This document shows positions 1-64,000 of a DNA stretch of 64,000 bases, piece after piece (within the stretch, counting starts at the first letter, position 1; every line of letters starts with the position of its first letter). The DNA is from Micromonospora sp. NBC_01699. GTDB taxonomy: Bacteria > Actinomycetota > Actinomycetes > Mycobacteriales > Micromonosporaceae. Both the position numbers and the translations under genes were made by a program. Under the pieces are notes generated by a model that was not told the origin of the DNA, made no database searches, and saw nothing but the letters and a program-made list of their open reading frames with translations. Location: contig NZ_CP109199.1 in NCBI RefSeq assembly GCF_036250065.1, positions 7,190,001-7,254,000 on the forward strand, read 5' to 3'.

Positions 1-12
1 TTTAACTGACTG

Positions 13-153
13 TGCTGGCTGGCGACGGCTTCGCCGTCGCTGGCTCGCTCCGCTTCGCGCCGCCCAATGCGGTGACTTCGCCCTGCGGGCGGCGACGGCT
101 TCGCCGCGCCGTCCTCGGACGAAGTCACCGCGGCGGCGCTCGGTCGACTCGCG
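13..153 (+). repeat. 141-bp dispersed repeat, copy A
   Basis: By direct comparison this segment matches the reverse complement of 52330-52470 over its full 141 nt with six mismatches (about 96 % identity). It contains a short perfect hairpin, GCGACGGC-TTC-GCCGTCGC. Like copy B it lies downstream of a gene read on the minus strand. It has no coding content of its own. Its GC-rich palindromic character suggests a REP-like intergenic element; no transposase is nearby. Confidence 0.75.
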
Positions 154-338
154 ACCTTCGTTACGGTTACTACAGACTTTCGCTTTCTTCGCCGGCCGGT
201 TGCTCTGGTCGCTGGTCCGGCTTGCTGCCCGGGTACGCCAGCAGCCGTTGCGCCTCGCCCCACCCAGCCCCACCCCGCCCCACCACGCCCAGAAAACCAG
301 CCCCTACCCTCGCCGATGCCCTCCCCACCGATCCCGTC

Positions 339-472
339 GGCGATCTTGCACTTGTGGCGCCCGAATTACAACACTCGCCCCGATTCATGAGCAACCACAA
401 CTGCAAGATCGCCGCGCTACTCGGGGGGAGGGGGAGGGGGGAGGGGAGGGGAGGGGGAGGGGAGGGGAGGGA
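339..472. repeat. Long hairpin followed by G-rich tract
   Basis: Arms 339-357 and 395-413 pair over 19 bp with one mismatch around a 37-nt loop. From 421 to 472 the + strand consists almost only of runs of 3-6 G separated by single A, enough for several G-quadruplexes (C-rich on the mRNA strand of the adjacent minus-strand gene). A similar hairpin-plus-purine-tract layout occurs at 30561-30707. It may terminate the prenyl synthase transcript. Confidence 0.6.
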
Positions 473-479
473 GGTCGAA

Positions 480-1250
480 TCAAGCGCCGTATCGGCGTTG
501 GCGGCTGGCGTAGGAGCGGAGGGCGCGGAGGAAGTCGACGTGGCGGAAGTCGGGCCAGTTGGCGTCGCAGAAGTAGAACTCGGAGTGGGCGGACTGCCAG
601 AGCAGGAAGCCGGAGAGGCGCTGTTCGCCGCTGGTGCGGATGACCAGGTCGGGGTCGGGCTGGCCGCGGGTGTAGAGGTGTTCGGCGATGTGTTCGACGT
701 CGAGGACCTCGGCGAGTTCCTCGATGGTTCCGCCGCCGGCGGCGTGTTCGTAGAGCAGGGAGCGTACGGCGTCGGCGATCTCGCGGCGGCCGCCGTACCC
801 GACGGCGATGTTGACCTGGGCGCCGCCGGCTCGTTCCTGGGTACGTTCCTCGGCGGCCTTGAGCGCGGTAGCGGTTTGTGCCGGTAGCAGGTCGAGTGCG
901 CCGACCATCCGCAGTCGCCAGGGGTTGCCTTCTTCGGCGAGTTCGACGGCGAGGTCTTCGATGATCTGGAGCAGCGGGTCCAGTTCGCTGGCGGGCCGGC
1001 GCAGGTTGTCGGTGGCGAGAAGGTAGAGCGTGACGTGCCCGATGTCGGCCTGGTCGCACCACTCCAGGACGTGTTTGATCTTGGCGGCGCCGACCCGGTG
1101 GCCGTCGTTGGGGTCGACGTAGCCCATCTCGCGGGCCCATCTTCGGTTGCCGTCGCACATCACGCCGACGTGTTGTGGCACGGGCTTACCGGCCAGCTTC
1201 GCCGCCAACCGCCGTTCGTACGCTGAGTAGACCAGGTCCCGCAGAGTCAT
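480..1250 (-). CDS. Short-chain Z-isoprenyl diphosphate synthase (UppS family)
   Basis: 256 aa cis-prenyltransferase that condenses isopentenyl diphosphate onto an allylic diphosphate, at the cytoplasmic membrane face. The catalytic P-loop-like DGNRRWA is near residue 34, and LYLLATDN and the C-terminal DLVIRTSGEQRLSGFLLWQSAHSE block are complete. The LLATDN form and the overall sequence resemble actinobacterial short-chain (Z-FPP-type) synthases more than decaprenyl synthases; this subtype call is inference. A -10 box TAGTCT (1258-1263) ends 7 nt before the ATG, so the mRNA is probably leaderless. The next gene upstream is an unlinked oxidoreductase. Confidence 0.9.
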   Translation of the reverse strand: MTLRDLVYSAYERRLAAKLAGKPVPQHVGVMCDGNRRWAREMGYVDPNDGHRVGAAKIKHVLEWCDQADIGHVTLYLLATDNLRRPASELDPLLQIIEDLAVELAEEGNPWRLRMVGALDLLPAQTATALKAAEERTQERAGGAQVNIAVGYGGRREIADAVRSLLYEHAAGGGTIEELAEVLDVEHIAEHLYTRGQPDPDLVIRTSGEQRLSGFLLWQSAHSEFYFCDANWPDFRHVDFLRALRSYASRQRRYGA

Positions 1251-1298
1251 CCCTTGCAGACTAGCGACCTAAATCGTGGGGCGAGCCGGGGGCGCCCA

Positions 1299-2426
1299 TC
1301 AGCGGACAACTAGTCCGCGCCCGATCTTCCGCAGGGTGCGTAGGTCGAGCAGGCCGTCGCCGAGGCCCAGTTCCACCATCACGCCGAAGACCCGCTGGTC
1401 GGATTGGGCCGCTCGGATGGCCGCGTCGACCATGACCGGGCGCCGGGCGAGCCGGGCGACCGCCGAACTGTGCCGCAGGTGGCGGCCGAGTCGGCGGCGC
1501 AGTGCGTGGGCGTACCGGTCGGCGGCGCGGTGGGGGGAGGTGGCCGCGGCCGTACCGGCGAGGGCGCCGGAGAGGACGGCGTAGAAGATGCCCTCCCCGG
1601 TGAACGGGTTGATCAGGGAGAGCGCGTCACCGGCGAGCACTATCCGGTTCCGGCCGGGCGCCGGTCGGCTGGTGGACAGCGGCAGGTGGTGGGCGCGCAG
1701 GTCGGTCACGGTGTCGGCGGCCAGTTCGGGCAGCAGGGTGTGCAGGCCGTCGAGCAGGCGGGATCGGCTGACCGGGGTGCCGCGCAGGACTTCGCCGTAC
1801 CCGATGTTGGCCCGGCCGTCGCCGATCGGGAACGACCAGGCGTAGGCCGGCCACCCACTGCCGGAGGTGATGATCTGCTGCTGGACCGGGCCGTTGCCGG
1901 CGGGTGCGTAGCCCCGGATGGCGATGGCGAGGTGTCCGTCGGGGTTGTTGCCGTGGCCGAGCGCCCGGCGGACTACGGAGCCGGCGCCGTCGGCGCCGAC
2001 CACCGCCCGCGCCGACAGCATCCGGTCGAGCACCACCCGGTCCGGCCGGCTTTCGATCCGGCGTACGGTGTGCCGGCGCAGGTCGGCACCGGCGGCGACC
2101 GCCGCGGCGACCAGACGGGCGTCGAAGACCTTCCGGGGGACCGTGTACGCGGGCCGGGGCAGTGCCCGGGTGACCTGGCCCCCGCCGGGTGCGACCAGGC
2201 GCAGCGCGGGCACCGGCGCGAACCCGCTCACCGCGTCCCGGACCCCGAGCTCGGCGAGTACGTCGAGGGTGTGTGCGGCGATGCCGTCGCCGCACGCCTT
2301 GTCCCGGGGGAAGTCGGACCGGTCCAGCAGGAGCACGCTCGCCCCGGCTCGGCGGGCGGCCAGCGCGGCGCTCGCACCGGCCGGACCGGCGCCGATCACG
2401 GCGACGTCGTAGGAGTCCATGGTCAC
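1299..2426 (-). CDS. Geranylgeranyl reductase family FAD oxidoreductase
   Basis: 375 aa flavoprotein. The N-terminal FAD-binding motif is GAGPAGASAALAARRAGASVL (residues 12-32, glycines of GxGxxG). The family DKACGDGIAAHTLD segment follows, and a second FAD contact, LAGDALSLINPFTGEGIFYAV, lies near residue 265. Family members reduce isoprenoid double bonds (menaquinone or phospholipid tails), which fits the adjacent prenyl synthase, but the substrate cannot be read from sequence. The GTG at 2426 and the ATG two codons later (2420) are both possible starts; no Shine-Dalgarno is obvious. The 224-nt region upstream (to 2650) shows no gene. Confidence 0.88.
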   Translation of the reverse strand: MTMDSYDVAVIGAGPAGASAALAARRAGASVLLLDRSDFPRDKACGDGIAAHTLDVLAELGVRDAVSGFAPVPALRLVAPGGGQVTRALPRPAYTVPRKVFDARLVAAAVAAGADLRRHTVRRIESRPDRVVLDRMLSARAVVGADGAGSVVRRALGHGNNPDGHLAIAIRGYAPAGNGPVQQQIITSGSGWPAYAWSFPIGDGRANIGYGEVLRGTPVSRSRLLDGLHTLLPELAADTVTDLRAHHLPLSTSRPAPGRNRIVLAGDALSLINPFTGEGIFYAVLSGALAGTAAATSPHRAADRYAHALRRRLGRHLRHSSAVARLARRPVMVDAAIRAAQSDQRVFGVMVELGLGDGLLDLRTLRKIGRGLVVR

Positions 2427-2650
2427 CGGTCCGGTCCGCCGGTCGACACGAGCTCGACCGGTCCGGCCGTCGGCGGTGTGGCGGGTGGGCAGCAGAACGG
2501 CCGCCGGGCATGGGTCCCGACGGCCGTTGTCATGCTGCTGATAATGCCCGGTTCGGGGCGGGACGGATAGCTTGTCCCGTCACGCCGGGCGTGTCCCGCC
2601 GTCGACCGAGGTGGGCTGCTCGGCCTCTCAGGCGCGAACTGCTCGGCTTC

Positions 2651-4492
2651 TCAGGCGGGTTGCTCGGCGTCCAGCCGGGCGCGTAGCGCGTCCAGCTCGG
2701 CCCAGAGCACGGCCGGCAGCTTGTCGCCGAACTTCTCGAACCATTCGTTGATCAGGGGCAGCTCGTCGCGCCATTCGTCAACGTCGACCTTCAGCGCGAT
2801 CCGGACATCCTCCGGGGTGAGCCCCAGCCCCTCGACGTCGAGCGCGTCCTGCGCCGGCACCATCCCGATCGGGGTTTCGACGGCGGCGCCGCGCCCCTCC
2901 AACCGCTCGACGATCCACTTGATCACCCGAGAGTTCTCGCCGAAGCCGGGCCAGAGGAAGTTGCCGTCCTGGTCCTTGCGGAACCAGTTGACGTAGTACA
3001 CCTTCGGCAGCTTGTCCGCGTCCCCGTCGGTGCCCTTGCCCATCTCGATCCAGTGTCCGAAGTAGTCACCGGCGTTGTAGCCGATGAACGGCAGCATCGC
3101 CATCGGGTCCCGCCGCACCACGCCGACCTTGCCGGCCGCCGCCGCGGTGGTCTCCGAGGAGAGCGTCGCTCCCATGTAGACCCCGTGCACCCAGTCCCGG
3201 GCCTCGGTGATCAGCGGAATCGTGTCCTTGCGCCGGCCACCGAAGAGGATCGCGTCGATCGGGACCCCGTTCGGGTCGTTGAACTCGTCGGCCAGGATCG
3301 GGCACTGGGCCAACGGGGTGCAGAACCGCGAGTTGGGGTGCGAGCTCAGTTCGCCGTTGTCCGGCGTCCAGTCGTTGCCCTTCCAGTCGGTGAGGTGCGC
3401 CGGCGGCTCGCCCATCCCCTCCCACCAGACATCACCATCGTCGGTGAGGCCGACGTTGGTGAAGATGGAGTTGCCCCGGTCGAGCGTGCGCATCGCGTTC
3501 GGGTTGGTCTTCCAGTCGGTGCCCGGCGCCACCCCGAACAGGCCGAACTCCGGGTTGACCGCGTACAGCCGGCCGTCTTCGCCGAACCGCATCCAGGCGA
3601 TGTCGTCACCGATGGTCTCGACCTTCCAGCCCGGGATGGTCGGCTCCAGCATGGCCAGGTTGGTCTTTCCGCAGGCCGACGGGAAGGCACCGGCGATGTA
3701 GTGCACCTTCCCCTCCGGCGAGGTGACCTTCATGATCAGCATGTGCTCGGCGAGCCAGCCCTCGTCCCGGGCCATGACGCTGGCGATCCGCAGCGAGTAG
3801 CACTTCTTGCCCAGCAACGAGTTGCCGCCATAACCGGATCCGTACGACCAGATCTCGCGGCTCTCGGGGAAGTGCGAAATGTACTTGGTCTCGTTGCACG
3901 GCCAGAACGAGTCCTGCTCGCCCGGCGCCAACGGCGCGCCGAGTGAGTGCAGTGCGGGCACGAAGTTCGCGTTCTTGCCCATCGCGTCGAGCACCGTCGC
4001 ACCCATCCGGGTCATGATGCGCATGGACGCGACCACGTACGCACTGTCGGTGATTTCCACACCGTACATGGGGTCTTCCGCCTCCAGCGGGCCCATGCAG
4101 AACGGGATGACGTACATGGTGCGTCCGCGCATTGATCCGCGGTAGAGGTCCGTCATCGTCCGCTTCATCTCGGCCGGCGCCATCCAGTTGTTGGTGGGAC
4201 CGGCGTCGGCCTCGTCGACCGAGCAGATGTAGGTGCGGTCCTCGACCCGCGCCACGTCCGAGGGATCCGTACGGGCCCAGAAGGAGTTGGGCTTGAGCTC
4301 CGGATCGAGCCGGACCAGTGTCCCGGCCTGCACCAGCTCGTCGGTGAGCCGCTGCCATTCCGCCTCGGAGCCGTCCGCCCAGACCACCCGTTCGGGTTGG
4401 GTCAGCTCGGCGACTTCCTTGACCCAGGCGAGCATCTTCGAGTGGGAGGTCGGAGCTTGATCGAGCCCCCGGATGGTTGCCGGAGCAGACAT
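2651..4492 (-). CDS. pckG: Phosphoenolpyruvate carboxykinase (GTP)
   Basis: 613 aa, the usual length for GTP-dependent PEPCK, which converts oxaloacetate plus GTP to phosphoenolpyruvate plus CO2 in gluconeogenesis. The family signature [13 protein letters not shown] with its reactive Cys and P-loop Lys is present (about residues 268-280), followed by GDDIAWMRF and the [10 protein letters not shown] segment. The start at 4492 (MSAPATIRG) is chosen over an in-frame upstream ATG because AAGGAG lies 7-8 nt before it. A CRP-like dyad and a -10 box lie upstream (4592-4646), suggesting carbon-source control. The gene is monocistronic, divergent from gtrA. Confidence 0.97.
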
Positions 4493-4591
4493 GACGAATC
4501 TCCTTGTGGTCGACGCTGACCGATATGAGGGGTGGAGCGACACCCGACGGGCTGGAGATGCTCGCCGGTGTAAAAGCCTGGGATTTCCACC

Positions 4592-4646
4592 AGCCTAAAC
4601 CGAATTGCCGATCGGGGCAGCGAGACCGGTTGTGAAGAACTGCACA
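4592..4646 (-). promoter_or_regulatory. Candidate pckG promoter with CRP-like site
   Basis: On the minus strand a TAGGCT -10 hexamer lies at 4597-4592. About 40 nt further upstream is the dyad at 4631-4646, TGTGAAGAACTGCACA on the + strand, which matches the CRP/GlxR consensus TGTGA-N6-TCACA at nine of ten conserved positions and sits about 53 nt before the inferred transcription start. No good -35 is visible, consistent with activator dependence. The rest of 4647-4956 shows no gene or other clear signal. Confidence 0.45.
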
Positions 4647-4968
4647 ACATATCGTGGTTTTGCGGTAAGGCGAGCAATCCCCCGCTTCCGCGCGCAGTTT
4701 CACGCAAATCTTTGCGAGCACCTCCGACGGGTGGGGGTCGGATGTGCCGCCGGATGCGCCGCCGCGACGATTCACGGCGGGTGCGAGAACCGGGTACGGC
4801 GCACGGGGTTGGATCCCAGCCGTACCGTGCGTCCGCCGTGGTCCCGTTGTCACCGTTGGTTGACAGTGGACGCCTTGCCCTACAGGGGTTTCACGCGTAC
4901 CGGCGCGCCCGGCGACGACTCGCGGTAGCCGGGAGTCACGGCGACCCCGGAGCCGGTAGGCTCGACCT

Positions 4969-5511
4969 GTGTCAGCCACCGTTACCGGCGATCAGCCCTC
5001 TCCCTCGGGCACCCGGCAGGGTTTCTTCCGCACCCTCTTCAACCGGTTCGGCCACCTCGTCCGCGAGCTGGGCAAGTTCGGTCTGGTCGGTGGGGTCGCG
5101 TTCGCCGTGGACCTGGCGGTGTTCAACGTCGCCCGCGAGGGCTGGGAGATGGAGACGCTCAGCGCGAAGACGGTCTCCACCGTCATCGCCGCGACGATCG
5201 CCTTCGTCGGCAACCGGTTCTGGACCTGGCGGCACCGCGAACGCACCGGGATGGCCCGCGAGTACGGGCTCTACTTCTTCTTCAACACCGTCGGCCTGGG
5301 CATCGCGCTGGCCTGCCTGGGCATCAGCCACTACGGCCTGGGCAGCGTCTGGCCGGGCGTGTTCAAGTCACTGCTCGCCGACAACATCGCCGCCAACCTG
5401 GTCGGTGCCGCACTGGGCACTCTGTTCCGGTTCTGGTCCTATCGGCGGTTTGTCTTCGTCGGTGCGGCGGCACAGGATGCCCCGGATGTCATCACCAAGA
5501 GTGATCAGTAG
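4969..5511 (+). CDS. GtrA family membrane protein
   Basis: 180 aa with four predicted membrane segments (about residues 37-57, 67-86, 102-125, 135-160). The GtrA signatures KFGLVGG, GNRFWTW and FRFWSYRRFVF are all present. GtrA proteins are thought to flip or handle polyprenyl-phosphate-linked sugars during cell-envelope glycosylation; the precise role here is unknown. The GTG start is supported by TAGGCT (4957-4962) ending 6 nt before it, a leaderless arrangement. It is followed after 67 nt by a second GtrA gene with its own promoter, so the pair is probably an old duplication. Confidence 0.92.
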   Translation: MSATVTGDQPSPSGTRQGFFRTLFNRFGHLVRELGKFGLVGGVAFAVDLAVFNVAREGWEMETLSAKTVSTVIAATIAFVGNRFWTWRHRERTGMAREYGLYFFFNTVGLGIALACLGISHYGLGSVWPGVFKSLLADNIAANLVGAALGTLFRFWSYRRFVFVGAAAQDAPDVITKSDQ

Positions 5512-5578
5512 CGTGACCTGGCGCCCACCTGCGTGCCGGCCGCTCCCGGTCGGTGTGGTCCTGCCCTAAGGTAACCAA

Positions 5579-6259
5579 ATGCGTCTTGTCCGGCTGCTCC
5601 CCGACCGCTGGCAGAAGTTCGCCCACGAGGCCGCTAAATTCGGCATCGTCGGCGGCGTCAACACCGTCATCAACTATGCGGTGTTCAACGCGCTGGCGCT
5701 GACGGTCTTCGAGAACGGCCAGCTCAAGGCAACGGTCATCGCGACCGTTATCGCCGCGATCAGCTCGTATCTGATGAACCGGTACTGGACGTACCGAGAT
5801 CGCCCGAAATCAGCGATGCGTCGCGAATATCTACTGTTTTTCCTGTTCAACACCACCGGGCTCGCCATCGAACTCGGTGTGCTGGCCGCGGCAAAGTACG
5901 GCCTGGGCATCCACGGCCTGCTCGCGCTGAACGTCGCCAAGACCGTCGGGGTTGGCCTGGCCACGGTGTTCCGCTTCTGGTCGTACCGCACGTTCGTCTT
6001 CCGGCCGGCCACGAACCACGCCGACGGGCACGAGCACGCCGCCGACGGGCTGGTCGAGCTCGACCCGGTGGCCGAACTGGCCGAGGCGGTCACGGAGCTG
6101 GAGGAGGCGTCCCACCGGCCCCAGTCCGCGCCGGACGGCCGCACCAACGGCGACCGCCCGGCGGCCGGCGACAACCTGCTGGCCGCCAGGGACGATCTCA
6201 CGGCCGAGTTCGCCGACGAACTACGGGCGGCCACCGCCCAACGCCCCGCAAACCGTTGA
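5579..6259 (+). CDS. GtrA family membrane protein, second copy
   Basis: 226 aa. The first 145 residues form the four-helix GtrA domain (KFGIVGG, MNRYWTYRDRP, FRFWSYRTFVF) and are clearly related to the upstream copy. The C-terminal 80 residues are hydrophilic, rich in Glu, Asp, Ala and Arg, and look like a disordered cytoplasmic tail absent from copy 1. The ATG is preceded by TAAGGT (5567-5572) with a 6-nt spacer, again pointing to leaderless transcription. The stop overlaps the TTG start proposed for the MaoC gene. An M. tuberculosis GtrA-type gene occupies the equivalent place upstream of a PH-domain gene and birA. Confidence 0.9.
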   Translation: MRLVRLLPDRWQKFAHEAAKFGIVGGVNTVINYAVFNALALTVFENGQLKATVIATVIAAISSYLMNRYWTYRDRPKSAMRREYLLFFLFNTTGLAIELGVLAAAKYGLGIHGLLALNVAKTVGVGLATVFRFWSYRTFVFRPATNHADGHEHAADGLVELDPVAELAEAVTELEEASHRPQSAPDGRTNGDRPAAGDNLLAARDDLTAEFADELRAATAQRPANR

Positions 6260-6314
6260 CCTCCGGCCCATCGACCGGCAGCCCGTTGACCTCCGGCCCG
6301 TCGACCGACAGCCC
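6255..6314 (+). repeat. Two tandem 30-nt units at the MaoC gene start
   Basis: Positions 6255-6284 and 6285-6314 are near-identical 30-nt units (two mismatches), each beginning GTTGACCTCCGGCCC. They encode two copies of a Ser/Pro/Thr-rich decapeptide at the proposed N-terminus of the MaoC protein and make the real start uncertain. Confidence 0.75.
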
Positions 6315-6867
6315 GGTGACCGGCTCGGGGATCCGGTCGGGCACCGGCGCGCCGGCCGACCTCTTCTTCGAGGACCTGAGCCCCGGCCGGACCTTCGAAC
6401 TCGGGGTGACCACCGTCGACGAGGCCGAGATGGTTGCCTTCGCCGAGCGCTTCGACCCGCAGTGGTACCACCTCGACCCGGAACTCGCCCGGCAGAGTCA
6501 CTACGGCGGGATGATCGCCAGCGGCTTCTTCACGGTGAGCCTGTTCATGCGCGCGTACGTCGACCACGTACTGTCCCGGGCCGCCGCCGACGCCTCCCCC
6601 GGACTGGAGGAACTGCGCTGGCTCGCCCCGGTCCGGGCCGGTGACCGGCTGGCCACCCGACTCGACGTGGTCGGCCGCAAACACTCCACCGCCCGACCCG
6701 GACTCGGCACGGTCACCCTGAGCGCCACCATGATCCGGCTGGACGCTGACGGCCAGCCGGAACAGGAGGTGCTACGGACCAGGTTCCGGGGCTGGTTCGT
6801 GCTCCGCGAGCCGGCCACGACCACATCCGGCGACAGTGACGCTGACGGTGACGGCACCGGGCGCTGA
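6256..6867 (+). CDS. MaoC-like dehydratase / hot-dog fold hydratase
   Basis: Up to 203 aa. The hot-dog domain begins near residue 35 ([14 protein letters not shown]). It holds the R-specific hydratase core [27 protein letters not shown], with Asp and His in the positions used to hydrate trans-2-enoyl thioesters. Fatty-acyl or polyketide-type enoyl-CoA hydration is likely; the substrate is unknown. The start is unclear: TTG at 6256 overlaps the previous stop (TTGA), but it and TTG 6286 lie in a 30-nt tandem repeat, and GTG 6316 would give a tighter N-terminus. Cotranscription with gtrA copy 2 is likely. Confidence 0.82.
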
Positions 6868-6902
6868 CACCCGGTGCCGGCGATCCGGCCGGCCGGAAGT
6901 TG

Positions 6903-7472
6903 TCAGGGCTTCTCGCGCAGCGGCTTGCCCTCGCTGACGTCGGCGAGCACCTCGCGCAGCTCGCCCTCACCGAGCGAGTGCTTGTCGTGGTCGGCCTCGA
7001 CCAGCTCGTAGAGCCGGGTCTGCACCTGGCTGACGTGCGGGATGTCGGTGAGCACCGTCTGTCCCCGCTCGCCCGCCGACTCGATGGTCAGCGTGCCGCA
7101 GCCGAGCAGCCGCTCGACGAAGTGCTGGTTCATCGTGTGGTCGTTCACCCGGCCGAGCGGGATGTCCCGCCGGTCCAGGTGGAAGACACCCTGTTGCAGC
7201 ACCACCCGCTCGTTGGTGAACAGGTAGTGGGTGGCCCGCCAGACCAGGAACGGCCAGAGGCTGAGCCACAGTACGAGCACCAGGCCGAGCGCCGCGATCA
7301 CGTACAGGCCGATGGAGCCGGCATTGCCGTCGGGCAGCAGCACCGCCCCGACGATCACGGCGGCGACGGCCAGCACCAGCACCAGTACCGGCCGGATCAG
7401 GGCCTTCCAGTGCGGGTGCAGATGCAGCACGACGTGCTCGTCCGCGGTGAGCACATCTTCGGGGAAAGCCAC
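6903..7472 (-). CDS. PH domain-containing membrane protein (bPH2 type)
   Basis: 189 aa. Two adjacent membrane helices (about residues 27-47 and 54-76) precede a bacterial PH-like domain containing [34 protein letters not shown] and [18 protein letters not shown]. The function is unknown; the family is thought to act as membrane-associated scaffolds. The GTG start is well supported by AGGAGG 5 nt upstream. In M. tuberculosis a protein of this type (Rv3278c, from memory) sits beside birA, the same order as here. Confidence 0.88.
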
Positions 7473-7611
7473 GCAAACCTCCTGGGATACGTCGGTGTTC
7501 GCGCTGACCGTAGCGGCTCCGGGTTACCGGGCGCGTCACCTGATCGTCGACACTCCCCCGACGTGACGAGCGTGGTTGTTCCGCCCCCGCTGTCCGACTC
7601 GGATCCGGGCG

Positions 7612-8499
7612 TCAGCGCAGGTGCAGCACGTCACCGGCGGCCACCCGGTGCTCACCGTCGGCTGCCCGGACCACCAACCGGCCCTCCGGATCGACCGTGC
7701 TCGCCGAGCCGACCAGCTCGTCGCCGCCCGGCAGCAGCACCCGTACCGGCTCGCCGACCGTCGCGCTGTGCCGCAGGTAGGCGGCGCGCAGGCCGGACGC
7801 CTCGGCGTCGCCGCCGGCCAGCCGCCAGCGCGCGTACCAGTCGGCCAGGCCGCGCAGCAGTGCCCGCAGCAGCGGATCGCGGTCGACCACCGACGCCCCG
7901 GCCAACCGCAACGAGGTGGCCACCAGGCCGGTCGGGTTGGTTGGCAGCTCGTCCGCCCGCAGGGTCACGTTCAGCCCGATCCCGACCACGATCGCCGGCG
8001 GCCGGCCGACCGTGGCCGCCGGCACCGCCTCGGCCAGGATGCCGGCACCCTTCGCCGCGCCGAGCAGCAGGTCGTTCGGCCACTTCAGGCCGACCGCCAG
8101 CCCGTCGGGCAGCTCCCCGATCCGGGTCACCGCCTCGACCAGCGCGACTCCGGCCAGCAGCGGCAGCCAGCCGTACGCCGCGGGGGTCACGCCCGGCCAG
8201 CCACGGGCCTCGACCTGCTCCCCCGGCCGGAGCAGGACGCTGGCCGCGATCCCGGCCCGGGGTGGCGACTGCCAGCTACGGCCCCGACGACCGCGCCCGG
8301 CGGTCTGTGTCTCGGCGACCACCACCAGCCCCTCCGGCTCGCCGGAGGTGGCCGCGGCGACCGCGTCGGCATTGGTGGAACCGGTCTCGGCGCGCAGGTC
8401 CAGCCGGGTCCAGAGGCCGTCCGGGACGATCAGCGCCCGCCGCAGCCCACGGGCGTCGAGCGGGGGACGGTCAAGATCGGTGTACGGCGAGCCCGGCAT
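7612..8499 (-). CDS. birA: Biotin-[acetyl-CoA-carboxylase] ligase
   Basis: 295 aa monofunctional (group I) biotin protein ligase with no N-terminal helix-turn-helix. It forms biotinyl-AMP and transfers biotin to the carrier lysine of acyl-CoA carboxylase alpha chains, such as the one encoded at 26.6 kb. Key motifs are TGSTNADA (about residue 41), the biotinyl-AMP loop GRGRRGRSW (about 67-75) and [10 protein letters not shown] (about 138). The C-terminal SH3-like domain ends in [17 protein letters not shown] -10 box (8506-8511) lies 6 nt from the ATG, so the transcript is probably leaderless. It is divergent from accD. Confidence 0.95.
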
Positions 8500-8731
8500 C
8501 AGGCCAGCCTACGGCCGCCACACCGGGGCCCGGGGCGGAGCCCGCCGAGCCGGTGGAGCGCGACCTCGGCCAAGGCAGCGGCCGACCAGGTCGCCGACGA
8601 GCACCGCTCACCGGCCACGGTCACAGCGGTGAGGCCAAGCCCACCCCGGCGGTCGGCGACGGCCGGGCGGGCGCATCGTTACGATCCAGGACTGGGCCTG
8701 CGTGCAGGAAGCGCCGGGCGTGCACGGGCAC

Positions 8732-8809
8732 CGTGAGCGCGAGCAGCGAACGAGGCTGGCCCCGCAGTCGCGAGGAAAGGCAGGCACCGAACGTGAGCGC
8801 GAGCAGCGA
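8732..8809 (+). repeat. 18-nt direct repeat duplicating the accD start region
   Basis: The 18-mer CGTGAGCGCGAGCAGCGA occurs at 8732-8749 and again at 8792-8809, exactly 60 nt (20 codons) apart and in frame. Each copy offers a GTG start encoding VSASSE. The downstream copy is taken as the accD start. The 293-nt gap between birA and accD otherwise shows no gene. Confidence 0.8.
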
Positions 8810-10382
8810 GGTCGAGATCAACACCCGCAGCACCGCCGGGAAACTGGCGGACCTGCAACGGCGGGTGGACGAGGCGGTGCACGCCGGATCCGCCCGCGCG
8901 GTGGAGAAGCAGCACGCGCGGGGCAAGAAGACCGCCCGTGAGCGGATCGAACTGCTGCTCGACCCCGGTTCCTTTGTCGAGCTGGACGGACTGGCCCGGC
9001 ACCGGTCCACCAACTTCGGGCTGGACCGCACCCGCCCGTACGGGGACGGCGTGGTCACCGGGTACGGCACCGTCGACGGCCGGCAGGTCTGCGTCTTCGC
9101 CCAGGACTTCACCATCTTCGGCGGTTCCCTCGGCGAGGTCTTCGGCCAGAAGATCGTCAAGGTGATGGACCTGGCCATGAAGATCGGCTGCCCGGTGGTG
9201 GGGATCAACGACTCCGGCGGCGCCCGGATCCAGGAGGGCGTGGTCAGCCTCGGCCTCTACGGGGAGATCTTCTTCCGCAACGTCCGCGCCTCCGGCGTGA
9301 TCCCGCAGATCTCGCTGGTGATGGGGCCCTGCGCGGGCGGCGCGGTCTACTCCCCCGCGGTCACCGACTTCACCGTGATGGTCGACCAGACCTCGCACAT
9401 GTTCATCACCGGACCCGACGTGATCAAGACGGTGACCGGCGAGGACGTCGGCATGGAGGAACTCGGCGGGGCGCGTACGCACAACACCCGCAGCGGCAAC
9501 GCGCACTATCTCGCCAGCGACGAGGAAGACGCGATCGACTACGTCAAGGCGCTGCTGTCGTACCTGCCGGCGAACAACCTGGACGAGCCGCCGACGTACG
9601 CCACCGACGCCGACCCGGAGATCACCGACGCCGACCGGGAACTGGACACCCTGATCCCGGACTCGGCGAACCAGCCGTACGACATCCACACGGTGATCGA
9701 GCACGTGCTCGACGACGGCGAGTTCCTTGAGGTCCACCCGCTCTACGCGCAGAACATCGTGGTCGGCTTCGGCCGGGTCGAGGGGCGCCCGGTCGGCGTG
9801 GTGGCGAACCAGCCGATGCACTTCGCCGGCACCCTGGACATCGCCGCCTCGGAGAAGGCCGCCCGGTTCGTCCGCACCTGCGACGCGTTCAACATCCCCG
9901 TACTGACCTTTGTGGACGTACCCGGATTCCTGCCCGGCACCGGGCAGGAGTGGGACGGCATCATCCGCCGGGGCGCGAAGCTCATCTACGCCTACGCCGA
10001 GGCGACCGTCCCGAAGGTCACCGTCATCACCCGGAAGGCCTACGGCGGAGCGTACGACGTGATGGGCTCCAAGCACCTCGGCGCCGACCTCAACTTCGCC
10101 TGGCCGACCGCACAGATAGCGGTGATGGGCGCCCAGGGCGCGGTGAACATCCTCTACCGCGCCGAACTGGGCGCCGCCGAGGACCCGGCCGCCGTCCGCG
10201 CCGCAAAGGTCGCCGAGTACGAGGAGACGCTGGCCAACCCGTACGTCGCCGCCGAGCGCGGCTACGTCGACTCGGTCATCGCACCGGCCGAGACGCGTAC
10301 CCAGATCGTCCGGGCGCTACGGGTGCTGCGGACCAAGCGGGAGACGCTGCCGCCGAAGAAGCACGGCAACATCCCGCTGTAG
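8793..10382 (+). CDS. Acyl-CoA carboxylase beta subunit (propionyl-CoA type carboxyltransferase)
   Basis: 529 aa from the GTG at 8793. It transfers carboxyl from biotin to acyl-CoA, giving methylmalonyl- or malonyl-CoA for fatty-acid and polyketide synthesis. Both crotonase-like halves are complete. The oxyanion loops are SGGARIQEG (about residues 145-153) with [11 protein letters not shown], and the C-terminal [15 protein letters not shown]. The Asp in AYDVM corresponds to the residue that in Streptomyces PccB favours propionyl-CoA, so AccD5/PccB-type specificity is inferred. An in-frame GTG 20 codons upstream carries the same start motif. The epsilon subunit gene, normally adjacent, lies 7.3 kb downstream. 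Confidence 0.93.
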
Positions 10383-10399
10383 CCCGCGGTTGGTTTTCA

Positions 10400-10441
10400 G
10401 CACGGGTCGGCCGGTCAGCGGCGCGGGTCGGCCGGTCAGCA
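10400..10441. repeat. Tandem 21-nt units between convergent genes
   Basis: Two 21-nt units (10400-10420, 10421-10441), each containing CGGGTCGGCCGGTCAGC, with a partial third copy after them. They overlap the stop codon of the minus-strand membrane-protein gene at 10436 and lie between it and the accD stop. They look like replication-slippage repeats. Confidence 0.6.
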
Positions 10442-11725
10442 GCGCGGGTTCGCGAATGGGCAGAGCCAGGCGGCGGCCCGGTCGGCGAGCTGGCGCATCC
10501 GCGCGTCGTCGTAGTCGTACGACTCCAGCACGGCGACCAGGTCGCCGACGCGTACCACGGCGTAGAGGGTGACGGTGCCGCTGGCGGGTCCCGTGCCCAC
10601 CGGGCCCGTCGGCGCGCTGACCTCCTGCCGGACCAGCAGCGACTGGTTGCCGGCGAACCCGTCGCCGAGCACCCGCCAGGCGTGCCGGGTGGCGTTGGCA
10701 CCCGTGGCGGCCGGCCCCGTCGTGGCGCCGGGAGGGACCGAGCGGGTGGAACCGGGCGGAAAGGCCGGCGCGGTCGGCTTTCCCGGTGAAGCCGGCGCGG
10801 TCGGGTCGGCCGGGGAAGCCGGCGCGGTCGGGGTGGCCGGGGGGGGCGGGGTGGCGTAGAGGGTCGAGACCGTCGGTGGGGCGTCGTACGTCCGGCACGC
10901 CTCGACCACCCGACGGACGTCGTCCACCACGGTCCGGGCGGCAGCGCCGTCGGCGTACCGGGTCACCTGCTGTGCCAGTGACTGCCAGCGGCCGTCCTCG
11001 GTGTCGCCGCCAACGGTGCGCCCACGGCTGTACCGGTGATCCTGGTAGCCGGTCAGGCGCAGCCCGGCGTAGGCCGGGCAGCTCTGGGCGAGCCGGAACG
11101 GCCAGTCCGGGTAGGAACCGGGCTGCCAGCTGTGATCCTCGTCGATCCGGAAGTTGAGCCCGAGGTCGGCCGGCTGGAGCAGGGCGATCGCCGGAATCCA
11201 GGCCGGGTCGCGGCTCGTCACCCCGCCGCTGGACCGCCCGGGTACCGTCCCGTCCGGTGCCGACGACGCCGTGGCCGGCACGGCGGCCTCCGGGTCGGCT
11301 CGCCCGGCGACCGACTCCGGTCCGGTAGCGCCCCGGGGCAGGGCGCCGACCACTCCCCAGATCGTGGCGAAGACCAGCACGACGGCGACCGGCACCGCCA
11401 CCGCCGTACGCCGGGCCCGGCGGCGCCCCCGCGCCCGGATCTGTTCCGGCGCGGGCCAGCTCACCCCGGCCAGGTCCGTCGCGAGTCGCTCGGCGAGCAG
11501 CCGGGCCCGGTCGTCCAGCAGATCGGGCAGGACCGGTTCGGGGTACGGATCCGGTGGCGGCTCGTTCATCAGCGCCGCCAGCGACTCCGGCAGGACGTCC
11601 CGCCCCGGCTCCGCGGACAGGTCCACCACCGGCTCCACCGCCTGGTTCACCGCCTGATCCGCTGCCGACTCCCGGTCCCCTGTCGGGTCCGGTTCCGGCA
11701 TCCGCTCCACCCACGACTCAGGCAT
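10436..11725 (-). CDS. Membrane protein partner of an ECF sigma factor
   Basis: 429 aa, not recognised. An acidic N-terminal cytoplasmic part (residues 1-112) precedes one membrane helix (about 117-139, VAVPVAVVLVFATIWGVVGAL). The long extracellular part holds six Cys and a Pro/Ala/Thr repeat (units like PTAPASP, about 300-335). The ATG at 11725 overlaps the sigma-factor stop by 8 nt, so translation is coupled, the usual position of an anti-sigma factor. No HxxxCxxC zinc anti-sigma motif is visible in the cytoplasmic part, so it may be a divergent anti-sigma or a sensor. Stop at 10436 falls in a tandem repeat. Confidence 0.7.
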   Translation of the reverse strand: MPESWVERMPEPDPTGDRESAADQAVNQAVEPVVDLSAEPGRDVLPESLAALMNEPPPDPYPEPVLPDLLDDRARLLAERLATDLAGVSWPAPEQIRARGRRRARRTAVAVPVAVVLVFATIWGVVGALPRGATGPESVAGRADPEAAVPATASSAPDGTVPGRSSGGVTSRDPAWIPAIALLQPADLGLNFRIDEDHSWQPGSYPDWPFRLAQSCPAYAGLRLTGYQDHRYSRGRTVGGDTEDGRWQSLAQQVTRYADGAAARTVVDDVRRVVEACRTYDAPPTVSTLYATPPPPATPTAPASPADPTAPASPGKPTAPAFPPGSTRSVPPGATTGPAATGANATRHAWRVLGDGFAGNQSLLVRQEVSAPTGPVGTGPASGTVTLYAVVRVGDLVAVLESYDYDDARMRQLADRAAAWLCPFANPRC

Positions 11726-12224
11726 CGGCGGCCTCCTCCAGTTCGACGACGGCCAGCAGGCCGGCCAGCGCCACCCGGCCCCGGGACAGTCGGGCCTTGA
11801 CGGTGCCGACCGGGGCACCGGTCTCCCGCGCCACCTCGGCGACCGGGAGGCCGAGCAGGTAGTACAGGGCCAGCGCGGTGCGCTGCTCCTCGGGCAGCCG
11901 GCGCAGCGCGGCCACCACGTCGACGGTGTCCGTGCCCGGCCCCGGCGTCACGTTCTCCACCACGCCATGACGCAGGTACGCCCGCGCCCGGCTGCGAATG
12001 CTCCGCCACCGGCTCACCGCGACCCGGGCGGCGACGACCCGTACCCACGATTCCGGGTCCTCGTAGCCGCTCACCGTCGACCAGCGCTGCCAGGCCCGGA
12101 TGTACGCCTCCTGGACCGCGTCCTGTGCCTCGGACAGGTCACCGGTGAGCAGGTACACGTAGCCGAGCAACCGTTGCCGGCTCCCCCGGTAGAACTCGTC
12201 GAATCCGCCGACGTCGTCGGGCAC
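11718..12224 (-). CDS. RNA polymerase ECF sigma factor, SigE family
   Basis: 168 aa. Region 2 covers about residues 8-75 (FDEFYRGSRQRLLGYVYLLTGD, AQDAVQEAYIRAWQRW) and region 4 about 105-160 (LRRLPEEQRTALALYYLLGLPVAEVARETGAPVGTVKARLSRGRVAL). It matches the actinobacterial SigE-type (sometimes called SigE70) ECF group, which often works with a membrane protein encoded just downstream. The GTG start has a strong GGGAGGT Shine-Dalgarno 6-7 nt upstream. The downstream gene overlaps by 8 nt. No target promoter motif could be assigned. Confidence 0.93.
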   Translation of the reverse strand: MPDDVGGFDEFYRGSRQRLLGYVYLLTGDLSEAQDAVQEAYIRAWQRWSTVSGYEDPESWVRVVAARVAVSRWRSIRSRARAYLRHGVVENVTPGPGTDTVDVVAALRRLPEEQRTALALYYLLGLPVAEVARETGAPVGTVKARLSRGRVALAGLLAVVELEEAADA

Positions 12225-12312
12225 CGGCTACCTCCCCCTGGGCGTCGGAGGTCATACGCGTACGGGCCGGTGGTCGGTTGCCGCTCGGCGCCGACTTTTC
12301 CGGCGTACCGGG

Positions 12313-13287
12313 TCAGGGCAGCAGTTGCGCGGGTGGGAAACCGCCGGCCGGGATCCGTTCGCGTACGGCGCGCCGGACCGCGCGCTGCACGGCCGCGTTC
12401 ACCGGCGTCGGCACCCCGTGCAGGCGGCCCAGCAGCACGATCTCGCCGTTGAGGTAGTCGGTCTCGGTCGAACCGGTGCCCCGGGCCAGGCTCTGCCAGG
12501 TCGAACTGCCGGCCCGCTCCCGCCCCGCCACCGGCTTGGCCCGTACGTTGTCGGCCCGGTCGGCCGCCTCCTCCGCGCGGGAGGTGTGCGCGATTCCGGC
12601 CGCCGCCAGGGCACCGATCCCCTCGGCGCGCAGCCGCTCGGCCAGCTCCGGGTCGGCGTCGCGGCCGAACAGCGCGTCCAGCCCGTTACCGAGGTTGGCC
12701 AGCAGTTTGCCGTACTTCCAGCGCATCACGTCGTCCCGTACCCGGGTCACGAATCCGCTCTCGGAGAGTTCGTCGGCGACCTGCCGTACGGTGTCGTCCG
12801 CGCCGCTCGGGTAGCCGCCGAGTTGCAGCATCCCCGAGTGCGGGTGCCCCTCGGCGGCGATCACACCCGGCTCCAGGAAGGTGGCGGGCAGCCAGAGGCA
12901 GACCGGGTGAACCCGGTCGAAGCGGCGCAGCGCGGCCCGCTCGTTGGCCACCCCGTTCTGGGCGGTCAGCAGCGGCAGCCGGTCGGCGGCCGTACCGCCG
13001 CCGGTGACCGGCGTCCCCGCCCAGTCGCCGAGCGCGGTCTGGGTGTCCTGGGACTTGACCGTGAGCACCAGCGTGGTGTCCGGCGTCAGCTCCAGCTCGG
13101 CCGGGCCGCCGACGGCCGGCAGGGCGACGGTCTGCTCACCGTCCGGGGTGGCCAGGGTCAGCCCCCGGGAGCGGAGCGCGTCCAGTTGCGCGCCGCGGGC
13201 CACCAGCGTCACGTCGTGGCCGGCCAGGGCCAGCCGTACGCCGATGGTTCCGCCGACCGCACCGGCGCCGATGATCACATAACGCAC
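12313..13287 (-). CDS. 2-dehydropantoate 2-reductase (ketopantoate reductase family)
   Basis: 324 aa. The Rossmann motif VIIGAGAVGGTIG is at residues 4-16. The catalytic Lys lies in LTVKSQDTQTAL (about residue 75) and the C-terminal helical domain carries KYGKLLANLGNGLDAL. The enzyme would reduce ketopantoate to pantoate with NADPH in pantothenate and CoA synthesis. Several paralogues usually exist in actinomycetes, so the pathway role is not certain. The GTG at 13287 starts exactly at the Rossmann strand; longer in-frame extensions are low-complexity repeat translation and were discarded. The gap to the next gene contains short CTGTCGC-type repeats. Confidence 0.87.
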   Translation of the reverse strand: MRYVIIGAGAVGGTIGVRLALAGHDVTLVARGAQLDALRSRGLTLATPDGEQTVALPAVGGPAELELTPDTTLVLTVKSQDTQTALGDWAGTPVTGGGTAADRLPLLTAQNGVANERAALRRFDRVHPVCLWLPATFLEPGVIAAEGHPHSGMLQLGGYPSGADDTVRQVADELSESGFVTRVRDDVMRWKYGKLLANLGNGLDALFGRDADPELAERLRAEGIGALAAAGIAHTSRAEEAADRADNVRAKPVAGRERAGSSTWQSLARGTGSTETDYLNGEIVLLGRLHGVPTPVNAAVQRAVRRAVRERIPAGGFPPAQLLP

Positions 13288-13430
13288 CGGCTCATTCTGC
13301 TCCTGCCCGATCGGCCGGACCCGGGCGGCCCGCAGCCCCGTCGCCCTGTCGCCCTGTCGCCCTGTTGCCCCGTCGCCTAGCTCCCTGTCGCTCTGTTGCC
13401 GGGTGGACGGGGTTGGACGGGTGGGCCGGG

Positions 13431-14171
13431 TCAGAAGGGCAGGTCGAGGTTGGCCAGGTGGGCGCCGGCCAGCAGGCTCGTACCGATGCCGAGCGCGAGC
13501 AGGTTGACCAGGCCGAACAGTCCGACCCAGAAGATGGCGGGCAGGAAGGTGATGCCGGCGAGCTGGTCCGCGTCGGAGGCCGGCATCCGCCCGCGTCGCC
13601 GCAGCGTCTGCAACTCGCCGACCGGGCGGATACCGCCGATCAGCAGGAACCACACCCCGGCGTACGCGAACACCGCCTGCACCTGCGGTCCGGCGAACCA
13701 GGAGACGCCGAACACCACCGCGGTGGTGACCACTACCGAGATGACGCCGAACACGTTGCGGATCATGACGAGCATGGCCAGCAGCAGCACCACCGCTATC
13801 CAGAGCAGCAGGGTGATCCGGTTACCGCCGAGCAGCCAGGCTCCGGCGAGCCCGATCAGTGACGGGGCGACATAGCCGGCGAGCAGGGTGACGGCCATGC
13901 CGGGCCCGGACGGCCGTCCGGCCGACAGGGTCAGGCCGGAGGTGTCCGAGTGGAGCCTGACGCCGTGCAGGCGACGCCCGGTGAGCAGGGCGGCCAGGGC
14001 GTGCCCGCCCTCGTGCGCGATCGTGATCGCGTTGCGGCCGATCCGCCACGGGATCCGGGTCAGCACCACGGCGAGCGCGGCCAGCCCGGTGAGCAGGACG
14101 AGCAGCGGCGGTGGATCCGGTTGGGCGTCGAACAGCCGGTTCCAGACCTCGGTGAAGCTGTCGATCGACAC
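13431..14171 (-). CDS. M50 family metallopeptidase, membrane
   Basis: 246 aa, about six membrane segments. The zinc-binding HEGGH (HExxH type) lies near residue 55 (ITIAHEGGHALAALLTGRRL), inside the membrane domain as in site-2-protease-like M50B enzymes. The third zinc ligand could not be placed with certainty. The family cleaves membrane substrates, often anti-sigma factors; the ECF sigma factor/membrane partner pair 1.2 kb away is a conceivable substrate, but nothing in the sequence proves it. The GTG start has no Shine-Dalgarno but has TAGGCT (14180-14185) 8 nt upstream, indicating leaderless transcription. Confidence 0.85.
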   Translation of the reverse strand: MSIDSFTEVWNRLFDAQPDPPPLLVLLTGLAALAVVLTRIPWRIGRNAITIAHEGGHALAALLTGRRLHGVRLHSDTSGLTLSAGRPSGPGMAVTLLAGYVAPSLIGLAGAWLLGGNRITLLLWIAVVLLLAMLVMIRNVFGVISVVVTTAVVFGVSWFAGPQVQAVFAYAGVWFLLIGGIRPVGELQTLRRRGRMPASDADQLAGITFLPAIFWVGLFGLVNLLALGIGTSLLAGAHLANLDLPF

Positions 14172-14360
14172 AGCCGGGGAGCCTAGCCCACCTGCGCGAG
14201 GCCGACGATTCGGCGACGACGACGTACCCGGGTCGGCTGAGCCCGTACCCGACTTGCGGGACTTGAGGAACATTTAAGAAAAACGATCTGATCCGCTCAG
14301 CTTCCGTACCCGTACCCATCGATGCTGCAACCGAGCAGCACGGGATCAAGGGAGCGGTGC

Positions 14361-15005
14361 ATGTACAGGAGAAGCGGGACGACCGGCCGGGCACGGAAGC
14401 TGCTCATCGGTGTGGCCGCGACGGCCCTGCTCGGCACCGCACTGGCGGTCGGTACGGGAATGAGCAACGCGGGCGAGAACTGCAACGGCCTCGACACCGC
14501 ACTGCGCAACAACCTGAACTTCATGGCCGACCAGCGGGCCAACCCGGACGCCCAGTCGCTGGCCCGCATCGCCAACCGGCAGGCGGTTGTCGACCTCATC
14601 GAACAGCGCCGCGCCACGGCGGGCTGCAAGCGACGGGTCAACGCGGATCGACCTGCGCCGCCCGCCCCGGCAAACCCGCCGGCCGATCCGGTGAACCCGC
14701 CGGCCGATCCGGTGAGCCCGCCGGACGCGCCCGCCGGTGGGGGCGCACCGGGCGCCGGTGAGGTCGTGTGCGAGGGCTCGACCGTCACCCTCTTCAACGA
14801 GAATGCCGCGCCCGCCGCGTCCAGCGGAACGTTCCCGATCGGCACCACCCTCAGGGTCACCAACCTGGACAACAACAAGAGCACCACGGTACGGGTGACC
14901 AGCCCGTCGGGCAGTTGCGTGCTGCTCAACGACGCGGCGTTCGAGCAGGTCCGCGAGCCGGGCAAGTTCCTGATCCGACGGGCCGTGATCGAGCGGGTCG
15001 GCTGA
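14361..15005 (+). CDS. Secreted protein with RlpA-like beta-barrel domain
   Basis: 214 aa. A signal peptide covers residues 1 to about 37 (RRSGTTGRARKLLIG then an Ala/Leu core). The mature part has a Cys-flanked helical segment (about 40-93), a Pro/Asp linker with repeats of NPPADPV, and a C-terminal domain. Its FPIGTTLRVTNLDNNKSTTVRV core resembles RlpA/expansin double-psi beta-barrels. A role at the peptidoglycan is inferred. The RlpA catalytic Asp/His pair is not evident, so it may bind rather than cleave glycans. The ATG at 14361 follows GGGAG; an in-frame upstream ATG lacks one. A strong terminator follows. Confidence 0.75.
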   Translation: MYRRSGTTGRARKLLIGVAATALLGTALAVGTGMSNAGENCNGLDTALRNNLNFMADQRANPDAQSLARIANRQAVVDLIEQRRATAGCKRRVNADRPAPPAPANPPADPVNPPADPVSPPDAPAGGGAPGAGEVVCEGSTVTLFNENAAPAASSGTFPIGTTLRVTNLDNNKSTTVRVTSPSGSCVLLNDAAFEQVREPGKFLIRRAVIERVG

Positions 15006-15055
15006 CCCGGGTCCCCGGACCAGCCTCCCCGGCTGGCGCCACGCCACAACCGAAG

Positions 15056-15113
15056 ACGACGACAGCCGGATCGGTCATCCCGTCGTGGGGATCACCGGTC
15101 CGGCTGTCGTCGT
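15056..15113. terminator. Bidirectional terminator hairpin
   Basis: Arms 15056-15075 and 15094-15113 pair at 19 of 20 positions around an 18-nt loop. It lies between the convergent 3' ends of the RlpA-like gene (15005) and the small membrane-protein gene (15167). There is no U-tract, which is common for actinobacterial terminators. Confidence 0.85.
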
Positions 15114-15166
15114 ACTCCGGACCGCTCGAACGCGGGTCCGGGCAGTCACAGACCCGGCGAAGTTTC

Positions 15167-15394
15167 TCAGGCCCTCCGTCGGGCAGTCATCGGGGCCCGC
15201 GCGACTTCCCTGGCCGGCACGCTCGGCCGCAGCAGTCGCCAGGTGCCAACCACCCCGACGGCCATGGTCACGACGCTCGCGAGTGCGATCAGCGCGACCA
15301 TCCCGAAGCTCGCCAGAATCAGCGCCAGGTCGCCGACGGCGACCAGCATCCAGAGCGCCACACTCGGCTTCGTCGTACGTTGTCGGAAACTCAT
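15167..15394 (-). CDS. Small two-helix membrane protein
   Basis: 75 aa, function unknown. Two hydrophobic segments (about residues 12-33 and 35-54) are followed by a basic tail (RRRA at the end). It is accepted as a real gene because of an unusually good Shine-Dalgarno, GGAAGGAGGT, 6 nt before the ATG, and because it follows the kinase gene with a 59-nt gap, suggesting cotranscription. A 10-bp hairpin covers the 5' part of this Shine-Dalgarno (15404-15440). Confidence 0.72.
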   Translation of the reverse strand: MSFRQRTTKPSVALWMLVAVGDLALILASFGMVALIALASVVTMAVGVVGTWRLLRPSVPAREVARAPMTARRRA

Positions 15395-15403
15395 GTCGTA
15401 CCT

Positions 15404-15440
15404 CCTTCCGTCGTTGTGTCAGCAGTACCCCGACGGAAGG
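15404..15440 (-). promoter_or_regulatory. Hairpin partly covering the Shine-Dalgarno
   Basis: Perfect 10-bp arms 15404-15413 and 15431-15440 with a 17-nt loop lie between the kinase stop and the small membrane-protein start. On the minus-strand mRNA the promoter-proximal arm CCTTCCGTCG pairs with CGACGGAAGG, whose last bases run into the AGG of the ribosome site. It could modulate translation or act as an intercistronic processing or weak termination signal. Confidence 0.5.
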
Positions 15441-15453
15441 AAGGTCATGCGGA

Positions 15454-17586
15454 TCAGCCCGGTGCGGGAAGGAATCCGTCCGAGATCAGTTGCAGTTCGT
15501 CCAGGTTGTCCTGCCAGGCACCGGCCGGCGTCGACCAGTAGATCGCGTACCCGTGCTTCGGGCCGGTGACGAACCCCCGGTTGACCACGTGCAGCGGGTT
15601 GCCGTTGCTGGAGGTGTAGGTCCACTCCCAGTCCGCGGCCTCAAGGAAGTAGTCGATCTCCTTGATGACCACCTGCTTGTAGTTGCGGTACCGGCCGGCG
15701 TCGACCCGTGCCCGCTCCTGGCGTCTCCAGTCCGCGACCGCGTCCGACTGCGGGGTGCTCGTCTGATCGATCATGAGCATCCGGGCGCCGCTGGGCTCGT
15801 TGAACTCGACCGAGGTCCGGTTCCGCTGCACCCGCCAGCCGACCGGCACCGGCACGGTGAACCCGGTCGGATCCTTGTGCCAGGTCCAGCCCGCCGGCAG
15901 CGGGCCCGAGCCCCGGGTCATCGCCGGCGGCGAGGGAGCCGAACTGGTCGGCGCGATGCTCGGCTCGGCGGTGGGCGGCGGTGCGGCCGGCGCCGTCGTG
16001 GCCGCCGGGGGCCCGGCGGACGCCGAAGCGGAGGGCTCCCCGCCCGACTGGGCCGCGTTCCGGTCGTCCGGGTCCCGGTTCGTCAACGGGATGACCACCA
16101 CCAACGCGACCAGCAGCAGCGCGACCAGCCCGCCGATCAGCCACATCCGCTGCTTGTTCAGGAACGGAACCCTGTTGCCACCCGCACCCGGCGACGACCC
16201 GAACGGACCGAACGTCTTCCCGCGCGTCTCCACCCGCGCCGCACCGGCCACGACCTCCGTCGGCGCGGCGGCAACCAGGGCAGGTTCGGCCGAAGCCGAT
16301 GCGCCCGAGCCTGGTTTGCCCGAGCCGGGTGTGGCCGGGGCGACCGGTGCGGCGGCAGCGGCGGCCGTTGGCGGTTCGGCGGACGGCGGGGCGTCGAGCT
16401 TCGTCGTCCTGTCCGGAGCCGACGCGGCCGAATCGACCTGCTCGTCGGAATCAGCCGCGTCCGACGGGACGGCGCCGGGTCCAGCGGTCGGCGTACCGGC
16501 GGTTTCCGGCTGGTCCGGGGTGTCGGCGCCGACCCGGTCGGGGGCGGCGGCATCGGCGGCAGCCGCTGCGGCGGTGGCCGGTGGGAGGGGATCCGACCCG
16601 GCCCCACCGATGAAATCCGCGATGGACGACGAGGGCTCGGCCGGCTCCGTCGGCCTCGTCGGCTGGCGCTGCGCCGGCAACGGCACCACCCGGGTACGCG
16701 CCTCGCGTGGCCCGTGCGGGCTCGGCCGGCGTACCCCGTCCAGTAGTGAGATCGCCCCGCGCGGCCGTTTGTCGGACGCGCGCCGCAACAGGCGCTCGGC
16801 CACCTCGGCCGTGATCCGCTGGGTCGGATCCTTGCGCAGCAGCCCGTTGAGGACCGCCTTCAGTGGTCCGGCCCGCTTCGCCGGTGGTGGTGGCTCGGTG
16901 GCCAGCGCGGCCAGGGTCGCGATCGCCGACGACCGGGCGTACGGCGACTGCCCCTCGACCGCCGCGTACAACGTCGCGCCCAGCGACCAGAGGTCCGCCT
17001 CCGGACCGGCGGTGCCGTCCCGCGCCCGCTCCGGCGCGATGTACGCGGGCGAGCCCAGCACCAACCCGGTACGGGTCACGTTCGGGTCACCCGGCACCGT
17101 GGCCAACCCGAAATCGGTCAGCACCACCCGGCCGTCCTCACCGAGCAGCACGTTGCCCGGCTTGACGTCCCGGTGCATCACGCCGGCCTTGTGCGCCGCC
17201 TTCAGCGCGCCCAGCACGCCGAGCCCGATCTCGGCCGCCCGCCCCGGCGACACCGGCCCGTCAGCGGCAAGCGCGTCCTGGAGCGAGCGGGACCGGACGT
17301 ACTCCATGACGATCCACGGATCGGCATCCGTACGCAGCACGTCGAAGACGCGGACAACATTGATGTTGTTGAGCCGGGCGATCGCCCGCGCCTCGCGCAG
17401 CGACCGCTCGCGCATCTCGCGCCGCTCGTCGGTGGTGAGTCCGGGTGGCGGGACCAACTCCTTGATGGCCACATCGCGGTGCAGCACCTCGTCGCGGGCG
17501 CGCCAGACACGGCCCATGCCGCCCTGACCGAGCGGCTCCACGAGCCGGTACCGGTCAGCGATCAATTGGGGGGGCGCCTCGGACAT
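15454..17586 (-). CDS. Membrane Ser/Thr protein kinase with extracellular sensor domain
   Basis: 710 aa Hanks-type kinase. The domain (residues 12-270) has the Gly loop GQGGMGRVW, VAIKE Lys, HRDVKPGNVLL catalytic loop, DFG and APE (PAYIAPERA), so it should be active. A Pro/Ala-rich juxtamembrane linker (about 290-475) leads to one membrane helix (about 480-502), then a second low-complexity linker and a C-terminal domain (about 570-710, GFTVPVPVGWRVQ to YAIYWSTPAGAW). That domain resembles the one in the second kinase of this window and has a PsbP/Mog1-like look. There are no PASTA repeats. TACCGT (17594-17599) lies 7 nt before the ATG: leaderless. Confidence 0.92.
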   Translation of the reverse strand: MSEAPPQLIADRYRLVEPLGQGGMGRVWRARDEVLHRDVAIKELVPPPGLTTDERREMRERSLREARAIARLNNINVVRVFDVLRTDADPWIVMEYVRSRSLQDALAADGPVSPGRAAEIGLGVLGALKAAHKAGVMHRDVKPGNVLLGEDGRVVLTDFGLATVPGDPNVTRTGLVLGSPAYIAPERARDGTAGPEADLWSLGATLYAAVEGQSPYARSSAIATLAALATEPPPPAKRAGPLKAVLNGLLRKDPTQRITAEVAERLLRRASDKRPRGAISLLDGVRRPSPHGPREARTRVVPLPAQRQPTRPTEPAEPSSSIADFIGGAGSDPLPPATAAAAAADAAAPDRVGADTPDQPETAGTPTAGPGAVPSDAADSDEQVDSAASAPDRTTKLDAPPSAEPPTAAAAAAPVAPATPGSGKPGSGASASAEPALVAAAPTEVVAGAARVETRGKTFGPFGSSPGAGGNRVPFLNKQRMWLIGGLVALLLVALVVVIPLTNRDPDDRNAAQSGGEPSASASAGPPAATTAPAAPPPTAEPSIAPTSSAPSPPAMTRGSGPLPAGWTWHKDPTGFTVPVPVGWRVQRNRTSVEFNEPSGARMLMIDQTSTPQSDAVADWRRQERARVDAGRYRNYKQVVIKEIDYFLEAADWEWTYTSSNGNPLHVVNRGFVTGPKHGYAIYWSTPAGAWQDNLDELQLISDGFLPAPG

Positions 17587-17746
17587 CCCGTGGACGGTAC
17601 CCGGACTGGAGCCTCCTCACACCAGCGGCACGCGCATGTGAGACGTACCCGCACGTGTGAGGCGTACCTCCGTTGCCCGGTGCAACCTACGGCCGGCGTC
17701 GTTCCCTTACGTACCGGCACGTCAACCGTCGTCGTACCCTCGTCTC

Positions 17747-17992
17747 ATGTCTGACGCTCGTGCCGTGCCCGACCGGGAGCCGGCGTTCCGCGTGGTGCGG
17801 GGCACCCCCACCGCCGAGGAAATCGCCGCCCTGGTGGGCGCCATCCTGCTGCGGCCGCGACCGGCCGCGCCGGCCCGTCGCAGCGGCGGGTCACCCTGGG
17901 TACGCGCATCGCGACCCGGTACGGTGTCCGCGTCCGGCCTACCCACACGCCCGGCCATCGATGCCTGGCGGTTGTCCGGACTGCCCCGCTGA
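17747..17992 (+). CDS. Acyl-CoA carboxylase epsilon subunit
   Basis: 81 aa. The AccE/PccE signature FRVVRGTPTAEEIAALVGAIL occupies residues 12-32; the rest is Arg/Pro-rich, ending WRLSGLPR. Epsilon subunits stabilise the alpha-beta complex of actinobacterial acyl-CoA carboxylases. In most relatives the gene directly follows accD; here it is 7.3 kb away, separated by unrelated genes on the opposite strand. It has its own leaderless promoter: TACCCT (17735-17740) followed by 6 nt and the ATG. Confidence 0.9.
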   Translation: MSDARAVPDREPAFRVVRGTPTAEEIAALVGAILLRPRPAAPARRSGGSPWVRASRPGTVSASGLPTRPAIDAWRLSGLPR

Positions 17993-18075
17993 ACGTCCGA
18001 ACGGGGCTGCTGACACGGGCCCTCGCCGACTAGCCTCGGACGGGCACCACGCCGTGACACCTGGGGAGGGGACAC

Positions 18076-18525
18076 GTGGCGATTCCCGAGGAGGACCTTC
18101 CGCCGGCCTGGCTGCGGGACTACGGCGACATCGAAGCCGACATCAGCAAGATGGAGGAGTTCGCGGCCAACCTCGACGCCGAGGTCCGGCAGAACTACGC
18201 CCCGCACCTGGACTACCTCCGCGAGGACGTGACCGCGGAGATACCGAAGCCGGCGGCCGAGTTTCCCGAACTGGTCTCGTTCCTCCAGACACACCAGGCA
18301 ATCCAGCAGGACAGCACCAACGTCGTCTTCCACTACCGGGACGCGACCGGTGGCTTTGCGCAGGCAGCCAAGGAGGTCAGCGAGAACTACGGCAGGTCCG
18401 ACGCGTTCGCCCTGGCCCGGGTGAAGGAGGTCGAATCCGCCCTGGACAAGACCTCGGCCGCGCGCCTGCCCGAAGCGGGCACCACCACCCCGCCCCCGGC
18501 CACGGACAACCCGGGAGTGTCCTGA
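18076..18525 (+). CDS. Type VII secretion-associated small helical protein
   Basis: 149 aa, soluble, largely helical and acidic (DIEADISKMEEFAANLDAEVRQNYAPHLDYL, then a second helical stretch around residues 90-125) with a Thr/Pro tail. No WxG motif is seen, but size and position match the ESX-type partner that precedes a PPE-like protein and a mycosin. Annotation as a WXG100-like or ESX-associated protein is inference from context. The GTG start has GGGGAGGGG about 8 nt upstream. Its stop overlaps the next start by one base (TGATG). Confidence 0.65.
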   Translation: MAIPEEDLPPAWLRDYGDIEADISKMEEFAANLDAEVRQNYAPHLDYLREDVTAEIPKPAAEFPELVSFLQTHQAIQQDSTNVVFHYRDATGGFAQAAKEVSENYGRSDAFALARVKEVESALDKTSAARLPEAGTTTPPPATDNPGVS

Positions 18526-19922
18526 TGCTCATCGCCGACGGGGGTGGCGGCTACTCCGGCACCACCAACTGGTACGACTACGACGTCAAGCAGATGTGGG
18601 CGACGCTGGAGAACCAGCAGACCGACGGTCACTGGCAGCACGTCACCGGCTGGCAACGTACGCACGAGCTGGCCGGGACGCACATGTCCCGCCTCCGGAC
18701 GTACCGCGAGGGCCTGATCCAGGCCTGGCCACCGGAGAAGAGCGCCGCGTCACGGGCGTACGTCGAACGGCTGGACTTCCTGATCGAGAGCGTCGAGCAG
18801 TCGTACGAGGCGGCCATCGCCAACCGCTCCGCCCTGTCCGGCGCCACCAGCGCGATCAGCGACGCACGCCGCGAGCTCAAGACCGTCCACGACGAGTACG
18901 AGCGCAAACTCGCCGCAAAGCTGGAGTACGAGCGCACGGTCACCCCGCCGACGGCCACTCCCTCGCCGAGTCCCAGTCCGACCCCGTCCCCGTCGCCCGG
19001 ACCCGCCCCCACCCCGCCGGTGACCCAGGCCGAGCTCGATCGGCTGAACAACAGAGCCCGCATCATCATGTACGGCCTCAGCAGCGAACTAGTCCAAGCC
19101 CAAGCCCAACTAAAACAGCCCCCGCCGTATCAAGGCAGACCCGGATTCGAGGTCGATCGCAACACTGACGTCTACGGAGGTGGGGCGCCTCCGATAATCC
19201 CGCCCGTGGTACCGGCGCCGACGGGCGGGCCGAGTTCAGCGATGCCGAATGGTGGTTCTCCAATCCATCACCCGGTGCCGGCGCCTTCCGCGCCATCCGT
19301 CGGGCCCGTTCTCGGGGGCAATGGTCCGACGCTCGGCGGCGTTGCGCCGCCCATTCCTACCACTCCAATGGCCCCGGTGTCGCCACCCGTCATCACACCT
19401 ACTCCGCCGTCCTCTCCCGGTATCGGGCCGGGTTTTCCAGCCCCGTTGCCACCGGCCCCAGGCGGCTTCGGCACGACCTACCCGGGGCCACTCGGCACTA
19501 GTCCTGTCACGGGTGGGCTCACCAAGCCGGGCGTTGGCGGAGTCCCAAGCGCTCCCCGCGCAATGCCTCCCGGCGGGATGATCGGTGGCACGCCTGGGAT
19601 GGGACAGCCCGGAGCAGGCATATCACCAGCCCGCCAGATCAATCCCGTTGGCGGAATGATCGGCGGCGGCGCAGGTAGCACAGCCCCGATGGGCGGTGCG
19701 GGCGGGCGCTCCGGCGGCACCATGTCGATCGGCGCCAATGGCGGCCAGCGATCAATCGCCCCGCCCGGCAGTCGCCCCAACAGGCGTGGCGAGGACGAAG
19801 CCGGCCAGCAATGGGATCCGGACAACCCATGGGAAACCGACGAAGGGGTCGCACCCGTCATGCGCGCTCCTCGGGAGGTCGGCCGGATCGACCCCGGACC
19901 AGCCATCGGATTCGATCGGTGA
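18525..19922 (+). CDS. PPE/WXG-like protein with Pro/Gly-rich C-terminal region
   Basis: 465 aa. Residues 1-145 are helical, with WATLENQQTDGHWQHVTGWQRTHEL near the N-terminus (a GxWxxVxGW pattern reminiscent of ESX substrates). A Pro/Ser repeat linker (about 146-165) and a short helix follow. From about residue 200 to the end it is Pro/Gly/Ala low complexity (PPIIPPVVPAP, GGMIGGTPGMGQPG and similar). This is the arrangement of type VII substrates with disordered tails. No catalytic motif is visible. From about 19080 onward codon use shifts to A/T-ending codons (CAA, CTA), unlike the first half. The stop overlaps the mycosin start (GTGA). Confidence 0.68.
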   Translation: MLIADGGGGYSGTTNWYDYDVKQMWATLENQQTDGHWQHVTGWQRTHELAGTHMSRLRTYREGLIQAWPPEKSAASRAYVERLDFLIESVEQSYEAAIANRSALSGATSAISDARRELKTVHDEYERKLAAKLEYERTVTPPTATPSPSPSPTPSPSPGPAPTPPVTQAELDRLNNRARIIMYGLSSELVQAQAQLKQPPPYQGRPGFEVDRNTDVYGGGAPPIIPPVVPAPTGGPSSAMPNGGSPIHHPVPAPSAPSVGPVLGGNGPTLGGVAPPIPTTPMAPVSPPVITPTPPSSPGIGPGFPAPLPPAPGGFGTTYPGPLGTSPVTGGLTKPGVGGVPSAPRAMPPGGMIGGTPGMGQPGAGISPARQINPVGGMIGGGAGSTAPMGGAGGRSGGTMSIGANGGQRSIAPPGSRPNRRGEDEAGQQWDPDNPWETDEGVAPVMRAPREVGRIDPGPAIGFDR

Positions 19923-21079
19923 TCTTGCGGACCGCTTTTGCGGCCTTGGCGGCGCTCTGCGCCACGGCGATCGCGGCCCTACCCGCAGGGTCAGCATCTG
20001 CCGACCGTATCCGTGACGACCAGTGGCACCTGCGGTACCTGAGGGTGGCCGAGGCCCACAAGCTGACACAGGGTGCTGGCGTAACGGTCGCCGTGATCGA
20101 CACCGGCGTTGACCCGCATCCAGACCTACGAAACAACCTGCTATCGGGCACGGAAACTCGCCCAGGGGGCAGCGGTGACGGTCGCGAGGACATTGACAGT
20201 CACGGTACCAAGATGGCGGGATTGATTGCTGCGCACGGGAAAGCGGGAAACAATGGCGCCCTGGGAATTGCACCGGAAGCGAAGATTCTGCCGATTCGCT
20301 ATGCCGCCCGTTCAGGGGATTCTACCGACGACAGTGTCGCCAAGGGAATCGAATGGGCAATAGCCCAAAAAGTACAAGTAATAAGCATCTCGATTGGCGG
20401 CGGCACCTCTCCACGCGAATCCGCCGCCGTGAAGTCCGCAATTGCAGCTAATATTGTGATCGTTGCCGCCGCAGGCAACATCCCTCAAAGCTATGGTATA
20501 GGCTTTCCCGCCGCCTACGAGGGCGTAGTCGCAGTCGGAGCAAGCGATCGAAACGGAACCCGGGCCAAGGTCTCCGTGACAGGCGACAAGCTAGCGATCC
20601 TTGCGCCAGGCGTTGACATCTACGGCACCAGCTTTGACGGCAAGTACAGCAGAGGTACCGGGACCTCGGACTCGACTGCGATTGTGGCGGGGGCGGCGGC
20701 GCTTATTCGGAGCAGGTATCCGGATCTCTCGGCCGAGGAGGTCGTACATCGGTTGACGGCGACGGCCGTGGACAAGGGGCCGCCCGGACACGACGACGAG
20801 TACGGCGACGGCGTACTCGATCTGATGGCGGCGCTGACCGCTGACGTACCCCCGCTGGCGGCTGGTACGTCAGCGAGTGCGCCCGCCTCAATCAGCCCGA
20901 GTGCGGGTGCGAGCGCGACCGGAGGCCCGTCCGTTGCGACCCCGAGGGGCATGGGTACCGGCACCCTGCTGACCGTCTTCGCCGTCTTCCTGCTGCTCGC
21001 CATCGTTGTCGCGCTGCTGGTCGTACGGTCGCACCGGCGTGCTGCCGGACGGGGCGCACCGCCCGGCGACCCAGCCTGA
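19919..21079 (+). CDS. Type VII secretion-associated serine protease (mycosin-like subtilase)
   Basis: 386 aa S8 peptidase. A signal peptide (residues 1 to about 24) is followed by the catalytic domain: Asp in VAVIDTGVDPHPDL (about residue 62), His in DSHGTKMAGLIAAHG (about 99) and Ser in GTSDSTAIVAGAA (about 252). The Pro usually found after the Ser is Ala here. The C-terminus has a Ser/Ala linker, one membrane helix (about 345-367) and a basic tail, as in mycosins anchored outside the membrane. The GTG start overlaps the previous stop by 4 nt. About 20180-20560 is markedly lower in GC than neighbouring genes, suggesting transfer. No EccB/C/D/E genes are present in the window. Confidence 0.88.
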   Translation: MILRTAFAALAALCATAIAALPAGSASADRIRDDQWHLRYLRVAEAHKLTQGAGVTVAVIDTGVDPHPDLRNNLLSGTETRPGGSGDGREDIDSHGTKMAGLIAAHGKAGNNGALGIAPEAKILPIRYAARSGDSTDDSVAKGIEWAIAQKVQVISISIGGGTSPRESAAVKSAIAANIVIVAAAGNIPQSYGIGFPAAYEGVVAVGASDRNGTRAKVSVTGDKLAILAPGVDIYGTSFDGKYSRGTGTSDSTAIVAGAAALIRSRYPDLSAEEVVHRLTATAVDKGPPGHDDEYGDGVLDLMAALTADVPPLAAGTSASAPASISPSAGASATGGPSVATPRGMGTGTLLTVFAVFLLLAIVVALLVVRSHRRAAGRGAPPGDPA

Positions 21080-21116
21080 TCCGGCGGCGGAGTCGGGCAC
21101 GGTAGCGTACGGATTC

Positions 21117-21737
21117 ATGCGTCCGACGAACCAGCTTCGCTTCGTGCTCGCCTCGGCCAGTCCGGCCCGGCGCAAGAGCCTACAGGCCGCCGGCATCGAG
21201 CCGGAGGTACTGGTCAGCGGCGTTGACGAGTCGAAGGCGAACGCCGAGCTGGCGGAGACGCTCTGCCTCGACCTGGCCCGGCTCAAGGCGGAGGCGATCA
21301 CCGACCGGGTCCGGTCGACCAGCGAGCCGACGACGCTCGTGCTCGGTTGCGATTCCGTACTGGCCTTCGACGGGGAGATCCTGGGTAAGCCGGTAGACGC
21401 CGACGACGCCACCCGGCGGTGGAAGCAGATGCGCGGGCGGTCGGGGGTGCTGCACAGCGGTCACTGCCTGATCGACGTGACCGGTGGTCGCCGGGCCGAG
21501 GCGGTCGCCTCCACGACGGTGCACTTCGCTCCCGTCACCGACGACGAGATCGCCGCGTACGTGGCGACCGGTGAACCGTTGCAGGTGGCGGGCGCGTTCA
21601 CCATCGACGGGCTGGGTGGCCCGTTCGTCGAGCGGGTGGAGGGCGACCCGGGCACCGTGGTCGGGCTCTCCCTGCCACTGCTGCGCAATCTGCTGGGCGA
21701 GCTTGACGTACGGATCACCGACCTGTGGCAGCGGTAA
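21117..21737 (+). CDS. maf: Maf family nucleoside triphosphate pyrophosphatase
   Basis: 206 aa. Maf motifs are present: ASASPARRKSLQAAG (about residues 11-25), CDSVLAFDGEILGKP (about 80) and YVATGEPLQVAGAFTIDGLGGPFVE (about 150). The family hydrolyses non-canonical or selected NTPs and influences septum formation. The ATG is preceded by TAGCGT (21103-21108) with an 8-nt spacer, indicating leaderless transcription independent of the mycosin gene. In mycobacteria maf follows accE directly; here a type VII-like triad intervenes. Confidence 0.93.
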   Translation: MRPTNQLRFVLASASPARRKSLQAAGIEPEVLVSGVDESKANAELAETLCLDLARLKAEAITDRVRSTSEPTTLVLGCDSVLAFDGEILGKPVDADDATRRWKQMRGRSGVLHSGHCLIDVTGGRRAEAVASTTVHFAPVTDDEIAAYVATGEPLQVAGAFTIDGLGGPFVERVEGDPGTVVGLSLPLLRNLLGELDVRITDLWQR

Positions 21738-21796
21738 CGGCACCGGGCCGAGCGCGGTTCTACCGTCCCGGGTCGGTACTGGTCTAGCGTCTGGGC

Positions 21797-22450
21797 ATGA
21801 CCACGAAGTCGCTGCCGCTGACCGAGGAACTGCACTCGTACCTGATCGCGCACGGCAGCCCGCCGGACGACATCGCCCGCGAGTTGATCGACGAGACGGT
21901 CGACGCGCTGCCGAACGATGCCCAGATGCAGGTCGCCCCGGAACAGGCGGCGCTGCTCACCTTCCTCACCCGGTTGGTGAACGCGCGGCAGGCGGTGGAG
22001 GTCGGCACCTTCACCGGGATGTCCGCCCTGGCGATCGCTCGCGGTCTGCCCGCCGACGGCAAGCTGACCTGCTTCGACATCTCCGCGGAGTACACCTCGG
22101 TGGCCCGTCGGTACTGGTCGCGGGCGGGGGTGGACGACCGGATCGAGTTGCGGATCGGGCCGGCGGCCGAGGGGCTGCGGTCGCTGCCGACCGAGCCGCA
22201 CCTGGATCTCGCCTTCATCGACGCGGACAAGACGAGCTACCCGATCTACTGGGACGAGTTGGTGCCCCGGATGCGTCCGGGTGGACTGATCGCGGTGGAC
22301 AACGTGCTGCGCGGTGGTCGGGTCCTCGCTCCGCAGGACGCGGCCGACCGGGCCATCGTGGCGTTCAACGCCGACGTCCGGGCCGATGTCCGGGTCGACG
22401 TGGTGATGCTGCCGATCGCCGACGGTCTCACCCTGGCCCGCCGCCGCTGA
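21797..22450 (+). CDS. Class I SAM-dependent O-methyltransferase (CCoAOMT-like)
   Basis: 217 aa. The SAM motif VEVGTFTGMSALAIARGL is at about residues 63-80. The metal-binding segment LAFIDADKTSYPIYWDELVPRMRPGG (about 139-164) and AVDNVLRGG follow, as in cation-dependent catechol/caffeoyl-CoA-type O-methyltransferases. The acceptor is unknown. The TAGCGT -10 (21785-21790) ends 6 nt before the ATG: leaderless, single-gene unit. The downstream gene is convergent with a 58-nt gap. Confidence 0.9.
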   Translation: MTTKSLPLTEELHSYLIAHGSPPDDIARELIDETVDALPNDAQMQVAPEQAALLTFLTRLVNARQAVEVGTFTGMSALAIARGLPADGKLTCFDISAEYTSVARRYWSRAGVDDRIELRIGPAAEGLRSLPTEPHLDLAFIDADKTSYPIYWDELVPRMRPGGLIAVDNVLRGGRVLAPQDAADRAIVAFNADVRADVRVDVVMLPIADGLTLARRR

Positions 22451-22508
22451 CCTGACCCGCTCGCGCGTCGACTGAGCCCACCGAGCCGCCGATGACAGCT
22501 ACAACAGC

Positions 22509-23738
22509 TCAGGTGGCGGCTTCGACGGCCGGTGCCGCGGGGCCGTCGATCCTGGCGTCCAGGGGCGGGGCGGCGGCCGGCGGTAGCCGGAGCGCGCGGG
22601 CCAGCCGTACGGCGAGCAGCGCGGCGATCACGATGAACAGCGGCAGCAGCAGGAAGGCCAGGTGTGGGCCGACCGAGTCGGCGACCCGGCCGAGTACGAC
22701 CGGGGCGATGCCGAACCCGATCGCCACGGAGTAGGACGAGTAGGCCGCCGCCCGGTCCGGCTGTCCCGGTGCGGCGGCCAGCGCCATCGAGATGCCCAAC
22801 GGATAGTGCATGGCGTTGCCCAGCCCGACCACTACCAGGCCGGCGACGGCCAGCCAGCCGACCGGCGCGGCCCAGAAGATGCCGAACCCGACGAACGAGA
22901 CGGCGAGCGCGGCGAACAGGAACGGCACCGGGGCGACCCGGAGCGCGATCCGGCCGCCGGCGAGCCGGCCCAGGAACATGCCGGCGACGATCGCGGCGAG
23001 GGCCGCCGAGGCGGCTCCGGCCGACATGCCGGCGTTGCCACGCAGCACGTCGGCGGCCCAGAGGGAGAGGCAGACCTCGATCGAGCCGGTGACGCCGAGC
23101 AACAGCCAGGCGATCCAGTACGTGCGCGGCAGCCGCCCCGGTCGGGTGCCGGCAGCCGCGGTAGCGGGGGTGCCGTGCGGTAGGCGTACCCGGAAGACGA
23201 ACGCGGACGCGGCGACCAGCGCGATCAGCCCGACCTCGACGGCGATCGCCGGCCGCCAGCCGAGGCCGGCGCCGACGGTGAGACCGATGACGATCGGGGC
23301 GAGGATCCCCATGCCGGCGCAGGCGGCGTTCGCCTCGCTGATCGCGGCCGGCGAGTTGGGGCCGTGGTGGTCGGCGAGGGTGGTGTTGACGCCGCTGACC
23401 AGCATGAACCCGAAGGTGGCGGCGATGGTCGCGGCGGTGAGGGTGGCCGGCAGGGTGTGGAACAGGCAGAGTGTGACGACCGCGACGACGACGCCGGCGA
23501 GCCCGAGCCAGTTTGTCCGGCCGCGCCCGATCTTCGTTGACAGCGAGGGGAAGAGGAAGCCGCCGAGCAGGGCTCCGACGGCGAGCGCGGTGCTGTGCAG
23601 GCCGGCGACGGCCGCGCTGGTGCCCTGTTCGTCGCGGAGCAGCGGCACCACCGGCCCGAAGCCGTAGAGGAAGAAGCCCCAGACGCCGAGTTGGGCATAG
23701 GTCAACCAGGTGATCCGGTCATGGAGGAGGCGGGGCAC
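22509..23738 (-). CDS. MFS transporter
   Basis: 409 aa with about 12 predicted membrane helices. A loop 2-3 type motif FLFPSLSTKIGRGRTNWLG lies near residues 60-80, and a long central loop (about 195-210) separates two six-helix halves. It resembles small actinobacterial MFS carriers of the FucP/YfkF-like sort. The substrate is not predictable. The GTG start has both a TAGCGT -10 box 7 nt upstream and an embedded AAGGAG. Confidence 0.9.
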   Translation of the reverse strand: MPRLLHDRITWLTYAQLGVWGFFLYGFGPVVPLLRDEQGTSAAVAGLHSTALAVGALLGGFLFPSLSTKIGRGRTNWLGLAGVVVAVVTLCLFHTLPATLTAATIAATFGFMLVSGVNTTLADHHGPNSPAAISEANAACAGMGILAPIVIGLTVGAGLGWRPAIAVEVGLIALVAASAFVFRVRLPHGTPATAAAGTRPGRLPRTYWIAWLLLGVTGSIEVCLSLWAADVLRGNAGMSAGAASAALAAIVAGMFLGRLAGGRIALRVAPVPFLFAALAVSFVGFGIFWAAPVGWLAVAGLVVVGLGNAMHYPLGISMALAAAPGQPDRAAAYSSYSVAIGFGIAPVVLGRVADSVGPHLAFLLLPLFIVIAALLAVRLARALRLPPAAAPPLDARIDGPAAPAVEAAT

Positions 23739-23803
23739 GCTCCTTACGCTACAAGCGATCGGAACGTGCCCCGTTGACCAGGTGAAACACCTTCAAGAAC
23801 CGC

Positions 23804-24559
23804 TTACCGTACGCTGCGGGCGAACTCGCGGGCCGCCCAGGCGACGGCGACGGCGGTGAGTACGGCCACGATGCCGAGGCCCTGCCAGACCCTGTCGTTG
23901 CCGAGGTCACCGGCGAACAGCGCCCTGGTCCCCTCCACCGCCCAGGAGAACGGGTTCCAGTCGGCGACGGCCTGGAGCCAGCCGGGTGCGAAGGTGAGCG
24001 GCAGCAGGATGCCGGAGAGCAGCAGCAGCGGCTGGGCGATGGTGTTCATCAGTGGGGCGAGCGCGTCCTCGCTCTTGACCATCAGCGCGATCCCGTACGA
24101 GACGGCCGAGGTCATCAGCGCGATCAGGGCGAGCATCAGGTACGCCAGCAGCAGGTCGCCGATGAAGACGGTGAGTCCGAACAGCAGTGCCAGCAGGGTG
24201 ATGATGATCGCCTGGACGATCAGCGACACGACGTCACGCAGCGAGCGGCCGAGCAGCAGGGCGAGCCGGCTGATCGGGGTGACCCGCGATCGTTCGATCA
24301 CTCCGGCGCGCAGTTCGGCGATCAGGCCGAAGCCCTGGAACAGGCCGCCGAAGATGGCCAGCAGCACCAGCAGACCGGGTACGAAGATGCGGTACGCGTC
24401 GGCCTGGGTCGGCGCGTTGAGTGCGGGCTTGAGCAGGGGTGCGAAGAGCAGCAGGTACATCACCGGCTGGAAGACGCCGACGAAGACCCAGATGGGTTGA
24501 CGGAGGAGGAGCAGCATCTGCCGCTCGAAGATCAGCCAGGTGTCCCGGGCGAATTTCAT
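23804..24559 (-). CDS. ABC-2 type exporter permease (DrrB-like)
   Basis: 251 aa with six membrane segments and the ABC-2 signature region FGLIAELRAGVIERSRVTPISRLALLLGRSLRD (about residues 82-115). It forms the membrane part of an export pump with the ATPase encoded 26 nt upstream. DrrAB-type pumps export hydrophobic drugs or lipids; the cargo here is unknown. The ATG at 24559 (MKFARDTWLIF) was chosen because upstream sequence in this frame is a shadow of the ATPase gene. Confidence 0.92.
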   Translation of the reverse strand: MKFARDTWLIFERQMLLLLRQPIWVFVGVFQPVMYLLLFAPLLKPALNAPTQADAYRIFVPGLLVLLAIFGGLFQGFGLIAELRAGVIERSRVTPISRLALLLGRSLRDVVSLIVQAIIITLLALLFGLTVFIGDLLLAYLMLALIALMTSAVSYGIALMVKSEDALAPLMNTIAQPLLLLSGILLPLTFAPGWLQAVADWNPFSWAVEGTRALFAGDLGNDRVWQGLGIVAVLTAVAVAWAAREFARSVR

Positions 24560-24585
24560 GACGGTCTCCGGTCGCGGGGGTGGGC

Positions 24586-25545
24586 TCAGGACTCGCGCAG
24601 CGAGCGGCCGGTCTTGGTGAGGAAGACGTCGTCGAGGCTGGGCCGGTGCAGTTCGATCGCGCGCAGCGGGATGCCGCTGCTGTCGAGTGCGCGCAGGATC
24701 TGCGGGATGGCGGTGGCGCCGTCGTCGACGTAGAGGCGCAGCCCGCCCTCGTCGAGGGTTTCCAGCTTGAGCACGAAGGGCTGGGTGTCGAGGGCCTCGG
24801 CGGCCTTCGGGGTGGCGGCCGGGTCGAGGCCGACCTGCACCATCTCGCCGGAGATCTCCCGCTTGAGTTCGGCCGGTGTGCCCTCGGCGACGATCTCGCC
24901 GTGGTCCATGATCGCGATCCGGTCGCAGAGCGCGTCGGCCTCGTCGAGGTAGTGGGTGGTGATGAAGACGGTCATGCCGTCGGCGCGCAGCCGCCGGATC
25001 TCGTCCCACATATGGGCCCGGCTCTGCGGGTCGAGACCGGTGGTCGGCTCGTCCAGGAAGACGATCTTCGGCTCGTGGATGATGCCGAGCGCGATGTCGA
25101 CCCGGCGGCGCTGACCGCCGGAGTAGGTCTTGCACTTGCGGTCGGCGTACTCGGTGAGCTCGAAGGCGGCCAGGGCGTTCACCGCGCGCCGCCGGGCTTC
25201 GACCCTGCCGATGCCGTACATCCGGGCCTGGAGCACGAGTTCCTCACGGGCGGTGGACTCGTCCCAGGTGCTCCCTCCCTGGGCGACGTAGCCGATCCGA
25301 CGGCGCACCTCGCCGGGGTCGGCGCGCAGGTCGGCGCCGGCGATCAATGCTTCTCCACCGTCCGGCTCGATCAGGGTGGCCAGCATGCGCAGGGTGGTTG
25401 TCTTGCCGGCACCGTTCGGGCCGAGGAAGCCGTAGATCTCCCCCTCGCGCACCAGGAGGTCGACGCCGCGCACCGCCTCCACCGTCTTGGTCTGTCGACC
25501 CTGGCGGGAGCGGAAGGATTTCCGCAGCCCCTTGGTCTCGATCAT
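24586..25545 (-). CDS. ABC exporter ATP-binding protein (DrrA family)
   Basis: 319 aa. Walker A GPNGAGKTT (about residue 39), Q-loop, ABC signature TYSGGQRRRVDIAL (about 140) and Walker B IVFLDEPTTGLDP are complete. A C-terminal DUF4162-like domain (about 225-319) is typical of DrrA-type daunorubicin-resistance ATPases. The start has AGGAG 6 nt upstream. It is the first gene of a two-gene export operon whose promoter region (25636-25687) holds a dyad; the PadR regulator gene lies just upstream on the same strand and probably represses the pump. Confidence 0.94.
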   Translation of the reverse strand: MIETKGLRKSFRSRQGRQTKTVEAVRGVDLLVREGEIYGFLGPNGAGKTTTLRMLATLIEPDGGEALIAGADLRADPGEVRRRIGYVAQGGSTWDESTAREELVLQARMYGIGRVEARRRAVNALAAFELTEYADRKCKTYSGGQRRRVDIALGIIHEPKIVFLDEPTTGLDPQSRAHMWDEIRRLRADGMTVFITTHYLDEADALCDRIAIMDHGEIVAEGTPAELKREISGEMVQVGLDPAATPKAAEALDTQPFVLKLETLDEGGLRLYVDDGATAIPQILRALDSSGIPLRAIELHRPSLDDVFLTKTGRSLRES

Positions 25546-25635
25546 CTTCAGCTCCTGGTTGGTCGGGCCGGCAGACCGCCGACCACTGTCCCCCGGGGAC
25601 CAACGCCGCAGGCGCGCACCCCAACACTCGACCCG

Positions 25636-25687
25636 AGGCTAACGCGATATAACTCATCTAGTCAAGGTTGATTATTACTCGAATCAA
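25636..25687 (-). promoter_or_regulatory. Promoter and dyad of the ABC exporter operon
   Basis: On the minus strand a TTGACT -35 (25665-25660) and a TAGCCT -10 (25641-25636) are separated by 18 nt, a good vegetative promoter. Just upstream of the -35 are the inverted half-sites TTGATT and AATCAA (25668-25673, 25682-25687), 8 nt apart. The stretch is AT-rich against a 70 % GC background. A PadR operator is the natural guess. Confidence 0.5.
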
Positions 25688-25697
25688 GTCTTGAGTG

Positions 25698-26375
25698 CTA
25701 CTCGTCGCCGAACACCCCACGGTTCGTATCGCCGGATTCCGGACGCTCCGCACCCCGGGGCTCGGCCAATGCCTCCGTCTGCGCCCGCATCGCGCCCCAA
25801 CCCGCCGCCTCCGCCAGCTGATCAGGCAGGTACGACACTCCGGAGTCGATCCGCTCCGCGATCCGTTCGCACCAGCCGCTCTCGGCCTCCGCGCGGGCCA
25901 TCCACAGCTCGAACATCCAGCCCACGTGCACCGGCTTCGACTTGCGTACCCAGTCCGAATCGAGGGAGGCGCGCATGGACTCGTGCGCGGCACGCAGGAG
26001 CTGCGCCCGGTTGCGCAGCGCCGCCGCCGCCTCCTCGCGGGGCAGGGCCGGCAGGAACGAGAAGGCCGCCGCGAACGGGTCGGGCGGGGTCTGCAACCGC
26101 CACCACATGTCCCGCAGCAGCGTCTCGAACTCGTCCTCCCCCTTCTCCGTCACCTCGTACGTGGTCCGGGCCGGACGGGCACCAACCTGTTCGGTCGCCA
26201 CCTCGCGCAGCAGGCCCTCCTCGGTCAGCTTGCGCAGCGCGTGGTAGATCGAACCTGGCTGTACGTTGGCCCAGTCGTCGGCGCTCCAGCTCAGTAGCTC
26301 GCGGCGCACGTCGTAACCGTGCACCGGCTGCATCCAGCGGACCAGACCGAGAATCATCATGCGGGTACTCGACAC
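25698..26375 (-). CDS. PadR family transcriptional regulator
   Basis: 225 aa from GTG 26375 (ATG 26360 is an alternative). The PadR winged-helix domain is at residues 6-80 (MILGLVRWMQPVHGYDVRREL, VQPGSIYHALRKLTEEGLL, TYEVTEKGEDEFETLL). A longer helical C-terminal domain with many Trp/Ala/Glu residues follows, as in Vir-type PadR proteins that bind planar drugs. Its position 150 nt upstream of a DrrAB-type exporter on the same strand is the standard layout for a drug-sensing repressor. An AT-rich stretch with CAAATTTG lies upstream and may be its autoregulatory site. Confidence 0.92.
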   Translation of the reverse strand: MSSTRMMILGLVRWMQPVHGYDVRRELLSWSADDWANVQPGSIYHALRKLTEEGLLREVATEQVGARPARTTYEVTEKGEDEFETLLRDMWWRLQTPPDPFAAAFSFLPALPREEAAAALRNRAQLLRAAHESMRASLDSDWVRKSKPVHVGWMFELWMARAEAESGWCERIAERIDSGVSYLPDQLAEAAGWGAMRAQTEALAEPRGAERPESGDTNRGVFGDE

Positions 26376-26599
26376 AGCACAAGCGTAATAAACAAATTTG
26401 ACTAAAGTGCGGGGCGACGGGCGGGCCAGTGCCACAGGACACAGGCTGGCCCGGTGAAGTTGATCAAATGCGCCGATAAACTCCCCGAGTACCCAACATC
26501 AGCGGTGCATGCGGGAACAACGAAGCAGGGAACAACGAGGAAACGGCCCCCCGGCAGTACAGGAAAGGCCGAAGCGGCCACAGCCAGGAGAGGACGAGC

Positions 26600-28366
26600 G
26601 TGCGCAAGGTACTCATCGCCAACCGGGGCGAGATCGCCGTCCGGGTCGTCCGCGCCTGCCGGGACGCCGGCCTGGGCAGCGTCGCGGTCTACGCCGACTC
26701 CGACCGGGACGCCTTGCACGCCACCCTGGCCGACGAGGCCTACGCGCTCAACGGCGACAGCGCGGCCGACACGTACCTGCGGATCGACAAGTTGCTGGAC
26801 GTGGCGACGCGTTCCGGCGCCGACGCCGTACATCCGGGTTACGGGTTCCTCGCCGAGAACGCGGACTTCGCGACCGCCGTCATCGACGCCGGGCTGACCT
26901 GGATCGGGCCGACCCCGCAGGCCATCCGCGACCTCGGCGACAAGGTCACCGCCCGGCACATCGCGCAGCGGGCCGGCGCCCCGCTGGTGCCCGGAACCCC
27001 GGACCCGGTGCAGGGGCCGGACGAGGTGATCGCGTTCGCCATCGACCACGGCCTGCCGGTAGCCATCAAGGCGGCGTTCGGCGGCGGCGGTCGCGGGCTG
27101 AAGGTGGCCCGGACGATGGAGGAGATCCCCGCGCTGTTCGAGTCGGCCACCCGGGAGGCGGTCGCCGCCTTCGGCCGGGGCGAGTGCTTCGTCGAGCGCT
27201 ACCTGGACCGGCCCCGGCACGTGGAGGCGCAGATCCTCGCCGACCAGCACGGCAACGTGATCGTGGTCGGCACCCGCGACTGCTCGTTGCAGCGCCGGCA
27301 CCAGAAACTGGTCGAGGAGGCGCCCGCGCCGTTCCTGACCGACGCCCAGCGCGCCGAGATCCACGCCAGCGCCAAGGCGATCTGCCGGGAGGCCGGCTAC
27401 CACGGCGCCGGCACGGTGGAATACCTCGTCGGCGTCGACGGCACCATCTCGTTCCTGGAGGTCAACACCCGGCTCCAGGTGGAACACCCGGTCACCGAGG
27501 AGACCGCCGGCATCGACCTGGTCCGCGAGCAGTTCCGGATCGCCGACGGCGAGAAGCTGCGGCTGGCCCAGGACCCGACACCGCGCGGGCACTCGATCGA
27601 GTTCCGGATCAACGGCGAGGACCCCGGCCGAGGCTTCCTGCCCGCACCCGGCACGGTCACCGCGCTGCGACTGCCGTCCGGTCCCGGCGTACGGGTCGAC
27701 ACCGGCATCTCGGCCGGCGACGTCATCGGCGGCAACTTCGACTCACTGCTGGCCAAGGTGATCATCACCGGGGAGACCCGGACCGAGGCGCTGGAACGGG
27801 CCCGGCGGGCACTGGACGAGATGACCGTCGACGGGATGGCGACCGCACTGCCGTTCCACCGGCTGGTGGTCCGCGACCCGGCCTTCACCGCCGAGCCGTT
27901 CGCCGTACACACCAGGTGGATCGAGACCGAGTTCGACAACACCGTACCGGCGTTCACCGCCGCCGCCCCGGCCGCCGACGCGGCCGGCCCGCGCGAGACC
28001 GTCGTGGTCGAGGTCGGCGGCAAGCGGATCGAGGTCAGCCTGCCCGCCGGCTTCGGCTCCGGTACGGGCACCAGCCCGGCCCCCGGCCCGGCCACCCGTC
28101 GTGGCGCCGGCCGCGGATCCGCCACCCGTACGGGCGCGGCTGCCGGTGCCGGTGGCGACGCGCTGACCTCGCCGATGCAGGGCACCATCGTGAAGATCGC
28201 GGTCGCCGACGGTGACACCGTGGCCGAGGGCGACCTGGTGGTGGTCCTGGAGGCGATGAAGATGGAACAACCCCTGTACGCCCACAAGGCCGGCGTGATC
28301 AACGACCTCGGCACCGAAGCGGGTGCCGTCATCACCGCCGGCGCCGCCATCTGCACCATCCGCTGA
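26600..28366 (+). CDS. Acyl-CoA carboxylase alpha subunit (biotin carboxylase plus biotin carrier)
   Basis: 588 aa AccA3-type chain. Residues 1-445 form the biotin carboxylase ([21 protein letters not shown]-grasp [35 protein letters not shown]). A linker with Ala/Gly/Pro leads to a C-terminal biotinyl domain (about 515-588) with the EAMKM biotinylation site. It carboxylates biotin with ATP and bicarbonate and pairs with beta subunits such as that at 8.8 kb. The GTG start follows GGAGAGG. A hairpin terminator (28384-28423) follows. The sulfurtransferase gene that lies near accA3 in mycobacteria is not seen. Confidence 0.96.
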
Positions 28367-28383
28367 CCACCGGCCCTGTCCGT

Positions 28384-29897
<1,514 letters not shown>

Positions 29898-29939
29898 CTG
29901 CCACTCGCCGCCGGGGGGTGCCGGGCCTGATGAGGGGTC

Positions 29940-30530
29940 TCAGGGGACGGGGAAGAGGCCCTGGAGCACTGCCCGGCTCACCGCCGCCGGGTCGTCGCCG
30001 ACCTCCGGTGGCAGCGCGCCACTGAGCCAGAGCGTGGCGAACCCGTGCACGAGCGACCAGGCGGCCAGCCCGGCGAGCCGGGGATCCCGCTCGTCGCCCG
30101 GCGGCTCGCCCAGGGTGGCGACCCCGGCCTGCAACTCGTCCGTGGCCCGCTGCTTGGCGGCGACCAGCAACGGATCGTCCCGGTGGTAGAGCTCCGGACG
30201 GAACATGACCTCGAAGTGTGCCCGGTACTCAACGGCGAACCGGACGTAACCGACACCGATTTCGAGCAGGCTGCCGGTCTGCTCACGGATGTGGCCGAGG
30301 TTGTCGGCGAACAGGTGGAAGCCCTGGGTGGCGAGCACGGTGAGCAGCCCCGCCTTGTCCCCGAAATGGTGCGTGGGCGCCGCGTGCGACACCCCCGCCC
30401 GGCGAGCCAGATCACGCAGGCTCAACGCCGAGGGCCCGGACTCCTCGATCGCCGTGACCGCCGCCTCCAACAAAACCCGTTGCAGGTCCCCATGGTGATA
30501 CGACCGCCCCGGCGCATTCTCCCCAGCCAC
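29940..30530 (-). CDS. TetR family transcriptional regulator
   Basis: 196 aa. The HTH is at residues 12-58 (HHGDLQRVLLEAAVTAIEESGPSALSLRDLARRAGVSHAAPTHHFGDKAGLLTVLA). The C-terminal domain matches the TetR_C_13/WHG type (FATLWLSGALPP). The ligand and targets are unknown; it stands alone, convergent with guaB1. The GTG start is preceded by TAGGGT (30537-30542) with a 6-nt spacer, so it is probably leaderless. The promoter contains an imperfect TAACTAGATA dyad that might be an autoregulatory site. Confidence 0.9.
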   Translation of the reverse strand: MAGENAPGRSYHHGDLQRVLLEAAVTAIEESGPSALSLRDLARRAGVSHAAPTHHFGDKAGLLTVLATQGFHLFADNLGHIREQTGSLLEIGVGYVRFAVEYRAHFEVMFRPELYHRDDPLLVAAKQRATDELQAGVATLGEPPGDERDPRLAGLAAWSLVHGFATLWLSGALPPEVGDDPAAVSRAVLQGLFPVP

Positions 30531-30560
30531 CCCCCAACCCTATCTAGTTACCGACAAGAT

Positions 30561-30707
30561 CCCCTCCCCCCCCCTCCCCCTCCCCCTCCCCCGAGCGCCC
30601 GCGATCTAGGGCGAATGGTGGTGATCAGAGATCAACAAGCACGTATTCGCCCTAGATCGCGGGCGCTCCGGGGGAAGGGGGAGGGGAGGGGGCGAGGGGG
30701 TGGGGGT
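30561..30707. repeat. Very long hairpin with C-rich and G-rich flanks
   Basis: Perfect 24-bp arms 30593-30616 and 30645-30668 enclose a 28-nt loop. The stem is extended by a pyrimidine tract on the left (about 30561-30592, nearly all C) and a complementary purine tract on the right (30669-30707), giving an imperfect stem of over 50 bp. The G-rich side could form quadruplexes. The right arm, loop and part of the left arm are read through by the ThrRS-like gene, whose stop codon (30606-30608) lies in the left arm. Confidence 0.8.
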
Positions 30708-31886
30708 GGCGATCAGGTGTAGGGCGTTGGGGGTGGGTAGGGGGGCCAGGGGTTGGCGGTTGCGTGGGCGCAGCGAGACCATGTTTTCGGCTGCTTCGCG
30801 GGGGCCGATCACGGCGGCGTACGGGACGCGGCGGCGGGCGGAGGCGCGTACGCGGGCGCCGAGCGAGCCGTCGACGGTCAGTTCCGCCCGCAGCCCGGCC
30901 TCGACGGCCTGCCGTACGAAGGCGGCCGCGAACGCGTACTGCTCGGGGCCGATTGGGAGCACCTCCAGTTGCACCGGGGCGTACCAGACCGGGAACGCCC
31001 CGTCGTGCACCTCGATCAGGTACGCGAACAGCCGCTCCATGCTGCCGATCAGGCTCCGGTGCACGATCACCGGTCGACGCGGCCGACCATCGGAGTCCAT
31101 GTAGGACAGGTCGAACTTCTCCGCCTTGTCGAAGTCGAGCTGAATGGTGGACAGGGTCGACTCCCGACCGGCCGGGTCCTGGATCTGGATGTCGATCTTC
31201 GGCCCGTAGAACGCCGCCTCGCCGGCCGCCTCGACGTACGGTTGGCCGGCCGCGTCGAGCGCCTCCCGGAGCAGGTTCTCCGCCCGCTGCCACACGTCGT
31301 CGCCGCCGACGTACTTCTCGCCCGGTCCGCGCAGCGAGAGCCGGAACCCGGCCGGTCGTACGCCGAGCGCGGCGTGCGCGGTCCGGATCAGCCCGAGGAT
31401 CTCGGCGACCTCGTCGCCGACCTGCTCCAGGGTGCAGAAGTTGTGCGCGTCGTTGAGCCAGATCGCGCGTACCCGGCTGAGGCCGCCGAGCACCCCGGAC
31501 CGTTCCGACCGGTACATTCCGCCCAGCTCGCCGATGCGCAGCGGCAGCTCCCGGTAGGACCGGCCGCGCGCACCGAAGACGAGGCAGTGGTGCGGGCAGA
31601 GCGCCGGCCGGAGCACGAACTCGTCGTCGTCGGAGAGGCGCATCGGCGGGAACATGTCGTCGGCGAAGTAGCCGAGGTGCCCGGATCGTTCGAACAGTTC
31701 GCGTTTTGCCATCGGGGGCGAGTAGACGTGCTGGTAGCCGGCGCGCCGCTCCAGCTCGCGGACGTACTCCTCGACGGCGTGCCGGGCCGCGGCGCCGGCC
31801 GGCAGCCAGATCGGCAGGCCCGCGCCGGAGAGGGGGTCGGCGTGGAACAACTCCAGTTCGCGGCCCAACCTGCGGTGGTCGACCAT
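30606..31886 (-). CDS. Threonyl-tRNA synthetase paralogue lacking TGS and editing domains
   Basis: 426 aa, against about 640-680 for housekeeping ThrRS. Only the class II catalytic core (about 1-275) and anticodon-binding domain (about 285-375) are present; there is no N-terminal TGS or editing domain. Zinc ligands are kept: Cys in RPALCPHH, His in NDAHNFCTLEQ, His in VIVHRSLIGSMER. Motif 2 is MYRSERSGVLGGLSRVR. The segment after it, AIWLNDAH, differs from the usual GFTQDDAH, so Gln381 (E. coli numbering) becomes Leu. The last 50 residues come from repeat DNA. The ATG has AGGAG 7 nt upstream. A Thr-codon leader peptide and hairpins lie upstream. It may be an inhibitor-resistant or stress-induced enzyme. 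Confidence 0.88.
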   Translation of the reverse strand: MVDHRRLGRELELFHADPLSGAGLPIWLPAGAAARHAVEEYVRELERRAGYQHVYSPPMAKRELFERSGHLGYFADDMFPPMRLSDDDEFVLRPALCPHHCLVFGARGRSYRELPLRIGELGGMYRSERSGVLGGLSRVRAIWLNDAHNFCTLEQVGDEVAEILGLIRTAHAALGVRPAGFRLSLRGPGEKYVGGDDVWQRAENLLREALDAAGQPYVEAAGEAAFYGPKIDIQIQDPAGRESTLSTIQLDFDKAEKFDLSYMDSDGRPRRPVIVHRSLIGSMERLFAYLIEVHDGAFPVWYAPVQLEVLPIGPEQYAFAAAFVRQAVEAGLRAELTVDGSLGARVRASARRRVPYAAVIGPREAAENMVSLRPRNRQPLAPLPTPNALHLIATPTPSPPPLPLPPERPRSRANTCLLISDHHHSP

Positions 31887-31944
31887 GTCAATGCTCCTGA
31901 CTCGGGTACGACCCTGAGCCCGGCCCACCCGAACTTCGAGTGGC

Positions 31945-32103
31945 GGACCGGTCGGGGCGGACCGGTCCGGAGTACGAAGCGGCCCCGGAGCGGTTCGCCC
32001 CGGGGCCGTTGGTTGACGGTGAGAGATTTCGCGTCAGCGCGGCACGCCGGGGTGACCCGGCGTCGTCGTCTCTGCCACGAAATGCTGCATGCCGGGCAGG
32101 TTA
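31945..32103 (-). promoter_or_regulatory. Putative threonine attenuator of the ThrRS paralogue
   Basis: Read on the minus strand: a TAACCT -10 box (32103-32098), 7 nt, then the leader peptide ATG (32090). Hairpin 1 (arms 32056-32063 and 32044-32051, 8 bp, 4-nt loop) begins on the third Thr codon. Hairpin 2 (arms 32000-32008 and 31980-31988, 9 G/C bp, 11-nt loop) is the likely terminator. Hairpin 3 (arms 31960-31968 and 31945-31953, 9 bp, 6-nt loop) follows. The distal arm of hairpin 1 contains CCCCGG, complementary to CCGGGG in hairpin 2, a possible antiterminator pairing. Stalling at Thr codons when charged tRNA-Thr is scarce would switch the fold and permit readthrough. Confidence 0.75.
32034..32090 (-). 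CDS. Thr-codon leader peptide of the ThrRS paralogue
   Basis: 18 codons: MQHFVAETTTPGHPGVPR, stop TGA. Residues 8-10 are three consecutive Thr codons, all ACG, placed directly before an 8-bp hairpin, as in classic amino-acid attenuators. The ATG has no Shine-Dalgarno but lies 7 nt after TAACCT, so the mRNA probably starts at the ATG itself. It ends 147 nt before the ThrRS-like start. It lies in the 51-210 nt after the transglutaminase stop, outside any other gene. Confidence 0.75.
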   Translation of the reverse strand: MQHFVAETTTPGHPGVPR

Positions 32104-32140
32104 CGCCGCCCTCGGTACCCACCGCACCCGCATTTACCCG

Positions 32141-33004
32141 TCACCGCAGCCGGGTGATGGTGACCTCCACGCCCTGGCCGGTGTTCTTGGGGCCGGAGTA
32201 GACGCCCTTGAGCGGCGGTACGTCGCCGTACTCCCGGCCACGCCCGACCACGACGTGCCGCTCGCCGATCGGGATGCCGTTGGTGGGGTCGAAGCCGGTC
32301 CACCGGCCGACCCACCACTCCACCCAGGCGTGGCTCTGCCCGACGACGCTCTCGCCGATGCTGGCCGACGGTGACGGGTGCAGGTAGCCGGAGACGTAGC
32401 GGGACGGGATGCCGGCGGACCGCAGCAGCCCGACCAGCAGGTGGCTGATGTCCTGGCAGACGCCCTTGCGCTGGCGCCAGGCCTGCACCGCGTCGGTCTG
32501 TACGCCGGTCGAGCCGGCGGTGTACGCCACCTCGTCGCGGATCTGTTCGCAGAGCGCCAGCGCGGTCGCGTGCGGGGTGGGGTGGCCGGCGCGGGCGATC
32601 TCGGCCAGCGCGGTCAACTCCTCGTCCAGGGCGGTACGCGGGGTCGGCAGCAGCAGTTCGTGCCACCGGTCGACGTGTTCCGGCCGGGCCAGGTCGGCCC
32701 AGCTCGCGCCGCCGGTGGTGGGTAGCAGGTCACCGGCGGGCAGGGTCTCCACGGTCGACGCGGCGGTGACCCGCAGCGCCTCGTGCGCGCTGTGTACGTC
32801 GAACGCGGTGACCGAGGTGCCCCAGTAGTCCTCGTAGCGGTAGGTGCGGGCCGACGGCCACACCTCCACCCGCGCGTCGAGCACCGCCTGGCGGGTTTCG
32901 TTGCGGGGCGACATCCGGGCCTCGTTGTACGACGACGCGACCTTGCCTGCGTAGCTGAACCCGGTCCGGTGGATGATCTTCAACCGCCAACTGTTGACGC
33001 TCAC
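32141..33004 (-). CDS. Transglutaminase-like family protein
   Basis: 287 aa. The N-terminal beta domain (WRLKIIHRTGFSY) is followed by the papain-fold core. The triad is Cys in RKGVCQDISHLLVGLLRSAG (about residue 183), His in GQSHAWVEWW (about 224) and Asp in GFDPTNG (about 240). It is the third gene of an operon with a circularly permuted ATP-grasp and an alpha-E protein, 22 nt after the latter. In this conserved triad the transglutaminase-like enzyme is predicted to act as a peptidase or amide-exchanging enzyme on the peptide tag made by the ATP-grasp ligase. Its substrate is unknown. Confidence 0.92.
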   Translation of the reverse strand: MSVNSWRLKIIHRTGFSYAGKVASSYNEARMSPRNETRQAVLDARVEVWPSARTYRYEDYWGTSVTAFDVHSAHEALRVTAASTVETLPAGDLLPTTGGASWADLARPEHVDRWHELLLPTPRTALDEELTALAEIARAGHPTPHATALALCEQIRDEVAYTAGSTGVQTDAVQAWRQRKGVCQDISHLLVGLLRSAGIPSRYVSGYLHPSPSASIGESVVGQSHAWVEWWVGRWTGFDPTNGIPIGERHVVVGRGREYGDVPPLKGVYSGPKNTGQGVEVTITRLR

Positions 33005-33026
33005 GCCGTAACCTCCGGTACTGCCC

Positions 33027-33983
33027 TCATGCCACTGCCTCCGGGACCCACAGGACCGCCGAGGTCTGGCGGAAGTAGCGGCGCGAGACCGCCTCGTTCA
33101 CCTGCGAACACGTGCGTTCGAGGCTGGCCAGCACGGTCGGGAAGTCGGCCAGCAGTTCCTCGGCACCCCGGAATTCGAGGTTGGTCCTGGCCCGGCCGAC
33201 GATCCGCTGTGCCTCGGTGGCGACGCCGACCCTGCCTGGTTGGCCGCCCGGCCCGCCGGTCGGTTCGAGGTCGGTCAGGCACGCCTCGGCGGCCGAGAGC
33301 GCGGCGAAGACCGAGCGCGGGAAGAGCCGGTCGAGCAGCAGGAACTCGGCGGCGTACCGGTCGTCGAGGGAGCCCCGGTAGGTGCGCAGGAAGGTTTCCC
33401 AGGCTCCGCACGAGCGCAACAGGGTGAGCCAGGACGGGATGCTGCCGCCGGCCCGTACGTGGGTGGAGAGCAGTCGGGCGGTCATGTCGACCCGCTCCAC
33501 GCTGCGGCCGAGGACCAGGAACAGCCAGCCCTCGTCCCGGCTCATGGTGGCGTCGGCGAGCCCGGCCAGCAGCGCGCAGCGCTCGCGTACCCAGCGGAAG
33601 AAGGCGTGTACGCCCTGCTGCTCGACCCGGCGTCGGGCGTCGGGCAGGCCGTGCCAGGTAGCGTTGAGCCCTTCCCACATGTCGGCGGAGATGGTTTCGC
33701 GGGCACCCCGGGCGTTCTCCCGGGCGGCGGCGAGCGCACCCACGACCGAGCTGTGGCTGCTCTCGTCCAGGCCGAGCAGGCCGACCACCCTGGCGGCGGA
33801 GACCGGCTGCTCCGGTGGCGGCACGCCCATCACGGCGAGCAGCGAACGGCAGGCGGTCTCCTCGTCGGCCCACGGGTCGGCGAGCATCCGGTGCAGGTGT
33901 ACGTCGAGGATGCGGGCGGTGTCCTCGGCCCGCTCGACGTACCGGCCGATCCAGTAGAGCGATTCCGCTATCCGGCTCAGCAT
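33027..33983 (-). CDS. Alpha-E domain-containing protein
   Basis: 318 aa, all-helical alpha-E protein. The family signature MLSRIAESLYWIGRYVERAEDTARILDVH opens the chain, and repeated helical motifs (DEGWLFLVLGRSVERVDMTARLL, FLLLDRLFPRSV) follow. It has no known enzymatic residues. It always travels with the circularly permuted ATP-grasp and transglutaminase-like genes, where it is thought to be a structural or substrate-presenting partner. The ATG overlaps the ATP-grasp stop by 7 nt, so expression is tightly coupled. Confidence 0.93.
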   Translation of the reverse strand: MLSRIAESLYWIGRYVERAEDTARILDVHLHRMLADPWADEETACRSLLAVMGVPPPEQPVSAARVVGLLGLDESSHSSVVGALAAARENARGARETISADMWEGLNATWHGLPDARRRVEQQGVHAFFRWVRERCALLAGLADATMSRDEGWLFLVLGRSVERVDMTARLLSTHVRAGGSIPSWLTLLRSCGAWETFLRTYRGSLDDRYAAEFLLLDRLFPRSVFAALSAAEACLTDLEPTGGPGGQPGRVGVATEAQRIVGRARTNLEFRGAEELLADFPTVLASLERTCSQVNEAVSRRYFRQTSAVLWVPEAVA

Positions 33984-35623
33984 GCCGGTGTCCCGCCGAG
34001 CCGGGCGGACTGCTGCTGCTGTTGCTGCTGGACGGCGACCGGGCCGGAGTCCGGACCGGGGTCGGGGCTGCGCGGCGCCGGCAGGCTGGTGCCGGTCGCC
34101 CCGGCGGCCGCGCTCGCCCCGGTTGGTTCGTCGGGGGCGGGGTAGACGGGCGGTGTTTCCGGCGGGCCGGCGGCGGTGATCGCGGCGACCGGCGCCTCGG
34201 CCAGCACCCAGGTGTCCTTGGAGCCGCCGCCCTGGCTGGAGTTGACCACCAGCGCGCCCTCGGGCAGGGCCACCCGGGTCAGTCCGCCGGGCAGCACGGT
34301 GACCCGTTCGCCGTCGTTGACCGCGAACGGCCGCAGGTCGACGTGCCGGGCCCGGAGTCGGTTGCCGACCAGGGTCGGGACCATCGACAGCGCCACCTCG
34401 CGCTGGGCGATCCAGCCGCGCGGGTCGTGCCGTACCTTCTCGGCGAGCAGGGACAGCTCCTCGTCGCTGGCCTGTGAGCCGATGACGATGCCGGCGCCGC
34501 CGGAGCCGTCGACCGGCTTGAGCACCAGTTGGTCGAGCCGGTCCAGGACGTGTTCGAGTACGCCCGGATCCTCCAGCCGGTAGGTCTCCACGTTCGGCAG
34601 GATCGGCTCCTCGTCCAGGTAGTAGCGGATCAGTTCGGGCACGTACGTGTAGAGCAGCTTGTCGTCGGCGACGCCGTTGCCGACCGCGTTGGCGATGGTG
34701 ACGCGGCCGGCGCGGGCGGCGTTGAGCAGCCCGGCCACGCCGATCACCGAGTCGGCCCGGAAGTGCACCGGGTCGAGGAACTCGTCGTCGATCCGCCGGT
34801 AGATCACGTCGACCCGCTGTTCGCCCGCGGTGGTCCGCATGGCCACCTCGTTACCCACGCAGACCAGGTCTCGACCCTCGACCAGTTCGACGCCCATCTC
34901 GCGGGCGAGCAGGGCGTGCTCGAAATAGGCGGAGTTGTGCACGCCGGGGGTGAGGACCACCACCGTGGGCTCGCTGACCCCGACCGGCGCCGCGGCGCGC
35001 AGGGCCCGCAACAACTGCCCGGGGTACGACTCCACCGGCTGGATCCGGGTGGCGGCGAAGACCTCGGGCAGTACGTGTGCCATCGCCCGCCGGTTCTCCA
35101 TCACGTAACTGACCCCGGACGGCACCCGTACGTTGTCCTCCAGCACCCGGAACGTGCCCTGTTCGTCGCGGACCAGGTCGACCCCGGCGACGTGGATGCG
35201 TACGCCGTTGTGCGGGTTGACGCCGGCCACCTCGCGGTGGAAGTGGGCGCTGGTCACGACTATCCGGCGGGGTACCACCCCGTCGGCGAGCACCTGGCCG
35301 GCGCCGTAGATGTCGGCCAGGAACGCCTCCAGGGTGCGTACCCGCTGGGACACCCCGGCCTCGACCACCCGCCACTGGTCGGCGGCGATGATCCTGGGCA
35401 CGATGTCGAGCGGGAACGGCCGCTCGATGCCCTTGAGCGCGAACGTGATGCCCTGGTCGAGGAACGCCCTGGCCAGAACCTCGGCCCGGATGCCCAGCTC
35501 GACACTGGACAGTGGTTGCAGGGTGGCGTGCAACGCCTCGTACGTTTCCCGCGGCATGCCCGGCTCGCCGAACATCTCGTCCCATCCAGGGCCGAGGCGG
35601 TAGTCCTCGAACAAGTCCGCCAT
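33977..35623 (-). CDS. Circularly permuted type 2 ATP-grasp amidoligase
   Basis: 548 aa. The core (about residues 1-470) carries family motifs RIVVTSAHFHREVAGVNPHNGVRIHVAGVDLVRDEQG, RVPSGVSYVMENR, NAVGNGVADDKLLYTYVPELI and VLKPVDGSGGAGIVIG. It is predicted to ligate amino acids or peptides using ATP. The C-terminal 70 residues are Pro/Ala/Gly-rich and include a run of seven Gln encoded by CAG/CAA repeats (about 34011-34031). TAGCGT (35630-35635) ends 6 nt before the ATG: leaderless start of the three-gene operon with alpha-E and transglutaminase genes. Confidence 0.93.
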   Translation of the reverse strand: MADLFEDYRLGPGWDEMFGEPGMPRETYEALHATLQPLSSVELGIRAEVLARAFLDQGITFALKGIERPFPLDIVPRIIAADQWRVVEAGVSQRVRTLEAFLADIYGAGQVLADGVVPRRIVVTSAHFHREVAGVNPHNGVRIHVAGVDLVRDEQGTFRVLEDNVRVPSGVSYVMENRRAMAHVLPEVFAATRIQPVESYPGQLLRALRAAAPVGVSEPTVVVLTPGVHNSAYFEHALLAREMGVELVEGRDLVCVGNEVAMRTTAGEQRVDVIYRRIDDEFLDPVHFRADSVIGVAGLLNAARAGRVTIANAVGNGVADDKLLYTYVPELIRYYLDEEPILPNVETYRLEDPGVLEHVLDRLDQLVLKPVDGSGGAGIVIGSQASDEELSLLAEKVRHDPRGWIAQREVALSMVPTLVGNRLRARHVDLRPFAVNDGERVTVLPGGLTRVALPEGALVVNSSQGGGSKDTWVLAEAPVAAITAAGPPETPPVYPAPDEPTGASAAAGATGTSLPAPRSPDPGPDSGPVAVQQQQQQQSARLGGTPAC

Positions 35624-35836
35624 GTCCTGACGCTACGCCGATCTCGTTGCGCCCACGTAACGACGGAAGTCGACCGGGCGCCCTTACCTCCGCCGGATCC
35701 CGGACCGCTGGGGTGATCTTCATCCATTGATTGTCACCTTTCGGACATGGACGCATCCATCCCGGTTCGGTGCTGGTTGGGCAAGGTGTCCACCCTGATC
35801 GGTCGACTCCCTCAACACTTCCCCCGGGAGGCACCC

Positions 35837-36100
35837 ATGACCCCCACCACCACCCAGACCCGGCACCCGTGGCGAGCCACCGCCCGGACCGTCCTGGCCG
35901 CGCTCGTCGGCGCCCTGTCGCTGGTACCCACCGTGGCGGCGACCACCGGGCTGGACACCGTACCGGCGGTCGCCCAGCTCATCGTCGTCGCCGGGGTGAT
36001 CACCCGGATCCTGGCGATCCCCGGCGTGGACCTGTGGCTGCGCCGGTTCCTGCCCTGGCTGGCCTCGGCACCACGCAACGAGGCGCAGCCGGTGATCTGA
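35837..36100 (+). CDS. Small membrane protein, phage holin-like
   Basis: 87 aa with two membrane segments (about residues 14-34 and 41-60) and the segment VAGVITRILAIPGVDLWLRRFLPWLA, which resembles small holin-like proteins of actinobacteriophages. No endolysin or other phage gene is adjacent, so a domesticated or unrelated membrane protein is possible. The ATG at 35837 follows GGGAGG with 5-nt spacing; longer in-frame starts lack one. A strong terminator follows at 36139. Confidence 0.6.
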   Translation: MTPTTTQTRHPWRATARTVLAALVGALSLVPTVAATTGLDTVPAVAQLIVVAGVITRILAIPGVDLWLRRFLPWLASAPRNEAQPVI

Positions 36101-36138
36101 GCGGCCGGCCCGAGCCGGCGGTGCCCCCACCCAGGGGT

Positions 36139-36169
36139 GGGCCGCCGGCGCGGGACCCGCCGGCGGCCC
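36139..36169 (+). terminator. Terminator hairpin after the holin-like gene
   Basis: Perfect 12-bp GC arms 36139-36150 and 36158-36169 around a 7-nt loop. The rest of the 318-nt gap (36101-36418) shows no convincing gene; a TAGCGT hexamer at about 36344 may belong to the dedA promoter. Confidence 0.8.
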
Positions 36170-36418
36170 GATGGCTAGCCGTAACCGTCAGGAACGGGGG
36201 GACCTGAGGTGGCGGGTCGCGCCCCTCCAACGGTACGCCGACCGCCCCGTCCGCCGGGTCCCGCGACGTACGGCCGGCGGACTTCCGGTCCGCCCTCGGC
36301 GCGACACCGGCAATATCACACCCCGTTGCGGCGTCGATGGCCGTAGCGTGGCCGGTATCACCACTGGTCGGGGCCGTGTAAACCGTCGGACGGCGCCGGT
36401 TCACCCTCGACCGAGACC

Positions 36419-37195
36419 ATGGCGGACGATCGCGTCGAGGTGACCCGAGTGCTCGAACTTCTCACCAACGTCGCGTCCCCCACGTCGGCGTACCTCGCGC
36501 TGTTCGGCCTCCTCGTACTGGACGCCTTCGTGCCGGTGGTACCGACCCAGGTCGTGATGATCACCGGCGGTGCGCTGACCATCTACGGCAACCTGAACCT
36601 GGGGCTGACCATCGGCGTCGGCGCCCTCGGCGTCTTCTGCGGCGACACCGCCTGCTACCTGCTCGGCCGCACCGGGGCCGGGCAACTACTCGGCCACACC
36701 GGGGCGGGACGGCTGCTGCGCGGCTGGCGGGAGGCGCGCGACCGGACCGGGTACGCCGACGGGCAGGCCGACCGGGCAGCCCCCTCCCGGTCCCGGCAGG
36801 CCGCCGGACGCTTCACCCGCGCGCTGCGGCAACCCGGACCGATGGTCATCCTGCTCTGCCGCTTCGTACCCGGCGGACGCATGATCGCCTGCTTCAACGC
36901 CGGTCGGGTCCGCTACCCGTACCGCCGGTTCCTCGCCTACGACGCGCTGGCCGCGCTCGGCTGGGCCGCGTACGGCGCCCTGGTCGGCCACCTCGGCGGT
37001 GCCGCGCTCACCGACTCGATCTGGCGGCTCGCCACGGTGGCCGTGGTCGCCGCGGCCGGTTTCGCCGCCGCCGGCTGGGCGTTGACCCTGACCGGCGGAC
37101 GGACGGCGGCGGAACTGCCAGCGCCGGAGCCGGCGCTGGCAGCCTCCGTGATCACTCCGAGCCGTGCAGCATCAGCTGACGCGCCGCCTCGGTGA
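36419..37195 (+). CDS. DedA family membrane protein
   Basis: 258 aa. DedA/VTT domain motifs include DAFVPVVPTQVVMITGGAL with re-entrant helix, GVFCGDTACYLLGR, and FVPGGRMIACFNAGRVRYPYRRFLAYDALAALGWAAYGALVGHLGG. The family comprises undecaprenyl-phosphate or phospholipid translocases at the inner membrane. The central cytoplasmic loop (about 95-140) is longer than usual and Arg-rich. The C-terminal 14 codons overlap the 3' end of the convergent quinone reductase gene (44 nt). The upstream region shows no good Shine-Dalgarno for the ATG, so the start is tentative. Confidence 0.87.
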   Translation: MADDRVEVTRVLELLTNVASPTSAYLALFGLLVLDAFVPVVPTQVVMITGGALTIYGNLNLGLTIGVGALGVFCGDTACYLLGRTGAGQLLGHTGAGRLLRGWREARDRTGYADGQADRAAPSRSRQAAGRFTRALRQPGPMVILLCRFVPGGRMIACFNAGRVRYPYRRFLAYDALAALGWAAYGALVGHLGGAALTDSIWRLATVAVVAAAGFAAAGWALTLTGGRTAAELPAPEPALAASVITPSRAASADAPPR

Positions 37196-38555
37196 CCGAG
37201 CCGGACAGCGACGGATAGATCGTGATCGTGTGGGCCAACTGGTCCACGGTCAGGTTGTTCTCCACCGCGAGCGTGATCGGCAGGATCAGCTCGCTCGCCT
37301 TCGGCGACACCACCACACCGCCGATCACCTGACCGCTGGCCGGCCGGCAGAACAGCTTCACGAAGCCGTCGGAGAGATCGGCCATCTTGGCCCGCGCGTT
37401 GCCGGCCAGCGGCAGCATCACCTGGCGGGCCGGGGTACGCCCCGAGTCCACCTCGTCCTGCGACACCCCGACGGTGGCCAGTTCCGGATCGGTGAAGACG
37501 TTCGCCGCGACCGTACGCAGCCGCAGCGGCCGGACCGCCTCGCCGAGCGCGTGCCACATGGCGATCCGGCCCTGCATGGCGGCCACGCTCGCCAGCGGCA
37601 GTACGCCGGTGCAGTCCCCGGCGGCGTAGATGCCCGGCACGTTGGTCCGGGACACCCGGTCGGTGGTGACGTAGCCGCCCGGCGAGACCGCCACGCCGTA
37701 CTCGGGTAGGCCGAGGGTGGCGGTGTCCGGGATCGAGCCGACCGCCATCAGGGCGTGCGAGCCGGTGATCGTACGGCCGTCGGAGAGTTCCACCTCGACG
37801 CCGTCGGCGGTACGGCGTACCCCGTCGGCGCGGGAGTTGTTCAGGATGGTCATGCCCCGGGAGCGGAACACCTGCTCGATCGCGGCGGCCGCGTCGGCGT
37901 CCTCGTGCGGCATCACCCGGTCCCGGCTGGAGACGAGCGTCACCCGTACGCCCATCGCCAGGTAGGCGCTGGCGAACTCGGCACCGGTCACCCCGGACCC
38001 GATCACTATCAGGTCCTCGGGCAGCTCGGGCAGGTCGTACACCTGCCGCCAGGTCAGGATCCGCTCCCCGTCCGGTACGGCGCTGGGCAGCACCCGGGGC
38101 GTCGCGCCGGTGGCGATCAGGACGGTCGAGGCGTCGACCGGGTACTCGGAGTCACCGCCGGTCGGGGTGACGAGCACCCGGTGGGTGTGACCGAGCGTGT
38201 CCTCGCCGAGCCGGGCCCGACCGGAGACGAAGGTGACGCCCGCTTTGATGAGTTTGGCGTGGATGTCCGCCGACTGGGCCAGCGCGAGTCGCTTGACCCG
38301 CCCGTACACCGCCTCGGCGTCGACGGTGACCGCCTCCAGCCCGTCCGAGTGAACCCCGAACTCCTCCGTGTCGCGGTACCCGGTGACCACGTCCGAGCTG
38401 GCGATGAAGGTCTTCGACGGGACGCAGTCGGACAGTACGCAGGCTCCGCCGGCCCCCTCGGCCTCGATGACGGTGACGTCCGCGTCCAACTGGGCCGCTA
38501 CCAAGGCGGCCTCGTAACCGGCCGGCCCCCCGCCGATGATCACGATACGGCTCAC
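37152..38555 (-). CDS. lpdA: NAD(P)H-quinone dehydrogenase of the LpdA type
   Basis: 467 aa flavoprotein disulfide reductase fold. It has the FAD motif IIGGGPAGYEAA (residues 5-16), the NAD motif VIGSGVTGAEFASAY (about 180) and the C-terminal dimer domain. A CxxxxC pair is present (GACVLSDCVPSKT). The C-terminal catalytic His of true lipoamide dehydrogenases is absent (TITIYPSLSGSVTEAARQ), which matches M. tuberculosis LpdA (Rv3303c), a quinone reductase rather than a lipoamide dehydrogenase. A role in redox homeostasis is inferred. GTG 38555 starts directly at the Rossmann strand. Confidence 0.9.
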   Translation of the reverse strand: MSRIVIIGGGPAGYEAALVAAQLDADVTVIEAEGAGGACVLSDCVPSKTFIASSDVVTGYRDTEEFGVHSDGLEAVTVDAEAVYGRVKRLALAQSADIHAKLIKAGVTFVSGRARLGEDTLGHTHRVLVTPTGGDSEYPVDASTVLIATGATPRVLPSAVPDGERILTWRQVYDLPELPEDLIVIGSGVTGAEFASAYLAMGVRVTLVSSRDRVMPHEDADAAAAIEQVFRSRGMTILNNSRADGVRRTADGVEVELSDGRTITGSHALMAVGSIPDTATLGLPEYGVAVSPGGYVTTDRVSRTNVPGIYAAGDCTGVLPLASVAAMQGRIAMWHALGEAVRPLRLRTVAANVFTDPELATVGVSQDEVDSGRTPARQVMLPLAGNARAKMADLSDGFVKLFCRPASGQVIGGVVVSPKASELILPITLAVENNLTVDQLAHTITIYPSLSGSVTEAARQLMLHGSE

Positions 38556-38661
38556 AGAACTTGCCCTTCGTTGACGCTCACAGTGACTTTCTTCTCCCCA
38601 ACCCGTCCGACACGCACTGTCGTATTCTCCACCACCCGTCCGCCGGGCTATCGTCATCGCC

Positions 38662-39117
38662 GTGCGTCACTACGCCGCGTACGGCTCAAACCTCGATCCC
38701 GCCCGAATGCGTGCCTACTGTCCGCATTCGCCCATGATCGGCACCGGCTGGCTGGAAGGCTGGCGTCTCACCTTCGCCGGTGAGGGGGTGATCGGCTGGG
38801 AGGGCGCGGTAACGACCGTCGTCGAATCTCCCGGCGACCGCGTCTTCGTCGCGATCTACGACGTGCATCCCTGGGATGCGGCCCAACTCGACGAGGTCGA
38901 GGGGGTGATCGCGGAAACCTACCGCAAGCTGCACGTGCGGGTCGTCACGCTGGACGGCGAGGTGACCGCCTGGGTCTACGTCTTCGCCGGGTACGAGGGC
39001 GGCCTGCCGACCGCCTGGTATCTCTCGGAGATCGCCAACGCGGCGGAGAAGGCCGGCGCCCCGGACGACTACGTCGCCGAACTCCGCGCCCGGCCGACCG
39101 GCACCGCCACCACCTGA
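38662..39117 (+). CDS. Gamma-glutamylcyclotransferase family protein
   Basis: 151 aa AIG2/GGCT fold. YAAYGSNLDPARM (residues 4-16) is the substrate-binding loop and the catalytic acid lies in DEVEGVIAETY (about 78). Family members cyclise gamma-glutamyl amines or peptides; the substrate is unknown. The GTG has TATCGT (38649-38654) 7 nt upstream: leaderless. It is divergent from lpdA, the same neighbour pair as in M. tuberculosis (Rv3303c/Rv3304). Confidence 0.88.
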   Translation: MRHYAAYGSNLDPARMRAYCPHSPMIGTGWLEGWRLTFAGEGVIGWEGAVTTVVESPGDRVFVAIYDVHPWDAAQLDEVEGVIAETYRKLHVRVVTLDGEVTAWVYVFAGYEGGLPTAWYLSEIANAAEKAGAPDDYVAELRARPTGTATT

Positions 39118-39151
39118 GCCCTGCCCGCCTCCGACGGAGCCGGGTGGTCCC

Positions 39152-40165
39152 CTACTGTCCGCCGTCGGCGCAGCGGGGATCCTCCCGGCCGTCGGGGGCG
39201 GCGGCCACCGAACGGTGGTAGATGTTCGCCTCGTACACCGGGGTCATCCCGACCGCACGGTAGAGCCTCGCCGCCTCGGTCGGGTTGGCCAGGTCCACCC
39301 CCAGGCCGGCGTGCTCGCGCCCTTTGCCGGCATAGCTGGCAAACGCTCGGGCGAGCAGCGCCGCGCCCACCCCACGACGTCGGTACTCCCGCAGCACGGC
39401 GAGGTTCTTCACCCAGCCCTCGTTCTGGTCCAGCGCCTGGTCGGCGGATTGCAGGATGCCGCCGGGCACCCCGTCCACGATCGCCAGGAACCACTCGTCC
39501 CAGGCGACGGTCGGCAGCACCGCCACCTGCTCCCGCCACTGCTCGAAGCTGCGCGGCAGGTAGTCCGGGGTGTCCCGGAACGCGGTGTCGAGGATCCGGA
39601 AGAAGAGCCGCAACTCTGCCTCGTCGCTCGGGTCCACCGGCCGGACCAGCACCCCGGGTGGCGGGGGCGGCGCGACGGCGGACACCCCGGCGAGCGGGCG
39701 GCGCATCCGGGCGTACCGCTTGACGAACTCGAATCCGGCCGCTTCGAGCACCGAGATCCAGCGCTCCTCGGTCGGCACCGCACCGGCGCGTACGGTCAGC
39801 CGGTCGTACCCGAACTCGGCCGCGCGTTGCGCCACCCGGGCCAGTTGCCGGTCCAGCAGCGGGGCGGCGGCCGGCTCGCCCCGACCGGGGTACACGTACA
39901 CCTCGATCATCTCGCGCTCGCCCCGGCTCGGGCTCTCCAGGTACGCCCACGCGCTCACCTCGCCGGTGGGATCCACCGCCAGCCACGAGTCCCGGCTCGG
40001 GTCGACGTTCGGCGCGAGCAGGGCCTCCCGTACGTCCTCGGGGCTGAAGTCGGGCGCACCGATCGCCGCGATGTCGCTGGCGTGCACCACCGCCAGGATC
40101 GCCGCTACGTCGTCCAGGGTGGGTCGGCGCGTCGTCCAGCCGTGGGGAAGGCTCACGCCGGACAT
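39152..40165 (-). CDS. GNAT acetyltransferase with two tandem domains
   Basis: 337 aa with two GNAT folds. The N-terminal half (about 10-155) is degenerate (MIEVYVYPGRGEPAAAPLLDRQL, lacking a clear acetyl-CoA loop). The C-terminal half (about 170-320) keeps the acetyl-CoA motif VLREYRRRGVGAALLARAFASYAGKG. The layout resembles mycothiol synthase (MshD)-like enzymes, but identity was not established. Substrate unknown. No clear ribosome site; the ATG at 40165 begins MSGVSLPHGWTTRRPTLDD, a plausible domain start. Confidence 0.85.
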   Translation of the reverse strand: MSGVSLPHGWTTRRPTLDDVAAILAVVHASDIAAIGAPDFSPEDVREALLAPNVDPSRDSWLAVDPTGEVSAWAYLESPSRGEREMIEVYVYPGRGEPAAAPLLDRQLARVAQRAAEFGYDRLTVRAGAVPTEERWISVLEAAGFEFVKRYARMRRPLAGVSAVAPPPPPGVLVRPVDPSDEAELRLFFRILDTAFRDTPDYLPRSFEQWREQVAVLPTVAWDEWFLAIVDGVPGGILQSADQALDQNEGWVKNLAVLREYRRRGVGAALLARAFASYAGKGREHAGLGVDLANPTEAARLYRAVGMTPVYEANIYHRSVAAAPDGREDPRCADGGQ

Positions 40166-40262
40166 TCAACCGTCCGGCACGCCCCGCCGCCGCCGATTTT
40201 TCCCGGCCCCGCCGCCGCTCGGTGCCGGGCAGGTTGCGCAACGTTCGCCGGTCCGTGGGCAC

Positions 40263-41207
40263 CTATTCGGCGTCGAGCGCCTCGACCGCCGCCTCGACGT
40301 CCCCGGTGCGTCGCCGGGCGGCGGAAACGGCCCGCTCGGCCGCCTTCCGGGCCAGCTTGCGCCGGCTGACCTCCTGCTCGGCCCCGGCCCGTCGGCGCTC
40401 CGCCTCGACCACGGCCCGTTCGGCGTCGGCCAGGGCGGCGGCGCCGTCCCGCTCGGCCGCCGTGGCCCGGCCCAGGTCCGCCTCGGCCCGCCGCTGTTCG
40501 GTACGGGCGCTCGCCAGTTCCCGTACCAGTGTCCGGCGCAGGCCGGCCCGCTCGGCCGCCGCCCGCTTCTCGGCGGCCCGCTCGGCCGCGGACGATTCGG
40601 CCGCTGACGATTCGGCCGCTGCGGAGCGGCCGGGCTGATCGGCGCCGGTCGCCTTCCGGGCGCTTCGCGACGGTGGTGCCGGCAGGGACAGCTCCGGTCC
40701 ACCGGCCACCAGGCGCAACTGCGGCCGGGGCACCTCACCGAATCCGGCGTAGCTGGCGGCCCGGACCAGCCGGCCGGACCGTACCTGTTCGGCGACGTCG
40801 AGGTCGGCGAGCGCGGCCTGGAGGGTCGTCTCCACCTCGGCCAGCGGCAGTTTGCCCGCCGCCAGTCGGGCGTCGGCCCCGGTCGCCAGCGCCCGCGCCT
40901 GCGCGACCAGGGCGGAGACCGTGCCGCGTCGCTGGGCGGAGAGTTCCCGCAGTTGCGGCCCGCGCAGTTCGCGCTGGGCGGTCCGCAGCGCGTCGGCGAG
41001 GTCGACGAGTTCGGCGACGAGGTCGGGCCGGCGGATGGCGAGCAGGTTCACCATCCAGGCCGCGACCGTCGGCTTGCGCAGCCTGCCGATCTGCCGGGCG
41101 GTGGCCTCGTCACCGGCCGCCCGCGCCGCCGCGACCGCCGCGGCACGCGCGGCGACGAACCCGTCCGGCGGGGCGGTGTAGAGCCGCTCGACAAGATCAG
41201 CGGGCAT
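40263..41207 (-). CDS. Hypothetical coiled-coil protein
   Basis: 314 aa, function unknown. Residues 1-150 are helical with a conserved-looking segment TARQIGRLRKPTVAAWMVNLLAIRRPDLVAEL. The C-terminal third (about 205-314) is an Ala/Glu/Arg-rich coiled coil with heptad character. No membrane helix or signal peptide. The ATG at 41207 has AAGGAG 10 nt upstream; sequence further upstream in frame looks non-coding. Proteins of this kind recur in actinomycetes without assigned role. Confidence 0.75.
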   Translation of the reverse strand: MPADLVERLYTAPPDGFVAARAAAVAAARAAGDEATARQIGRLRKPTVAAWMVNLLAIRRPDLVAELVDLADALRTAQRELRGPQLRELSAQRRGTVSALVAQARALATGADARLAAGKLPLAEVETTLQAALADLDVAEQVRSGRLVRAASYAGFGEVPRPQLRLVAGGPELSLPAPPSRSARKATGADQPGRSAAAESSAAESSAAERAAEKRAAAERAGLRRTLVRELASARTEQRRAEADLGRATAAERDGAAALADAERAVVEAERRRAGAEQEVSRRKLARKAAERAVSAARRRTGDVEAAVEALDAE

Positions 41208-41326
41208 GGACGCCGTACTCCTTGACAACCGAATCGTGATGTCCCCCCGCGCAGTCTGCCGGAACCGGGGGGCGACCGCCCCGCGTCTGAGCGACACGCG
41301 ACGGGGAAACACGATTCGGAGGACTC

Positions 41327-42319
41327 ATGCGTGCAACGGCGCGACGACGTTGGGGCGGATTTTTGGGTACGGCGGCGCTGGTCGCCGTGCTCGTGTTGAC
41401 GGGATGCAGCTCGCGCGACGAGGCGACCAACGCCAGTAGCGCAGCCGATACGGCCGCCGTCGGTGGTGCGGCGGACCGGGGCTCCGGGGGCAAGGACGGT
41501 GCCGCCCCGAAGGCGGCCGAGCCGGGCGCTGAGGTGCCCTCGGACCTGCGGGTGGACCAGCGGTCGATCGTCTACACCGGATCGATGACGGTCCGGGTCA
41601 AGGAGGTGGAGCGGGCCGCCGCCGAGGCGGTCACGATCGCGACGGGTGCCGGTGGGTTCGTCGGCGGCGACCAGCGGACCAGTGACACCGGTGACGCGCA
41701 GGCGTCGCTGACGTTGCGGGTGCCGGCGGACCGGTTCAACTCGGTGGTCGACGCGCTGGCGAAGCTCGGCCGCCAGGAACGGCGGGAGATCAAGACCGAG
41801 GACGTCACCGAGGAGACCCTGGACCTCCAGGCGCGGATCAGCACCCAGCAGGCCCGGGTGGAGAGCGGTCGGCGGCTGCTGGCACAGGCCAAGTCCCTGA
41901 CCGACCTGGTGCTGCTGGAGGGCGAACTGGCCAAACGGGAGGCGGACCTGGTCGCGCTCCAGGCGCGGCAGCGCCGGCTGGCCGACCTGACCGCGCTCTC
42001 CACCATCACCGTACGGCTGGTCGGGCCGGAAACCGTGGTGATGGAGGAGGAAGAGGAGGAGCCGAGCGGCTTCCTCGACGGGCTGCGCGGCGGCTGGGAG
42101 GCGTTGCTCGGCACGCTGCGGGTGGTGCTGATAGTGGTCGGCGCGTTGCTGCCGTGGTTGACAGTGGTCGGCGTACCGGCGCTGGTGGTGATCTGGCTGG
42201 TCCGGCGCAACCGGCGACGGCGTACGCCGGTCGGGCCGTTCGCGGACCAGCCGGCACCGGTGGTGCCCGCGCCCCGCAACGAACCGCCGGCCGACATCCC
42301 GGCCGATTCCACCAACTGA
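41327..42319 (+). CDS. DUF4349 lipoprotein
   Basis: 330 aa. A lipoprotein signal peptide ends in the lipobox LTGC (about residue 27). A Ser/Ala/Gly linker precedes the DUF4349 domain (about 70-310): RSIVYTGSMTVRVKEVERAAAEAV, QRTSDTGDAQASLTLRVPADRFN, a coiled coil (about 165-215) and a C-terminal membrane helix (about 262-290). It is anchored at both ends, a topology typical of DUF4349. Function unknown. The ATG is preceded by GGAGG at 5-6 nt. Confidence 0.9.
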   Translation: MRATARRRWGGFLGTAALVAVLVLTGCSSRDEATNASSAADTAAVGGAADRGSGGKDGAAPKAAEPGAEVPSDLRVDQRSIVYTGSMTVRVKEVERAAAEAVTIATGAGGFVGGDQRTSDTGDAQASLTLRVPADRFNSVVDALAKLGRQERREIKTEDVTEETLDLQARISTQQARVESGRRLLAQAKSLTDLVLLEGELAKREADLVALQARQRRLADLTALSTITVRLVGPETVVMEEEEEEPSGFLDGLRGGWEALLGTLRVVLIVVGALLPWLTVVGVPALVVIWLVRRNRRRRTPVGPFADQPAPVVPAPRNEPPADIPADSTN

Positions 42320-42374
42320 CCGGAACACCGGCCACCGCCGGGTGCCCCGGTACGGGCACCCGGCGGCGACCGGG

Positions 42375-43421
42375 TCAGCCGAAGTACGCCGAAACGGCTC
42401 CGTCGCCGCCCGATCTCGCCCCGTCGCGGTGGCCGCCGGCCAGTCGCCAGGGCCCGTCGAGCACCCACGCCCGGATCTGCTCGTCCGTGGCCAGGACGTC
42501 CTTGCGCAGGTCGTACACGAGGTGTCGGGGCAGGGTCGGCGGGTCGCCGCGCCGGGAGCCCTTGAACGGCATCACCGGCAGCAGCAACGGATAGTCGATG
42601 TCGCCGTTGCCGTTGGGCAACCCGATCTCCCGTTCCAGGAAGCCCCGGATCCGACGCCGTACGTCCTCGACGTCCGCCAGCGGCGCCAAGCCCGGATCGG
42701 GCTCGCTGTCGTCGATCACCCCGTCCAACGACGGGCGCTTCCAGATGAGCTGGAACGCGGGCCGCTCCACGGCGACACCCCGGTCCCATGGGCGCGGGCT
42801 CATCGACAGCACGTCGTAGGTGTGGTGGTGGTAGACCGTGCCGCGGTTGTCCATCGACTCCAGCACCTCGTCCACCGCGTCCAGCCAGGGCAGCAGCGAC
42901 TCGTGCCGCAGGTCCCGGCCCCGCCGTCGCAGGTAGCCCCGGTACAGCTCGGCGCTGCCCACGTACGGGTCGTTGGGCAGTTGGCCCTCCACACTGGCCC
43001 GGTTCGCGTCGATCAGCAGGCGGGACAGGTGGAAGCCGGCCACCGCGACGCCCTCGGCCGCCCCGGACCGGACGTCGTCGACCAACCGCCGGTAGATCGC
43101 GCCGGTGCCGAGGTCGACGTTCTGGTGCACCAGGTCGGCCAGCGGTTCGAAGTTCTCCGGGTCGGTCTCCTCGATGAGGTCGGCCGGGAGTTCGGTGCCG
43201 CCGTGCGGGACGATGTGCAGTTCGGTGATCGGACCGCGGGCGCTGCTGACGATCGTGCCGGCCCCGAACCGGCGCCTGCGGTGGTGCGGGCCGACCGTCG
43301 ACGCGGGACCTTCGAGATGGGTGTGGCCGCAGTCGACGCACTGGTGCCTGCGCTGCTGGCGCAGGAACGGCGAAGCTCCGCCCGTACTGTCCAGCTCGGC
43401 CGTTATCACGCTTTGGCGCAC
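42375..43421 (-). CDS. N-formylglutamate amidohydrolase-like protein
   Basis: 348 aa. A short N-terminal segment with one CxxC (CVDCGHTH) precedes a domain with FGase-like features: IVPHGGTELPADLIEE (about 70-85), DLGTGAIYRRLVDDV, LLIDANRAS and YHHHTYDVLS. FGases remove formyl groups from N-formyl amino acids; relatives are also seen with amidoligase systems. The substrate is not known and no histidine-degradation genes are nearby. The start has AGGAGG about 5 nt upstream. Confidence 0.72.
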   Translation of the reverse strand: MRQSVITAELDSTGGASPFLRQQRRHQCVDCGHTHLEGPASTVGPHHRRRRFGAGTIVSSARGPITELHIVPHGGTELPADLIEETDPENFEPLADLVHQNVDLGTGAIYRRLVDDVRSGAAEGVAVAGFHLSRLLIDANRASVEGQLPNDPYVGSAELYRGYLRRRGRDLRHESLLPWLDAVDEVLESMDNRGTVYHHHTYDVLSMSPRPWDRGVAVERPAFQLIWKRPSLDGVIDDSEPDPGLAPLADVEDVRRRIRGFLEREIGLPNGNGDIDYPLLLPVMPFKGSRRGDPPTLPRHLVYDLRKDVLATDEQIRAWVLDGPWRLAGGHRDGARSGGDGAVSAYFG

Positions 43422-43578
43422 GACCGTTCCTCCTCTTCTGTGGGCGCACCGCGAAGCCGCGCGAGTTGCGCACGTTGGATGTGGTTCACCGGAACGGGCC
43501 CCACAACCCGTCAGCGGTCGACCGGGGAGGCTTGGTGCCGCCCACTGCCACCGGCGCTTCGACCGCTTGCCGCACGTG

Positions 43579-44856
43579 CTATCCCCGGTCGGTCCCGACC
43601 GCCCGCCGAGCGCCGGGGAAGGCCACCAGGGCGGCGTGCGTCATCACCCGGACGCCGTACCCGATGGCCCGCTCGTCCACGTCGAAACCGGGGTGGTGCA
43701 GGTCCGAGCCGGCGCCGCCGGTGCCGAGCCGGAACATCGCCCCGGGTACGTGTTCGAGGTAGAACGAGAAATCCTCCCCGCCCATGCTGACCGCCGCTTC
43801 GAGCACCTGTTCGGGGCCGAGCGCGCGTCCGGCGGCGGTGGCGATCGTCTCGGTGGCCCGCTGGTCGTTGATCACGGGCGGGAAGCCGCGGTGGTAGTTG
43901 ATGTCCGCCTTCGCCCCGGTGCCGGCGATCGCGTCCCTGATCAACTCGGGAACCAGGTCGGGCGCCTGCCGCCAGGCGTCCTTGCTCAGCGTACGGATGG
44001 TCGCCCGGACCACGCCCTCGGACGGGATCGTGTTGTACGCGGTACCCGCGTGGGCCGCCGCCCAGACGATCGACAGCGGCGTACGCGGGTCCATCCGGCG
44101 ACTGAGCAGTCCGGGCACGTCGACGATGAGCCGGCCGAGCGCGTACACCAGATCGGTGGTCAGGTGCGGCCGGGCGGTGTGTCCACCCGTACCGGTGAGC
44201 GTGACCTCGACCATGTCGCAGGCCGCGGTCATCGCCCCGGTCCGTACGCCGGCCACGCCGATGGGCAGTTGCGGCGCGCAGTGCAGGGCGTAGATCGCCG
44301 CCACCTCGTCGAGCCCGCCCGCCTCGATGACGTCCGGCGCGCCGGACGGCAGTGACTCCTCGGCCGGTTGGAAGATCAGCCGGATCCGGCCGTCGAACCG
44401 GCCCTCGGCGGCGAGCCGGGCGAGCAGCAGGCCGGTGCCGAGCAGGATGGTGGTGTGCACGTCGTGTCCGCAGGCGTGGCAGACACCGTCGACGGTGGAG
44501 CGGTACGGAACGTCCTTGATGTCGGTGAGCGGCAGCGCGTCGATGTCGGCCCGCAGGGCGACCACCGGACCGGTCGTCCGGCCGGCGATGTCGCAGATCA
44601 CGCCGTTCCCCTTGGGCAGCAGTCGGGGTTCCAGACCGGCGGCGGAGAGCTCGCGGACGATCAGCGCGGCGGTGCCGAACTCGTGCCCGGACAGTTCGGG
44701 GTGCGCGTGGATGAAACGGCGGGTGGCCACCAGGTCCGGGAGCCGCAGTGCCAGCAACCGGTCGAGCTCGTACGGAAGGGGCGTGGCCCCGGGCGGCGGC
44801 TCGGGCGGGGACGACGCCAGCGGGCTGCCCGGCGGCAGTGTCAACGCACTCGTCAC
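43579..44856 (-). CDS. M20 family metallopeptidase / amidohydrolase
   Basis: 425 aa. The dinuclear-metal M20 core is complete: ALRADIDALPL (about 105), CHACGHDVHTTILLG (about 130), FQPAEES (about 164), and a C-terminal metal His in DLHHPGFDVDE (about 398). The dimerisation lid domain lies at about 210-320. It resembles AmiA/AmiB-type N-acyl amino acid amidohydrolases (Rv3305c/Rv3306c in M. tuberculosis), which have the same neighbours (lpdA, pmmB, upp). GTG 44856 is chosen because upstream sequence in frame loses coding character. A TAGGCT -10 lies at 44897-44902, about 40 nt upstream. Confidence 0.92.
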   Translation of the reverse strand: MTSALTLPPGSPLASSPPEPPPGATPLPYELDRLLALRLPDLVATRRFIHAHPELSGHEFGTAALIVRELSAAGLEPRLLPKGNGVICDIAGRTTGPVVALRADIDALPLTDIKDVPYRSTVDGVCHACGHDVHTTILLGTGLLLARLAAEGRFDGRIRLIFQPAEESLPSGAPDVIEAGGLDEVAAIYALHCAPQLPIGVAGVRTGAMTAACDMVEVTLTGTGGHTARPHLTTDLVYALGRLIVDVPGLLSRRMDPRTPLSIVWAAAHAGTAYNTIPSEGVVRATIRTLSKDAWRQAPDLVPELIRDAIAGTGAKADINYHRGFPPVINDQRATETIATAAGRALGPEQVLEAAVSMGGEDFSFYLEHVPGAMFRLGTGGAGSDLHHPGFDVDERAIGYGVRVMTHAALVAFPGARRAVGTDRG

Positions 44857-45372
44857 GTCGAATTCTCGATCACTATGGATGGGATGGGACTCGGACAGCC
44901 TAGACCTCCGACGGTGACGCTGCGCAACATCAATTTGGTAGTGATCGGACCGCGTAGCGTCACGTATGTCCTGGTAGGAGCGTTCGGGAAGCTTCGGTCT
45001 GGTCCGAGGGTAGCCCTCAAACGCCAGCATGTGCCCCCTCACCTCCTACAACGCGTGACGGTTGCGCTGGTCACGTACGCCGATCCGGGCGGCCCAATCA
45101 CGCCCGGATTGCCGGAATTTCGTCGCCAGCCCCGTCCCGTGTCCGACCCGGGTGGTCGGGCGGCGGACGGCGCAACCGTGACCCTGACATACCCCGTTCA
45201 TTCCCTTACGCACACCGTGTCCGTCAACGCACGCTTCGCCACGTCTTTCGATACACTGCGTCCGGAATTGCGTACGTTAAGTGAGTGAGTTGATACCGAT
45301 GAACGAGTTCCGAAGAAGGCACGCCGGGTTGGCTTTCCCTACCGGTGCCACAACCCGCAAGATAGGGGGGAT
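44857..45372. other. Intergenic region between divergent M20 and kinase genes
   Basis: 516 nt with lower GC than its neighbours and no convincing gene. It holds the probable M20 promoter (TAGGCT at 44897-44902, minus). Plus-strand open frames here are unsupported by ribosome sites. In mycobacteria a purine nucleoside phosphorylase gene lies near this place; no trace of it was seen. Confidence 0.6.
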
Positions 45373-47325
45373 GTGTCCCATGCCCCTCGATCTTTCCCGG
45401 CGGCCTTTCCTGTGACTCAGATTCCGACGTGGAGTGGCGGACCAGTCAGCCCCACCAGCGGACGTGCAGCTCCCGGCGCCACCATCGGCGGTCGTTACTC
45501 GTTGCGGGCAGCGGTCGGCCATGGCGGCATGGGCACGGTGTGGCGGGCAGCCGACACCCTGCTCCGCCGCGACGTTGCCGTCAAAGAGGTCGTGCTGCCG
45601 CCGGGGCTCGCTCCCAGTGACCGCGACGCAATGTACGAACGCACCCTGCGGGAGGCCCGTGCGGCCGCCGCCCTGCAACACCCGGCCGTGGTGCAGGTCT
45701 ACGACGTGGTCACCGAGGGCGGCCGGCCCTGGATCGTGATGGAGCTGCTCGACGCGCGCAGCCTCGCCGACATGGTGATCGAGGACGGCCCACTCGCCCC
45801 CCGCGCGGTTGCCAAGATCGGCATCGCGCTGCTCGGCGCGCTTGAGGTGGCGCACGCGATCGGCGTACTGCACCGGGACGTCAAGCCGGCGAACGTGCTG
45901 ATCGCCTCCGACGGCCGGTGCGTACTGACCGACTTCGGGGTGGCCCGGATGCCCACCGACGTACAGCTCACCACGCCCGGCATGGTGCTCGGCTCGCCGC
46001 ACTTCATCTCCCCGGAACGCGCCATGGGCAGCGACTTCGGCCCACCCAGCGACCTGTTCTCGCTCGGCGTCACGCTCTACACGGCGGTGGAGGGACGGCC
46101 ACCGTTCGACCGGGGCGACCCGATCGAGACCATGCACGCCGTGGTCGAGGACCCGCCCGCGCCGCCGAGCCGGTCCGGGCCGCTGACCGACGTGCTGATG
46201 GGGCTGCTGGAGAAGGACCCGGCCCGCCGGTTCGACGTCGACACCTCCCGCAACATGCTGCGCGAACTGCTCGCCGGCCCGCTGGCCAGCAACGCCGCCG
46301 GGCACCTGGTGACCGACCCGTACTCGGTCGTGCCGGCCCAGCGGGCGCCCTGGCAGCCGCCGACCCCGCCCGCGGCCCCGCAGCCCACCGGCCAGATCGG
46401 CGGCTCGGCGATGCTCGCACCCGGCGAGTCGCTGACCGACCGGCTGGCCCAGCTGCGCAAATCCGGCGGCAAGGCACCCCACGGATCGGCGCACTCCGGC
46501 GGCGCCGCGGACGAGACCAGCGTCGTCAGTGCGCTCAGCACCCCCACCGGCACGATGCCGGCCGCGGGACGCTGGGACGAGAGCGGGCCGGCGATCTACG
46601 GCACACCCGGCGGCAGCACGAACACCTACGGCGGCTCCCGCTCCGGTGGCGGCGGCGTCGGCAACGCGGTGGCCGGGGCCCGCCGACTCGGCGACACCGC
46701 CCTGACCACGGTCAAGGGCTGGCCCCGCAGGATGCAGGTCGCCGCGGCCGGCGGCGTGGTGCTGATCCTGGTGATCGGCATCTTCGCCCTCTCCGGCGGC
46801 GACCCGGACCCGGTCGTCCCCCCGCCGCAGGCCGCACCGAGCCCGACCGCGCCGGCCGGGCCCACCTTCCCGGTCCAGACGCACACCGAACGCGGCGTCT
46901 CGGTCAGCGTGCCGGAGGGCTGGAAGAAGAGCGCCCCCAACGGTGCCCTCTACATCGACTTCACCGATCCCGCCGACGCCGGCCGCCGGGTCCGGGTGCT
47001 GATCGAGAAGGCCACCAGCAACCCGACGCCGACCAAGTTCCTGGAGGCCGCCGGCGGCCAACTGGCGAAGCCCGGATCGAAGTCCTGCGCCAAGCCCTAC
47101 GCCCAGGTCGGGCTCAACGACGTCGAGGTCGACGGCAAACCGGCCGGCGAACTGGAATACACCTGCGGCGAGGGTGACGCCAAACGGCACGGCATCTGGC
47201 GGGCGGTCATCCAGGACGGCAAGGCGTACGAGTTCTACCTCACCACCCCGGAAGCCCGGTTCGAGGAGAGCAAGCCGATCTTCGAGGAGATGGTCCGTAC
47301 CTTCGCCATCACCGGCGCCGGCTGA
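45373..47325 (+). CDS. Membrane Ser/Thr protein kinase, second copy
   Basis: 650 aa. Kinase domain about residues 42-300: Gly loop GHGGMGTVW, VAVKE Lys, HRDVKPANVLI, DFGVARM, SPERA. A Pro/Gly linker with a SLTDRLAQLRKSG segment and one membrane helix (about 455-477) follow. The extracellular domain (about 500-650, GVSVSVPEGWKK to YEFYLTTPEARFEES) has one Cys pair and resembles the C-terminal domain of the kinase at 15.5-17.6 kb, so the two probably sense related signals. GTG 45373 or GTG 45412 may be the real start. It sits where deoD is found in mycobacteria. Confidence 0.9.
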   Translation: MSHAPRSFPAAFPVTQIPTWSGGPVSPTSGRAAPGATIGGRYSLRAAVGHGGMGTVWRAADTLLRRDVAVKEVVLPPGLAPSDRDAMYERTLREARAAAALQHPAVVQVYDVVTEGGRPWIVMELLDARSLADMVIEDGPLAPRAVAKIGIALLGALEVAHAIGVLHRDVKPANVLIASDGRCVLTDFGVARMPTDVQLTTPGMVLGSPHFISPERAMGSDFGPPSDLFSLGVTLYTAVEGRPPFDRGDPIETMHAVVEDPPAPPSRSGPLTDVLMGLLEKDPARRFDVDTSRNMLRELLAGPLASNAAGHLVTDPYSVVPAQRAPWQPPTPPAAPQPTGQIGGSAMLAPGESLTDRLAQLRKSGGKAPHGSAHSGGAADETSVVSALSTPTGTMPAAGRWDESGPAIYGTPGGSTNTYGGSRSGGGGVGNAVAGARRLGDTALTTVKGWPRRMQVAAAGGVVLILVIGIFALSGGDPDPVVPPPQAAPSPTAPAGPTFPVQTHTERGVSVSVPEGWKKSAPNGALYIDFTDPADAGRRVRVLIEKATSNPTPTKFLEAAGGQLAKPGSKSCAKPYAQVGLNDVEVDGKPAGELEYTCGEGDAKRHGIWRAVIQDGKAYEFYLTTPEARFEESKPIFEEMVRTFAITGAG

Positions 47326-47381
47326 CGTACCGACCGGGGGACCCTCGCCGGCCGGGTCCCCCGCCGTGCTATCAAGTCCGG

Positions 47382-49076
47382 GTGACGGCGAACCCGAACG
47401 ACCCCGGCGACCTGCGTACCCGAGCCGAAGCCTGGCTGGCCGACGACCCCGACCCGGCCACCCGGGACCAGCTGCGGGACCTGCTCGACCGGTTGCCGGA
47501 GACCTCCGCCGAGCTGGCCGACCGGTTCGCCGGCCCGCTCACCTTCGGCACCGCCGGGCTGCGCGGCCCGCTGCGCGCCGGCCCGAACGGGATGAACCTC
47601 GCCGTCGTCAGCCAGGCCGCCGCCGGGCTGGTCGGCTGGCTCACCGCCCGCGCCGCCACCGGGCCGCTGGTGATCGGGTACGACGCCCGCCACGGCTCCC
47701 GTACGTTCGCCGAACGGACCGCCCAGATCGCCACCGGTGCCGGACGGCCGGCGCTGCTGCTCCCCCGGCCACTGCCCACCCCGGTCCTCGCGTACGCCGT
47801 GCGGGCACTGGGCGCGGCCGCCGGGGTGATGGTCACCGCCAGCCACAACCCGCCGCAGGACAACGGCTACAAGGTCTACCTCGGTGCACAACTCGGCGGT
47901 GTCCGGGGTGCCGGGGCGCAGATAGTGCCGCCGGCCGACACCGAGATCGAAGCCGCGATCCGGGCCGTCGGGGCGCTGCACGAGGTGCCGCTCGGCCCGG
48001 CCGGCGAGGTGCTCGGCGACGACCTGGTCGCCGCGTACGTGGCCGCCTCGGCGGCGGTACTCGACCCGGACGGGCCCCGGAAGCTGAAGGTGGCGTACAC
48101 GCCGCTGCACGGCGTCGGTGCCGCCGTGTTCACCGCCGCCTTCGCCCGCGCCGGCTTCGGCATCCCCGGCATCGTCGCCGAACAGGCCGAACCCGACCCC
48201 GACTTCCCCACCGTCGCCTTCCCGAACCCGGAGGAGCCGGGCGCCACCGACCTGCTGCTCGCGCTCGCCGGCAGGATCGACGCCGACCTGGCCATCGCCA
48301 ACGACCCGGACGCCGACCGGTGCGCGGTCGCGGTCCGGGCACCCGACGGGCAGTGGCGCATGCTGCGCGGCGACGAACTCGGGGTGCTGCTCGCCGACCG
48401 GCTGATCCGACGCGGCGTCACCGGCCTCTACGCCACCACCATCGTCTCCTCGTCGCTGCTGCGGGCCATCTGCGCCGCCCGTGGACTGCCATACGACGAG
48501 ACGCTGACCGGGTTCAAGTGGATCGTCCGGGCCGAGTCCGGCGACACCCCACTGGTCTACGGCTACGAGGAGGCGCTCGGCTACTGCGTCGCCCCCGACC
48601 TCGTACGCGACAAGGACGGCATCACCGCCGCGCTGACCGTCGCCGAACTCGCCGCCGACCTCAAGACCGAGGGCCGTACCCTGCTCGACCGGCTCGACGA
48701 ACTCGCCGCCGAGTTCGGAGTGCACCTGACCGACCAGCTCTCACTGCGGGTCGAGGACCTGCGGGAGATCACCGACGCGATGGCCCGGATCCGGAACAGC
48801 ACCCCGACCACCCTGCTCGGGGCCCCGGTGACCTCGGTGCAGGACCTGCTGCCCGAGGCCGACGTGGTCATCCTGCGCACCGACAGCGCGCGGGTGGTGA
48901 TCCGGCCGTCGGGCACCGAGCCGAAGCTGAAGGCGTACCTGGAGGTGGTGGCACCGATCGACGGCCCGGACCGGGACGCGGACGTCGCCGCCGCGGTGGC
49001 CGGGGCCCGGCGGTCCGCCACCGCCGCGCTCGCCGCGCTGCGGACCGAGATCGCCGGGGCGCTCGGCATCCACTGA
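47382..49076 (+). CDS. Phosphosugar mutase (PmmB/Pgm2 type)
   Basis: 564 aa alpha-D-phosphohexomutase. The phosphoserine loop is TASHNPPQDNGYKVY (about residue 150), the metal loop DPDADRCAV (about 308), the sugar loop GYEEALGY (about 395) and the phosphate loop RPSGTEPKLKAYLE (about 510). The long form resembles PGM2/PmmB enzymes acting on ribose-1-P/deoxyribose-1-P or hexose-1-P. Location near upp and deoC favours a nucleoside-salvage pentomutase role; proximity to a Stealth gene allows a hexose role instead. GTG start with TATCAA at -12, an imperfect leaderless box. Confidence 0.93.
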   Translation: MTANPNDPGDLRTRAEAWLADDPDPATRDQLRDLLDRLPETSAELADRFAGPLTFGTAGLRGPLRAGPNGMNLAVVSQAAAGLVGWLTARAATGPLVIGYDARHGSRTFAERTAQIATGAGRPALLLPRPLPTPVLAYAVRALGAAAGVMVTASHNPPQDNGYKVYLGAQLGGVRGAGAQIVPPADTEIEAAIRAVGALHEVPLGPAGEVLGDDLVAAYVAASAAVLDPDGPRKLKVAYTPLHGVGAAVFTAAFARAGFGIPGIVAEQAEPDPDFPTVAFPNPEEPGATDLLLALAGRIDADLAIANDPDADRCAVAVRAPDGQWRMLRGDELGVLLADRLIRRGVTGLYATTIVSSSLLRAICAARGLPYDETLTGFKWIVRAESGDTPLVYGYEEALGYCVAPDLVRDKDGITAALTVAELAADLKTEGRTLLDRLDELAAEFGVHLTDQLSLRVEDLREITDAMARIRNSTPTTLLGAPVTSVQDLLPEADVVILRTDSARVVIRPSGTEPKLKAYLEVVAPIDGPDRDADVAAAVAGARRSATAALAALRTEIAGALGIH

Positions 49077-49123
49077 CCGGCCGGGCCCACCACCTAAGCT
49101 CCCGACCAGTCGTTACAGCAGGT

Positions 49124-51001
49124 GTGCTCGCACGCCGCTGTTACGCACTCGTCCCGGCCGTCCTCCGGCGGCGCCTCCACCGGCGCCTGCCCTTCGACCG
49201 CCAGGTTCGGTTCGCCCGCTGGCTGGGCCGACCCGGCGGGACGCTCGCGGTAACCGTGCGCCAGTGGTACGACGACCGGTCCGAACGCGACACCGGCCGA
49301 CGCTGGGTCCACCTCGACGGGCGTCGGGTCGCCGCCGCCGTCGACCCCGACGCCACCCCGCTCGGCGTCCACCAGGGCAACCTCGACCGGGTGCTGGCGG
49401 CGCTCACCGACGCCTCGGTCGAACACTTCGCCATCCCGCACCACCGGGGGCTGCGCAGCCGGGTCGGCGTGCCGGCCAACCAGCGTGCCGAGGCGCTCCG
49501 GGCGGTCGCCGCGCTGCCCGGCGTCCTGGTCGGACGTCCCGGCCGCACGGCGGTACGTCCACGCCCCGGCCGGCGCGGCCCACGGCGCCTGCGGCGGGCC
49601 GACGTGGTGCTGGTCTACCGTCCGCTCTGGACCGGCGACCACCTCGCCTACGGCGCCGCGTACGCCTGTGAGCTGGAGTTCTGGACCGGTGGCGACGGCC
49701 GGCTGACCGCACCCCGACCGAACGCGCTGTCCCGCAGCCTGCCCAGCTACCGGCCGAACGTCCGGGTGCCGGGCGCCTCGCTGAACCCGTTCGTACCGGC
49801 CGGCTACCACGCCGGCTACCCGGTCCGGGCAGACTTCGCCGGGGTCGGCGCCGACGCGATCACCTTCCCGATCGACGCCGTCTACACCTGGTACGACGGC
49901 ACCGACCCGCACTGGCGGTCCCGTTACCGGGCGGCACAGCACCGCAACGGCCCGACCGGTACGCAGACCGCCGACGAACCCCACCGGCCCGACCGGGACG
50001 AACTGCGTTACTCACTGCGCTCCCTGCACATGTACGCGCCCTGGCTGCGACACATCTACCTGGTCACCGACGGTCAGGTGCCACGCTGGTTGGACGTACG
50101 CCACCCGGGCCTGACAGTGGTGAGTCACCGGGACCTGTTCACCGGCGACACCGTCCTGCCCACCTTCAACCCGTACGCGGTCGAGTCGGTCCTGCACCTG
50201 ATCCCCGGCCTGGCCGAGCACTTCCTCCACCTCGACGGCAACGTCCTGCTCGGCCGTCCGGTGCTACCCGGCACGTTCTTCCACCCGAACGGCCTGACCA
50301 GGTTCTTCCCGTCCCGCACCGACCAGATCGACCTTGGCGAACCGGCGTACACCGACGCGCCGGCCACCGCCGCCGCGAAGAACAACCGCCGGATCATCAA
50401 CCGCCGGTTCGGCCGGGTGATCAGCCAGCACATGAAGCAGGCCCCGCATCCGCTGCGCCGCTCGGTGCTGGCCGAGATCTGCGCCGCCGTCAGCGAGGAA
50501 CTCGCCGCCACCAGGCGCCACCAGTTCCGGCACCCCGGCGACCTCAGCCTCGCCTCGGCGTTGCACCACCACTGGTCGTACCTGCGCGGCACGGCGGTGC
50601 CCGGCCCACTGCGTCACCTGCGCGTCGACCCGGCCGACCCGCAGGCCCCGCTGTGGCTCAACCACCTACTGACCCGGCGGGACCACGACGCCGTCTGCCT
50701 GGACGACACCTCACCCGCCGGGGCCGGCCGGGACCGGGCGGACGCGACCGTACGCACCTTCCTGACCGGCTACCTGCCGGTCCGGTCCCCGTGGGAGGTG
50801 ACCGTCGAGGTGGAGGCGGAACGCGCCCACCAGACCGCCACCGAACTCGCCCACCTGCTCCAGCCGGGCACGGGCGCCACCGGTACGGTGCCACTCGCCC
50901 GCCCCGGCCGGGCCAACCCTGCTCCAACCCCACTGAAGGATGCTCAGGCGGGGCCGCCCTCCCCGGTCGGTCTCAGCGGGGCGCCCCCAGCGCGGCCGTG
51001 A
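49124..51001 (+). CDS. Stealth family sugar-phosphate transferase
   Basis: 625 aa. Stealth conserved regions are recognisable: CR1 IDAVYTWYDGTDPHW (about residue 250), CR2 RDELRYSLRSLHMYAPWLRHIYLVTDGQVPRW to NPYAVESVLHLIPGLAEHFLHLDGNVLLGRPV, CR3 near HMKQAPHPLRRSVL, and a short CR4-like end. These enzymes transfer hexose-1-phosphates to build phosphodiester-linked capsule or wall polysaccharides. The first 240 residues are family-variable. GTG 49124 is a weakly supported start. The last 29 nt overlap the convergent GOLPH3-like gene. Confidence 0.9.
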   Translation: MLARRCYALVPAVLRRRLHRRLPFDRQVRFARWLGRPGGTLAVTVRQWYDDRSERDTGRRWVHLDGRRVAAAVDPDATPLGVHQGNLDRVLAALTDASVEHFAIPHHRGLRSRVGVPANQRAEALRAVAALPGVLVGRPGRTAVRPRPGRRGPRRLRRADVVLVYRPLWTGDHLAYGAAYACELEFWTGGDGRLTAPRPNALSRSLPSYRPNVRVPGASLNPFVPAGYHAGYPVRADFAGVGADAITFPIDAVYTWYDGTDPHWRSRYRAAQHRNGPTGTQTADEPHRPDRDELRYSLRSLHMYAPWLRHIYLVTDGQVPRWLDVRHPGLTVVSHRDLFTGDTVLPTFNPYAVESVLHLIPGLAEHFLHLDGNVLLGRPVLPGTFFHPNGLTRFFPSRTDQIDLGEPAYTDAPATAAAKNNRRIINRRFGRVISQHMKQAPHPLRRSVLAEICAAVSEELAATRRHQFRHPGDLSLASALHHHWSYLRGTAVPGPLRHLRVDPADPQAPLWLNHLLTRRDHDAVCLDDTSPAGAGRDRADATVRTFLTGYLPVRSPWEVTVEVEAERAHQTATELAHLLQPGTGATGTVPLARPGRANPAPTPLKDAQAGPPSPVGLSGAPPARP

Positions 51002-51650
51002 TCGCCTTCGCCAGGGCGGCGATCACCAGCGCCACCGACGGGCGCACGGTCGACTCCTCCAGGCTCACCTCACCGCTGAACCCGGCCCCGCCGGCGATCT
51101 CCGCCAACCGCCCGTGCGCGTCCGCCAGGGCCGGGCCGGACAGTCCCAGGCTCGGCGTCATCCGGCTCGCCGCGACCAGGGCGGCCAGCGCGGCCGTACG
51201 CTCGTCCGGCGCCTGTTCCCCGGTGAGCGCGACCGCCAGCCGGCCCCGGATCTCCGTCTCCAGCGTCGGGTCCGCCACCGGGTAACGGTGCACGTGGATG
51301 TGTCCGAGCGCGGTCTCGTCGACGTCCCGGAACACTCCCCGGGCGACCAGGCCGGCCAGGATCCGGTCCCGCAGTCCGTGCCGCAGCCGCTGCACCCACG
51401 AGGCCGGGGTGTGCGGCGTGTCCGCCGCCATCCGCCCCAACACCTCGTCGTTGATCGGGTTCCCGGTCGGCAGCGGGTCGCTCACCACTATCGATCCATC
51501 GGCGTACGCGACCCGGCCGGCCAGTGCCAGGTCCACCAGGACCCCGGCGGCCATCGCGAGGTCGAGCCCGATTCGCGATCCGGTCGCTTTGCCCGACTCG
51601 TCGTCGTACGCGAGCAGGAGCAGTTCTTCGGCCAGCGTCACACCAGTCAT
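50973..51650 (-). CDS. GOLPH3/VPS74 family protein (GPP34 domain)
   Basis: 225 aa, helical. The GPP34 signature LAEELLLLAYDDESGKATGSRIGLDLAMAAGVLVDLALAGRVAY is at residues 5-48. In eukaryotes such proteins bind phosphoinositides and retain glycosyltransferases in the Golgi. Actinobacteria carry many homologues of unknown role. Its 3' end overlaps the Stealth phosphotransferase gene, an attractive but unproven functional link to envelope glycans. The ATG at 51650 begins the domain; upstream in-frame residues are shadow sequence. Confidence 0.9.
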   Translation of the reverse strand: MTGVTLAEELLLLAYDDESGKATGSRIGLDLAMAAGVLVDLALAGRVAYADGSIVVSDPLPTGNPINDEVLGRMAADTPHTPASWVQRLRHGLRDRILAGLVARGVFRDVDETALGHIHVHRYPVADPTLETEIRGRLAVALTGEQAPDERTAALAALVAASRMTPSLGLSGPALADAHGRLAEIAGGAGFSGEVSLEESTVRPSVALVIAALAKAITAALGAPR

Positions 51651-51732
51651 GGCCCGAGACGGTAGTCGGTCCACGCACCGACGCGCAGGTCGCCCGGCCG
51701 GCGTCGTACCGGCACGCCGTAGGGTGTTTCCG

Positions 51733-52272
51733 GTGCAGGCCATTCTCGCCACGCTCGGCTACGTCCTCTCCCCCGACGGCAGCCGGGTGCTGATGATCCG
51801 GCGCGACACCCGCCCCGACGACCTGCACTTCGGCTACTACAACGGGCTCGGCGGCAAGCTCGAACCCGGCGAGGACGTGGTCGCCTGCATGCGACGGGAG
51901 ATCCGCGAGGAGGCCGGTCTCGAATGCGAGGCGCTGGAACTCGCCGGCACGATCTCCTGGCCCGGCTTCGGCCGCAACGGCGAAAACTGGTTCGGCTTCC
52001 TGTTCCGGATCACCCGCTGGTCCGGCACCCCGTACGAAACCTGCCCCGAAGGCACCCTGATCTGGACCGACCTGTCCGACATCCTCGCCGCCCGAGTCCC
52101 CATGTGGCCCACCGACCAGAACTTCCTCCCCCTGGTCTTCGCCCCCCACCCCCAGGTCTTCCACGCCTCCCAACCCTTCCACCAGGGCGCCCCCGCCCCC
52201 TGGACCCACTCCCTCACCGAGGCACCCCCGACCCCGGATACAGAGAAAGAGTGCCTATCCCCGCAGGAATAA
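51733..52272 (+). CDS. NUDIX hydrolase (MutT-like)
   Basis: 179 aa. The Nudix box GGKLEPGEDVVACMRREIREEAGL is complete (G-x5-E-x7-REUxEExGU; about residues 38-61), and the domain resembles 8-oxo-dGTP diphosphatases. The substrate was not determined. GTG 51733 is preferred because TAGGGT (51720-51725) lies 7 nt upstream (leaderless). The last dozen codons (TEKECLSPQE) come from a dispersed hairpin element that contains the stop codon. Confidence 0.9.
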   Translation: MQAILATLGYVLSPDGSRVLMIRRDTRPDDLHFGYYNGLGGKLEPGEDVVACMRREIREEAGLECEALELAGTISWPGFGRNGENWFGFLFRITRWSGTPYETCPEGTLIWTDLSDILAARVPMWPTDQNFLPLVFAPHPQVFHASQPFHQGAPAPWTHSLTEAPPTPDTEKECLSPQE

Positions 52273-52285
52273 CCACTCTTCCTCT
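52242..52285 (+). terminator. Dispersed hairpin element at the NUDIX stop codon
   Basis: Arms 52242-52253 and 52274-52285 pair at 11 of 12 positions around a 20-nt loop containing the TAA stop. The sequence matches the reverse complement of the hairpin at 57891-57942 over about 44 nt, so the two are copies of one element. It probably terminates NUDIX transcription. Confidence 0.7.
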
Positions 52286-52329
52286 ACAACTGTGCCCACC
52301 ACCCCGCCGGCTCTGACCGCAACCAACGA

Positions 52330-52470
52330 CGCGAGTCGACCGAGCGCCGCCGCGGTGTCTTCGTCCGAGGACGGCGAGGCGAAGCCTTCGCCGCCCGCAG
52401 GACGAAGTCACCGCACTGGGCGGCGCGAAGCGGAGCGAGCCAGCGACGGCGGAGCCGTCGCCAGCCAGCA
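52330..52470 (-). repeat. 141-bp dispersed repeat, copy B
   Basis: This is an inverted copy of 13-153 with six mismatches in 141 nt. It ends at the first base of the upp terminator (52470-52507). The gap between the NUDIX and upp genes (52273-52498) is filled almost entirely by the hairpin element, this repeat and the terminator. Confidence 0.75.
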
Positions 52471-52507
52471 GGTTCTAGGCGACGGCGAAGCCGTACGCCT
52501 AGAACCT
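52470..52507 (-). terminator. Terminator hairpin overlapping the upp stop codon
   Basis: Perfect 12-bp arms 52470-52481 and 52496-52507 plus five inner base pairs, one bulge and a 3-nt GAA/TTC loop. The upp stop codon (TAG, 52501-52499 on the minus strand) lies inside the promoter-proximal arm. Confidence 0.8.
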
Positions 52508-53131
52508 GGGCATCCCGCCGAATTGGCGGTCGCCGGCGTCGCCGAGGCCGGGGACGATGAACTTGCGCTCGTCGAGCTGTTCGTCGATGGCGGCGGTGAC
52601 CAGGCGCAGGGGCAGGCCGGTGCGGTCGAGGCGGTTGATGCCGTCGGGGGCGGCGAGCACGCAGATGACGGTGATGTCGGTGCAGCCCCGGTCGGCGAGC
52701 AGCCGGCAGCAGTGCTCCAGCGAGCCGCCGGTGGCGAGCATCGGGTCGAGCACCAGCACCGGGCGGCCGGTCAGGTCGCGGGGCAGCGACTCCATGTAGG
52801 CGCGCGGTTCGAAGGTGTGCTCGTCGCGGGCGAGGCCGACGAAGCCCATGGACGATTCGGGCAGCAGCGCGAGGGCCGCGTCGGCCATCCCGAGGCCGGC
52901 CCGGAGTACGGGTACGAGCAGCGGCGGGTTGGCCAGCCGGATGCCGTCGGTCTGTGCGACCGGGGTCTGGATCGGGTACCGCACGATCGGGAACGAGCGC
53001 GCGGCCTCGTACACCAGGGTGGTGGTGAGTTCGTGTAGGGCGGCGCGGAATGACGCCGCGTCGGTACGGGCATCGCGCATCGCGGTGAGCCGCGTCTGGG
53101 CGACAGGATGATCAACGACGAGTACGTCCAC
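52499..53131 (-). CDS. upp: Uracil phosphoribosyltransferase
   Basis: 210 aa, normal length. It converts uracil plus PRPP to UMP in pyrimidine salvage. The PRPP loop [13 protein letters not shown] (about residues 124-136) and the C-terminal uracil-binding [14 protein letters not shown] are intact. The GTG start has TAGGTT (53140-53145) 8 nt upstream, so transcription is leaderless and starts inside the last codons of the overlapping glycosyltransferase gene. A hairpin terminator covers the stop. Confidence 0.97.
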
Positions 53132-54512
53132 GATCGCTCAACCTACCGAATGCGCCGACCGGTTGGGCGGGACCGGGTCGACCGGCCCATTCTGCCTGTC
53201 TGCCGGCGGCGGGTGCGGCCTGCCGGTGCGCGCCGTGTGCGGCCTGTCTGCGGGCGGCGTGGAGGTACACGTCGCAGATGGCGGCGGCGTACCGCTCGGG
53301 GGTGTGTTCGGCGGCCCGGTCGGCGGCGAGTTCGCCGAGTCGGCGGGCGGCGACCGGGTCGGTGAGGAGCCGGAGCAGGGCGGCGGCGAAGCCGGTGGCG
53401 GTCGGGTCGGCGCAGTCGGCGGCTCCGGCGAGCGGCCCGTGCCGGTGCAGGACCGGGTCGACGAGTACGGCGGGGACGCCGGCGAGAGCTGCTTCCTGGA
53501 GGACGAGTGCCTGGGTGTCGGTGCCGGAGGGGAAGGCGAGCACGTCGGCGGCCCCGTACGCGGCGGCGACGGTGCCGGGTGGTTGCTGCCCGATGACGGT
53601 GATCCGACCGGCGACGGCGGGTCCGACGGTACGGAGCAGTTCGGCCAGCCAGCGGGGCTCGTAGATCGCCCCGATCAGCACCAGCCGGGCCCGGTGGCAG
53701 TCGGCGAGCAGCGTGGCGAAGGCGTTGATGAGCAGGTCGACGCCCTTTTCCCGGTTGACCCGGCCGACGAACAGGACGACCTTGTCGGCGGGGTCGACGC
53801 CGTGCGCGGCCCGGAACGCGGCGACCTCGCCCGGCGTGGTGTGGCGGGCGGCGACCCCGGTCGGGACGAGGAAGACCCGGTCGGCGGGGACCGGCAGGCT
53901 GATCCGGTCGAGTACGGCCCTGGTCGGTACCACCACCGCGTCGGCGTCGCCGAGCAGGAGCAGGTTGGTGGCGTCGAGGGCGGCCCGGCGGCGCAGGGCG
54001 GCCGGGTCCCGCAGCATCGGGGCGGCGCTTGCCCGTTCGGGGCCGGCGCCGACGGCCGGCCGGGGTACGCCGAGCCGGTGGGCGTACAGGCGGACCGCGC
54101 CGCGCAGCGCCCTGGTCGGCACCCGGTACGCGTCGACGTACGCGTGCAGGTCGGTGTGGTACGTCTGGACCAGCGGCAGCCCGAGTCGCCGGGCGGTGAG
54201 TACGCCGAGCAGTCCGACCGGGCCGGGGGTGTGTACGTGCACGATCTCCGGTGCGGTGGCGGCGATCTCGGCGATGGTGCCGGTGGCGGTGGCGCCGTGC
54301 AGCAGCCAGGGCGAGAGCCGCAGGTCGGCGACGCCGCAGGGCAGTGCCCGCAGCCGCATCAGGTCGGGTTCGCCGGCCTGGCCGGGGTGTCGGGGCACGA
54401 CGGTCAGGCCGGGGTGCCCCCGGTCGGCCAGCGCCCGCACCAGGGTGCGGATGGAGCTGACCACCCCGTCGCGACGGGGTAGGTAGGTATCGGTGAAGTG
54501 CACTGCTCGCAC
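53112..54512 (-). CDS. Glycosyltransferase family 4 protein
   Basis: 466 aa GT-B fold. The N-terminal acceptor domain starts [28 protein letters not shown]. The C-terminal nucleotide-sugar domain has [21 protein letters not shown] (about 250-270) and the EX7E-type segment [26 protein letters not shown] (about 345). It resembles mannosyltransferases of phosphatidylinositol mannoside or glycolipid synthesis; donor and acceptor are not proven. An insertion around residues 150-185 is Pro/Ala-rich. The C-terminal 40 residues are repeats of Ala/Gly/Arg/Gln. It overlaps the upp start by 20 nt and shares its strand. Confidence 0.9.
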
Positions 54513-54639
54513 GCCGAGGACGGTGGGGGTTGGGTGCCAACAGCGGATGTCGCTGGTTCGACCGCGCGGTGAAGTCTGGCGGTCCGGTCCAACAGGTGAG
54601 CAAGATCACATCGATGCGCGGGTGCGTAGACTTGCCGCC

Positions 54640-55599
54640 ATGACGGCGACAACGACGTCGGCGCGGTCCGACCTCTCCGAACTGGGGCGGTCCGAGGCCA
54701 CGCTGCGTACCTTCCTGCATGGCCTGCCCGGGGTGGACCAGGTCGGCGCGGAGCAGCGGGCGGCCATGCTCGGCACCCGTTCGATCAAGACCACGGCCAA
54801 GGCCTGGGCGATCGACCTGGCGATCCGCATGGTCGACCTGACCACGCTGGAGGGCGCCGACACTCCCGGCAAGGTGCGCGCGTTGAGTGCCAAGGCGCTG
54901 CGGCCGGACCCGGCCGATCCGTCCTGCCCGGCCGTCGCCGCCGTCTGTGTCTACCCGGCGATGGTTCCGGTGGCGGCCGAGGTCCTGGCCGGCTCGGGTG
55001 TGCACCTGGCCAGCGTGGCGACGGCCTTCCCGTCCGGGCAGGCGCCGCTTGAGGTCAAGCTCGCCGACACCGCGGCGGCGGTCGCGGCCGGCGCCGACGA
55101 GATCGACATGGTGATCAGCCGGGGTGCCTTCCTCTCCGGCCGCTACCGCGAGGTCTACGACGAGATCGTGGCCGTGAAGGCGGCCTGCGGCGACGCCCAC
55201 CTGAAGGTCATCCTGGAGACCGGTGAGCTGGCCACGTACGACAACGTGCGGCGGGCCTCGTGGCTGGCCATGCTGGCCGGCGGGGACTTCATCAAGACCT
55301 CCACCGGCAAGGTCCCGGTCGCCGCCACCCTGCCCGTCACGCTGGTGATGCTGGAGGCGGTACGCGACTTCCGCGACGCCACCGGGCGCCAGGTCGGGGT
55401 CAAACCGGCCGGCGGGATCCGGACCACCAAGGACGCGATCAAGTACCTGGTCACGGTCAACGAGACGGCCGGCGAGGACTGGCTGTCCCCGGACTGGTTC
55501 CGGTTCGGCGCCTCGACGCTGCTCAACGATCTGCTGATGCAGCGGACCAAACTGACGACCGGCACCTACTCCGGTCCCGACTACTTCACCCTGGACTGA
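54640..55599 (+). CDS. deoC: Deoxyribose-phosphate aldolase
   Basis: 319 aa class I aldolase, the longer DeoC form. It cleaves 2-deoxyribose-5-phosphate to acetaldehyde and glyceraldehyde-3-phosphate. The Schiff-base Lys is in GGDFIKTSTGK (about residue 216), the second catalytic Lys in VGVKPAGGIRT (about 253) and the Asp in GADEIDMVI (about 153). TAGACT (54627-54632) ends 7 nt before the ATG: leaderless. It heads an operon with two aldehyde-dehydrogenase genes (2-nt gap), which would remove the acetaldehyde. Confidence 0.95.
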   Translation: MTATTTSARSDLSELGRSEATLRTFLHGLPGVDQVGAEQRAAMLGTRSIKTTAKAWAIDLAIRMVDLTTLEGADTPGKVRALSAKALRPDPADPSCPAVAAVCVYPAMVPVAAEVLAGSGVHLASVATAFPSGQAPLEVKLADTAAAVAAGADEIDMVISRGAFLSGRYREVYDEIVAVKAACGDAHLKVILETGELATYDNVRRASWLAMLAGGDFIKTSTGKVPVAATLPVTLVMLEAVRDFRDATGRQVGVKPAGGIRTTKDAIKYLVTVNETAGEDWLSPDWFRFGASTLLNDLLMQRTKLTTGTYSGPDYFTLD

Positions 55600-55601
55600 T
55601 C

Positions 55602-57038
55602 ATGGCTGTCTTCGAGTACGCGCCGGCGCCGGAGTCGCGGTCCGTGGTGGACCTGCGCCCGTCGTACGGCCTCTTCATCGACGGGAAGTTCGTCGACCCG
55701 ACCGACGGCGGCGCCTTCAAGTCGGTCAACCCGGCCACCGAGGAGGTGCTGGCGGAGGTCGCCGAGGCCGGCCCCGGTGACGTGGACCGGGCGGTACGCG
55801 CGGCACGCAGGGCGTACAAGAAGGTCTGGGGTCCGATGTCGGGGCGGGAGCGGGCCAAGTACCTGTACCGGATCGCCCGGATCATCCAGGAGCGGGGCCG
55901 GGAGCTGGCGGTGCTGGAGTCGCTGGACAACGGCAAGCCGATCCGCGAGTCGCGGGACACCGACATTCCGCTGGTCGCCGCGCACTTCTTCTACTACGCC
56001 GGCTGGGCCGACAAGCTGACCCACGCCGGCTTCGGCCCGGACCCGCGCCCGGTCGGCGTCGCCGGCCAGGTCATTCCGTGGAACTTCCCGCTGCTGATGC
56101 TGGCCTGGAAGATCGCCCCGGCACTGGCCGCCGGCAACACGGTGGTGCTCAAGCCGGCCGAGACCACCCCGCTGACCGCGCTGCTGTTCGCCGAGATCTG
56201 CCAGCAGGCCGACCTGCCGCCGGGCGTGGTCAACATCGTCACCGGCGCCGGCGAGACCGGTCGGGCGCTGGTCGAGCATCCGGGCGTGGACAAGGTCGCC
56301 TTCACCGGCTCGACCGAGGTCGGGCGCGCGATCGCGCGCTCGGTCGCCGGCAGCCGCAAGAAGCTGACCCTGGAACTCGGCGGCAAGGCCGCCAACATCG
56401 TCTTCGACGACGCCCCGATCGACCAGGCGGTCGAGGGGATCGTCAACGGCATCTTCTTCAACCAGGGGCACGTCTGCTGCGCCGGGTCGCGTCTGCTGGT
56501 CCAGGAATCGGTCTACGAGCCGGTGCTGGCCTCGCTGAAGCGGCGGATGGCGCAACTGCGGGTCGGCGACCCGCTGGACAAGAACACCGACATCGGCGCG
56601 ATCAACTCGGCCGCGCAGCTCGACCGGATCCGGGAACTCTCCGAGGTCGGCAGCGCCGAGGGCGCGCAGCGCTGGTCGCCGCCGTGCGAGCTGCCGGACC
56701 GCGGTTTCTGGTTCGCCCCGACCATCTTCACCGGGGTCACCCAGGCGCACCGGATCGCCCGCGAGGAGATCTTCGGGCCGGTGCTGTCGGTCCTCACCTT
56801 CCGCACGCCGGCCGAGGCCGTCGAGAAGGCCAACAACACGCCGTACGGGTTGTCGGCCGGAATCTGGACCGACAAGGGTTCCCGGATCCTGTGGATGGCC
56901 GACCGGCTGCGCGCCGGTGTGGTCTGGGCGAACACGTTCAACAAGTTCGACCCGACCTCGCCGTTCGGCGGGTTCAAGGAGTCGGGCTACGGTCGCGAGG
57001 GCGGCCGGCACGGGCTGGAGGCGTACCTCGATGTCTGA
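55602..57038 (+). CDS. Aldehyde dehydrogenase, catalytic member
   Basis: 478 aa NAD(P)-dependent ALDH. It shows VIPWNFPLLMLAWKIAPALAAGNTVVLKPAE (about 150-180), FTGSTEVGRAIA, the general base Glu in LELGGKAANIVF (about 258), catalytic Cys in NQGHVCCAGSR (about 290-291) and EEIFGPVL (about 390). It probably oxidises the acetaldehyde released by DeoC to acetate. It starts 2 nt after deoC and overlaps the next ALDH-like gene by 8 nt. Confidence 0.93.
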   Translation: MAVFEYAPAPESRSVVDLRPSYGLFIDGKFVDPTDGGAFKSVNPATEEVLAEVAEAGPGDVDRAVRAARRAYKKVWGPMSGRERAKYLYRIARIIQERGRELAVLESLDNGKPIRESRDTDIPLVAAHFFYYAGWADKLTHAGFGPDPRPVGVAGQVIPWNFPLLMLAWKIAPALAAGNTVVLKPAETTPLTALLFAEICQQADLPPGVVNIVTGAGETGRALVEHPGVDKVAFTGSTEVGRAIARSVAGSRKKLTLELGGKAANIVFDDAPIDQAVEGIVNGIFFNQGHVCCAGSRLLVQESVYEPVLASLKRRMAQLRVGDPLDKNTDIGAINSAAQLDRIRELSEVGSAEGAQRWSPPCELPDRGFWFAPTIFTGVTQAHRIAREEIFGPVLSVLTFRTPAEAVEKANNTPYGLSAGIWTDKGSRILWMADRLRAGVVWANTFNKFDPTSPFGGFKESGYGREGGRHGLEAYLDV

Positions 57039-57870
57039 GACTGTGGACCGGCCCCGGCTGGCGGTACGGAAGACGTACAAGCTGTTCGTGGGCGGGAAGT
57101 TCCCGCGCAGTGAGTCGGGGCGGTCGTATCTCGTGCAGGACTCGAACGTGGCGCTCGCCTCCCGCAAGGACGTACGCGACGCGGTGGTGGCGGCCCGCGC
57201 GGCGGTGAAGGGCTGGGCGGGGGCGACCGCCTACAACAGGGGTCAGATCCTCTACCGGGTGGCCGAGATGCTGGAGGGCCGGCGGGACCAGTTCGTCGGC
57301 CTCGGCCTCGACCCCGCCGAGGTGGACGAGGCGATCGACCGCTGGGTCTGGTACGCCGGCTGGGCCGACAAAATCACCCAGGTGTACGGCAGCGCCAACC
57401 CGGTCGCCGGCCCGTACTTCAACCTGTCCAGCCCGGAGCAGACCGGCGTGGTGGGTGTGGTCGCGCCGACCGACTCGGCGCTGCTCGGGCTGGTCAGCGT
57501 CGTCGCTCCGGCGATCGTCACCGGTAACACGGTGGTGGTGCTGGCGGCCGAGCAGGCACCGCTGGCGGCGATCACCCTGGCCGAGGTGCTGGCCACCTCG
57601 GACCTGCCCGGCGGCGTGGTGAACCTGCTCACCGGCCGGCCCGCCGAGACCGCGCCCTGGCTCGCCTCACACGCCGACGTCAACGCGATCGACCTGACCG
57701 GCGTCGACGACCCGGAATTGGCCCGCACCCTGGAAGAGGCCGCAGCCGGCAACCTGAAGCGGGTTCTCCGCCCCCCGGCCCAGCCCACCAACTGGACCGC
57801 CGACCCGGGCCTACGCCGGATGACCGCCCTCCTAGAGACCAAGACCGTCTGGCACCCCAAGGGCATCTAA
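57031..57870 (+). CDS. Truncated, non-catalytic aldehyde-dehydrogenase-like protein
   Basis: 279 aa. It aligns with the first part of an ALDH (TYKLFVGGKFPRSESGRSYLVQ, VAPTDSALLGLVSVVAPAIVTGNTVVVLAAE, LPGGVVNLLTGRP). It lacks the LELGGK Glu, the catalytic Cys segment and EIFGP, ending NWTADPGLRRMTALLETKTVWHPKGI. The reading frame is intact and translationally coupled to the active ALDH (ATGTCTGA overlap), so it is probably not a pseudogene but a partner subunit. The pair recalls ALDH16, where an active and an inactive ALDH domain are fused. Its role is inferred. Confidence 0.85.
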   Translation: MSETVDRPRLAVRKTYKLFVGGKFPRSESGRSYLVQDSNVALASRKDVRDAVVAARAAVKGWAGATAYNRGQILYRVAEMLEGRRDQFVGLGLDPAEVDEAIDRWVWYAGWADKITQVYGSANPVAGPYFNLSSPEQTGVVGVVAPTDSALLGLVSVVAPAIVTGNTVVVLAAEQAPLAAITLAEVLATSDLPGGVVNLLTGRPAETAPWLASHADVNAIDLTGVDDPELARTLEEAAAGNLKRVLRPPAQPTNWTADPGLRRMTALLETKTVWHPKGI

Positions 57871-57890
57871 CCCCCGAGCGCTGGCGACAG

Positions 57891-57942
57891 ATGCAGAGAA
57901 AGAGTGCTTGTTCCGCTGCGGATAGGCACTCTTTCTCTGCAT
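57891..57942 (+). terminator. Perfect 17-bp hairpin terminator of the deoC operon
   Basis: Arms 57891-57907 and 57926-57942 pair perfectly over 17 bp around an 18-nt loop, 20 nt after the last stop. It is a copy, in opposite orientation, of the element at 52242-52285. Confidence 0.9.
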
Positions 57943-57969
57943 GAGGCGCCCCACTGGTGGGTGGGGGGC

Positions 57970-57990
57970 TACGACGGGGAGTAGTAGGGT
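57970..57990 (+). promoter_or_regulatory. blaI promoter with candidate BlaI operator
   Basis: The 18-bp motif TACGACGGGGAGTAGTAG (57970-57987) is an imperfect dyad TACKAC-N5-GTMGTA. It overlaps a TAGGGT -10 box (57985-57990) that ends 6 nt before the blaI GTG. The same motif occurs twice before cydA (60395-60412, 60422-60439). Autorepression is likely. Confidence 0.65.
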
Positions 57991-57996
57991 TGGGGG

Positions 57997-58380
57997 GTGA
58001 CACGACTGGGTGACCTCGAACGTGCGGTGATGGACGTGCTCTGGGACCGGACCACCGGTTCGACCAGCGGCGCGGGGATCACCGTACGGGAGGTTGCCGA
58101 TGCCCTGAGTGAGCGCGAGTTGGCGTACACGACCGTGATGACCGTGCTGGACCGGCTCGCCGGCAAGGGGATGGTGGAGCGGGAACGGGAGGGGCGGGCC
58201 TGGAGTTACCGGCCGGCGGCCAGCCGCGAGGCGCACATCGCCCGGCTGATGCTGGACGCGCTCGACCTCGCCGGCAGCCGGGACGCCGCCCTGGTGCGGT
58301 TCGCCCGGTCGGTCACCGGCACCGAGGCCGAGGTGCTGCGGGCGGCGCTGACCGACGAGGCAGCGGACCGGCAGGGCTAG
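57997..58380 (+). CDS. blaI: BlaI/MecI/CopY family repressor
   Basis: 127 aa. A winged helix lies at residues 1-80 (LGDLERAVMDVLW, ITVREVADALSERELAYTTVMTVLDRLAGKGMVERER) and a helical dimerisation domain follows, as in BlaI/MecI. The partner M56 peptidase gene starts 4 nt after the stop, the standard layout of a signal-cleaved repressor. The GTG is preceded by TAGGGT with a 6-nt spacer (leaderless), overlapped by its presumed operator. The same operator at cydA suggests it controls cytochrome bd, similar to the respiratory targets reported for the mycobacterial BlaI. Confidence 0.93.
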   Translation: MTRLGDLERAVMDVLWDRTTGSTSGAGITVREVADALSERELAYTTVMTVLDRLAGKGMVEREREGRAWSYRPAASREAHIARLMLDALDLAGSRDAALVRFARSVTGTEAEVLRAALTDEAADRQG

Positions 58381-58384
58381 GGCC

Positions 58385-59290
58385 ATGACGTACGCCGCTC
58401 ATCTCGCCGGTACGGCCGTGGCGTGCTACCTCACCGCCACGGTGCTGCTCCGCTCGACCTGGACCTGGCGCAGCCCCCGGGTGGCGATCGTCTGTTGGCA
58501 GGCGCTCGGGCTGGCGCTCGGCCTCTGCGCGATCGGGCTGCCGATGTCGATCGGGCTGGCCGCCTACGACGAGGGGATCGGGGGCGCGCTGCTGCACCTG
58601 ACCCGCGACCTGTTCCGGGGAACCCTGCCCGCGGGGCTGGGCGTGACCCAGCTAGCGCTGGTCGGGGTCGGTCTCGGGGTGGCCACCGCCCTGCTCGGCT
58701 CGACCGTCCGGGGCCTGGTCAGCGCCGTACGCGTACAGACCCGGCACCGGCAGTTGCTGGACCTCGTCGGCCGGGACGATCCGGCCGCACCGGGCGCGCT
58801 GGTGCTCGACCACCCGAGCGCGGCGGCGTACTGCCTGCCGGGGATGCGGCCGACGGTCGTGGTCAGCGCCGGCACCCTGGACCTGCTGGACCGTACCGAG
58901 CTGGCGGCGGTGCTCAGCCACGAACGGGCGCACGCCGACGAGCGGCACGATCTGGTGCTGCTGCCGTTCACCGCGCTCTGCCGGGCGCTGCCCCTGGTGG
59001 GTTGGCTGCGGCGGGCGTCGGAGACGGTGGCCCTGCTGGTGGAGATGCGGGCCGACGACAAGGCCCGGCGGTTGCACGCGGACGGGCCGCTGGCCAACGC
59101 GCTGCTCCGGTTCGCCACCGCCGGCTCGCGGGTCGCCCCGGCCGGCGCGCTCGGCCTCGCCGACGCACACCTGGACGCGCGGGTGCAGCGCCTGCTGGTC
59201 GCCGGCCCCCGCCCGTGGGTGCGCGGCCTGACCAGTCTCGCCGTCGCGACGACCCTGGTGGCCCTGCCGATCACCCTCTTCTTCGCCTGA
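58385..59290 (+). CDS. M56 family metallopeptidase (BlaR1-like)
   Basis: 301 aa. Four membrane segments (about residues 5-25, 33-55, 80-105, 278-300) surround a cytoplasmic zinc protease domain with HERAH (HExxH; about residue 179, in AVLSHERAHADERHDLVLL) and a downstream Glu in LVEMRADDKA (about 220) as third ligand. There is no penicillin-binding sensor domain, so it would sense something other than beta-lactams. It probably cleaves the BlaI-type repressor encoded 4 nt upstream. Confidence 0.9.
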   Translation: MTYAAHLAGTAVACYLTATVLLRSTWTWRSPRVAIVCWQALGLALGLCAIGLPMSIGLAAYDEGIGGALLHLTRDLFRGTLPAGLGVTQLALVGVGLGVATALLGSTVRGLVSAVRVQTRHRQLLDLVGRDDPAAPGALVLDHPSAAAYCLPGMRPTVVVSAGTLDLLDRTELAAVLSHERAHADERHDLVLLPFTALCRALPLVGWLRRASETVALLVEMRADDKARRLHADGPLANALLRFATAGSRVAPAGALGLADAHLDARVQRLLVAGPRPWVRGLTSLAVATTLVALPITLFFA

Positions 59291-59396
59291 CCGGGTAGGC
59301 AGCGCCGGCTTCTTCGCCTGACCGGGCAGGCAGCACGGGCCTGCCCGCCTGACCGGGCACCGCAGACCGCTGCGCCCGTCCGGCGCGACCCGTGGG

Positions 59397-60257
59397 TCAG
59401 ATCGACGGGTCCGGGTGGCCGACGACGATCTCGGCGAGCCGCTGCGGGTGTTCCAGGAAGGCGAAGTGACCGGTTTCCGGTAGCACGATCGGCTCCACCC
59501 CGAGCGCCCGCGCCGTACGCGCCCGTTCGACCGGCCGGGACCAGTCCTGTTCGCCGTAGATCAGGGTCACCGGCGCCGTGATCCCGGCGTACAGGTCGCG
59601 GGCGGCACTCCAGGAGCGCCAGTTCTGGTAGACGTTCCGCTCGACGTAGTGGAAACCGGGGCGCCTGAGGGTGGCGTCGAACTCGTCGAGCAGCGGTCCG
59701 GGAATCGTCTTCCCGTCCGCCAGGCCACCCTGGAAGATCCGGCTGGTGACGAGCTTGTTCTCGGCTCTGCCGAGGGCCGCGCCCACGCCCGGCAGGGCCA
59801 CCCCGCCGAGGACGAGGTCGGCGAACCGGTTGCCGCGCCGGATGCCGTCGGCGAACCGGGTGTCGTAGTCGTACGGGTTCGACGCGACGACCCGGACGAC
59901 CGACTTCGGTACCTGGCTGGCGACGGTGAGCGCCAGGACGGCGCCGATCGAGTCACCGACCATGGTGACGTCGCGCAGGTCGAGCCGCGCCATCGTGTCG
60001 ATCACCCCGCGCCGCAGGTAGGGCTCGTCGTACTGGACGGTGGTGGCCTTCGAGGAGCGCCCGTGGCCGGGCAGGTCCAGGGCGTAGATCGTGTAGTGCC
60101 GGGCGAGCATCGGGATGACGTCGCCGAAGTATTCGAGCTGGGTCCGGATGGTGTGCAGCAGCACCAGCGGCGGGCCGGAGCCGGCCCGGAGATAGTGCAT
60201 GGTGCGCTGGTCGTCCAGCCGCAGGTCGGCGAGGTCGCCGAGGTCTTGTACGCGCAT
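59397..60257 (-). CDS. Alpha/beta fold hydrolase
   Basis: 286 aa from ATG 60257. The oxyanion segment LVLLHTIRTQLEYF follows strand 3. Nucleophile elbow GDSIGA (Ser near residue 115), acid probably Asp in YGEQDWSRP (about 235), catalytic His in PETGHFAFLEHP (about 262). Substrate unknown. In-frame starts at 60311 and 60374 would add a non-conserved basic extension; with the latter, the start would lie 20 nt from a BlaI-like operator, so divergent co-regulation with cydA is possible. Confidence 0.85.
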   Translation of the reverse strand: MRVQDLGDLADLRLDDQRTMHYLRAGSGPPLVLLHTIRTQLEYFGDVIPMLARHYTIYALDLPGHGRSSKATTVQYDEPYLRRGVIDTMARLDLRDVTMVGDSIGAVLALTVASQVPKSVVRVVASNPYDYDTRFADGIRRGNRFADLVLGGVALPGVGAALGRAENKLVTSRIFQGGLADGKTIPGPLLDEFDATLRRPGFHYVERNVYQNWRSWSAARDLYAGITAPVTLIYGEQDWSRPVERARTARALGVEPIVLPETGHFAFLEHPQRLAEIVVGHPDPSI

Positions 60258-60394
60258 GGGGACAGTCCCGTCGTGGGGCCCGACCGTGGATCGCAGGCGT
60301 TCGCCTCCCATGACATCAGCGGGGTTGCCCCGTTTCCTGCTGGTTCCCGGTGATTCACCCTGCCGGTGCCGCATCGGTCCGGCGGGTCGCTATC

Positions 60395-60467
60395 TACTAC
60401 TAGTCGTCGTAGACTGGGAATTACGACGGGACGTAGTAGAGATAGGTAGCGAAGCTACGTGTAGGCT
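60395..60467 (+). promoter_or_regulatory. cydA promoter with paired BlaI-like operators
   Basis: The motif found before blaI is present twice here in opposite orientation: CTACTACTAGTCGTCGTA (60395-60412) and TACGACGGGACGTAGTAG (60422-60439), 9 nt apart. Each is a TACKAC-N5-GTMGTA dyad. A TAGGCT -10 (60462-60467) follows, with transcription expected near 60474. The small hairpin GTAGC-GAA-GCTAC lies between operator and -10. Confidence 0.65.
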
Positions 60468-60504
60468 CGCTATGACATGCGAGCCGACTGGTTTGGGGAT
60501 GGCC

Positions 60505-61764
60505 ATGGACGCACTGCTGATCGCCCGTCTTCAGTTCGCCGCCACGACCTCCATCCACTTCCTGTTCGTGCTGGTCACCCTCGGGCTGGTCACGATGCTG
60601 GTCTACCTGCAAACAGCCTGGGCGATCACCGGAAAACCGGAGTACGAGCGACTGACCCGGTTCTGGGGCACGCTCTACCTGATCAACTACGCGCTCGGCA
60701 TCGCCACCGGGATCGTGCTGGAGTTCCAGTTCGGGCTGAACTGGAGCGGCCTGTCGCGGTACGTCGGCAACGTCTTCGGCGCACCGCTGGCCGTCGAGAC
60801 CCTGGTCGCCTTCTTCCTCGAATCAACCTTCCTCGGCATGTGGATCTTCGGCTGGCACCGGCTGCGCCGGGGCGTACACCTGGCGCTGATCTGGGGCGTC
60901 GCGATCACCGCGTACGCGTCGGCGTTCTGGGTGCTGGTGGCGAACTCCTGGCTACAGAACCCGGTCGGCTACCGGACGGAGGACGGCGTCGCCCACCTCA
61001 CCGACTTCACCGCGCTGCTGCGCAACCCCACCCTCGGCATGGCCTTCGGTCACGTGGTGAGCGCCGCCGTGCTCACCGGCGGGCTGCTGCTGGCCGGGGT
61101 CGGCGCGTACCAGCTCATCCGGCGTACGCCCGACTACGCGATGTTCCGCCGGTCGCTGCGGATCGGGCTGGTCACCTCGGCCCTGGCCAGCACGATGGTG
61201 ATGGGATTCGGGTTCGCCCAGTTCGGGGCGATCGGAGCGGTCCAGCCGACCAAGTTCGGCGGCGACGCCGAACGATCCACGATCGTCGCCGAGTGGACCG
61301 CCCGATTCGGTCCGGGCGACTACACCCCACCGGTCTGGAGCAACGCCGCGCTCGGCTTCATGATCCTGATCGGCTTCGCGCTGGCCTGGAGCTGGCTGCT
61401 GCTGCCGCTGCTGTTCCGGGACTGGATCATCCGGCTGCGGTTCCCGCTCTACCTGCTACCGATCGCCGTACCGCTGCCGTTCGTCGCGGCCATCCTGGGC
61501 TGGCTGGCCCGCGAGGGCGGACGCCAACCCTGGGCCGTGTACGGGCTCCTCCCGGTCTCCGACGCGGTCACCCCGATCTCCGCCGGCGTCCTGCTCACCT
61601 CGCTGATCGGCTTCACCGCGCTGCTCGGCGCGCTCGCCGTGACCAATTGGACCCTGCTCGCCCGGCAGGCCCACCGGGGCGCGCACGACCTCGCCCTCGG
61701 CCGGCCGCCACAGCCCACCGGCGACGGTGGCGAGCACCAGCCCACGCACGTACTGGCCGGATAG
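60505..61764 (+). CDS. cydA: Cytochrome bd ubiquinol/menaquinol oxidase subunit I
   Basis: 419 aa from ATG 60505 (60499 and 60472 are in-frame alternatives). It is the quinol-oxidising haem-bearing subunit of the high-affinity terminal oxidase. Haem b595 ligand His lies in TTSIHFLFV (about residue 19), QNPVGY follows WVLVANSWL, His in MAFGHVVSA is the b558 candidate and GRQPW is near residue 335. It is about 100 residues shorter than E. coli CydA, so it has a short Q-loop. Eight or nine helices. First gene of cydABD, 9 nt before cydB. The promoter carries two BlaI-like operators. Confidence 0.95.
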
Positions 61765-61773
61765 GAGAACGCC

Positions 61774-62781
61774 ATGGAGATCGTCTGGTACGCCCTGCTC
61801 GGCCTCTTCCTCGCCGGCTACCTCGTGCTCGCCGGGTACGACTACGGCGTCGGACTGCTGCTCGCCGGCACCCCCGGCGAGCAACCCCGCCGACGGGCGC
61901 TCACCGCGCTCGGGCCGTTCTTCCTCGGCAACGAGGTCTGGCTGGTCGCCGCGGTCGGCATCCTCTTCGGTGCCTTCCCGATGCTGGAGGGCGAACTGCT
62001 CTCCGGTCTCTACCCGGCGGTCGCCGCCGCCCTGGCCGGGGTGATCCTGGTCACCGCCGCCGTCCAACTGCGCAGCCGGCCCACTGGCGTCGCCGGACGC
62101 GCCCGCTGGGACGGCGTGCTGATCACCGGCAGCGCGCTCACCGCGCTCGGCTGGGGCGCCGTCCTCGCCGGGCTGCTCCAGGGGGTGCCGCTGCACGCCG
62201 ACGGGCACGTCGCCGGGGTCGGCCACCTCTTCACCCCGTTCGTCGCCGCCGGCGGGCTGACCCTGGTCGGGCTGGTCGCCGTACACGGGGCGGTTTTCCT
62301 CGCCCTGCGACTGCCCGGCGCGGCCGGCGAGCGTCACGCCCGACTGGGCCGGCGCCTGGTCCCGGTCGCGCTGATCGCGGTGGCCGCGGCCACCGTCGTG
62401 GGCCTGCTCACCGACCGGGTACGCGAAACCGCGCAGCAACCCGTCGCCGCGCTGCTGCTGCCGGTGCTGCTGACCGTGGCCCTGCTCGCCGCCGGCCGGG
62501 CGCTCGCCCGACGGCGTCCCGGTGTGGCCTTCGTCGCCAGTTCCGCCGCGCTCGCCCTGCCGGTGCTGCTGGTCGCCGCGACCACCTGGCCCTACGCCCT
62601 GGTCTCCAGCGTCGATCCGGCCGCCGGGCTGACCGTGTCCGAGGCCGCCGCCAGCACACCCACGTTGCGGCTGCTGAGCTGGCTGCTGATTCCGCTGATC
62701 CCGGCCCTACTAGGCTTTCAGGCGATGAGCTGGTGGGTGTTCCGCGGACGGATCGACGACCGGGCGCCGGTGTACTGGTGA
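61774..62781 (+). CDS. cydB: Cytochrome bd oxidase subunit II
   Basis: 335 aa, about eight membrane helices. Family features [29 protein letters not shown] at the N-terminus, [21 protein letters not shown] (about 48-68) and C-terminal [12 protein letters not shown]. It partners CydA to form the oxidase that reduces O2 to water with menaquinol. GGAG precedes the ATG by 7-8 nt. Its stop overlaps the cydD start (GTGA). Confidence 0.95.
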
Positions 62782-64000
62782 GCCGACGCCGCCCGTTCGA
62801 TCCGCGGCTGCTGCGCCGGGTCCCTTCGACCCGGCGCCAGGTTGTCGTGCTCGGCGGGCTCGGGCTGCTCGCCGCCGCCCTGGTCCTCGCCCAGGCCACC
62901 ACCCTCGCCGACCTGCTCGCCACCGCCGCCGGTGGGCGCCTCGACCGGGCCGCGCTGCTCGGCTTCGTCGCCGCCGTGGCCGGACGGGCGACCGTGCTCT
63001 GGGCCCAGGGCGCGGTGGCGGCCCGGATGGCGGCAACGGTCAAGGCCGCCCTGCGCACCGACCTGCTCGACGCGGTCGGGCAGCGCGGGCCCGGTTGGCT
63101 CGCCGGCCAGCAGGCGGGCAGGATCGCCACCCTGGCCGGGCGCGGGCTGGACGCGCTGGACGCGTACTTCACCGGCTATCTGCCGCAGCTCGTGCTCAGC
63201 GTCACCGTGCCGGTGGCCGTACTGGCCCGGCTGACGTTCGCGGACTGGAGTTCCGCGCTGATCATCGCCGCCACGCTGCCGCTCATCCCGATCTTCGGCG
63301 CGCTGCTCGGCTGGCAGGCCCAGGCCGCGACGCAACGGCAGTGGCGCCGACTCAGCCTGCTCGGCGGGCACTTCCTCGACATGGTCGCCGGGCTGCCGAC
63401 ACTGCGCGCGTTCGGCCGGGCCCGCGCCCAGGTCGACGTGGTCCGGCGGATGGCCGACGGCCACCGGGCCGCCACCATGAAGACGCTGCGGATCGCCTTC
63501 CTGTCCGGGCTGGTGCTCGAACTCGTCGCCACCCTCTCGGTGGCCCTGGTCGCCGTCCCGATCGGGCTGCGCCTGCTCGACGGCGGACTGGCCCTGCACA
63601 CCGCTCTGCTGGTGCTGCTGCTCGCGCCGGAGGCGTACCTGCCGCTGCGGACCGCCGGCAGCAGGTTCCACGCCAGCATGGAGGGGCTGACCGCACTCGA
63701 CGACGCGCTGACCGTACTCGGCACCGGCTCCCCCGCCGACCGAACCGGCCACGGCGGGCCCGTGCCGGCCCCCGGCGAGATCCGGTTCGAGGCCGTGACC
63801 GTCGAGTACGAGCGCACCACCGCGCTGCGCGACGTGACGCTGACCATCCGGCCGGGCGACCGGATAGCGGTGATCGGCCCCAGCGGGGCCGGCAAGAGCA
63901 CCCTGCTCGGCCTGCTGCTCGGCAACGTCGTACCGACCGCCGGCCGGATCACCGTCGACGGCGTCGACCTGGCCACCGCCGACCTGGAACAGTGGCGCCG
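62778..64000 (+). CDS. cydD: Cytochrome bd assembly ABC transporter CydD, 3' end outside window
   Basis: 407 codons are visible and the frame is open at the window edge. The N-terminal six-helix exporter domain (about residues 1-310) and the start of the ATPase domain (about 335 on) are present, with Walker [10 protein letters not shown] (about residues 367-375). CydDC exports Cys/glutathione-like thiols or handles haem, and is needed for cytochrome bd maturation. The GTG start overlaps the cydB stop by 4 nt. In many actinobacteria CydD and CydC are fused; whether this is so here cannot be seen. Confidence 0.92.

Follow-up and report, generated by a model that had tools for sequence, protein, structure and literature searches.

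A predicted threonine-sensing attenuator with a leaderless leader peptide ahead of a spare threonyl-tRNA synthetase gene in Micromonospora and its relatives

The window analyzed here is the whole 64,000-nucleotide stretch of Micromonospora sp. NBC_01699 DNA given above. Its minus strand carries a gene for a short threonyl-tRNA synthetase (ThrRS), preceded by a small reading frame, several hairpins and a candidate promoter. Listed in the direction of transcription, the features were as follows.

32131-32136, minus strand: WblC/WhiB7-like box TAAATG, 4 of 6 positions agreeing with the consensus GAAAWY, 3 bp 5' of the -35 hexamer
32122-32127, minus strand: -35 hexamer GTGCGG, spacer to the -10 hexamer 18 bp
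32098-32103, minus strand: -10 hexamer TAACCT, 7 nt before the leader ATG
32034-32090, minus strand: leader peptide frame MQHFVAETTTPGHPGVPR*, 18 codons; the A of the start codon (32090), 8 bp past the -10 hexamer, is the predicted transcription start
32061-32069, minus strand: Thr codon run ACG ACG ACG
32044-32063, minus strand: hairpin 1 (segments 1:2), 8 bp, starting on the third Thr codon
32047-32052, minus strand: CCCCGG, candidate antiterminator strand (segment 2)
31998-32003, minus strand: CCGGGG, candidate antiterminator partner inside the terminator 5' arm (segment 3)
31980-32008, minus strand: terminator-like GC hairpin (segments 3:4), 13 bp with a 3-nt loop in the fold
31971-31979, minus strand: tail CUUCGUACU
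31945-31968, minus strand: third hairpin, outside the conserved element
31894-31898, minus strand: AGGAG, ribosome-binding site of the ThrRS gene
30606-31886, minus strand: short ThrRS paralogue, 426 aa, with a class II core and an anticodon-binding domain and no N-terminal editing part

A first-pass annotation of this DNA had described the 18-codon frame with three consecutive Thr codons, an 8-bp hairpin beginning on the third of them and a TAACCT box 7 nt before the ATG, and all of these were present. It had also placed a 9-bp hairpin at 31980-32008; a hairpin does lie there, but its stem is longer than proposed. The third hairpin, likewise noted before, exists, but its conservation stops at the genus: by eye it recurred in the genus mates L010 and L011 alone and was absent from the Micromonospora rows compared. 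The 218-nt region folded at -118.7 kcal/mol (z = -5.26), and none of 200 dinucleotide shuffles equaled it. No Rfam family reached its gathering score anywhere in the window, and a permissive scan of 31600-32300 gave sub-threshold matches to unrelated families only, so that a T-box or other known RNA family was set aside. A consensus scan at the locus found neither a terminator nor a sigma-70 promoter. Upstream of the ThrRS unit lies a transglutaminase-like gene on the same strand, and a TetR-type gene follows downstream. At 30606-30760 (minus strand) the ThrRS frame stays open for about 50 residues past the point where conservation stops and would add a Pro-rich tail.

Aligned to profile positions 171-554 of NCBIfam thrS, the short ThrRS scored past the cut-off, and it matched the catalytic half of solved ThrRS structures. 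The same genome also encodes a second, long ThrRS; where the two proteins overlap, 43% of residues are identical. A tree was built from 74 short and 8 housekeeping rows plus the S. aureus and human enzymes. It placed the short rows in a single group (100/96) separate from that of the housekeeping rows, with long outgroup branches that leave the wider placement unsure. Matches to the short ThrRS were found in 263 of 354 family genomes (29 of 44 genera) at E <= 1e-110, and in 62 of 394 genomes sampled across the class (18 of 138 genera) at E <= 1e-104. Each of 45 carriers chosen from the family search had exactly two ThrRS matches. Partial short ThrRS matches, as if the copies were broken or diverged, were seen in six genomes (G151, G214, G306, G307, G349 and G441), and several of these keep the leader.

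We collected upstream DNA from 169 loci with a ThrRS match, among which 160 non-housekeeping rows represented 146 distinct regions. The leader was defined by the rule TANNNT, 6-8 nt, ATG or GTG, 4-9 open codons and ACN-ACN-ACN-CC. The comparison proposed by the first-pass annotation, a search for Thr runs in orthologous leaders, bore its reading out: the full rule was found in 142 of the 146 distinct regions 5' of short ThrRS genes, and the Thr-Thr-Thr-CC part alone gave an identical 142/146. Examples include species of Micromonospora, Plantactinospora, Asanoa and Catelliglobosispora as well as Streptomyces fumigatiscleroticus. As background, a single further 400-nt window among 4350 (all loci, leader-bearing windows skipped) agreed with the rule. 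None of the 9 housekeeping thrS rows (8 distinct) carried it, and there was no second strong site for the covariance model described below in the own genome; control of the housekeeping thrS by the same leader was thus discarded. GTG-started frames with TTT before some housekeeping genes were also rejected, the CC-hairpin pattern being absent from them. The four regions outside the rule, which were dropped from further counts, were L031 (Pro-Thr-Thr), L120 (Thr-Thr-Pro-Pro), L125, whose leader is cut by the contig end, and L140, where the gene copy is broken and the upstream offset unsure. L031 and L120 are intact genes with just two consecutive Thr codons and are the sole non-synonymous breaks among intact, fully read regions.

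Codon usage in the run was tallied in 131 distinct leaders, conditional on the ACN-ACN-ACN-CC anchor (the unconditional tally being the 142/146 above). The first Thr codon was ACG in 84, ACC in 46 and ACT in one; the second was ACG in 128, ACC in two and ACA in one; the third, which sits within hairpin 1, was ACG in 131/131. The first two codons lie outside hairpin 1 and differ from ACG at the third base in 47 and 3 of the 131 leaders, respectively. Codons 5' of the run vary freely, and an in-frame start and stop are retained across the anchored leaders. As changes in codons 1 and 2 are nearly all synonymous, the pattern is what coding for Thr predicts, unlike RNA structure alone.

An extract of PMC7157823 describes the WblC-activated promoters of Streptomyces coelicolor as GAAAWY, 3 bp, a -35 element (TKGMNN), 16-19 bp and TANNNT, with transcription starting 7 or 8 bp past the -10 element, and lists thrS2 and trpS (SCO3334) among the WblC-activated genes. 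TANNNT was present in 131/131 anchored leaders, 6-8 nt ahead of the start codon. With the start codon at this distance from the -10 box, the predicted 5' end of the RNA falls on the leader ATG, which lends support to an earlier guess that the leader is itself leaderless. Promoter boxes were counted in alignment A1, 81 nonredundant leaders left after removing those >88% identical. A box agreeing with GAAAWY at least at 5/6 positions lay at -33 +/- 1 from the -10 element in 48/81 leaders; the remaining offsets tried gave 0 to 6. A box of at least 4/6 exactly 3 bp before the -35 element, with a 16-19 bp spacer, was found in 65/81 (slid controls, 5 to 11), and the exact GAAAWY in 23/81. The remaining 16/81 fail this box rule, and the window's own box scores 4/6. 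Judged from the sequence, this is a promoter of the WblC/WhiB7 antibiotic-stress type, and WblC would be expected to bind at the locus. The own genome encodes six WhiB-family proteins, one of them with an RGRP AT-hook, which we take to be a mark of WhiB7/WblC. We also assume that thrS2 is SCO3778, a member of the short ThrRS family. SCO3778 is termed a threonyl tRNA synthetase in the available part of a sigma-E study (PMC10771440).

The hairpins could be followed in the same 81 leaders. Hairpin 1 had at least 6 bp in 80/81, and a contiguous terminator stem of at least 8 bp was present in 76/81. Across the two elements, 12/18 pairs were changed on both sides, against 4.7 +/- 1.1 after shuffling, on a structure drawn partly from the L009 row. 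Most of these were in the terminator (10/11 pairs, versus 2/7 in hairpin 1, whose core is nearly invariant); the compensatory changes anticipated by the first-pass annotation are therefore present, mainly in the terminator. Paired cells made up 92.0% in hairpin 1 and the terminator and at most 61% on sliding. Besides, the longest stem past the leader stop averaged 12.4 bp versus 6.7 bp in shuffled sequences. The 8-nt tail held 3.1 U on average versus 1.05 expected from composition, about threefold (range 0 to 6 of 8); such U tails are modest. RNAalifold on the MAFFT alignment of these leaders recovered just 4 pairs of hairpin 1. An arm-permutation test of the terminator was biased, as the stem had been chosen for pairing, and we relied on the stem-length and covariation results instead; the stem is a candidate intrinsic terminator. 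Taken together, the orthologous Thr runs, the hairpins and the -10 box support the original reading of the region as a ribosome-mediated attenuator, as far as sequence comparison can.

The candidate antiterminator, CCCCGG with CCGGGG (segments 2:3), could pair in 94% of cells. Its covariation did not exceed that of shuffles, and its pairing energy was about equal when segment 3 was taken from other leaders or shuffled. In a stall model, the leader engaged the terminator 5' arm with a mean probability of 0.82 when a ribosome was stalled on the first Thr codon, 0 when it was at the stop and 0.36 without a ribosome; a shuffled terminator arm still gave 0.71. The antiterminator is thus a candidate, since the shuffled arm was engaged too, the energies were non-discriminating and covariation did not rise above shuffles. 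Two further pairings were noticed by eye. In many relatives, CAGCGCG at the leader start can pair with CGCGCUG in the stop region. In many Streptomyces-like leaders (L148-L175), pairing is possible between the terminator loop GGGGCGAGUG and CACUCGCC, which lies just 5' of the ThrRS ribosome-binding site, and this might add a translational layer.

The specificity of the element was examined with a covariance model. In the 8.3-Mb own genome, the model scored 92.3 bits at the locus and 24.8 bits at the next best site. In 19/19 carrier genomes among 32 chosen, a site of 49-93 bits lay directly 5' of the short ThrRS gene; seven of these carriers (G390, G441, G551, G557, G560, G626 and G712) contributed no sequence to the model. 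In the other 13 genomes, which have no short ThrRS at the search thresholds, scores reached at most 32.1 bits. Above 49 bits the downstream gene was a ThrRS in every case examined, and the best other match, at 36.6 bits, was an aromatic leader. At L208 (G583:C1:2563342-2563481; opposite strand L209, L210), a leader with many Phe, Trp and Tyr residues, MQRKFWRFYGYRPSGRTVALLALR*, has a GC hairpin with a U tail and precedes an ORF resembling DAHP synthase by eye; it is likely an aromatic attenuator. Aromatic-rich leaders adjoining GC hairpins were also seen in genomes without a short ThrRS, at L202 (G112:C45; VTQSARFYFYYGTDSPSRGSSR) and L204 (G027:C10; VIQRARFYFYGTGSPAAVGRV).

Residues of the active site were counted in 147 short proteins, in human numbering and with gaps excluded. 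The zinc and catalytic positions C413, H464, H590, R442, D564, Q562, T560, Y540 and F539 are kept. At borrelidin contacts listed in the available text of PMC4389257, however, the short proteins are altered: M411 is replaced by A in 82, S in 62 and G in one of 145, Q460 by L in 146/146, A592 by S in 141 and G in 5 of 146, and Y392 by F in 109/145, and position 567 (L) holds K in 76, Q in 68 and M, R and L in one each of 147. In all 8 housekeeping rows M411, Y392 and A592 are unchanged; Q460 is found in seven (M in one) and L567 in five (Q in three). The same partial source ties changes at several contact positions to archaeal borrelidin resistance, and changes of E. coli L489 (equivalent to L567) to selected resistance. 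It also reports that the human L567R and L567W enzymes were inactive, a warning that K567 should not be read as simply tolerant. Positions 460 and 592 of S. aureus ThrRS are L and G, respectively; together with Q567 in 3/8 housekeeping rows, this means that such changes alone are no proof of resistance. Obafluorin-type resistance through a change of Gly463, the position altered in ObaO according to an extract of PMC11252418, was rejected, Gly being present in 147/147 short ThrRS proteins. Two features of an auxiliary resistant synthetase were found: a second gene beside the housekeeping copy, and changed drug contacts combined with intact catalytic residues. The residue pattern suggests that the spare ThrRS is probably inhibitor-tolerant. 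Both these altered residues and the WblC-type promoter had been overlooked in the first-pass annotation.

Our preferred reading, to which we assign a probability of roughly 0.78, is ribosome-mediated attenuation of transcription: a leaderless leader peptide behind a WblC/WhiB7-type promoter would control a spare, probably inhibitor-tolerant ThrRS. Translation stress would raise WblC and thereby activate the promoter, and RNA synthesis would begin with the A of the leader start codon. When Thr-tRNA is ample, the ribosome would reach the UGA just past the 3' arm of hairpin 1, the terminator would form and the spare ThrRS would stay off. Under Thr exhaustion or a block of the housekeeping ThrRS, the ribosome would stall on the Thr codons and cover the 5' arm of hairpin 1; the freed 3' arm would then hold the terminator 5' arm, RNA polymerase would read into the ThrRS gene, and the spare enzyme would restore Thr-tRNA. 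Comparison among relatives backs the leader, the Thr run, the -10 box, hairpin 1, the terminator stem, the promoter box, the intact catalytic residues and the altered borrelidin contacts, while termination, the antiterminator, stalling as the signal, WblC binding at the locus and drug tolerance are predictions. The mechanism as a whole appears to be a well supported prediction. It is about an even bet that it extends to a two-input defense circuit across several actinobacterial families, in which a WblC promoter and a leaderless Thr leader drive a ThrRS whose rebuilt active site keeps out borrelidin-like inhibitors; poisoning of ThrRS would then trigger its own antidote.

Several other explanations were weighed. 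The leader may sense Thr-tRNA and have no intrinsic terminator, with stalling acting through Rho, translational masking or coupled reinitiation. The modest U tails and the antiterminator without covariation would fit this, and actinobacterial cys leaders without obvious terminators are known from the part of PMC1262725 available. We nevertheless consider it unlikely in view of the long GC stem, which is far above shuffles in the 81 leaders, the compensation of 10/11 of its pairs and the approximately threefold excess of U in the tail. A different possibility concerns the enzyme, namely that the short ThrRS is a synthetase-like protein with a non-translation job. Its N-terminal editing part is absent, and K567, found in 76/147, recalls the human L567R enzyme that is given as inactive in the available text of PMC4389257. 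However, the protein retains its anticodon-binding domain along with the zinc and catalytic residues and passes the NCBIfam thrS cut-off; a leader sensing Thr-tRNA would, by our reasoning, otherwise make little sense, which makes a non-translation job quite improbable.

The remaining two explanations address the Thr codons themselves. If the upstream frame were a general drug sensor like that of wblC, stalled by ribosome-targeting antibiotics, its Thr codons would be incidental. Drug-sensing upstream frames do occur in Streptomyces, as an extract of PMC12421871 reports, and the promoter is of the WblC type; yet Thr residues are the only ones strongly kept 5' of the hairpin, their changes are nearly all synonymous, and a ThrRS lies downstream in every examined case above 49 bits, so that we regard a drug sensor as very unlikely. 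The idea that the Thr run is an untranslated by-product of conserved RNA structure can point to the invariant third ACG inside hairpin 1. This explanation is hardly credible, given that codons 1 and 2, outside hairpin 1, vary at the third base with two non-synonymous exceptions among intact genes, and that the in-frame start and stop are kept.

If the attenuator reading holds, threonine would join the amino acids sensed by leader peptides before aminoacyl-tRNA synthetases, and the locus would be a clear case of a leader peptide mRNA beginning at its own start codon. It would also offer a test case for the combination of a transcriptional (WblC) and a co-transcriptional (charging) signal, and would predict that intrinsic tolerance of ThrRS inhibitors is widespread among soil bacteria that produce antibiotics.

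Among known systems, Vecchione and Sello reportedly described in 2010 that trpRS1 (SCO3334) of S. coelicolor, an indolmycin-resistant auxiliary TrpRS, is under ribosome-mediated attenuation. As read here, the arrangement as a whole parallels the indolmycin-resistant TrpRS of Streptomyces. As with trpRS1, which is WblC-activated in S. coelicolor according to the extract of PMC7157823, an auxiliary synthetase is combined with leader-peptide attenuation; the amino acid and the enzyme differ, and drug tolerance and attenuation of the short ThrRS are computational predictions. Attenuation of a synthetase gene by a leader peptide had been called rare in the first-pass annotation, a view to be tempered for actinobacteria, where predicted attenuators already include those of Streptomyces trpS2 and leuS as well as those of trp operons (PMC1262725, in part). 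Those of trpS2 and leuS share with the Thr leader a short peptide rich in cognate codons, a candidate antiterminator and terminator, and an actinobacterial synthetase gene; the candidates in the available portion of that paper cover tryptophan, cysteine, leucine and ileS T-boxes, and thrS is not among them there. Our literature search returned no description of a Thr leader before thrS, and an earlier prediction is possible, for example in Lopatovskaya 2010, which by its title concerns attenuation of aminoacyl-tRNA operons.

Bacillus subtilis thrS and thrZ have a T-box as sensor, an RNA that binds tRNA. These two ThrRS genes are reportedly under antitermination and share with the short ThrRS the logic of a spare enzyme whose expression rises when charging falls (as proposed here for the short ThrRS); unlike them, the short ThrRS locus has no Rfam T-box. 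Pseudomonas fluorescens ObaO and the ThrRS of Streptomyces parvulus, which produces borrelidin, likewise have a changed inhibitor site (extracts of PMC11252418 and PMC4389257). In contrast to these enzymes of producers, the short ThrRS spans many species, keeps Gly463 and lacks the ObaO-type change. Anabaena T2, induced in low zinc and trans-edited by T1 in the account given by part of PMC4787780, is also a second ThrRS whose own editing is impaired or missing, but its trigger is different, and the short ThrRS keeps all zinc ligands. The kind of mechanism is thus already known, and the threonine version, its spread, the leaderless start and the WblC box appear to be new within the literature searched.
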